A program made the translations under genes and the position numbers. From Candidatus Tanganyikabacteria bacterium (GTDB lineage: Bacteria; Cyanobacteriota; Sericytochromatia; S15B-MN24; VGJW01), in the NCBI GenBank assembly GCA_016867265.1, contig VGJW01000010.1, positions 1-35,524 on the forward strand: a stretch of 35,524 nt of DNA, read 5' to 3'. Positions 1-35,524 of this stretch are shown piece after piece (the stretch's first letter is position 1; every line of letters starts with the position of its first letter). Below the pieces are notes generated by a model. The model worked only from the letters and a program-made list of their open reading frames with translations, ran no database searches and was not told the DNA's origin.

Positions 1-2
1 CC

Positions 3-770
3 GCGGTTCTCGACGTCGGCGGGTTCGATCTCGATCGAGCCGTCGCGACGAAGCCCACGTTCCTCGAGCCAGAGTATCCCTTCGAGTGGGCGGGAACCTT
101 CGAGGTCGAGGAGGGCGTGTACGAGCTAGCGCTCGAAGACGGCCCCGACCCGAGCATCGACTTGGTCGTGAAGTACCTGGAGAGTGACGAGCAGGCGGAG
201 GCGCGCGCCGCCGCTGAACGCGCCGTACGCACCTGGTCGGAGCCAGTGGTCAAGGTCTCACCGGCGGGCCGGATCGAGATCGGGGCGAGCGGGCCCGCGA
301 GGCTGCAGCTCGACTCTGCCGGCCCCAAGCGGTTCGAGCTTCGTGCGCCTCGTGAGGGGCGCATTGGCCTGTACACGCAGCACCTGCCGTCGGAGTTTGA
401 GTTGCAGGTGCTCCGTGGGGGCATTGCGATCCGGCCGAGCGGCGAGAATGAGTTCGCAGCCGGACACTCGCACGATGATCAGGTGACCTCGGTTAGCATC
501 CACCTCGAAGGCGAGATCGACAGCGAACGCCTCAACATGTGGGTGTCGCAGCTGCTGCGCGACAAAGGAACCGACATCTTCCGCATGAAGGGCATCCTGA
601 ATATCAAAGGCTCGCCCAGTCGGTTCGTCTTTCAGGGCGTTCATATGCTCTTCGACGGGCGTAAGGACCGGCCGTGGGGCGCGGAGCCGCGCGCCAGCGA
701 TCTCGTCTTCATCGGTCGGAATCTCGATCGCGAGGCGCTTACGCAAGGATTCGAGCGATGCTTGGCATAA
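3..770 (+). CDS. CobW/COG0523-family GTP-binding metallochaperone, C-terminal part (5' end outside window)
   Basis: The reading frame is open from the first bases of the window, so only about 255 C-terminal residues are present and the GTPase domain (Walker A, CXCC motif) lies off the left edge. The visible part starts in the linker typical of this family (FDLDRA, then FLEPEYPFEWAG, then YELAL). It ends in a CobW C-terminal domain (about residues 155-255) with DIFRMKGILNIKG, FVFQGVHMLFDG, RPWG and FIGRNLD, which match the family well. COG0523 proteins are GTP-driven metal-insertion or metal-trafficking factors, often for zinc or cobalt; the metal cannot be told from this part. The end overlaps the start of the WD40 gene by 13 bases, so the two are probably translated together. 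Confidence 0.88.
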   Translation, partial: AVLDVGGFDLDRAVATKPTFLEPEYPFEWAGTFEVEEGVYELALEDGPDPSIDLVVKYLESDEQAEARAAAERAVRTWSEPVVKVSPAGRIEIGASGPARLQLDSAGPKRFELRAPREGRIGLYTQHLPSEFELQVLRGGIAIRPSGENEFAAGHSHDDQVTSVSIHLEGEIDSERLNMWVSQLLRDKGTDIFRMKGILNIKGSPSRFVFQGVHMLFDGRKDRPWGAEPRASDLVFIGRNLDREALTQGFERCLA

Positions 771-1798
771 GGATGGATGCGCCGCGCTGGAAGGCAGAGC
801 TGGTGCCGCGCTGGAAGGGCGATGCGGGCGACTACGTGGCCGCCGCCGAAATCTCGAAAGACGGTCGCCTCTGTATCATTGGCGCAGGTGATGGTCGCGT
901 GCTCGGCATCGACCTCTCGACGGGTCGTGAGGTTTTTCGGCAGCTCGCGCACGAGGGCGGTGTTCTGGGGGTGAGTCTCTCGCCCGACGGGACCCAGTTC
1001 GCTACGTGCGGGCAGGAGCCGAACGCCAAGCTCTGGCGCGCTACGGGTGAGCTGGTCCGCGAGCTGCCGGGCGGCGGCGCGCAATGGGTCGAGCACGTCG
1101 CCTGGGCTCCGGCAGGCGGGCGCATCGCCACCGGCGCCGGACGAAAGGTCCGCGTCTGGACCGCCGAGGGCGAGCAAATTGTCGAGACCGAGCCGCTGCC
1201 GAGCACCGTGAGCAACCTCGCCTGGCGCGCCGATGGCACAGCGCTCGCTGCGACCTGCTATGGGGGGGTGCACATCTGGCCGTTCGTGCCCGGCGCTCAG
1301 GCCCGGCGCTTCCAGTGGAAGGGCTCGCTCATCTCCCTCGCCTGGAGCCCCGATGCCAAGGTCATCGCCTGCGGAAGCCAAGACAGCTCGGTCCACTTCT
1401 GGCGCCTCGCCTCGGGCCAAGACTCCCAGATGAGCGGTTACCCGCTCAAGCCCAAGGCGCTCGCGTGGGACAGCGAGTCGAAGCTCCTCGCCACCTCCGG
1501 CGATACGATCGTCACGGTTTGGGACTTCCGCGGGAAGGGACCCGAGGGAACAAGGCCGCTGCGGCTTGAGTCGCACAAGGGCGTCTGCACGCGGCTCGCC
1601 TTCAGTCCAAGAATGGGGGTCCTTGCCAGTGGCGCGCAGGATACGTCGGTGCTGCTGTGGGAGCCTCGTCGCGGAACGCAGCCGATTCGTTACGCGTTCC
1701 TGGAAGATGAGGTGACCGCGCTATGTTGGCACCCCGAGCACCGTGGCCTGCTTGGCGGAGACGCGAGCGGCAACCTCTGTTTCTGGGATGTGACCTGA
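758..1798 (+). CDS. WD40 repeat (beta-propeller) protein
   Basis: A 346-residue protein made almost wholly of WD40-type repeats. Repeated signatures include LSPDGTQFATCG, LAWSPDAKVIACGS, VWDF, LAFSPRMGVLASGAQD and a final LCFWDVT, consistent with one seven-bladed propeller. No signal peptide or other domain is visible, so it is probably a cytoplasmic protein-binding scaffold. The ATG at 758 is chosen because AAGGA at 745-749 sits 8 bases upstream; an ATG at 773 is in frame but has no properly spaced ribosome site. It overlaps the CobW gene upstream by 13 bases and its stop shares one base with the next ATG (TGATG). This spacing says it works with the GTPase and the small protein that follows. 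Its exact role is unknown. Confidence 0.85.
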   Translation: MLGIRMDAPRWKAELVPRWKGDAGDYVAAAEISKDGRLCIIGAGDGRVLGIDLSTGREVFRQLAHEGGVLGVSLSPDGTQFATCGQEPNAKLWRATGELVRELPGGGAQWVEHVAWAPAGGRIATGAGRKVRVWTAEGEQIVETEPLPSTVSNLAWRADGTALAATCYGGVHIWPFVPGAQARRFQWKGSLISLAWSPDAKVIACGSQDSSVHFWRLASGQDSQMSGYPLKPKALAWDSESKLLATSGDTIVTVWDFRGKGPEGTRPLRLESHKGVCTRLAFSPRMGVLASGAQDTSVLLWEPRRGTQPIRYAFLEDEVTALCWHPEHRGLLGGDASGNLCFWDVT

Positions 1799-2076
1799 TG
1801 TTCGAGCAGCGCAATGACGAGCGACGCTCCGCAGCGATTCGCGCCCTGAAGGCGAAGGCGCGCACGCTGTTCGAGGCGGCGGACGACGACGCTGTAGTCG
1901 TCAACGAGCTCACCTGCACAGAGCCGGGATGCCCACCGATCGAGACCGTCGTGGCGCTTCTGCGCGCGGGGAGCGAGCCGCGCCAGGTGAAGGTCCACAA
2001 GCCGGCGGTGGAGGTGACCGAGGACGACCTTCGGCACGCGATGCTGCACGGACACGCTCACGAGCCGAAGTCGTGA
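1798..2076 (+). CDS. Small conserved protein with C-x4-C and His-rich tail, third gene of the CobW/WD40 trio
   Basis: A 92-residue soluble protein. The first third is charged and helical. The middle carries TCTEPGCPPIET, a C-x4-C element, followed by KVHKP. The tail reads HAMLHGHAHEP, with four histidines close together. The ATG overlaps the WD40 stop codon by one base, so it is translationally coupled. I do not assign a named family, although the CTEPGCPP element looks conserved. Cys/His content and coupling to a COG0523 GTPase suggest metal binding or acting as client of the chaperone, which is inference. A strong terminator lies about 220 bases downstream and ends the operon. Confidence 0.75.
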   Translation: MFEQRNDERRSAAIRALKAKARTLFEAADDDAVVVNELTCTEPGCPPIETVVALLRAGSEPRQVKVHKPAVEVTEDDLRHAMLHGHAHEPKS

Positions 2077-2297
2077 CTGCGCCCGGCCCCGCATTCGTCG
2101 TAGGACGGAGCGAATCCGTGAGAGTGTCCCGATTCAGGCCGCCCAACCACCTGGATTCGCAGGCGGTCGCATTTTCGCGACCGTGCGACCAGAGCGATCC
2201 CGTCCCGCCAAGCGCCCTGCGAACGAGTTGGCAAGTGGCGCCGCACACGGAGCCACTTAGATTCGTTCGCGAACTTCGCGGACGGGGCTGGTAAACG

Positions 2298-2327
2298 AGC
2301 ACCCGAGGATTGCTCCTCGGGTGCTTT
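2298..2327 (+). terminator. Rho-independent terminator of the CobW operon
   Basis: A perfect 12-base-pair stem (AGCACCCGAGGA with TCCTCGGGTGCT) encloses a TTGC loop and is followed by TTT. It lies 221 bases after the last gene of the trio; nothing recognisable is encoded in that 221-base stretch. Confidence 0.85.
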
Positions 2328-2849
2328 GCCCTTTCTGGCCTTGTTTCCAAGGGCTTCGCGCTTCCGCGCGCGTCGCGCGGGCCTGGACGGCGTTCGCGCT
2401 CTCTTCTCCGTCCCGCGGGAAGAGAGAAGCCGAGAGCCCGTTAACAGCGAGGCCGGGAGCGTGACCCGATGTTCAACGGTCCACCGGCCTGCGCCGAGGC
2501 AAGACCGCTGACCATCGGGGCGGCGCCCCGGGCACGCGTGCAACGGGCGCCCACGTTGGCGCGTGGCGCGTCTGGGCACTGGGCATCGGCAATGGCATGG
2601 GTGCCGACGAGAGAGCACACGCCGGCCTCATCGAGCCGAAGACCACGCGCCACGACGCCTCGCCGCGGGCGAGGCACGCGATCGCGGTGGCGATTACGTC
2701 GGAGCGTCTGTCGTGCGTCCTTGCGTGCGCGCACCGTACGTCGCGCGGCCAAGGGGAACGAACGCCCCAGCGCGTCTTCGGCAGCCAGATCCCGGAACCC
2801 TTGCCCTGCTTGGCATTGCCCACCCAGTACCATTCACTCCGTGACTGCC
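2328..2849. other. Unassigned tract between terminator and transposase remnant
   Basis: About 520 bases without a recognisable gene. The minus-strand frame of the decayed transposase stays open to about 2473, but beyond about 2851 its translation no longer resembles transposase. An imperfect inverted repeat (CTCTTC...GAAGAGAG) is present near 2400-2427. No clear insertion-sequence terminal repeat was found. It probably contains the left end of the decayed element and flanking DNA. Confidence 0.4.
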
Positions 2850-4101
2850 ACTGGGTGGGCATGGCCTTCCAGCCGAGGGCTTGGCTGGCCTTGATGCAGG
2901 CTTCACCCGGCAGGGTGCGAGCCCAGCGGGTCTTCTGCCCTTGGCGGACCCGGGTGGCGTGCAGGGGGGCTACCGCCTGCCGGATCCGGTTCACGATCAT
3001 GCCTGTCCGGGCTTTCAAGGTCCGGGTGCAGTTGAGTGCCAGCAAGTTCAACATCACGTGGCCCTCGATGCGCTGGCCGACGCGGTGCAGGCAGGGCCTT
3101 AGCTTCCTTGGGCTCTTGAACTCGCGATGGTTGGCTTCCACCTGCTGCAGCATCTGGTCGGCGTCCTGGACCTCACGCCCGAACCGGGGGGCGAGGGAAG
3201 TCCGCAGCAGCCGAGTCCCCGCGGCAAGGCGGGCCTGCCGGAAGCCTTCCTCTTCGGCCATGTAGCGACCGGCATCGGCAGAGTCCTTGCGTACCAATCT
3301 GGCATCGCCGGGCTTGCTGGCAAGGGCGCACAGGGCCTTGCCGTGCGGCTGGCCATCATCAGCCTTGGCCACGGCTTCCCGGACGGTGGCCCACATGACC
3401 TCCAGCTTGGCCAGCTGTCGCTCCCGCTCCTTGTTCTTGCCCGGCATACGCAAGGGCGCTTCTTCCTTGCCGAGGGATCGACCATCGGTCCCGTCGAAGG
3501 ATTCCCAGACGAGGGCATCGGTGCGTGCGGCCTCGGCCCGCGTCCTGTCCAGCCGCTCCTCGTCGCTGACATCCGTCTCGAGATGGACGTTGGTCGTGTC
3601 GACGAGGGTAATGCCCCTGAGTTTCTCGGGAGTGATGGCGGCGAGCCGGTCGTGCATAAGGTCTTCCAGTTCTCGCCAATGCCCGTGCAGCAGGTTCATC
3701 GCCCGATAGAAGTGCAGCACCTGTCAGCCGGTGCTTTGGTATGTAGGCGAGGTCAGCAGCCCAGTGGTTGGCGGCGACAAGCTTGCCCTGGGGGTCAACC
3801 AGACGGTTCCAGACCATACAGAAGACGAGCCGCTCGAAGTCGACGTCCTGCGGGTGATGTCTGGCGAGGTCGAACAGGGCCTGCCTGATGGCCCGGTCAT
3901 CTCACACTGCCTCGAGCATAAGCCGCTTGTGCAGTTGCTTACTTTCCAGCGTTTCGACGGGGCGGGCTGCCGAGACTTGCTGGCTGCCGTATCCACCCAC
4001 ATGACTGGCAGCGCCGGGTCCAGCCCGGGCAGGGCACGGGCGAGCAACGGCGCCAAATGCGCGGGGGCAACGCGCAGCAACTCGACCAGGACCTTGTGCA
4101 A
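2850..4101 (-). pseudogene. Decayed IS1634-like (IS4/DDE superfamily) transposase
   Basis: Read on the minus strand, the pieces form one degraded transposase. The N-terminal part (about 4101-3960) is in one frame. A second frame carries SKQLHKRLMLEAV, then an in-frame TGA at about 3902, then RQALFDLARHHPQD and VWNRLVDPQGK. Near 3725 the frame shifts again and continues with HFYRAMNLLHGHW, VDTTNVHLETD (first catalytic Asp region), HREFKSPRKLRP and QRIEGHV (the Glu region and family signature of IS1634-like enzymes), and TRWARTLPGEACIKASQALGW, where the family normally ends. At least two frameshifts plus one stop mean it cannot make an active enzyme. No terminal inverted repeats or target duplication were identified. 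Family assignment rests on motif order only. Confidence 0.75.
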
Positions 4102-4242
4102 GGGACTCGGGGGCGTGACCCCCCGCTAGCCACGCCCCGGAGCACCGTCCATTTGCTTGGCATAAGGGTTGGCGGCACGCAGCGTCATGGCAAGCCGACA
4201 GCCAACGAGAGGCTGGGGCCAAGGCGGCTCTCGCCCTGGCCT

Positions 4243-5211
4243 TCAGGCCGTGGGAGGCTTCGGGACCCCGATGATCCGCCGGTAACCGGCCTCGTCGAGG
4301 CCGTAGTTGGCCAGGTCCCGGACCTCGACACCTTTCATGCTCGCATGGATCATCTTGTTGTCGCCGATGTAGATGCCTACATGGCGCCACGGCCCCAGCG
4401 ACGAGTTGAAGAACACCAAGTCTCCGGGCCTCAGGTCCTCGCGGCTGATGGGCGGCAGGTTGTCGCGCAGCGTCAGCGTGTAGCTGAGGACCTTGCCCTT
4501 GAGCGGCGACCCATCGGCCCATGTCAGGCCGGCGCCTAACACAGCCTGACCGATGAGGCCCGAGCACTCGACAGGCCCCACGCCGTGGTAGTAGTCCGTC
4601 GAGCGCGACTGCTTACTCTGGCTGCCCTTGTCATAGGGCTGCCCCAGGAACTGGAAGGCGACGCCAATCATCCGGGCGGCCTGTCCTGAGTCGGGTGCAG
4701 GCAGGGGCGAAAAAGGCCCCCCCACGGTTGCCGGCGGGGGAGCCGGCATCGCACCGGCCTGCCTTGGAAGGCCCTCGAGGCCGAGAGCCGCCCACGTCTC
4801 GGTGCCGGCCTCGCCATCGACGGCAAGGCCACGAGCCGCCTGAAACGCCCGGACGGCACGCTCTGTGACGGGTCCGAACCAACCATCGACAGGCCCGGGG
4901 TCGAAACCCGCATGGGCCAGCATGTGCTGCAGAATCTTGACCTCGGTGGCGCTCTCGGACGCGCGTGACTTGGGCACCCGGACCAGCCACTGCATCGGTC
5001 CGAGCATGGGTGGGCCAGCTGCTCCGGGCTGCTGAGGCGCAGCCGTCGACGGCGAGGGTGCAACCGCGAGGATCGGCGAGAGCGACAGCGAGTCGGGCGC
5101 GAGGCCAGGAGCCGGCACAGGTGCCGGGCCAGCAGATCCAGACGTGGGCAGCGGGCCCAGAGGAAGCGGGGTCACGCCGGGCAGCGCACCACGTCCGATT
5201 GCCTGAGACAC
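4243..5211 (-). CDS. Peptidoglycan-binding domain + NlpC/P60 endopeptidase
   Basis: A 322-residue cell-wall hydrolase. Residues 1-75 are a Pro/Ala/Gly-rich low-complexity leader without a clear signal peptide. About 85-145 form a PG_binding_1 domain (ILQHMLAHAGFDPG, DGWFGPVTERAVRAFQ, VDGEAGTETW). About 180-322 form an NlpC/P60 domain, with nucleophile Cys216 in VECSGL, His277 in WRHVGIYIGD and a third polar residue probably His289 in MIHAS. The family cleaves peptide stems of peptidoglycan, usually at D-Glu-(meso)Dpm. The GTG at 5211 follows GGAGG with a 7-base spacer. With no signal sequence, export must use another route or an upstream start that I cannot see. It is divergent from the DUF1997-like gene, with 118 bases between them. 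Confidence 0.88.
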   Translation of the reverse strand: MSQAIGRGALPGVTPLPLGPLPTSGSAGPAPVPAPGLAPDSLSLSPILAVAPSPSTAAPQQPGAAGPPMLGPMQWLVRVPKSRASESATEVKILQHMLAHAGFDPGPVDGWFGPVTERAVRAFQAARGLAVDGEAGTETWAALGLEGLPRQAGAMPAPPPATVGGPFSPLPAPDSGQAARMIGVAFQFLGQPYDKGSQSKQSRSTDYYHGVGPVECSGLIGQAVLGAGLTWADGSPLKGKVLSYTLTLRDNLPPISREDLRPGDLVFFNSSLGPWRHVGIYIGDNKMIHASMKGVEVRDLANYGLDEAGYRRIIGVPKPPTA

Positions 5212-5329
5212 GGCACATCCTCCAAGGGGCGGGCGGCTGGGGTGGAACGCCGCATCATTCTATCCCGACGCCCCGGGGATAACTTGCGCGGACGGGCGTA
5301 CTCTCCGGCATCGGGAGCAAACCGGGTAC

Positions 5330-5854
5330 ATGCCTGTCATGCTCGCGCTTGAAGGCTCCCTGACTCGGGACCGCATCCTGCCCACGACCGTTGACCGCTG
5401 CCTCGACCTGTTCGGCGACCTCGCCGGCATGCTGGCGCGGGTGCCGGCCGTCTCCAGCGTCGACCCCTTCGCCCCCGACCATTGCCGCGTCATCCTGAAG
5501 CCGCTGGGGGCCCTCGACTATCACCTCTGGCTGGCGACCGACCTGCAGATGGTTCGCACGGACGATACTGTGACCCTGCAGAGCCTGGCCTTCGACCCCG
5601 AGGATCCGTGGATCGGGGAAGGCGTGCTGCTGTACCGCTATGCCAGCACAACCCGGATGAGCGAGGTCGACGGCGGCACCAGAGTCCTCCACGAAGTCTC
5701 GGTGCGCTTGGACGTGCCTCTGCCTGCTTTTTTGCAGAAGATGCCGCTGGGCATCGTCAAGAGCGCTGCCGATGCCGTGATGACCAGTAAGCTCAAGGAA
5801 CTGGTGCTGCAGCTCGAGCGCTGCGCAGATGACGAGCTCGCCCGCAAGCCCTGA
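5330..5854 (+). CDS. DUF1997-like (SRPBCC-fold) protein
   Basis: A 174-residue soluble protein. The pattern matches the DUF1997 family of the START/SRPBCC-like fold: an N-terminal strand-helix segment (RCLDLFGDLAGML), a central beta region (CRVILKPLGALDYHLWLATDL), then VSVRLDVPLPAFLQKMPLGIVKSAADAV and a long C-terminal helix. DUF1997 is best known from cyanobacteria and plant plastids, with no settled biochemical function; the fold suggests binding of a hydrophobic ligand. An ATG at 5339 is an alternative start. It ends 14 bases from the convergent dciA gene. The family call is by pattern recognition and could be a related SRPBCC group instead. Confidence 0.65.
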   Translation: MPVMLALEGSLTRDRILPTTVDRCLDLFGDLAGMLARVPAVSSVDPFAPDHCRVILKPLGALDYHLWLATDLQMVRTDDTVTLQSLAFDPEDPWIGEGVLLYRYASTTRMSEVDGGTRVLHEVSVRLDVPLPAFLQKMPLGIVKSAADAVMTSKLKELVLQLERCADDELARKP

Positions 5855-5868
5855 CAGGCGGCGCCCGG

Positions 5869-6405
5869 CTAGTCGCGCCGTCCCCGGCGGGCGCGGGCGA
5901 TCGCGATCTGCCGCCGACGCAGCATGATCTCCAGGTCCGCCCAGCGCCGGGCATGGTCCGGATTGCGGATGGAGGCCGCGGCACGCGCCCGGATTTCCGC
6001 CACGACGGCGGGTGGCAGTTCGGGGATCGGTTCTGCGGGCCTCGCCGTGCGCACCGGGGGCAGGGGTATGCCGCCCTCGGGCAACTCCACCTGCCGACGA
6101 CCGCGCGGGGGGGCCTGCACGGCCCGAATGCCCGCTACCCGAACGGAAGGCAACAGCTGCCCGTAGCGCTCCAGCAACGCCGGCGCGAGGAATGCCAGCT
6201 CCTGGGCCCACACGGAGGACAGCGGCCGTACCCAGAGCGTCCCGTCCGTGAATCTGACGGGTTCGAGCTGGGCTGAGGCCGTGGGCCCCGCCACCTCGGG
6301 CCAGAGCGCGACGACCTTGGCCGCAGCCAACAGCCCCGGACGCTTCAGGGCCCTGCCCACGAGGCCACCGATAGCCCTGGGCTCGCCCCCCCTGCCCTTT
6401 CTCAA
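5869..6405 (-). CDS. dciA: DciA-type (DUF721) replicative helicase loader
   Basis: A 178-residue basic protein. The first 90 residues form a DUF721/DciA domain: helix LVGRALKRPG, then VVALWPEVAG, RFTDGTLWVRPLSSVWAQELAFL and ALLERYGQLLPSVRVAGIRA. The C-terminus is Arg-rich (HARRWADLEIMLRRRQIAIARARR), as expected of DciA, which loads the DnaB helicase in bacteria lacking DnaC/DnaI. The start is taken as TTG at 6405, which forms a TTGA overlap with the stop of the lytic transglycosylase gene and follows a GGGGTGG sequence. No ATG exists near the domain boundary. It is the last gene of coaE-slt-dciA. The same window carries dnaA, dnaN and recF about 28 kb away. Confidence 0.78.
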   Translation of the reverse strand: MRKGRGGEPRAIGGLVGRALKRPGLLAAAKVVALWPEVAGPTASAQLEPVRFTDGTLWVRPLSSVWAQELAFLAPALLERYGQLLPSVRVAGIRAVQAPPRGRRQVELPEGGIPLPPVRTARPAEPIPELPPAVVAEIRARAAASIRNPDHARRWADLEIMLRRRQIAIARARRGRRD

Positions 6406-6971
6406 GTGCCACCCCGCAGCCTCTGGCGCAGGCCGTCCCCGTACAGCCAGCGATAAGCCCGGTACGCCCACTCGGCTCGCCACACATAGGTGCGTGTCTC
6501 GGGGTACGCCTCCTCGAGCGTGGTCCAGTGCGCGACCTTGGAGGCCCCGGCGTTGTAGGCGGCAAGCACGCGGCGTCTGTCCCCCGCGAAAGGACCGTGC
6601 AGGTAGCGCAGGTAAGCCACGCCCAGCCGTACGTTGACGGCCGGTTCGAAGAGATGACCCGAGGGGTCGGGTGCGCCGGTCCGGTCGGCCACCCAGCGGG
6701 CCGTATCGGGCATGAGTTGCATCAGGCCGCAAGCACCGGCCGATGATCGGGCCCGGCTGTCGAAGCCGGACTCGACTCGGATGACGGCGGCCACCAGCAA
6801 GGGATCCAGGTCGTTTCGGGCCGCCTCCCGCTCAATCAGGTCACGGTGCGCGTAGGGAAAGACCCAGCGGCCTCCAGCCCACGCGCCGCCCGCGCCACCG
6901 ACAAGCAGCAACGCGACCAGCAGCAACACGGACCCCGTCGAGGGGGCCCTGCGCCGACGAGGACGGGCCAT
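6402..6971 (-). CDS. Soluble/membrane-anchored lytic transglycosylase (SLT domain)
   Basis: About 189 residues. An Arg-rich N-terminus (ARPRRRRAP) and a single hydrophobic segment (SVLLLVALLLVGGAGGAWA) form a signal anchor or signal peptide. The rest is a goose-type SLT domain: catalytic Glu in RVESGFDS, then GLMQLMPDTARWV, VRLGVAYLRYL and AYNAG, ending with an aromatic-rich tail (VWRAEWAYRAYRWLY). The family cleaves peptidoglycan glycan strands to 1,6-anhydro-muropeptides in the periplasm. ATG at 6971 is chosen for its better signal peptide; TTG at 6986 would overlap the coaE stop as TTGA and add five residues. It sits between coaE and dciA in a compact operon. Confidence 0.87.
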   Translation of the reverse strand: MARPRRRRAPSTGSVLLLVALLLVGGAGGAWAGGRWVFPYAHRDLIEREAARNDLDPLLVAAVIRVESGFDSRARSSAGACGLMQLMPDTARWVADRTGAPDPSGHLFEPAVNVRLGVAYLRYLHGPFAGDRRRVLAAYNAGASKVAHWTTLEEAYPETRTYVWRAEWAYRAYRWLYGDGLRQRLRGGT

Positions 6972-6982
6972 GACCCATACTA

Positions 6983-7639
6983 TCAATTGACCTGCCGACG
7001 CGGGGCCAAGGCCTCCTCGGCCACGACACGGACCCGCGCCTCCAGTTCCTGACGACTGCCGTCATTCATGATCAGCCGGTCCGCCCGGACCACCTTGTCG
7101 GCGAGGGGCGCCTGAGCCGCTATCCTGGCGCGCACCTCGTCGCCCGACAGGCCATCCCGGCCCGAGAGGCGCGCCCGCTGGTCCTCATCGGGACACGCCA
7201 CGACCCAGACCTCGTCGAACCTGGCCTCGAGGCCCGATTCATAAAGCAGCGGGATGACCTCGACGACGAGCGCCGGACGCGCAGCCAGCGGCAGGTCCGC
7301 CAATTCCCGCAGGCGCTCTTCGGCACGCGCCCGGATGCGCGGGTGAAGAATGGCCTCGAGTTGGCGACGGGCTCCCTCGTCGGAGAACACGTGGCGACCG
7401 AGCGCTTTACGATCGAGCGCTCCGCCGGGGGTCACGACACCCTTCCCGAAGACCCCCACCACCTCGCGGTAGGCGTCCTGGCCAGGACGGACGACTTCGC
7501 GGGCCAGAATGTCGGCGTCAATCACGGCCGCCCCCAGCCGCGTCAGGATGTCCGAAACCGTGCTCTTGCCGGTAGCGATGCCGCCGGTCAAGCCCACGTG
7601 GAGAAAGGGCAGGGCAGTCTTCAGGGGTCGATCGGGCAT
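6983..7639 (-). CDS. coaE: Dephospho-CoA kinase
   Basis: A 218-residue cytoplasmic enzyme that phosphorylates the 3'-hydroxyl of dephospho-CoA, the last step of coenzyme A synthesis. The P-loop GLTGGIATGKST is at residues 17-28. It is followed by VIDADILAREVV (the DAD substrate motif), HPRIRA, VVEVIPLLYESG, DEVWVVACP and a C-terminal ADRLIMNDGS, all in the usual CoaE order and length. It is the first gene of coaE-slt-dciA and is divergent from the EF-hand lipoprotein. The shared 161-base upstream region is AT-rich and contains the palindrome GGATATTATCC at 7694-7704, which could hold promoter elements for either direction. Confidence 0.95.
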   Translation of the reverse strand: MPDRPLKTALPFLHVGLTGGIATGKSTVSDILTRLGAAVIDADILAREVVRPGQDAYREVVGVFGKGVVTPGGALDRKALGRHVFSDEGARRQLEAILHPRIRARAEERLRELADLPLAARPALVVEVIPLLYESGLEARFDEVWVVACPDEDQRARLSGRDGLSGDEVRARIAAQAPLADKVVRADRLIMNDGSRQELEARVRVVAEEALAPRRQVN

Positions 7640-7800
7640 TGCGAATTTACCTGATTTTAACCGGAAAACAGGAAAGATCAGAACGTCTTAGGCGGATATT
7701 ATCCATAGGTTAATTGTTTCCCCGGGCCTGCCGTGCACCCCGGATTGTCCCTTTCCCCCATCCCCCCGACAACCCCCGCAAGGGGGAGGAGCCTCTTCCG

Positions 7801-8625
7801 ATGAAGCCCATCCGCTCTGCCGCCCTGACCGGTGCCCTCGTGGCGACCACGGGCCTGCTGGGCTGCGGGACCACCCCGAACGGGGCGGTGACCGCTACCG
7901 CCGCGAACGGTGTCTCGGCCCAGTCCTCCGCCGTCCTTCGCCAGGGCTTCGAGGATGTCCACAAGGCCATCTTCGGCGTCATCGACAGCAACACCGACGG
8001 CAACATCGACGAGTACGAGGCCGGTCCGTTCTTCAACCTGCGGACCGAGTTCCCCCGCGCCGACAAGTCCAAGGCCGGCATCATCAACTACAACGAGTTC
8101 ATGAGCTACGCCACCAAAGGCGGCTTCCTGGGCTCGGCCGACACGCCCGAGCGCTTCCTCGACCGCGAGCGCCGCAACCTGGACCGCGCCTTCAAGTCTC
8201 TCGACGTCGCCCCCAAGAAAGGCTGGTTCGAGTACGGCGACGGTTACCTGTCCTCGACCGAGGTCTCCCGCAAGGCCGTCACGAACCTCGGCCTCGCCTA
8301 CAGCTACCCCAAGCTGCATCTCGAGGTACGGGTCAAGGGCTTCCGTCGCGCCGACTTCCTGGGCGCGGACAAGACGGGCGACAAGCGCCTGTCGCAGGGT
8401 GAGTTCGAGGACCTCTACATCAAGGCGGTCGTCGACCTGATCGGCAAGTTGGCCAAGAAGCCGGGCGGCAGCCCCGCCCCGATGCCCAGCGACCCTGGCA
8501 CGGCCCCGGCCGACCCCGGCGCCGGCGCCCCCCCTGCCCAGCCGGCACCCCCGGCCGCGCCGCCCACCCCCGGCATCAAGGTCGTCGACAGCGACAGCTG
8601 GGCCACCTGGAGCGACCTGCTGTAA
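7801..8625 (+). CDS. EF-hand lipoprotein
   Basis: A 274-residue predicted lipoprotein. The signal peptide ends in a lipobox GLLGC with Cys22. Three EF-hand-like loops are visible: 62-73 (DSNTDGNIDEYE, canonical), 88-99 (starting DKSKAGII, degenerate at position 5) and 190-201 (DKTGDKRLSQGE). The C-terminal third (about 220-260) is a Pro/Ala linker, followed by a short end (VVDSDSWATWSDLL). It is likely an envelope-anchored calcium-binding protein with no enzymatic domain. The ATG follows a strong GGGGGAGGAG site. It is monocistronic by layout, facing the convergent gmk gene. A function beyond Ca2+ binding cannot be assigned. Confidence 0.85.
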   Translation: MKPIRSAALTGALVATTGLLGCGTTPNGAVTATAANGVSAQSSAVLRQGFEDVHKAIFGVIDSNTDGNIDEYEAGPFFNLRTEFPRADKSKAGIINYNEFMSYATKGGFLGSADTPERFLDRERRNLDRAFKSLDVAPKKGWFEYGDGYLSSTEVSRKAVTNLGLAYSYPKLHLEVRVKGFRRADFLGADKTGDKRLSQGEFEDLYIKAVVDLIGKLAKKPGGSPAPMPSDPGTAPADPGAGAPPAQPAPPAAPPTPGIKVVDSDSWATWSDLL

Positions 8626-8647
8626 CGGCAGCTCACCCCTCGGCAAC

Positions 8648-8677
8648 GCCGGGTCCGCCTTCAACGGTGGGCCCGGC
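8648..8677. terminator. GC-rich hairpin between convergent genes
   Basis: GCCGGGTCC pairs with GGGCCCGGC (one G-T wobble) around a 12-base loop. It lies between the EF-hand gene end and gmk, overlapping the last codons of gmk. There is no T-run, so termination is plausible but not certain. Confidence 0.4.
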
Positions 8678-9236
8678 GCTCCTGCATGACGCGCTCGACG
8701 GCCACCCTCAAGGCTTCGGGCGCCAACGAGGGCAACAGGACATCCGCACAGGCACGGATGGCCTCCGCCTCATCCCGCGCCAAGGCCAGGCGTGTCCGGA
8801 TGTCAGCTTCGGCGTCCCCGCGACCCGTCAGCCGACGCCGAAGCTCTGCTTCCCCAGGACCCGCCAGCCCCAGCACGACCATCGGGCGACCGAGCCCCCC
8901 GCGCAGGTTGGCGACGCCCGGGGGGTCGACGACGACGATGACGGCCTCTCGGCCATCGCCCAAGGACGCCCAAGGCAGGCCATAGCGGTATCCGCCATAC
9001 CGGGTGTGCTCGACCAGTTCGCCAGCCGCCATCATGGCAGAGAAGGCTTCTTCGGAGCGGAAGCAGTAATCCAGTCCGTCTCGCTCGCCCTGCCGCGGCG
9101 GGCGCGTCGTGCACGTCACGGCCCTCACCAGACCTGGGCCCGAGCGCACCAGCGCCTCGACGAGCGTCGTCTTGCCGCTGCCCGACGGACCGACGACCAC
9201 CCACAGGGGATCGCCGGTGCCGTCGCCATAGGTCAA
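8661..9236 (-). CDS. gmk: Guanylate kinase
   Basis: About 191 residues. The P-loop GPSGSGKTTLVEAL is near the N-terminus. It is followed by the GMP-binding segment CTTRPPRQGERDGLDYCF, then EEAFSAMMAAGELVEHTRYGGYRYG, VDPPG and RRLTGRGDAEADIRTRL, in the order of guanylate kinases (ATP + GMP to ADP + GDP). The start is inferred as TTG at 9236, which overlaps the stop of the M16 peptidase as TTGA and gives a normal-length N-terminus. A GTG at 9269 is in frame but would overlap the upstream gene by 37 bases. With guaA and guaB in the same window, it completes the IMP-to-GDP route. The pairing with an M16 peptidase is unusual. Confidence 0.88.
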   Translation of the reverse strand: MTYGDGTGDPLWVVVGPSGSGKTTLVEALVRSGPGLVRAVTCTTRPPRQGERDGLDYCFRSEEAFSAMMAAGELVEHTRYGGYRYGLPWASLGDGREAVIVVVDPPGVANLRGGLGRPMVVLGLAGPGEAELRRRLTGRGDAEADIRTRLALARDEAEAIRACADVLLPSLAPEALRVAVERVMQERRAHR

Positions 9237-12133
9237 GGCGTCCCGCTCCGTTCGCCAGCTGGCACCCACGGACCGGACACCACCGTCCGCAGGTCATCCT
9301 TCCGGATGCGTCCCCTGAACAAGGCAATGACTCCGTCCCGGTTGACGTCGCCCATCATCCGGGCGTACTCCTCCCAGCGCGCCTTGAGGCCGCGAGGGCC
9401 ATCTGCTTCACGAACGTCGAAGTGATCCATCAGCTCGGTGGCATAGCCCGCCACGCCGCCCATCGACGACAGCGAGACCGCCAAGTCACCAACCAAGGCG
9501 TTGCGCGCGTCCGCGATATCCTCGGGCGTGATGCCGTTCGGATTGCGGGTGTCGGCGGCCACGAAACCGTCGAGCACCTTGCGGAACTCCTCGATTGCCG
9601 TGTCGACGTTGTCGCGGTTGACCGTGATGCCCGTGGTCCAGACGCCATCGCGTCCCTGGACGCCACGGGCAGGCGAGAACCCGGACGTGACGCCATAGGT
9701 CAGGCCCAGCTGGTCCCGCAGACGCAGACCCAGGCGACCCGTCAGCGTCGAGCCCCCCAGCAGATGGTTCATCACGCGCATGGCGTACCAGCTGCGTTCG
9801 CTGCGCTTGAGCGCCAGGCGACAGCCGATGCGGACCTCGACGTTGGCGGCCTCGCCGACGAAGTCGGACGCAATGCCCCGGGCCTGGGTCGGCGGCGCCT
9901 TGAAGGCCGGCAAGAGAGAGGGCTCGCTGTCCGCGGCATTCGCGGGCAGGCGGTTAAGCATCTCGTTGCTGGCCAAGTCGAAGTTCGGCAGGCCACGACG
10001 CCAGCCGGCCGTCGCGTTCTCGACGAATGCGAAGACCTCATCGGCCGCGACGTCGCCGACAACGACCATCCGGGTGGCATCCGGGCCATAGAAGGCCTCG
10101 TGGAAGCGCTTGAGGTCCGCGCTGGTCAACGCTCCGAGGCTGGCGATCTGCGCATCGGGATCTGCGGGATGGTAGGGGTGCTGCTCCGAAAAGAGCTGCT
10201 GCCGCAACAGGCGCGCAGCCCTGACGCCCGGCTGATCCTCTCCCTCGCGGATGCGGGCGATCTGCTGATCGCGCAGCAACTTGAGCTCAGCCTCGGGGAA
10301 TGCAGGCTGCGCAAGCATCTCGAGGGTGGCCCCGAGCAGCAGTCCGGCATCCTTCTTGACGGCACGCCCCCGGAAGCCCGTCGTCTCGTCACCGGTCGAG
10401 AACGTGACCGACGCGCCAACGCTGTCGAGGTCCCGGGCCAGCGTCAGACGGTCACGCTTCTGCGTGCCCCGCTCGAGCATCGAGGCCGTGATGGCCGCCA
10501 GGCCCGCGCGATTCCTCGGCTCTTGGCTTCCGACGGGCAGCCGGTCCAGCAGGCTGCCCGCCTGAACCCAGCCCTGCACCGAGACCGTCGGCGCACGCGG
10601 GCGCTCGAGCACGGACACGACGAGGCCGTTCTCGAGCTGCCGGACCTTCCAGTCGGGGGCCGGCCGCGACATGGGCGCCTTGCTTTCCCAAGCCTGCAGC
10701 GGCATGCGCTCGACGGTCTCGCGAGACGCCGTGGCCTTGCCCTTGCCGCTATCCGGACGCTTGATCCGGGGGCCGTCCTTGGTCGCCACGTAGCGGCCGA
10801 CGGTGCGCGAGAGGGGATCCAGGAACTCGATCGCCGCTACCTTGACGGCTTCGGGTTCGACGGCTGCCATCTGCTCCTGCAGGCTGAAGAACCGCTTCCA
10901 GTCACCCAGAATCCACCACTGGCCCAAGGCCGAGGCGAAGCCCGAGGTACTTTCGACGCGATAGGCCGAGGCGGCAGCAGCCTGGTTCTTGGCCGCCGCG
11001 ACCTCGGCAGGCGTGACGCCCTCGGCCCGGACACGCTCGATCTCCTCGGTGATGGCCTCCTCGACCTTGGCGTGCTGGCCGCCCTGAGGCAGGGTCGCTT
11101 CGATCCAGAAGAGGCCGGCGTCCCGCAACTGCTCGGCATCGACGGAGACATCCGTGGCGAGGCCGGAGTCGACCAGGCGACGCACGAGACGGCTGTTCGA
11201 TCCGCCGCCCAGGACCGACTCGAGGATGGCAATCTGGGGGGTCTTGGGCGACAGCGCGCCCGGAAGCTTGTAGGCCATCGAGACCAGGTTGGTTTCGCCA
11301 CGACGACGCAGCTCGATCCGGCGCTCGCCGGACTGGGTCTCTTCCTCGGTGTAGGGCTCGGCCACGTTCGGCCCCTTGGGAATGCCCCCGAAGGCCTGCT
11401 GGATGCGCCGCACGGCGTCGTTGCGATCAAAGTCGCCGACCAGCACCGCGACGGCATTGTTGGGGTGGTAGTAGCTGTCGTAGAACTTCTTGAGCTTGTC
11501 GGTAGAAACCCCCTCGACGTCGCTGCGGTACCCGATGATCGGGTGGCCGTAGGGATGCGACAGGAAGGCCACGTCGCGGACGGATTGATAGAGGATGCGG
11601 CTGGGTTCGTTCTCGCCCCGCTCGAGCTCGTTGCGCACGACCGTCATCTCGGGACGGCGTTCGGCATCCAGGATCAAGGCATCCCGCATCCGGTCGGCCT
11701 CGATGGCCAGGCCCATGTCGAGCCGGTCGCTGGCATAGGTCTCGAAATAGTTGGTGAAGTCGTAGCTGGTGCTGGCATTGAAGCGGGCACCATTGCGGCC
11801 GAGCACCTGGGCAATCTGGCCCTTGCGGAAGGACTTGGTCCCCTTGAAGAGCATGTGCTCGAGCAGGTGGGCGCTGCCCGTGATCCCGGCGCCTTCGTTC
11901 CGGCTGCCCACGCGGTACCACACCATCCACGTGACGACGGGCGCGGCCCGGTCGGGCTTCAGCAGCACCGTAAGGCCATTCGGAAGCTTGAGTTCCTCGA
12001 CCTGGGCCGCGTCGGAGGCCACAAACATCGGCGGCTGGGCCTCGATGGCCGCCTCGGGAGGCTTCGCGGCTTGGCCGCAGCCCACCACCAAGGACACGGC
12101 AAGCGCCAGAGCCAGACGGATGGAACGATGCAT
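9233..12133 (-). CDS. Two-lobed M16 zinc metallopeptidase lipoprotein
   Basis: A 966-residue predicted lipoprotein (lipobox VVGC, Cys19) with two fused M16 halves. The N-terminal half has the inverted zinc motif HLLEH at 89-93 and Glu169 in VVRNELE, exactly 76 residues after the second His, so it should be active. The second half begins near residue 490 (VRQLENGLVVSVLERPRAPTVSVQGWV), lacks HXXEH and is the structural lobe (LTGRLGLRLRDQLGLTYGV). Such pitrilysin-like proteins degrade peptides in the periplasm. The start ATG at 12133 follows GGAGATAA; the frame is open further upstream but without protein features. It is coupled to gmk by TTGA and divergent from the gene at 12321. Confidence 0.9.
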   Translation of the reverse strand: MHRSIRLALALAVSLVVGCGQAAKPPEAAIEAQPPMFVASDAAQVEELKLPNGLTVLLKPDRAAPVVTWMVWYRVGSRNEGAGITGSAHLLEHMLFKGTKSFRKGQIAQVLGRNGARFNASTSYDFTNYFETYASDRLDMGLAIEADRMRDALILDAERRPEMTVVRNELERGENEPSRILYQSVRDVAFLSHPYGHPIIGYRSDVEGVSTDKLKKFYDSYYHPNNAVAVLVGDFDRNDAVRRIQQAFGGIPKGPNVAEPYTEEETQSGERRIELRRRGETNLVSMAYKLPGALSPKTPQIAILESVLGGGSNSRLVRRLVDSGLATDVSVDAEQLRDAGLFWIEATLPQGGQHAKVEEAITEEIERVRAEGVTPAEVAAAKNQAAAASAYRVESTSGFASALGQWWILGDWKRFFSLQEQMAAVEPEAVKVAAIEFLDPLSRTVGRYVATKDGPRIKRPDSGKGKATASRETVERMPLQAWESKAPMSRPAPDWKVRQLENGLVVSVLERPRAPTVSVQGWVQAGSLLDRLPVGSQEPRNRAGLAAITASMLERGTQKRDRLTLARDLDSVGASVTFSTGDETTGFRGRAVKKDAGLLLGATLEMLAQPAFPEAELKLLRDQQIARIREGEDQPGVRAARLLRQQLFSEQHPYHPADPDAQIASLGALTSADLKRFHEAFYGPDATRMVVVGDVAADEVFAFVENATAGWRRGLPNFDLASNEMLNRLPANAADSEPSLLPAFKAPPTQARGIASDFVGEAANVEVRIGCRLALKRSERSWYAMRVMNHLLGGSTLTGRLGLRLRDQLGLTYGVTSGFSPARGVQGRDGVWTTGITVNRDNVDTAIEEFRKVLDGFVAADTRNPNGITPEDIADARNALVGDLAVSLSSMGGVAGYATELMDHFDVREADGPRGLKARWEEYARMMGDVNRDGVIALFRGRIRKDDLRTVVSGPWVPAGERSGTP

Positions 12134-12320
12134 GCGAGTTATCTCCGGCGGGCCGCCTCCGAGCGGCGACATCCGAAGCATCATGCCCGGAATCTGCCTC
12201 CCCTCACGAACCCTCTGGATTTCCACCAAAGAGAACGCTTCTCCACCGTGCGAAGCTGTCATACACTTAGTTACTCCCCATGGTGAATAACTCTTTGTCA
12301 TCAAGGAGTTTATATGCTCC

Positions 12321-13421
12321 ATGGAGAAGCGGAGAACAGATGCTCCGCAGCCATCGGCCGGTGCCGGCAGCCCCAAGCAGACAGGACAAGCTTGGGTCCC
12401 ATGGGGTACAAGCCGTTGCATGTCCCCCTCCGAGAGGTCGCTGAGCCTCGGTACGCGCATCGGCATGGCCGCGGCCTTCCTCAAGGCAGCCGGGAGCCGG
12501 TTCGTCGAGGAGCTGGCCCAACCCCAGCGGAGCCGCGGTGATGTCCCGCCACCCGGCACGGTGCGGATCTGGGCACGCGAGACGACGTTCCACCTCGAGC
12601 CTCATGTCGCCCTGCACCTCGAGGACCTGGTCGCGGACCTGGTGGCCCATGACGCCAGCCGGGCCCTGCGTCCGGGGGACCGGGACAGCTATATGTTCCG
12701 CATCCTGTCCGGCCGCATCCGATTGGCAGCACCCACGGTAGAGTGCCTGGTCGCACGGATGCTCGACAAACTGGAGCCGAAGCCGCTCGACGAGGTCTCG
12801 GTCCAGGTCGAAGGCCGGGGGCTCAGGCTCACAGGAGCGGTCCGGCTGGGGCCCTTGCGGGCGCCCGTCCTGCTGGCGGGCCCGCTCGACCTGGACCCCG
12901 ACGGCCGGATCGCCTTCGTCATCCGACGGCTCGAGGTCAGCGGCCTGCGCGTCGGCGGCCTCTTCGACCTGCTGTCCGGCGGCCTCGACCGATGGCTCAG
13001 GCTGCCTCCCGGTGGCCCCGTCTCGGCGGAGGGCCAACGCATTCTGCTGGATCCTGCCGGTATCGTGCCTTCGCCGCGAAGCGAAGGCCGGGTCTGCGGC
13101 CTCGAACTCGGCGACGGCGAGATGGTGCTGACCTATGCCGGAGAGGCACCGCCCCTGCCGCCCTCGCTGGCTGGCGATGACACCCCGGCAGCGTGGTTGC
13201 ACGCACTCGGCCACGACATGCACGTCGGCCGGATGCAGATGCATGACACCCACTGCCACGTCGTGCCGCTGGCCCCTGACGCGGCGTGGTTGGACCTTTC
13301 GCTCGACGTACTCGACGAACAGCTGCAGGCGGGCCGCAGCCGCGTGGTGCGCCGGGGAGAGCTGCTCGTCAACCTGCCCGGCCTCGACGAGTTGGCCGAG
13401 GCCGAGACAAGACAACATTAA
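12321..13421 (+). CDS. DUF2993/LmeA-like lipid-binding family protein (tentative)
   Basis: A 366-residue protein. The N-terminal 95 residues are low in recognisable features. About 100-260 resemble the repeating strand pattern of DUF2993/LmeA-like proteins (VSVQVEGRGLRLTGAVRLGP, then VLLAGPLDLDPDG, VSGLRVGG, QRILLDPAGIVP). The C-terminal 80 residues repeat a similar beta pattern. There is no clear signal peptide or membrane segment. AAGGAG at 12303-12308 is 12 bases before this ATG, a long spacer; an out-of-frame ATG at 12314 is nearer, so the true start may be downstream, for example at MSPSERSL. Family members bind lipids or act in envelope biogenesis. The assignment is weak. Confidence 0.6.
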   Translation: MEKRRTDAPQPSAGAGSPKQTGQAWVPWGTSRCMSPSERSLSLGTRIGMAAAFLKAAGSRFVEELAQPQRSRGDVPPPGTVRIWARETTFHLEPHVALHLEDLVADLVAHDASRALRPGDRDSYMFRILSGRIRLAAPTVECLVARMLDKLEPKPLDEVSVQVEGRGLRLTGAVRLGPLRAPVLLAGPLDLDPDGRIAFVIRRLEVSGLRVGGLFDLLSGGLDRWLRLPPGGPVSAEGQRILLDPAGIVPSPRSEGRVCGLELGDGEMVLTYAGEAPPLPPSLAGDDTPAAWLHALGHDMHVGRMQMHDTHCHVVPLAPDAAWLDLSLDVLDEQLQAGRSRVVRRGELLVNLPGLDELAEAETRQH

Positions 13422-13518
13422 TCCAAGCTTGGGCGTGGCTTAGCAGCCTTGGCGCATCCCCTCCCGTTCAGCAGCCGACAAGTCAGCAGGACCATCGGCC
13501 CACGCACCGGAGAAACGC

Positions 13519-14946
<1,428 letters not shown>

Positions 14947-14960
14947 CGCCCCCCGCTCGC

Positions 14961-14995
14961 AAGGACCCGCGCCAGACAACGGACGGGTCCTTCTT
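14961..14995 (+). terminator. Terminator after the subtilisin gene
   Basis: Stem AAGGACCCG with CGGGTCCTT around a 14-base loop, followed by CTT. It begins 14 bases after the protease stop and lies just before the deacetylase start. Confidence 0.7.
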
Positions 14996-15011
14996 GCTAC
15001 GATGGCACCCT

Positions 15012-15683
15012 ATGGAAACCCTCGTCGCCAATCCCTACCACGGCGTGCCCCGCCTGCCCGACCTGCCGATCGCCACGCACCTCGAGACCGATGCCCGGGA
15101 ATTGGTCCTGACGTTTGACGATGGCCCCCATCCCGACTGGTCCGGCCCCATTCTGGACGTCCTGGCCCGGAAGCAGGTGCCGGCCACGTTCTTCCTGGTG
15201 GGTCACAACGCCCGCAACCATCCGGACCTCGTCCGAAGGATGGCGGCAGAGGGACACGTTCTGGCGAATCATACGGACACCCACCCCAAGCTGCCGGAGA
15301 TCGCCGATGCCGCGGTAGATGACGAGATTGCCCGCTGCCAGGAGACGCTGGAGGCCCTGACGGGCCGGCGACCCAGCCTCTTCCGGCCGACCTACGGCCG
15401 CTACGACGCCCGGGTGGCAAGGGCGCTGGATCGGGAAGGCCTGACGGCCGTACAGTGGTCGATGATGACATGGGACTGGCTGGCTCCGACCGTTGCGGAG
15501 GCGCTGGCATGGCACGGAGCCCAGCTGGCACCCGGCGGCATCAGCCTGCTGCATGACGGCGCCAACATCCGGCGTGACAGTCGGGAAGCGACGCTCGCGA
15601 TGCTGCCCCACCTGATCGATCAGGCACGCGAGGCCGGCTACACGTGGGTGGCTCTCGACCAACGGGTCCACCAGCTGGCCTGA
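15012..15683 (+). CDS. Polysaccharide deacetylase (NodB homology, CE4)
   Basis: A 223-residue enzyme with the five NodB motifs in order: TFDDGPHPDWS (catalytic Asp and metal Asp), HTDTH (metal His pair), RPTYGRYD, a WDW segment, and LLHDG. The family removes N-acetyl groups from peptidoglycan, chitin-like or exopolysaccharide substrates using a divalent metal. There is no signal peptide, so a cytoplasmic or atypically exported enzyme is implied. ATG at 15012 is preferred over a TTG at 14994, which lies next to the terminator. It ends 21 bases from the convergent hydantoinase gene. Confidence 0.9.
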   Translation: METLVANPYHGVPRLPDLPIATHLETDARELVLTFDDGPHPDWSGPILDVLARKQVPATFFLVGHNARNHPDLVRRMAAEGHVLANHTDTHPKLPEIADAAVDDEIARCQETLEALTGRRPSLFRPTYGRYDARVARALDREGLTAVQWSMMTWDWLAPTVAEALAWHGAQLAPGGISLLHDGANIRRDSREATLAMLPHLIDQAREAGYTWVALDQRVHQLA

Positions 15684-15704
15684 TGCATCGAGGCCGGACC
15701 TGCG

Positions 15705-17966
15705 TCAGCGCAACGATCCCAGCAGCACCACCGGAGCATCCGAAGCCAGCCCCTCGAGCTCGGCCTGGCCCAGCGATACGACCTGTTCCGCGGACGACAA
15801 GCCCGAAAGATCCACGATTCGCCGGCCCACCAGCAGGAAGACGTCCGGGATCTCCTTGCCCCCGTCCCCGTAGCGGGCCCGGGTCTCGAGGAAGCGCTGC
15901 AGGGTGGCCGCCAGGTCGCCGTGTCGGGTCGTCTCCACGGCCCCATGATTGGTCTGCAGGCGGATGACACCCTCGCGATCGACGACACGCAAGCCCAGGC
16001 GCCGCTCACGCCACAGGCCCAACAGTCGAGATTCATCCCGCTGCGCACCCAGCACCTCGTGCGCCTCCGTCCCGGCAAGCTGGCGCACCTGTTCGGGCCC
16101 CACGCCCAGGGAGCGTGCGGCCAGGGCCAGCCGCTCCTCGGGCGCACGCTCCGCTTCGGAGAGGTCCCGCGTGCGCAGCTCGGTGGCACCCGTCGCGACC
16201 GCGCGCACCAGGTTTCGTTGCGTATCGACCTCGACCTGGACCTCGATGGTCCCGGGTGTCGCCCCCAGACGCTGCACGGCCTCCTCGGCCTCGCGCCGGA
16301 TACGCAGCAGGTCCTCGGGGCGCGGATCGAGCACGGTGCGCTCGATCGTCTCGCGGACGAGCGCGAGGGCCACGCCGATGGCCGAGATCACGTCGGCGTG
16401 GTCGGCGACGACATGAGGGAGGCCCAGGACCCTGGCAACATAAGGCACGATGGCCGAGGCACCGCCCCCGCCCCCGACCAGTGTCACGAGGCGGGCATCG
16501 AGCTTGTAGTCGGCCATCAGGCGACGGACCACCGGGACGACCATGTCCGCCGACAGGCGCTGGACCCGGTCGGCGACCTCGTCCGGCGACATGCCGAGGC
16601 CCTGCCCAAAGCGCAAGGCTGCCTGGCGAGCCTGATCGGCGGAACCCTCCGCGGCGTCGCCGGGCGCGACGAGCCCCAGCACATTGGCCGCGCAGGTGTT
16701 GGTGAAGGTATGCCCGACGAGGTCTCCCGTCCGCAGGGCCACGTAGTCGTCCGGATCCCCCGGCAGGGGCTGGTGGCGGACGACCTCGGCCATGCGCATG
16801 TCGGCCTTGGGGAACGCGGCATACGACAAGCCGGCGATGTGGGCGCTCCGCGGCCCCACCCGGACGATGCGGCCGCCCTGGACACGCACCATCGACCCGC
16901 CCGCGACACCCAGCGTCCGGACATCCAGGGTCCGCAGGTACAGTCGGTGGCCGCCCAGCTGGGCCGAGCGCACCTGCGCCTTCCCGTTGCGAATGACCGA
17001 GATGTCGGTGCTCGTGCCGCCTACCTCGAGGAAGATGCCGTCCGTCAGGCGCACATGCATCATGGCGGCCGCGACGCCGGCGGCCGGCCCCGACAGCATC
17101 GTCAGGATGGGGCGCTTGCGCATCTCGTCGACGGCCATGACGCCACCATCCGACCGCATGACCATCAGCGGCGCCGCAATCCCTGCCGCCCGCACGCTGG
17201 CCTCGGTCATGTCAGCCGTCTCGACCATCCGAGGCAACATGGCAGCATTCAGGACCGCCGTCCGCGTCCGGGCCCGAAGCCCGTAGCGCTGGGAAATCTC
17301 ATGACCCGCGCAGGCTTGGAGACCCTTGGCGCGCAGCAAGGCGACGACCTCCTGCTCGGTCGTCGTGTCATCGACACCAAAGGCAGCCGTCACCGCGAAC
17401 GCCCGGGCACCGGCGGCCTGCATGCGTTGCACGGCGAGGTCGACCTCACGGGCCACGAGGCCCCCCGTCAGATCGAGGAAAGCATGATGCGTCTCGAGGG
17501 CCTGGCCTTCGCCCAAAGGGACCCGACCCAGTCGGGTCGCCGCACGGGTCATGCCCCGGTCCAGGCCAGCAGCCATGGCGAGGATGCCGACGGGTGCCAC
17601 GTCGCCCTCGAGCAGGGCATTGGTCGCCTGGGTCGTGCTGTGGGCAATCAGGGCAATCTGCTCCGGGGCGATGCCACCCTCGTCCAGCAGGCGGCGCAGG
17701 GCCTCGACGATACCAGCGGCCACGCCTTCGGCGGCGCGGTGGGTCGTCGGCACCTTGCACGACGCCACGATGGCCAGCGTCTGGGCATCCAGCGCCACGG
17801 CATGGGTAAACGTGCCGCCCACGTCGATCCCGACGCGCACCTTGCGCGAGGCATCCAGCTTCGAGGTCAAGGGCTCGTCGGCAGCAGCGGGCGCCACCAG
17901 CTCTCCGGTTCCGGGACGAAAAAACAAGTCCTGCAGCTTGGCCAGCCAGCCAGGTCGTTCGCTCAT
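15705..17966 (-). CDS. Hydantoinase/oxoprolinase (HyuA-like) family protein
   Basis: A 753-residue ATP-dependent amidohydrolase-type protein. A short N-terminal extension (about 40 residues) precedes VRVGIDVGGTFTHAVALD, the actin-like phosphate motif of Hydant_A_N. It is followed by IALIAHSTTQATNALLEG, LMVMRSDGGVM, MLSGPAAGVAAAMM, FLEVGGTSTDISVI (second phosphate motif) and LVGGGGGASAIVPYVA. The family hydrolyses 5-membered cyclic amides such as 5-oxoproline or N-methylhydantoin, usually with a HyuB partner; none is visible next to it. The substrate is unknown. It starts with ATG overlapping the permease stop as ATGA, so enzyme and transporter are coupled. It is the last gene of the long hem operon. 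Confidence 0.88.
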   Translation of the reverse strand: MSERPGWLAKLQDLFFRPGTGELVAPAAADEPLTSKLDASRKVRVGIDVGGTFTHAVALDAQTLAIVASCKVPTTHRAAEGVAAGIVEALRRLLDEGGIAPEQIALIAHSTTQATNALLEGDVAPVGILAMAAGLDRGMTRAATRLGRVPLGEGQALETHHAFLDLTGGLVAREVDLAVQRMQAAGARAFAVTAAFGVDDTTTEQEVVALLRAKGLQACAGHEISQRYGLRARTRTAVLNAAMLPRMVETADMTEASVRAAGIAAPLMVMRSDGGVMAVDEMRKRPILTMLSGPAAGVAAAMMHVRLTDGIFLEVGGTSTDISVIRNGKAQVRSAQLGGHRLYLRTLDVRTLGVAGGSMVRVQGGRIVRVGPRSAHIAGLSYAAFPKADMRMAEVVRHQPLPGDPDDYVALRTGDLVGHTFTNTCAANVLGLVAPGDAAEGSADQARQAALRFGQGLGMSPDEVADRVQRLSADMVVPVVRRLMADYKLDARLVTLVGGGGGASAIVPYVARVLGLPHVVADHADVISAIGVALALVRETIERTVLDPRPEDLLRIRREAEEAVQRLGATPGTIEVQVEVDTQRNLVRAVATGATELRTRDLSEAERAPEERLALAARSLGVGPEQVRQLAGTEAHEVLGAQRDESRLLGLWRERRLGLRVVDREGVIRLQTNHGAVETTRHGDLAATLQRFLETRARYGDGGKEIPDVFLLVGRRIVDLSGLSSAEQVVSLGQAELEGLASDAPVVLLGSLR

Positions 17967-19363
17967 GCCAGGTACCTCGCGGCCGAGAGCACCAAGCCAA
18001 GCAGCGCGGCCAGCCAGGCCCACGGCAGCGTCTGCCGCATCAGCCTCGCCGGCGAACTGCCGACCTGGTTGGCAATCCAGACATTGGCCGTGTTGGTCGG
18101 ATCGCAGACACCCTGCACCTGGCCGACGGACTGGAGCATGCCCATCACGGCAGCGCCGGGCAACTGGCCCGTGGCCAGGATCAATGCGGCAAGCCCGCTG
18201 CCGAGCCCGAACAGGTTCAGGGGGCCGCGATACAGCGAAAGGGGCGCCGCCAGCCCGAAACCTGCCACGTAGGTCAACGCGTGGCTGGGTGTCGCCTTGG
18301 CCAACACCGGGCCGAACTGGGCCGAGACGACCGGGTGCATCATCGCGCTCAGGACCATGCCGATGCCCATCATCAGGACCAGCACGGGCACGACGGCCTG
18401 AATCCCCTCGAAGATGGCCTGGGTCGCGGCATTGACCCGACCCGGCTTCCACGTCGCCATCACGCCGTGCAGGATACCCACGAGGAAGGCCGGCACGATG
18501 TCCATCTTGAGGACCAGAACACAGAAGAGCGGCAGCACGGGCGTCAGGAGAGCGACAAGGGGTACGTCGTCATCCGGACGCAGGCGCCTCTGCCACCACG
18601 AAAGCACAAGCAGCGCGGCCCCTGTGCCCTGGACCAAGGGAAGGGCTGCAGCCAAGGCATCCGTGGGCCAAGGCAAGGCTGGCCCTCGCCACCACCAAAG
18701 GGCACCCGCCGCCACCAGGCCCACGACCATGGCCAAAGCCCCGAAGCCACGGCGGCGATCCTCGGGCGAGCCCTGCACGTAGACGAACAGCGCCGCCACC
18801 ACGGCAAAGACCAGCGAGAACGGGCCCACGAAGGCCTGGATCTCGGCCTGGGGCACCTGCAGGACCTCCATGAATAGCTTCCAGTTGGCCAAGTTGAACA
18901 TGCCGCCCAGGGATATCCCGAAGAGCAGCACACCCGCGGCCGCAGGACCGGGCAAGCCGACCGAGAGCAGCACGGGCAGGACTACCGAGCCCACCATAAT
19001 GACGGCACCCAGGCCGCCCATGCTCGAGAACAGCACGGCCGTCACGAGCAGCAGGCCCATGGCCAGGACGAAAGGGTTGTCCCCGCTGAACTCGGCGGCC
19101 CAGCGAACCAGCTTGTGGCCGATGCCGAACTTCGTCATGACCTGCGCCAGGATGGCCCCGATCATCGTGGTGATCATGGCACCGGACAGGCGCCCGACAC
19201 CCTCCTGGATGACCTGGTGCATCACGTCGGCCAAGGGCACCTTGCAAACCAGCGCCACGGCAAGCGCCATGGCCGGCAGGGCCAGCAGGGCCGAGAGGCG
19301 TCCCGTCGCCATCAGGCCGGCAAAGGCCAGGAAGACGACGAAGCAGGCGAGGACCGTCAGCAT
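17963..19363 (-). CDS. Multi-pass ion/organic-acid permease (CitMHS/Gnt-like)
   Basis: A 466-residue inner-membrane protein with about 12 hydrophobic segments, among them LTVLACFVVFLAFAGLMA, VLAMGLLLVTAVLFSSMGGLGAV and VPVLVLMMGIGMVLSAMM. Features such as NPFVLAMG, SSMGGLGA and the C-terminal GPLNLFGLGSGLAALILATG fit the ion-transporter superfamily of citrate or gluconate permeases. It is coupled to the HyuA-like gene by an ATGA overlap, so it probably imports the substrate of that enzyme, which is inference. Its ATG lies 7 bases inside the hemD end. Confidence 0.8.
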   Translation of the reverse strand: MLTVLACFVVFLAFAGLMATGRLSALLALPAMALAVALVCKVPLADVMHQVIQEGVGRLSGAMITTMIGAILAQVMTKFGIGHKLVRWAAEFSGDNPFVLAMGLLLVTAVLFSSMGGLGAVIMVGSVVLPVLLSVGLPGPAAAGVLLFGISLGGMFNLANWKLFMEVLQVPQAEIQAFVGPFSLVFAVVAALFVYVQGSPEDRRRGFGALAMVVGLVAAGALWWWRGPALPWPTDALAAALPLVQGTGAALLVLSWWQRRLRPDDDVPLVALLTPVLPLFCVLVLKMDIVPAFLVGILHGVMATWKPGRVNAATQAIFEGIQAVVPVLVLMMGIGMVLSAMMHPVVSAQFGPVLAKATPSHALTYVAGFGLAAPLSLYRGPLNLFGLGSGLAALILATGQLPGAAVMGMLQSVGQVQGVCDPTNTANVWIANQVGSSPARLMRQTLPWAWLAALLGLVLSAARYLA

Positions 19364-20082
19364 CCCCTCACGATAGCATCCCGGACGCCCTCGGCCGTGG
19401 GAGCCTTTGCCACCGCACGGACCGGCACGCCCAGCGCGGCCAGGGCGGCCTCGGTCGTCTCGCCCAAGGCCACGACGGACACGTCACGCCAAGGCCATGG
19501 CACGTACCCCAAGGCGGTCCGGGCCGTGGCCGGGCTGGTGGCGACGAACCAGCCCGGCCGGCCTGAACGCGTGGCCGTCCAGTCCTCGAGGATGCGGGAC
19601 CCCGCGGGCTCCGGCCTCATCCGGTACGTCGTGACGGCCTCGACCTGCACGCCCTTGGGCGCAAGCACGGCCGCGACGTCCACCGCCACCTCCTCACCCC
19701 GCAACCACAACACGCGCTGGCCCGGCATCCAAGGGAGTGCCTCGAGGGCTGCACGCAGGCCCGTGTCGGCCCCGGCCAAGCGGACATCGGTGGCGCCGAC
19801 CCGGCGCGCAGCCTCAGCCGTCCGGCGGCCCACCGCCAGCACGGGTCCCGACCAGTGCCGCAACCCGTCCGGCCCGACTTCGCCCAGTGCAGAGGCCGAG
19901 CCCAGCACGAGCCAGGTGTCCGGCTCACGGCCCGCAAGGCAACGCGCCAGGCCCTCGAGACCCAACAAGGACTCCGGTTTCAGCAGCGTGACGGTCGTCG
20001 TCTCGAATCCCGCCTCGTCAAATACCGGCATCCAGCGTTCCGCGCGCTGCCCGTCGGCAGGCAGCAGGACCGGCAGGCTCAA
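19357..20082 (-). CDS. hemD: Uroporphyrinogen-III synthase
   Basis: A 241-residue protein directly after hemC, in the normal position for hemD. The sequence is divergent, as usual in this family, but shows two alternating alpha/beta lobes: TWLVLGSASALGEV, LAVGRRTAEAARRVGA, VLWLRGEEV, VEAVTTYRM, GWFVATSPATARTAL and VVALGETTEAALAALGV. It closes hydroxymethylbilane to uroporphyrinogen III. The start is inferred as TTG at 20082, overlapping the hemC stop as TTGA; no ATG is near. It overlaps the permease start by 7 bases. Confidence 0.85.
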   Translation of the reverse strand: MSLPVLLPADGQRAERWMPVFDEAGFETTTVTLLKPESLLGLEGLARCLAGREPDTWLVLGSASALGEVGPDGLRHWSGPVLAVGRRTAEAARRVGATDVRLAGADTGLRAALEALPWMPGQRVLWLRGEEVAVDVAAVLAPKGVQVEAVTTYRMRPEPAGSRILEDWTATRSGRPGWFVATSPATARTALGYVPWPWRDVSVVALGETTEAALAALGVPVRAVAKAPTAEGVRDAIVRGC

Positions 20083-20996
20083 CGCCCCAGCCGGCCGAGG
20101 ATGGCCTTGCCGCCGGCCTCGAACAGGCGATCGGCCAAGGCCTCGCCTAGGGCGACAGGCTTGGCCAGCGGCCCCGTCCACGAAAGCCGCACGTGATCGC
20201 TGCCGTCCGGCATGCCGAGGAAGGCCTCGAGCTCCATGCGGTCGTCCCGCACGCGGCCTAGGGCACCCAGCGGAATCGAACAACCGCCATGCAGGCAAGC
20301 CAGCAGGGCACGCTCGGCCGTGACGGCCGCCCGGGTAGCCGCATCATCGACAGCCGAGAGGCGCGCACGGAGCGCGGCATCCTCGGAGCGGCACTGGATG
20401 ACGACGGCACCCTGACCCGGCGCGGGCAGCATCTGCAGGAACGACAGGCGCTCGGTGATGACCGCGCCGCGATCCAGGCGATCCAGGCCGGCGCAGGCCA
20501 GCAGGATGGCGTCGAAGGCCCCCTCCTGCAGCCGGGCGAGACGCGTGTCGACGTTGCCCCGAAGGCCCCTTACCTGCCAAGGGCGCCCCTGAACGGCAAG
20601 CTGGGCCTGCCGGCGGGAACTGCCCGTCCCGATCCGGGCCTCGTCCGGCAACTGCCCGAGCAGGGTTCCGGCAGCCGAAATGAAGGCATCCCGGGCGTCC
20701 TCGCGCGGCAGGATGGCCGCGAGCTCGAGGCCGTCCGGCTGCGCCGTCGGCAGATCCTTCAGGCTGTGCACCGCGACGTCGATGCGTCCGTCCTCGAGCG
20801 CCCGCTCCAGTTCCTTGACGAACAGGCCATCGCCACCGACCTGGGCCAACGGGACATCCTGACGCACGTCACCCGCCGTCCGGATGAAGACCGTCTCGAC
20901 CTCGAGGTCAGGATGGGCGGCCACCAAGGTCGCCATCGTCTGCGCCGTTTGCGTGGTGGCCAGAAGGCTGGCGCGGGTCCCGACCCTGATCTTCAC
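20079..20996 (-). CDS. hemC: Hydroxymethylbilane synthase (porphobilinogen deaminase)
   Basis: A 305-residue enzyme joining four porphobilinogens. Family landmarks are RVGTRASLLATTQT at the N-terminus, DVAVHSLKDLPT, RIGTGSSRRQAQL, LRGNVDTRL, LLACAGLDRL and LPAPGQGAVVIQ. The dipyrromethane cofactor Cys should be in LHGGCSIPLGA. All are present and length is normal. GTG at 20996 overlaps the ribF stop as GTGA. It is followed by hemD with a TTGA overlap. Confidence 0.95.
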   Translation of the reverse strand: MKIRVGTRASLLATTQTAQTMATLVAAHPDLEVETVFIRTAGDVRQDVPLAQVGGDGLFVKELERALEDGRIDVAVHSLKDLPTAQPDGLELAAILPREDARDAFISAAGTLLGQLPDEARIGTGSSRRQAQLAVQGRPWQVRGLRGNVDTRLARLQEGAFDAILLACAGLDRLDRGAVITERLSFLQMLPAPGQGAVVIQCRSEDAALRARLSAVDDAATRAAVTAERALLACLHGGCSIPLGALGRVRDDRMELEAFLGMPDGSDHVRLSWTGPLAKPVALGEALADRLFEAGGKAILGRLGR

Positions 20997-21937
20997 GACG
21001 TCACGACCTCGCCAAGGATCCGCCGTGCCTCGGCGACATCCTCGCGGATGCGGGCCACCAGGGCATCCGGCCCCGCGAAGCGTTGCTCGCCGCGGATGCG
21101 GGCTACCAGTCGGGTCTCGACCGCCAAGCCGTACAGGTCGACCGTACGGTCCGTGACATGGACCTCGAACCGACGCTCGCGCCCACCGAAGGTCGGCCTG
21201 TACCCCAGATTGACGACACACGGAGCCTGGGACTCGCCTTCCCAAGAGGCCCATCCGGCGTAGACGCCCGTGTCCGGAAGCAGTCGCGCATCAGGCACGG
21301 CGACGTTGGCGGTAGGAAAGCCCAACTCGCGTCCCCGACGATCGCCGGGCACCACGATGCCCGACACGCTCCAGGGCCGTCCCAGCAAACGGGCGGCAAG
21401 CACCACATCACCGGCCGCGACGGCATCGCGCACGGCCGTGCTCGACACCGTGACCTCGCCATCCATGAAGGGCGGCACCACCGTCACGCCCAAGCCGTAC
21501 TCGGCCGCCACGCGCGTCAGCAGGTCGGGCGTGCCTGCGGCGGCCCGACCGAAGCGGAAGTTGAAGCCGACCACGCCGTGCGCCATCCCCAGATGCCGGA
21601 TCAGGACCTCGCCGATGAAGGCGACCGGATCGAGGCCAGCCAGGCCGGGCGTGAAATGGAGACCGATGACCTCATCGGCACCCGCCGCACGCAACAGGGC
21701 CTGCTTCTCGTCCCAGGTGGACAGGAGCGGCACGGGGTCATCAGGCTTCAGGACCGTCCGCGGATGTTCGACAAAGGTCAATGCGGCAACGGGCAGGCCG
21801 CCCGCGGCCTTCGCCACGCGACGCGCTTCCGCCAGAACAGCCTGATGGCCTGCATGCACGCCATCGAAAAACCCGATGGCCACCACCCGCGGACCCGGGG
21901 GCACCGGCTCCAGTTCGAGGGACGGCAACGCGCTCAT
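20993..21937 (-). CDS. ribF: Bifunctional riboflavin kinase / FAD synthetase
   Basis: A 314-residue two-domain enzyme. The N-terminal nucleotidyltransferase part has AIGFFDGVHAGHQAVL, LTFVEHPRTVL and VVGFNFRFGRAAAG. The C-terminal kinase part has PWSVSGIVVPGDRRGRELGF, PTANVAVPD, GVYAGW, VVNLGYRPTFGG and EVHVTD. It makes FMN then FAD from riboflavin. It lies 15 bases after aroE and is coupled to hemC by GTGA, so flavin and tetrapyrrole genes are expressed together. Confidence 0.95.
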   Translation of the reverse strand: MSALPSLELEPVPPGPRVVAIGFFDGVHAGHQAVLAEARRVAKAAGGLPVAALTFVEHPRTVLKPDDPVPLLSTWDEKQALLRAAGADEVIGLHFTPGLAGLDPVAFIGEVLIRHLGMAHGVVGFNFRFGRAAAGTPDLLTRVAAEYGLGVTVVPPFMDGEVTVSSTAVRDAVAAGDVVLAARLLGRPWSVSGIVVPGDRRGRELGFPTANVAVPDARLLPDTGVYAGWASWEGESQAPCVVNLGYRPTFGGRERRFEVHVTDRTVDLYGLAVETRLVARIRGEQRFAGPDALVARIREDVAEARRILGEVVTS

Positions 21938-21952
21938 GAGACAAGTGCCATG

Positions 21953-22813
21953 CTACACCAGCAGGGCATCGAGGGCCTCGCGATACTCGGCCAGCGGCAT
22001 CGGCCCACCCCACCAGGCCGCCTGCGCGGAGGCGGCCTGTCCGGCCAGCATGGCTCGGCCATCCCGGGCCTCGAGTCCGCACAAACGGGCCCAGCGAACG
22101 AACGGCGTCTCACCGCGGGCATAGACCAGGTCGTGCACGAGGGCACCCGCACGCAGGCGACCGATCGCCTCGGGCTCGAGCGGCGTAGGCCCCTCCCGGT
22201 CGGCACGTCGCCCGAGCTCACCCGGCGGCGTCCCCGGCAAGCCGAGACCGATGGGCGTCGCATTGACCACGAGGTCCATGCCCTCCAGGCCCTGATGACG
22301 CTCATGCCAGGGGCGCACGAGGCCTTCGATGCCCAGCGCATCCAGCAGTTCCTGACCTGCGGCCGGTTCGCGGACCGCGACCGTCAGCCGGCAACCGACG
22401 AGGCTCAGAGCATGGGCCACCGCACGTGCGCCTCCGCCCGCACCCAGAATCAGGGCCCGTTCCGGCGTGGCATCGGCCAGCATCACTTGATAACCGAACA
22501 GATCGGTATTGTGGGCCAACCAACCGCCATCTCCCCGGATCAGGGTGTTGGCGGCACCCAGGATACGCGCTTCCGGAGTCACCTCGACCGCAAGGTCAAG
22601 CGCCGCCACCTTGTGCGGCATCGTCAGATTGACGCCACGTGCACCCAGCACCCAGAGGCCACGAATGGCTTCGGAAAGGCGTGCCGGCGGCACGTCGCAA
22701 GCCACGTACGCACCCGCGCGTCCCAGTCGGCCCATCGCGGCGCGGTGAAGGTCGGGCGACCAGCTATGGGCCACGGGATGCCCGAGCAGGGCGAGCAGGG
22801 ACGGATGGCTCAC
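21953..22813 (-). CDS. aroE: Shikimate dehydrogenase
   Basis: A 286-residue NADP-dependent enzyme reducing 3-dehydroshikimate. Landmarks are LGHPVAHSWSPDLHRAA, VNLTMPHK (catalytic Lys), LAHNTDLFGY, the nucleotide loop LGAGGGARAV and VNATPIGL. GTG at 22813 overlaps the previous stop as GTGA. Length and motif order are normal. It sits between the isoaspartyl peptidase and ribF. Confidence 0.95.
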   Translation of the reverse strand: MSHPSLLALLGHPVAHSWSPDLHRAAMGRLGRAGAYVACDVPPARLSEAIRGLWVLGARGVNLTMPHKVAALDLAVEVTPEARILGAANTLIRGDGGWLAHNTDLFGYQVMLADATPERALILGAGGGARAVAHALSLVGCRLTVAVREPAAGQELLDALGIEGLVRPWHERHQGLEGMDLVVNATPIGLGLPGTPPGELGRRADREGPTPLEPEAIGRLRAGALVHDLVYARGETPFVRWARLCGLEARDGRAMLAGQAASAQAAWWGGPMPLAEYREALDALLV

Positions 22814-23709
22814 GGCCGTTCCTCGCGACCGACGGGCAGGGTCCGATTGGCGAGGTGCGCACCACCCTGTGCGGACACCGCGAGGATGCCCAGATCCCAG
22901 GCCTCGGGGAAATCAGCAAGAACGCGCCGGCAAGCCGATTCAGGATCGAGGCCGGCGGCAAGGCCCTCGTAGACCGAGCGCGCCACCATGCGCCGCGTGA
23001 TCTCCTCGCCGATGCCCGTGGCCACCACGCCGCCATGCGGCCCCGCAAAGAAACCGCACCCGACGAGCGGGGCATCGCCAATCCGGCCCCGCAGCATCGG
23101 TGCCGCGCCCCCGGTCGAGGTCGCGACCGCGAAATGCCCGTGCCGGTCCCGGACGACGGCACCTACCGTATCGCACGCGCCTGCCGCAAGCTCGGGGTCC
23201 GTCAGGAAGTTCCAGTCCCGGCGCCAGTCCTGCTCCGCCCACTGGGGCATGTCGGAAAAGTCGCCCTCGGCCAACTCGCGCATGATTTGCCGATGAAGCT
23301 CACGCGCCCTCGGGCCCGGTTGATGACGGTACTCGGGAATGCCCCGCTTGCGGGCAAAGGCGACCGCACCCTCGCCGGCCAGCATGCAGTGGGGCGTCGA
23401 AAGGACTTCACGCGCCAGCAGGATCGGATGCTCGACGTCCCGGATGCCTGCGACGGCCGCGAGATGACCGGCATCATCCATCAGCGCGGCATCCATCTCC
23501 ATCGACACGCCATCCATGCGCAGGACCGAACCCTTGCCTGCATTGAAGCGACCGTCGCCTTCCAGCAGGTTGACCGCGGCAACGGCAGCCTCGAGGGCCG
23601 TCCGCCCCGCGTCGAGGGCCTGCATCGCGACATGGGCCGCGGCATCGCAGCCGTCCGCCCACTCCATCCGGGCGCTGGCCCCCCCGTGCGTCAACACGAT
23701 GGCATTCAT
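22810..23709 (-). CDS. iaaA: Isoaspartyl peptidase / L-asparaginase (Ntn hydrolase)
   Basis: A 299-residue plant-type asparaginase precursor. Landmarks are VLTHGGAS, AVNLLEGDGRFNAGKGSVL, EMDAALMD, GIRDVEHPILLAR and the autocleavage site GACDTVGAVVRD, where the Thr becomes the nucleophile, then STGGAAPMLRGRIGDAPLVGCG and ATGIGEEI. The enzyme self-cleaves into two subunits and hydrolyses isoaspartyl dipeptides and asparagine. It is coupled on both sides (ATGA with the HEAT gene, GTGA with aroE). Confidence 0.92.
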   Translation of the reverse strand: MNAIVLTHGGASARMEWADGCDAAAHVAMQALDAGRTALEAAVAAVNLLEGDGRFNAGKGSVLRMDGVSMEMDAALMDDAGHLAAVAGIRDVEHPILLAREVLSTPHCMLAGEGAVAFARKRGIPEYRHQPGPRARELHRQIMRELAEGDFSDMPQWAEQDWRRDWNFLTDPELAAGACDTVGAVVRDRHGHFAVATSTGGAAPMLRGRIGDAPLVGCGFFAGPHGGVVATGIGEEITRRMVARSVYEGLAAGLDPESACRRVLADFPEAWDLGILAVSAQGGAHLANRTLPVGREERP

Positions 23710-24521
23710 GGAACCTCCTCGACCGCCGGGTCCGAAGCGCGGACAACACGTTCGGCCCGCTGGCGCACGGCCTGATCCGGATGTTCGAGCAGATGCCTGA
23801 GATAGGGCAAGGCGGCGCCGCCACGCGCGATCAAGGCGCGGACGACGACCTCGGCAATCCGAGGGTCATCCTCCTCGAGGCCCTTGGCCATGATGATGAG
23901 CGCCCGGGGATCGTCAGGCAACTGCAACAGGTCGACGACCAGGTCGCGCACGGGGTCGTCGGCCCGACGAAGCACCTCGATGAGCGGTGCCACCGCCATG
24001 TAGCCCAGCGACCTGACGCGCTCGGGCAAACGTTCCCGGACATCCTCGCCCGAGATGGCCACCTGGACCAGCAGGCCGAGGGCGGCAGGTGCCTGGCTCG
24101 CGAAGAGGGCTTCGCGCGCACGGCCACGCAACGGGTCATCGGTCTGAACCAAGCGCGCCATGGCCCTGAGCGCCTGGGGACCACCCTGGCGCCCCAAGGC
24201 CTTGAGCGCCGCCAACCGCCAGGCCTTCCGGTCGTGCTCGAGGTAAGGCAGGAGCGGTGCCGCATCCGGCGGGTCGAGCCGACCGAGGACTTCGAGCACG
24301 CGCACGCCCAGCCTGCCGTCGCGGGTCCGGGCCAACAGCCTCAGCAAGCCCGGACGCGCCGGAGCACCCAGCTTCCGCAAGACACGGCGCACGGTGCGGC
24401 CATGCACGGGATGCCTGAGCCAACGGCCCATGGCGCCCGACGCAGAGGGGCCCAGCCTGACGAGGCTGCCCGCACCCTGGCGCAGCGCCCACCAGACCCG
24501 CAAGGAGATCCATGGGCCCAT
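23706..24521 (-). CDS. HEAT-repeat protein
   Basis: A 271-residue protein of tandem alpha-helical pairs, for example RRVLRKLGAPARPGLLRLLA, RVLEVLGRLDPPDAAPLLPYL, LAALKALGRQGGPQALRAMA, MAVAPLIEVLRRADDP and ALPYLRHLLEHPDQAVRQRA, typical of HEAT/PBS-type repeats. It is probably a protein-interaction scaffold; no catalytic motif is present. The ATG at 24521 lies inside a 14-base palindrome. It is first, or second after a small reading frame, in the long minus-strand operon. Confidence 0.85.
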   Translation of the reverse strand: MGPWISLRVWWALRQGAGSLVRLGPSASGAMGRWLRHPVHGRTVRRVLRKLGAPARPGLLRLLARTRDGRLGVRVLEVLGRLDPPDAAPLLPYLEHDRKAWRLAALKALGRQGGPQALRAMARLVQTDDPLRGRAREALFASQAPAALGLLVQVAISGEDVRERLPERVRSLGYMAVAPLIEVLRRADDPVRDLVVDLLQLPDDPRALIIMAKGLEEDDPRIAEVVVRALIARGGAALPYLRHLLEHPDQAVRQRAERVVRASDPAVEEVP

Positions 24522-24523
24522 GG
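24510..24523. repeat. 14-base perfect palindrome over the HEAT gene start codon
   Basis: CCATGGGCCCATGG reads the same on both strands and includes the ATG of the HEAT-repeat gene. It could form a small hairpin over the start or be chance in GC-rich coding DNA. Confidence 0.4.
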
Positions 24524-24530
24524 GTCCAGT

Positions 24531-24860
24531 TTAACCCGGCCATCCCCGGGATGCCGCCAAGGATTGGCGGGCGGGCCACTTACCTTTGGCGTCGCCACGC
24601 AATTCCTCGAGGTCACGAGGTGTCAGGAGCCGGGAGAGTTCGAGGGCCCGGACAGTCCGCCTGAGTGCGCCGACATCCCTCGGACCGAAGACGAAGTGCT
24701 CACGGATCAGACTTCGCAAGGAAAGCCGGACTTCACCCAAGGGGCAGGGTTGCCATCGACATCGAAAGTCAACACGGCGCCCTCGCCGGACACAAGGACT
24801 CATTTGCAGCATCACAAGAGCAAACTTTTTCAATGTCGGCTCTCTGGGGAACATATCCAT
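24531..24860 (-). CDS. Possible small hypothetical protein upstream of the HEAT gene
   Basis: Up to 109 residues; the true start is unclear. The last 70 residues look protein-like (LRSLIREHFVFGPRDVGALR, then RALELSRLLTPRDLEELRGD) with GC-biased third positions. The first 35 residues look unconvincing and may be in the wrong frame. It ends 9 bases before the HEAT gene start, a spacing expected inside an operon. No family was recognised. Apart from this, the 357 bases between the HEAT start and the LecA-like frame hold nothing I can identify. Confidence 0.35.
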   Translation of the reverse strand: MDMFPREPTLKKFALVMLQMSPCVRRGRRVDFRCRWQPCPLGEVRLSLRSLIREHFVFGPRDVGALRRTVRALELSRLLTPRDLEELRGDAKGKWPARQSLAASRGWPG

Positions 24861-24878
24861 GGCATGTCCTCATGACGT

Positions 24879-25514
24879 TTGTCATTCCGCAGGACGGTCG
24901 GATACCTGTCAGTTCTCTGCATCTGCACGGTGGGGTCTGGTTGTGGTGTGGCGAAGGAAACTGCCGAGACTCGAGCAGCGTCGCAGGCTACGCTTGTTGC
25001 GCCTACGGACAATCGATTGATCCTGGCGAGGGTGCTTCCCCCGCTAATGCGGAGACTCCAGACACCTACGCCCAAGGTCCCGCGTGTGACGCCAACACCC
25101 AAGCCAACGCCCACATCGTTGCCATCGCCCACACCAAGCCCCTCGCCATCGCCCATACCCTTTCGATACACGTTCACATTGCTTGGACGACCGAGCCCAA
25201 GCCTGAATCGGGCAAGTTGACAGGACACCGGTCTCGCTGTGCCGGCTGGCATGACCGTGACACTCACCGCGACAGGTCTGATTGCCCACGGTGGCGGTTC
25301 TATCGGCCCTGCTGGAACAGCGGGCACGTGGGGCGACACATTGGTCCCGTCGCTACGGGCGTTAGCCCTGATCGGCAAAATCGGTACCAGCGGCACTCCC
25401 TTCCATGCGGGATCCCAGTACGTGATTTCTGGTTCCGGTCAGAGGCTCTTCCTCGCCATCAATGCCTCGTGGGTTGGTGACAACTCGGGATCCTGGGAGA
25501 TTGTGCTCCAGTGA
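24879..25514 (+). pseudogene. LecA-like domain lipoprotein interrupted by one in-frame TGA
   Basis: One reading frame broken only by TGA at 25218. The first part (from TTG 24879; no ATG is usable) has a signal peptide ending near GSGC, a short Thr/Ala stretch, and a Pro/Thr/Ser linker (TPTPKPTPTSLPSPTPS). The second part is a complete LecA/PA-IL-like jelly-roll: QDTGLAVPAGMTVTLTATG, LALIGKIGTSGTPFHAG, LFLAINASWVGDNSGSWEIVL. In related domains a Trp stands just before the DTG segment (pattern W-x-DTG), exactly where the TGA is. The domain family binds galactose-type sugars with calcium. It is either a recent nonsense mutation, a sequencing error or readthrough. Confidence 0.7.
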
Positions 25515-25553
25515 GCTCCGCCCGGATGGCCTGAGCAGTCCCGATTTGCCGCG

Positions 25554-26750
25554 TCAGGCCAGCTGCCGCGTCTCGGGCCCCTGGAACAGCCCGGCAACCT
25601 TGTCCCGCACCTTGGGCCAGGCCTCACGGGCGAAGGACCACGCCGTCAGGCCCACCTGGCCCGCGCTGGCCGCGATGTAGGCCCCCCGCAGGAACAGGCT
25701 CTGCGGCAGGAGATACAACGTAAGCTTGAGGGCGCCGAGGGCAACGAGCAAGCCCTGGCGGACCCGATCACCCGTCGTGGCCTTGGCATCCTTGGCCAGC
25801 TTGACCATGTGGACGCTGTCCGCGATGACCATGCCGACGTCCGCCACCGGCAACAGCACCTTCATCACGCGACCGAGGGCACCCGCGACGCGACCCAGCA
25901 GGGAACCCCCGACCGAGGTACCCGCCTGTGCGCCACGCATGAGGCCATGAATCGTCTCGAGGCCTGTCCGGATGCCGTTCCCGGCGATGATGACACCAGC
26001 AGCACCACGCGTGGTGTCCGCCACGGCATTGGCCTTGTCCATGTTGCTGGCTGACGGATTGTCGAGGACGTCCATCATCCGGCCGCCTGCGGCTACCGTA
26101 CCCTTGACGAGTCCGGGCAGCGTCACGACCCCGAGGCCGACGCCAGCAACCGAACCGGCAAAGGCGACGGTTCGGGTCAAGGGTGCCAAGGTCTCGTTCG
26201 TACGGCCCAGCAAGTGCATCAGCGGCCGCGCAGGCTGCGTCAGCTTGCCGTAGACGGGACTGGCCGAGAGATAAGCCCGGTCAGCGGCACTCATCGACGA
26301 CAGCAGCTTGCTCTGCTGGTCAACGAAGGTGGCAGCGCTCTGCGTCGCCTTGGCCGAGGCCAGAATCCGCATCGAGGTGGTGGCGTACGGGTCCAGCAAG
26401 ACGCGCTGCAGGTCGTTGAAATCCCGGATGGCAGCTTCATGGGACCGCGCCAGGCCGGCGACGGAACTGGCAACGTCAGCGGTCCTGGAAACCTTGCCCA
26501 GAACGGGATGCTCTCCGGGTTGACTCGTACCCTTAGGTTCCGCACCGACGACCACGCCGCCCCCGGCCCGGACCCGAGTTTCGCGCTGCAATTCCTTGAG
26601 GGCACGCGCCGTGTCGGCAAGACCAACAGCCGTATCACCGAGGGTGCCCAGCAGGGGTTGTGCGGCATCGGTTGCCAGCCGACCGATGACTTCTTCCGTC
26701 CGGGTCGGCAGAACGCCGATCCGAGACTTTCGTGTCACCGCTCCAGACAT
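25554..26750 (-). CDS. Unrecognised 398-residue protein with hydrophobic segments
   Basis: No family was recognised. The N-terminal 200 residues are helical and Ala-rich (DTAVGLADTARALKEL, then VSRTADVASSVAGLA). The second half has several Gly/Ala/Val hydrophobic stretches: GSVAGVGLGVVTLPGLV, RGAAGVIIAGNGI, VLLPVADVGMVIADSV, LLVALGALKLTLYLLP and GAYIAASAGQVGLTAW. It has no signal peptide. It may insert in a membrane or form an amphipathic helical bundle. The ATG follows a run of seven G that can serve as ribosome site. It is transcribed alone, toward the LecA-like gene. Codon usage looks like that of its neighbours. Confidence 0.75.
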   Translation of the reverse strand: MSGAVTRKSRIGVLPTRTEEVIGRLATDAAQPLLGTLGDTAVGLADTARALKELQRETRVRAGGGVVVGAEPKGTSQPGEHPVLGKVSRTADVASSVAGLARSHEAAIRDFNDLQRVLLDPYATTSMRILASAKATQSAATFVDQQSKLLSSMSAADRAYLSASPVYGKLTQPARPLMHLLGRTNETLAPLTRTVAFAGSVAGVGLGVVTLPGLVKGTVAAGGRMMDVLDNPSASNMDKANAVADTTRGAAGVIIAGNGIRTGLETIHGLMRGAQAGTSVGGSLLGRVAGALGRVMKVLLPVADVGMVIADSVHMVKLAKDAKATTGDRVRQGLLVALGALKLTLYLLPQSLFLRGAYIAASAGQVGLTAWSFAREAWPKVRDKVAGLFQGPETRQLA

Positions 26751-26763
26751 GATCCCCCCCCTG

Positions 26764-26778
26764 TCCGGATTATCCGGA
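26764..26778. promoter_or_regulatory. Palindrome overlapping a possible -10 box
   Basis: TCCGGAT-T-ATCCGGA is a perfect 7+1+7 inverted repeat 14 bases upstream of the 398-residue gene. On the minus strand its centre reads GATAAT, a possible -10 element. It could be a repressor site; no regulator is encoded next to it. Confidence 0.4.
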
Positions 26779-26829
26779 GGGCAGGTGCTTCACTTGACCA
26801 AGGTCAGCCTAAGCTTTGGAAAAAACGCG

Positions 26830-27714
26830 TCAGCGTGCGGCGGCCTGAACGGTCCGCGCCTCGGTCTCGGCCGAGATGCTCAGGCCGAAATCCTCGCAAG
26901 CCTGGCGCACCACGTTGTGGAAGAGCAGCATGCCCTCACCCTCGACGGGCAGGGTCCGGACGCCTTGCTGGAACAGGCGGACCTTCTTGGCCGTCCAATT
27001 CGGGTGATTGTTGAAGAACAGGTGCGCCTCCGGATGAGGCATCAGCCCGAAGATCCGGCCGGTCTCGTCGCACAGGCCGGCGATACCAGCCTCGGAACCC
27101 GTCGGATTGTCGGGGTGTTGCTGCGTGGCTTCGCCGTGGGCATCGGCAAACTGGAGGGGCACGTAGCCGTTGGCCAGAACACGCTGGCGGACATCATCGC
27201 CCAGCACGATGCGACCCTCGGCCGTGCGGCAAGGCAAGGTCAACTCGGTGAGTCCACGCGTGTAGACGCAGGGAGAATCGGCGTTGACGGCGAGCCGTAC
27301 CCAGCGGTCCTCGAACTGACCCGACGGGTTGGCCTCGACAAAGACCTCGGGCTCTCCGACACGGCCTTCGACCATGGGCAGAAGGCCCAGCTTGACCATC
27401 ACCTGGAAACCGTTGCCGATGCCCCAGATGAAGCGCTTGTCCTCGACGAAGCGGCTGAGTCGCGACCAGAAACCCTTGGTGACCTTGAGCTTGTCGGCCA
27501 AGGCACGACCCGCGGGCAGATGATCCCCGAAGGAGAACCCTCCCGGGAAGTTGAGGATGTGAAAGTCCTCGAGCGCGAGATCTCCCTCGAGGATATCCGA
27601 GAGATGGGCGACCGTGACGCGGGCTCCGGCCAACTTGTAGCCGTGGGCCATCTCCTGCTCGGAGTTGATGCCGTAGCCGGTCAGGACCAGCGCACGAACC
27701 CTTTTGTCGGTCAT
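26830..27714 (-). CDS. purQ: FGAM synthase glutaminase subunit PurQ, catalytic Cys replaced by Gly
   Basis: A 294-residue class I glutamine amidotransferase of the longer (Geobacter-like) PurQ type: RALVLTGYGINSEQE, ILNFPGGFSFGDHLPAGRAL, then FIWGIGNGFQVMVKLGLLP, and the His/Glu pair H227 and E229 in GLMPHPEAH. The nucleophile elbow normally reads GICNGFQ; here residue 100 is Gly (GGC codon). The Cys in GYGINCE of relatives is also Ser. PurQ supplies ammonia to PurL for formylglycinamidine ribonucleotide synthesis. As written, it cannot form the glutamyl thioester, so it would be inactive for glutamine or have another role. The rest of the fold looks intact. purL is not in the window. Confidence 0.85.
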   Translation of the reverse strand: MTDKRVRALVLTGYGINSEQEMAHGYKLAGARVTVAHLSDILEGDLALEDFHILNFPGGFSFGDHLPAGRALADKLKVTKGFWSRLSRFVEDKRFIWGIGNGFQVMVKLGLLPMVEGRVGEPEVFVEANPSGQFEDRWVRLAVNADSPCVYTRGLTELTLPCRTAEGRIVLGDDVRQRVLANGYVPLQFADAHGEATQQHPDNPTGSEAGIAGLCDETGRIFGLMPHPEAHLFFNNHPNWTAKKVRLFQQGVRTLPVEGEGMLLFHNVVRQACEDFGLSISAETEARTVQAAAR

Positions 27715-27777
27715 CCAGGAGGCTCCAAGCGGATCAAAGGATCATCAAGCGTTGCCATGATACAGCCGGAGCCCGTT

Positions 27778-28893
27778 TCAGGCGAATGAGAGCGGCTCGA
27801 TATCGTGGACGTGGCCTTCCTGGACGGCCGCGGCCGTGATCCGCAAGAAGCGCGCCCCCTTTTGCAACTCGGCGATGCTCCGGAAGCCGGTGTAGCCCAT
27901 GCCCTTGCGCAGTCCCCCCACGATCCGATGGAGAATCTCGGCCGCCGTGCCCTCGAGCGGGACCAGGCCCTCGACGCCCTCCGGGACGGGCAGGCCTGCC
28001 TCCGGGGTTTGGCGACCATAGCGATCGTTGCCCTCCTGCTGCAGGGCACCTAGGGAACCCATGCCGCGGTAACGCTTCCACATCCGTCCGGCTCGCTCGA
28101 GCGTCGGGGCCGCGCTCTCCGCGGCACGCGCGAGGAGACCACCGAGCATCACGATGTCGGCACCGGCACCGATGGCTTTGGTCAGATCACCGGGATGACG
28201 GATACCCCCGTCGGCAACGACCGGCACGCCATGCCGCCGGGCCTCGGACACGACGGCACGAATGGCCGTCATCTGCGGGACGCCGACCCCGGCGACGATG
28301 CGGGTCGTGCAGATCGATCCCGGACCGATGCCGACCTTGAGTCCGCATGCTCCTTCCTCGATCAGGAGCCGGGCGGCCTCGGCCGTGGCGATGTTGCCCA
28401 CCAGGACCTCGATGTCCGGCGCCAGCCTGCGCAGCGTGCGCAGGGCCTCGACGACATTGCGCGAATGACCATGCGCCGTGTCGATGACGAGCAAGTCGCA
28501 ACCGGCCTCGACAAGGCCCGAGGCGCGTTCCCTGACGTCACCCGCTCCGACGGCCGCCGCCACGAGCGGACGTCCGGCAGCGTCCAGGCTTGGCCTGCCG
28601 CCTTCCGGCAGCTTCGCCGCCTTGACCCGGGCCACCTCCTCAGCCTGGCGATCCGCAGGCATGTTGCGGTGGATGACACCGAGGCCACCTGCCAGAGCCA
28701 TCGCCAGGGCCATTGGCGCCTCGGTCACGGTGTCCATGGCCGCGCTCAGGACCGGCACGGAGAGCCGAAGGCCACGCGTGACCGGGCTCGAGAGATCAAC
28801 CTCGTGGGGCAGGAAGTCGGCATAGCCGGGGACCAGAAGCACGTCATCGAAGGTCAGACCCTCATCCAGGGCGGCGGCGTCGAGCGTCTTCAT
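27778..28893 (-). CDS. guaB: IMP dehydrogenase lacking CBS domains
   Basis: A 371-residue enzyme oxidising IMP to XMP. Landmarks are [64 protein letters not shown], the active-site loop GPGSICTTR with catalytic Cys, [17 protein letters not shown], and [12 protein letters not shown]. The usual Bateman (CBS pair) insertion of about 110 residues after HRNM is missing; only a short link ([19 protein letters not shown]) remains. CBS-less IMP dehydrogenases are known elsewhere and lack adenine-nucleotide control. ATG at 28893 follows GGGAG. It lies 5 bases after guaA. Confidence 0.93.
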
Positions 28894-28898
28894 CACGA

Positions 28899-30455
28899 TC
28901 ACTCCCACTCGATGGTCGCGGGCGGCTTGGGCGACAGGTCATACACCACCCGGCCGACACCCCGGACCTCCTCGACGATCCGGCCCGAGATGCGCAGGAG
29001 GGCATCCCAGGCGAAAGGATGAACCTGCGCGGTCATGCCGTCCTGGCTATCCACCGCACGCAGGGCAACGACATGATCGTAGCTGCGGCCATCGCCGACG
29101 ACACCGACGGACCGGATCGGCAGCAGGACGGGAAAGGCCTGCCAGACCTTGTCGTAGAGACCCTCGCGTCGCAGCTGGTCGGTGAAGACGGCATCAACCT
29201 CGCGCAGCAGGGCGAGGCGATCCGGCGTAACCTCCCCCAGGATGCGGATGGCAAGGCCCGGGCCCGGGAAGGGATGACGATCCACGAGGTGTTCCGGCAA
29301 GCTCAGGACGCGACCCAGATCCCGGACCTCGTCCTTGAAGAGATCCTGATTGGGCTCGACGAGCAGGCCTGCGGCACGCTTGGCCGCCACAAGCGGCGAA
29401 CCGACGTTGTGATGGGTCTTGATGGTTACGGCCGCCCCGGCAGTCCCATGCCCGGACTCAATGAGATCCGTTTGCAAGGTGCCTTGGGCGAGGTAGACCC
29501 GTCGGTCTCCCAGACCGAGGTCGCGAACCGCCTCTTCCTGGATGCGAATGAAGAGATCCCCGATGCGATGGCGCTTGACCTCGGGATCGGTGACGCCGGC
29601 GAGCGCCTCGAGGAAACGATCCTGCGCCTCGACCAGATGAAGGCGACGTACTCCGACCGCTGCCAGGGCCTGCATGACCTCGGCACTCTCGTCCTTGCGC
29701 ATCAAGCCGCTGTCGACATGCACGGCCACGACCTGTTCGGCCGGCAGGGCACGGGCCAGCAAGGCGGCGACCACTGTTGAGTCCACTCCGCCGGAAACGA
29801 GAACAAACACGGGATCCTCCCCGACTTGCGCACGGATGGCCTCGAGTCGGGCAGGCAACTGATCCCGGACATTCCAGTCGGGACTCAGGCCGGCAACACC
29901 AAACAGAAAGTTACCAAGCAACCTGAGCCCGCCTGGCGTATGCGTCACCTCAGGATGAAACTGTACGGCGGTCCGCAGGCCATCCTCGCGCGCCGCAGCC
30001 GCCAGCAGACCGGCTGACGTCCGTGCCAAGGCACGCCAGTTGCCAGGAAGCACGGCCACATGATCACCGTGGCTCATCCAGACCGGCTCCTCGTTGGCCA
30101 TGTCCGCCAAGAGTCCGTCCTGCTGCTCGCACCGGATCACGGCAGGACCGTACTCGCGCCGAGCACCCGGCTCGACCGAGCCTCCCTCCGTATGGGCCAG
30201 AAGCTGCATCCCGTAACATATCCCGAGCATCGGCTTGTCGAGATCAAGCACACCCGGGGCGGGTCGCAAACTGTCCGGACGGTGCACGCTGTCGGGACCT
30301 CCCGACAGGATGATGGCACCCGTTTCCGGACCTGCCAGCCTGTCGAGCGGCACGTCGTGGGGCAGGATCACGCTGCGGATACCCAGTTCGCGAACCCGTC
30401 TCGCGATCAGGCGCGTGTACTGGGAGCCGAAGTCGAGGATGGCAACGGTGGACAT
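28899..30455 (-). CDS. guaA: GMP synthase (glutamine-hydrolysing)
   Basis: A 518-residue enzyme making GMP from XMP. The amidotransferase domain has ILDFGSQYTRLIARRVRELG, the nucleophile Cys in MLGICYGMQLLAH and VQFHPEV. The ATP pyrophosphatase domain has FVLVSGGVDSTVVAALLA, DSGLMRKDE, LAQGTLQTDLIESG and THHNVG. The dimerisation domain has RHPFPGPGLAIRILGE and ends with PPATIEWE. All key residues are present, in contrast to purQ nearby. It is followed 5 bases later by guaB, so IMP-to-GMP synthesis is one operon. Confidence 0.97.
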   Translation of the reverse strand: MSTVAILDFGSQYTRLIARRVRELGIRSVILPHDVPLDRLAGPETGAIILSGGPDSVHRPDSLRPAPGVLDLDKPMLGICYGMQLLAHTEGGSVEPGARREYGPAVIRCEQQDGLLADMANEEPVWMSHGDHVAVLPGNWRALARTSAGLLAAAAREDGLRTAVQFHPEVTHTPGGLRLLGNFLFGVAGLSPDWNVRDQLPARLEAIRAQVGEDPVFVLVSGGVDSTVVAALLARALPAEQVVAVHVDSGLMRKDESAEVMQALAAVGVRRLHLVEAQDRFLEALAGVTDPEVKRHRIGDLFIRIQEEAVRDLGLGDRRVYLAQGTLQTDLIESGHGTAGAAVTIKTHHNVGSPLVAAKRAAGLLVEPNQDLFKDEVRDLGRVLSLPEHLVDRHPFPGPGLAIRILGEVTPDRLALLREVDAVFTDQLRREGLYDKVWQAFPVLLPIRSVGVVGDGRSYDHVVALRAVDSQDGMTAQVHPFAWDALLRISGRIVEEVRGVGRVVYDLSPKPPATIEWE

Positions 30456-30482
30456 GAGAACCCGCAGGATACCCCATTCCGG

Positions 30483-31039
30483 CTACAAGCTGCGACGTCC
30501 GCCATAGGTATCCGAGGACTGTCGCTCGATCCGGGTGAAGACCAGCAAGTGGATATCGCTCGAACCCGCCTGTCGAAGGGCCTGCGTGGCCAAGTCGAGC
30601 GTCGTGCCGGGGCAGATGGTGCCGTCCAGCATTGGACCTTGCGTCCCTTGACGGCATCCGTTGCAGTCACCTGCAACGTACCTCGGACCATTTCCTGCTC
30701 GGGATCGCCGTATTCGGAAATCAGACCTTGGCGATTCAGGATACCCACGGCCCTCGGTATGCCCGTCAGTTGGCTGAGCCAGTTGACCAGCAGATGCGTC
30801 GGGTCGTAGTCGACGCTGAATCCGGTCGAGGGTACCGGGATCAGCAGGTCCGGCTGCCGCAGCGACGGTGTCTCCTGCAAGGCGCTCTGGGCCCATCGGG
30901 ACAGCGCATCCACCAGATACCACTGCTTACGGTACTGATCGCGGTAGATGGCCTCACCCAGTAGGGTACAGCCGCCCTCGGGCCGATTGTAATGGTGGAT
31001 CGCATAGCCCAGATCCCAGCCGCCCGACAACGTGATCAT
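30483..31039 (-). pseudogene. ComF-like phosphoribosyltransferase, frameshifted
   Basis: ATG at 31039 has a good GGAGGAACC site. The first frame reads ITLSGGWDLGYAIHHYNRP, DLLIPVPSTGFSVDYDPTHLL and TATDAVKGRKVQ, then turns to nonsense. Near 30635 the neighbouring frame continues the same protein with MLDGTICPGTTLDLATQALR, QAGSSDIHLLVFTRIERQS and a TAG at 30483. Joined, it resembles ComF-type PRTases, where KGRKV leads into the ribose-5-phosphate loop (DD-x(3)-TG-x-T-L). A small deletion or sequencing error lies just inside this key loop. It stands between recF and guaA, 27 bases from guaA. Without the indel it would be a PRTase of unknown substrate. Confidence 0.65.
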
Positions 31040-31145
31040 GGTTCCTCCACCCTCGCGCGGCGGACGCTCTGGCCATCGCCTCCCCACCTATGGAATGGGG
31101 TACTGCCGGACGCCATGGTTCGTCCGGACGGAAGATTTACTGCCT

Positions 31146-32285
31146 TCAGGTGACGGACGGGCGGGCGATGTGTCCCGGCGCGACTTGGCAGATATCCGCC
31201 CGGGCACGCCAAGCGCCGTGCAAGTCAGACAGGTGCGTGCTGGTCACAAAGGTCTGGACACCATCGCCGATGGCCTCGAGCAACGCTTCCTGACGGGAAG
31301 GATCCAACTCGGCCAGCACATCGTCCAGCAGCAGCAAAGGTGGCTCGCCGACGGCCTCACGCAGCAAGTCACGTTCGGCCAATTTCAGGGCCAGGACGAT
31401 CGATCGGCGCTGACCGGTCGAGGCAAAGCCCGCAGCATCCCGGCCATCCAGCCTCGCCAGCCAGTCATCCCGGTGCGGTCCGACCGTCGCATGCCCGCGC
31501 GCCAGATCCTGGGCGCGCGATTTTCCCAGCGCCTCGAGCACCGAGGCGACGAACTCGGGACCTTCAATGGACATAGATTCATCACCGCCCGGAATGCCCG
31601 GCTTGTATCCGATACCCAGCGCCTCACACCCGCCCGAGAGCACCTCGAGCCAGCGTTCGGCCCTGGGCGCCAGGCTCCGGACCAGTGCCGCCCGCCTGCG
31701 AGAGACCGCGGCAGCCGCAACGGCGAAGGGTTCATCCCACGCCTCCAATTGGGAAGCCGTCGCCGCGCCGGTCAGGATATGGCGAATCAGGGCATTACGC
31801 TGCACGAGCAGTCGCGACCAACGGGCTTCCTCGTCGTGGAAGAGTGGTGCCATCTGGCGAATGATGCGGTCGAGCATCTGGCGTCGACCCTGCGGCGATC
31901 CCTGAATCAGATCGAGATCGGCCCTGCTGAACAGAACCACCGTCACCTTGCCCAGCCAATCCACCATGCGCCTGCACGGCACGCCGTCGATCTGCGCCGC
32001 CCGGCGCCCCTGCGTCCGGAAACACAAGTCAGCCCTCAGTGGATAACCGCCACGCCGCAGGCTCGAGCGGATGATGGCATCCTTGGCACCGAAACGGACC
32101 ACCTCCGCGTCCTTGCGTGCGAAGGGAGGCTGCGCCGTGGCCAAGGTCGCGACGGCCTCGAGTAGGTTGGTCTTCCCCTGCGCATTACCACCCAGCAAGA
32201 TGACCCGCTCCGAGGCGAACGTGGCGTCAAGCCGTTCGTGGTTGCGCCAATCCGCCAGTTCGAGCCGTTCGAGGAACAGCTTCAG
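31146..32285 (-). CDS. recF: DNA repair/replication protein RecF
   Basis: A 379-residue SMC-like ATPase that helps load RecA at gaps. The N-terminus reads LFLERLELADWRNHERLDAT, matching the first strands of RecF. Walker A is GGNAQGKTNLLEAV, then LFSRADLDLIQGSPQGRR, GHATVGPHRDDW, the signature STGQRRSIVLALKLAE, and Walker B LLLLDDVLAELD. To include the first strands the start must be CTG at 32285, overlapping the dnaN stop as CTGA, or CTG at 32279; no ATG, GTG or TTG lies there. A TTG at 32198 would delete an essential strand. It follows dnaN as in many bacteria. Confidence 0.93.
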   Translation of the reverse strand: MKLFLERLELADWRNHERLDATFASERVILLGGNAQGKTNLLEAVATLATAQPPFARKDAEVVRFGAKDAIIRSSLRRGGYPLRADLCFRTQGRRAAQIDGVPCRRMVDWLGKVTVVLFSRADLDLIQGSPQGRRQMLDRIIRQMAPLFHDEEARWSRLLVQRNALIRHILTGAATASQLEAWDEPFAVAAAAVSRRRAALVRSLAPRAERWLEVLSGGCEALGIGYKPGIPGGDESMSIEGPEFVASVLEALGKSRAQDLARGHATVGPHRDDWLARLDGRDAAGFASTGQRRSIVLALKLAERDLLREAVGEPPLLLLDDVLAELDPSRQEALLEAIGDGVQTFVTSTHLSDLHGAWRARADICQVAPGHIARPSVT

Positions 32286-33400
32286 CTCCGGATGGGCATC
32301 ACGAGGGAGGTCAGACGATCGTCGGCACCTTGGAACATCGTGGCCTCCACGGGCCCGTTGGACTTGATGACCACGGTCTCGCCCTCGACCCGTTCAAGTG
32401 CCTGCTGCAGATACTGGGCATTGAAGACGATGTCCTGCGTGTCGCCACGCAGTTCGGCATCGACGCGCTCCTCGGCCTCGCCGCTTTCGGCATTGCGGGC
32501 TTGCAGGACGAGCGCCCCGTCGCCGAATGTCACGCGCAGGGCACGGCCATCGCGCTCGGAAGCCATCGTGCCCGTCCGATCGACGGCCTTGAGCAGGGAC
32601 AAGCGATCGACCATCGTCTCGTTACGGAACTGGGCCGGGATGACCTGACGGTAGTTGGGGTACTGGCCCGAGATCCTCCGGGTCGTCAGCTTGCGGTTGC
32701 CGCTCGTGAAGACCATCTGGGTCCCGCCGACCAGGCCATCGTCGCTGCGCGCCGCCTCGGCGAGCCGCACATCGCCCTCGTCCTGGCCCAGCAGGCGCTC
32801 GAGCTCGCTCATGGACTTGGCGGGAATCGTCGCGGAGAAGACCTGCGGACCGACACCGCCGTAACGCCACGCCGCAAGGCGATAGCCGTCGGTGGCAACC
32901 ATCTCGAGCACGCCGTCAGCCATGGCGATGTGCACGCCCGAGACCACCGACATGTCATCCCGGTTGGCCGCGGCATAGACGGTGTTGTGGATGCCCTGGC
33001 GCAGGACCGAGGCCGGCAAACGGACCTCTTGGGCGACATCGGGCTGGGGCAGGCTGGGGAACTGGTCCGCCGGCTCGGTCGCCAGCGTGAACTTGGCCCG
33101 CTGGCAAGTGACGAGGATGTTGCGCTCCGAAACGGAAAGCGTGACCTCGGCATTGGGCAACTTGCCGACGATGTCGGCGAGGTTGCGGGCCGGTACGGTG
33201 ATGCTGCCACCGGTCGCGATGTCGGCCGGCATGTGGGTCTCGATGCCCAGGTTCAGGTCGGTGCCCGAGAGCCTGAGACCCTCTCCCTCGGAGGTCAGGA
33301 GCACGTTGGCGAGGATGGGCATCGGGCCACGGGCGCTGATGGCCCTCTGGACGGACGAGAGGGCGCGGGCCAGTTCGTCCTTCTGACAGGTGAAGCGCAT
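32282..33400 (-). CDS. dnaN: DNA polymerase III beta subunit (sliding clamp)
   Basis: A 372-residue clamp with three repeated domains: MRFTCQKDELARALSSVQRA and ILANVLLTSEGEGLRLSGTD in the first; FPSLPQPD, GIHNTVYAAANRDDMSVVSG and VATDGYRLAAWR in the second; PNYRQVIPAQF, DRTGTMASERDGRAL and the C-terminal LTSLVMPIRS in the third. It is the processivity ring of the replicase. It lies after the oriC-like region and is coupled to recF by a CTGA overlap. Confidence 0.96.
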   Translation of the reverse strand: MRFTCQKDELARALSSVQRAISARGPMPILANVLLTSEGEGLRLSGTDLNLGIETHMPADIATGGSITVPARNLADIVGKLPNAEVTLSVSERNILVTCQRAKFTLATEPADQFPSLPQPDVAQEVRLPASVLRQGIHNTVYAAANRDDMSVVSGVHIAMADGVLEMVATDGYRLAAWRYGGVGPQVFSATIPAKSMSELERLLGQDEGDVRLAEAARSDDGLVGGTQMVFTSGNRKLTTRRISGQYPNYRQVIPAQFRNETMVDRLSLLKAVDRTGTMASERDGRALRVTFGDGALVLQARNAESGEAEERVDAELRGDTQDIVFNAQYLQQALERVEGETVVIKSNGPVEATMFQGADDRLTSLVMPIRS

Positions 33401-33532
33401 CTCGAATCTCCCATCCGTCTCCAGGGTCGGGCCATTGTACCAGTCCTCTCCCGATGAAGTCCCTTGGCCATGACGACCCGGACAGGACCTTGGATCATGA
33501 ATATCTAATTAATAAATATCGTCGTAGTAGGT

Positions 33533-33863
33533 GGAGTGAATTGGAGGGAGAACGTCCCTTGGGCCTTGCGAGGACTGCTTTTTCGGGGAGGGGACAAGGG
33601 ATGGGTGGCAGGGCTGGTTGTGCACCATCGGCATCTTCCACCGTCGCGTCCGCTCCTGATTGACTCCGTGTTCCCCTCCGAAAGGCCGGGGAATTCCCAG
33701 GAAATTCACTCCGGTCGATGATGCGTGACGGATTTCTGGTTCACCAAGCTTGTCGAGACTTTTCAACCAGACGGTGGAAAGTCGGCGGAAAAGGCGTCAT
33801 TGCTTGTGATCCGAGTCACGAACACAGGGATCGGATGATGACGTGAAACACGGAATTCACTCC
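33533..33863. repeat. Three copies of a 10-mer (AATTCACTCC) in oriC
   Basis: AATTCACTCC occurs at 33703-33712 and 33854-33863 on the plus strand, and inverted (GGAGTGAATT) at 33533-33542. Copies are about 150-170 bases apart. They do not resemble DnaA boxes and may bind another origin or promoter protein. Confidence 0.7.
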
Positions 33864-34023
33864 TGCTTCCCCTCCAGGGGCGACTTTATCCCACAAGCAT
33901 GTTGATGGGGAGTGGTGAGGAGACAACTTGTTACATGCGCGTAATCCCCCAAATCCACCTTTTGTTATCCCCTCCTTGAACAGCTTCGTGTTGCGTGCCG
34001 TGTCAGGTTCTTGGACGGCAATT

Positions 34024-34049
34024 GGTGGAAAACTCTCGGGTTTTCCACA
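34024..34049. promoter_or_regulatory. Inverted pair of DnaA-box-like sites
   Basis: GTGGAAAAC and GTTTTCCAC form 9-base arms around a 6-base loop. Each arm contains a one- or two-mismatch DnaA box, so the pair may bind two DnaA molecules head to head or form a hairpin. Confidence 0.55.
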
Positions 34050-34172
34050 GGGCCGTGCGAGGGCTGTTCCTGACGCTCCGTGCGGTTAGAAAGCCTTTAA
34101 AGCCAAGCCCTGAGCGGATTTGAGCAAGCTTGTCAAAAGCGTGTTCAAGGGCTGTGGACGTGCATGGTCCAC

Positions 34173-34181
34173 TTATCCACT
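34173..34181 (+). promoter_or_regulatory. DnaA box, one mismatch
   Basis: TTATCCACT differs from the consensus TTATCCACA only at the last base. It is the best DnaA box seen and lies 48 bases after the dnaA gene end. Confidence 0.6.
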
Positions 34182-34228
34182 CCGGCGTGAATCTTTTCCA
34201 CCACCGTAGGCAGGACGCCCCGAGGATG

Positions 34229-35524
34229 TTAATTCAGTCCTGAGGCCACGCGACCGCGGAGATACGTGATCTGCGCCGCAAGCTGGGGGTCTTCCTCGAG
34301 CAGCGTCTTGATGGTCTTGACGCCGTGCATGATCGACGTGTGGTCGCGACGGAAGAAGCGGCCGATTAAGTGGAAGCTGGAACCCGTCATGTCGCGGCAC
34401 AGGTAGCACGCGATGAAACGGGGTCGGGTGATGTCCTGGCTACGCCGCTCGGAGATCAACTCTTCGACGGTCACGTCATAGGTCTTGGCGACGATAGCCG
34501 TGATGCGCTCGATGGTGATGGGCTGGATATGGTTGGTGCCCAGCGCCTTGTGGGCCAGTTCGAGGGTGGGTGAGACACGGTCCATCTCGGAGTAGGCAAT
34601 CACCCTCATGAAGGCGCCTTCGAGGGCGCGAACGCTGTCATGGAACGTACCGGCAACGAAGTCCAGCACGTCCTCAGGTACGACATGGCCTCCCTCGTCC
34701 GCCTTCTTGCGCAGGATGGCGATACGGGTATCGAGGTCGGGGGCCTGGATGTCGGTCAACAGGCCGGATTCGAAGCGGCTGCGCAGACGGTCTTCGATTT
34801 CGGGCAGTTGCTTGGGGGGTTTGTCCGAGGTGATCACGATCTGCTTGTTGGCCATGTGCAGTTCGTTGAACGTATGGAAGAACTCTTCTTGCGTGGCCTG
34901 CGTGCGCTCGATGAACTGGATATCGTCGATGAGCAGCACGTCCGTCTCGCGGTAGCGCCGGCGCAGTTCGCGCATCCGGTCTTCCCGGATGCCGTCGATG
35001 ACCTCGTTCGTGAACGTCTCGCTCTTGACGTAGCAGACCTTGGCCCGCGGATTGGCCGCGAGAACGCGTTGGCCGATGGCGTGCATCAAGTGGGTCTTGC
35101 CCATCCCGGTGCTGCCATAGATGAACAAGGGGTTGTAGGCCAGGCCGGGCTTGTCGGAGACGGCAAGGGCCGCGGCGTGGGCGAATCGGTTGTGGGTTCC
35201 GATGACGAAGCTGTCGAAGGTGAAGCGCGGGCTCAGGCCGACAACGCCCGGTTGTGGCTGGACCACCTGGACGCTGGAAATGGCCGCATGCGGTGCTGGG
35301 GAGGGCACGTTGTTCACGCGGAAGCGCACCTGGTAACGCACACCGTCCGAGGCCTCGTAGATGGATTCCTCGATGATGGGCCGGTCGGTCGACTGCTTGT
35401 CCGTGGAGTAGAACCCCGGGACTTCCAGTGTGAACTGGTCGTCGACCACATCGACGCCCTTGCAGAACTGGAACGTGGAGTTGTAACGCCCCGGCATCCT
35501 CATCTGGAGGAGCGGCAGCGTCTT
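34229..35524 (-). CDS. dnaA: Chromosomal replication initiator DnaA (5' end outside window)
   Basis: 431 residues are visible; the frame is open to the window edge, so some N-terminal residues of domain I are missing. Domain I residues remain (FTLEVPGFYSTD), then a short linker. Domain III begins FTFDSFVIGTHNRFAHAAALAV and has Walker A GSTGMGKTHLMHAIG, Walker B VLLIDDIQFI, sensor I IVITSDKPPKQL and the arginine-finger region LRSRFESGL. Domain IV has the DNA-binding signature RPRFIACYLCRDMTGSSFHL and RRDHTSIMHGVKTI. It binds DnaA boxes and opens oriC. Walker A is slightly unusual (GSTGMGKT instead of GGVGLGKT) but functional residues are kept. Confidence 0.97.
   Translation of the reverse strand, partial: KTLPLLQMRMPGRYNSTFQFCKGVDVVDDQFTLEVPGFYSTDKQSTDRPIIEESIYEASDGVRYQVRFRVNNVPSPAPHAAISSVQVVQPQPGVVGLSPRFTFDSFVIGTHNRFAHAAALAVSDKPGLAYNPLFIYGSTGMGKTHLMHAIGQRVLAANPRAKVCYVKSETFTNEVIDGIREDRMRELRRRYRETDVLLIDDIQFIERTQATQEEFFHTFNELHMANKQIVITSDKPPKQLPEIEDRLRSRFESGLLTDIQAPDLDTRIAILRKKADEGGHVVPEDVLDFVAGTFHDSVRALEGAFMRVIAYSEMDRVSPTLELAHKALGTNHIQPITIERITAIVAKTYDVTVEELISERRSQDITRPRFIACYLCRDMTGSSFHLIGRFFRRDHTSIMHGVKTIKTLLEEDPQLAAQITYLRGRVASGLN

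Follow-up and report, generated by a model that had tools for sequence, protein, structure and literature searches.

Introduction

In human CPS1, the catalytic cysteine of the class-I glutaminase domain is replaced by Ser294; glutamine cannot be used and the enzyme runs on free ammonia (PMC4655335). The ORF75 vGAT pseudoenzymes of gammaherpesviruses are homologues of PFAS/PurL which are devoid of the catalytic triad (PMC6213852). In archaea, PurF' is an amidotransferase homologue lacking the nucleophile, while Memar_1841 has been described as a truncated and decaying PurQ-like gene (PMC3261824). A search of the open-access literature returned no report of PurQ outliving PurL or of an orphan PurQ in purine auxotrophs.

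Here we describe a PurQ from Candidatus Tanganyikabacteria which has lost its nucleophile, its synthetase partner and the surrounding pathway. The gene lies in a 35,524-nucleotide stretch of DNA, analysed as a whole and called the window below, on contig C10 of the host assembly (G000). The data are best read as showing a PurQ that is orphaned and catalytically dead, in a bacterium that depends on salvage. The coordinates of the features are collected in Table 1.

Table 1. Coordinates in the window of purQ, of its diagnostic codons and of the adjoining features.
Feature	Position	Strand	Remarks
purQ	26830..27714	(-)	294 aa, intact ORF; orphan glutaminase subunit
C18S	27661-27663	(-)	
C100G	27415-27417	(-)	codon GGC, read from 27417 to 27415 on the reverse strand
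H164T	27223-27225	(-)	ACG
Y189F	27148-27150	(-)	
N205T	27100-27102	(-)	ACG
His227, kept	27034-27036	(-)	
Glu229, kept	27028-27030	(-)	
guaB-purQ gap	27715..27777	(-)	63 bp; purM-purL in this place in the sister genomes; remnant-free
guaB, IMP dehydrogenase (salvage/interconversion)	27778..28908	(-)	PF00478, 1e-135; directly upstream of purQ
guaA, GMP synthase	28899..30455	(-)	NF000848, 1e-184
prt, phosphoribosyltransferase-domain gene adjoining guaA	30407..31087	(-)	frameshifted

Identity and Active Site of PurQ

The purQ product belongs, by sequence family (Pfam GATase_5, PF13507, E = 2e-70) and by predicted fold, to the PurQ-type glutaminases. The NCBIfam PurQ/FGAM-synthase models match it at 1e-46 to 1e-35, under their equivalog cut-offs. 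Its AlphaFold2 model (mean pLDDT 91.7, pTM 0.91) has PurL or PurQ proteins as all of its best 20 Foldseek matches, with a TM-score of 0.77-0.79 against the PurL glutaminase domain; the nearest solved structures are this domain and T. maritima PurQ. The codon structure of the gene is normal (GC1/2/3 = 0.68/0.43/0.82) and a GGAG element is located 8 nt 5' of its ATG. From these comparisons the descent of the gene from PurQ is clear, while we do not claim that it functions as PurQ.

A reading of the window from its sequence only had described a PurQ without its catalytic cysteine, and the ORF, its strand and coordinates, Gly100 with its GGC codon, and the conserved His227 and Glu229 were all found as described. 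The nucleophile elbow is GIGNGFQ in place of G-[IV]-C-N-G-[FC]-Q, and the triad His and Glu are present within an MPHPE motif. In a set of 109 other loci gathered by similarity, some of which are duplicate fetches of one gene, the residue aligned with position 100 is Cys everywhere but in one locus, which has Ser. The alignment of sister genomes proposed in the sequence-only reading gave Cys in all four genomes of the same family (G001 to G004), the three examined by codon all using TGC, and Gly in the window genome. The Ser-bearing locus (L076:4045-4788) is the PurQ of a Phycisphaeraceae MAG which reads GISNGFQ and keeps other near-invariant residues such as HGEG; its relatives L079 and L080 have Cys at the nucleophile. 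A DNA-pattern scan for non-Cys elbows in 386 genomes of the phylum returned mainly short chance matches.

The nucleophile is not the sole residue concerned. An 83-row alignment contains 48 columns that are at least 97% conserved outside the family, and the window PurQ departs at four of them (C100G, H164T, Y189F and N205T). Each of the four sisters departs at none or one, and the median for the 78 other sequences is 0. E. coli PurL has the same residue at each of the four positions (C1135, H1196, Y1222 and N1238), so the residues are ancient. Within the family, these four changes and C18S are found only in the window genome. C18S was considered as a second mark of catalytic death and rejected, because E. 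coli PurL carries Ser there. Judging from their conservation, the lost near-invariant residues would serve catalysis or glutamine binding. As structures of FGAM synthase contain a thioester on the active-site Cys, showing why C100G should abolish glutamine hydrolysis (PMC3815217), a PurQ which has lost this nucleophile together with three further near-invariant residues is predicted to be unable to hydrolyse glutamine by the class-I mechanism. This agrees with the earlier suggestion of a dead amidotransferase.

It had also been proposed that the glycine is a base error, the true codon being TGC and the nucleophile being kept. GGC and TGC are one base apart, the GGC call comes from a single assembly, and the prt frameshift lies 3 kb off. 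However, codon 164 has changed from CAC or CAT in the sisters to ACG (three base changes from CAC) and codon 205 from AAC or AAT to ACG (two base changes from AAC), so the site has degenerated whichever base is read in codon 100, and a sequencing error cannot by itself account for its state. Such an error would, moreover, leave the missing pathway described below unaccounted for and give an active PurQ no PurL to serve, and the four PF00117 glutaminases of the host genome all keep their Cys. We thus hold a base error to be very improbable and, within the limits of one assembly, Gly100 is real.

Loss of the Purine Pathway

The host assembly comprises 2.85 Mb in 41 contigs and is 98.2% complete and 0.34% contaminated. 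The second purQ or fused purL which the sequence-only reading had suggested looking for was not found elsewhere in this genome, which encodes one PurQ only. PurL was absent from it in searches with the TIGR01736 HMM and with a 1017-aa PurL query from the same-family genome G003, and a search for divergent PurL or PurM by the AIRS_C domain gave two matches only, SelD and ThiL. Using concatenated E. coli enzymes as queries, PurF, PurD, PurM, PurH, PurC and PurE were likewise absent, the only matches in the host genome being PurB and an N-terminal amidotransferase (GlmS-like by length). The PurF, PurD, PurM, PurE, PurC, PurH2 and PurH1 proteins of G001 retrieved only the GlmS-like match. In G001 and G002 both query sets do find the pathway, so these searches for PurF, PurD, PurM, PurE, PurC and PurH work at such a distance. 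Strictly speaking, the genes might have been relocated into the missing 1.8% of the MAG.

These absences, which the sequence-only reading had not noticed, bear on the third earlier proposal, a structural partner of PurL supporting FGAM synthesis on free ammonia. Human CPS1, in which Ser replaces the catalytic Cys and free ammonia is used, provides a precedent (PMC4655335), but neither PurL nor any other of the dedicated steps searched for was found in the host genome. Because PurL is absent, this proposal fails unless purL resides in the unassembled fraction, and we consider it scarcely credible.

The enzymes of salvage and interconversion are present in the host genome (PurA, PurB, GuaA, GuaB, Hpt and Apt), as is Prs. 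The host bacterium would be a purine auxotroph depending on salvage. Its four PF00117 class-I glutaminase proteins (L138 to L141) are a CTP synthase-like protein, GuaA, a gamma-glutamyl-GABA-hydrolase-like protein and one further member; GuaA has retained its own Cys within GICYG. No match to CarA, TrpG or HisH was seen among them, suggesting a wider auxotrophy. In four genomes of the same order (G006 to G009), neither PurL nor a GATase_5 protein was found, and loss of the purine pathway seems to be recurrent within the order.

Synteny of the Locus

In G001, a single contig carries purH1, purH2, purC, purE, purB, purD, purF, guaA, guaB, purM, purL and purQ, with prt beyond. In G002, the order is purF-guaA-guaB-purM-purL-purQ, with a lipoprotein-like ORF also found in the guaB-purM interval, followed by homologues of the gene at 25554-26750 of the window and of a HEAT-repeat gene. 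The window has the order prt-guaA-guaB-purQ and then the same two downstream genes as G002. As guaB and purQ are 63 bp apart in a conserved locus, the synthesis genes have been removed and not just missed by the assembly. The gene at 25554-26750 (minus strand) encodes 398 aa with no Pfam match and is kept behind purQ in G002 with 38% identity.

The prt gene has its N-terminal part in one frame and its C-terminal part in an ORF at 30483-30923. In G001 (L150) and G002 (L152) it is unbroken and adjoins the purine cluster there. The frameshift in the window may represent decay or an assembly indel. Across the window, an Rfam scan found no RNA element and promoter and terminator scans remained at or below chance; a stem-loop 3' of purQ was no stronger than in shuffled sequence.

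In one contig of G004 (L155, G004:C239; region 3212-3346), only the last 28 residues of PurL are left, flanked by purM and by a purQ whose product has Cys. This arrangement could possibly represent an independent loss of purL by clean deletion or, lying on a 4.7-kb contig with a coverage of 1.06 in an 86%-complete bin, an assembly artefact. As this contig is weakly supported, we set the case aside.

Evolutionary Constraint and Fate of PurQ

The window PurQ is about 70-72% identical to the PurQ of the sister genomes. The ratio of protein distances (G000-to-sister over G001-G002) is about 1.6 for PurQ, 1.6 for GuaA and 2.4 for GuaB, which reveals no PurQ-specific acceleration relative to GuaA and GuaB. 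In the PurQ tree, the host sequence groups within the family (support 86/78); its terminal branch measures 0.32, compared with 0.17 for G001 and 0.11 for G003, a difference that fits a lineage evolving faster in general. Unique deviations at sites conserved in E. coli amount to 14/85 in PurQ, 31/219 in GuaA, 30/172 in GuaB, 31/193 in PurA and 29/161 in PurB. By this measure, PurQ is overall as constrained on the host branch as the functional salvage enzymes, and has been under constraint during most of its history. Simulations of neutral drift indicate that about 35 substitutions are needed to reach changes at 4 of the 48 near-invariant sites, and that the probability of meeting neither a stop nor an indel by then is 0.05-0.41, varying with the assumed indel rate. 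Given such values, both a recent relic and retention for a non-catalytic role are possible. Calling purQ a pseudogene at present was rejected, as its 294-aa ORF is intact and its rate is not accelerated relative to GuaA and GuaB; a recent relic which has not yet decayed still fits.

Collectively, these data point to PurQ as a recently orphaned relic with a still unbroken ORF, the last specific component of a de novo purine pathway that has otherwise disappeared, a reading to which we assign a probability of roughly 60%. Its pathway and partners are gone (PurL along with PurF, D, M, H, C and E), purM-purL has been cut out of a syntenic locus, the salvage set is present, the active site has degenerated at four near-invariant columns, and the neighbouring prt is frameshifted. 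The unbroken ORF and a branch constraint equal to that of functional enzymes speak against it, as does the frame-survival probability, which makes neutral decay possible without favouring it.

The events leading to such a relic may be outlined as follows. The ancestor of the family probably possessed a cluster resembling that of G001 (prt-purH-purC-purE-purB-purD-purF-guaA-guaB-purM-purL-purQ). In the host lineage, deletions would have removed purF with the genes adjoining it, upstream of guaA, and purM-purL from the guaB-purQ interval. Of the cluster, guaA and guaB would have been retained for salvage, and the operon-terminal purQ would have escaped. Without PurL, PurQ has no recipient for ammonia, and it has lost its nucleophile and the other near-invariant residues.

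The same loss of catalytic residues with retention of the predicted fold is also what characterizes a pseudoenzyme. PurQ might have kept or gained a non-catalytic role after the loss of PurL, selection being relaxed on its catalytic residues but maintained on the fold; it could, for instance, act alongside GuaA and GuaB, which share its operon, in guanine-nucleotide salvage by binding a metabolite or another protein. This tentative alternative, the strongest competitor of the relic and one which we judge unlikely though worth weighing, is consistent with the intact predicted fold, a rate no faster than those of GuaA and GuaB, the normal codon structure and the unbroken ORF right behind guaB. 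However, the partner or function is purely conjectural, the constraint was measured over the whole branch with the periods before and after pathway loss taken together, and the adjoining prt is frameshifted. A reading that appears somewhat more doubtful still is that a class-I glutaminase subunit outlived its synthetase and pathway and took on a new, non-catalytic function, regulatory or structural, within the guaBA salvage operon.

Comparison With Known Systems

Taken as an orphaned and dead subunit, the window PurQ would be a clear natural case of an amidotransferase subunit parted from its synthetase, with its catalytic residues lost and its fold still constrained, and it shows one route by which pathway loss could yield a pseudoenzyme. 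Within this lineage of the cyanobacterial phylum, an orphan PurQ would also mark the loss of the purine pathway, and it calls for caution: a gene annotated as purQ is no proof of de novo purine synthesis.

The window PurQ is of the same family and predicted fold as the PurQ of the PurS/PurL/PurQ FGAM synthase, for instance chain D of T. maritima 3D54, and as the glutaminase domain at the C-terminus of large PurL (1T3T). It shares with the PurQ of FGAM synthase the triad His and Glu, but Cys has become Gly, the residues H164, Y189 and N205 are lost, and there is no PurL. Like human CPS1, it is a class-I glutaminase domain in which the catalytic Cys has been replaced; unlike the window PurQ, whose synthetase partner is gone, CPS1 keeps an attached synthetase. 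The archaeal genomes encoding PurF' and Memar_1841 still have the pathway and a working copy, whereas the genome described here has neither. Finally, the ORF75 vGATs are viral homologues of PFAS, reported to recruit the PFAS of the infected host, whereas the window PurQ is a bacterial stand-alone subunit.
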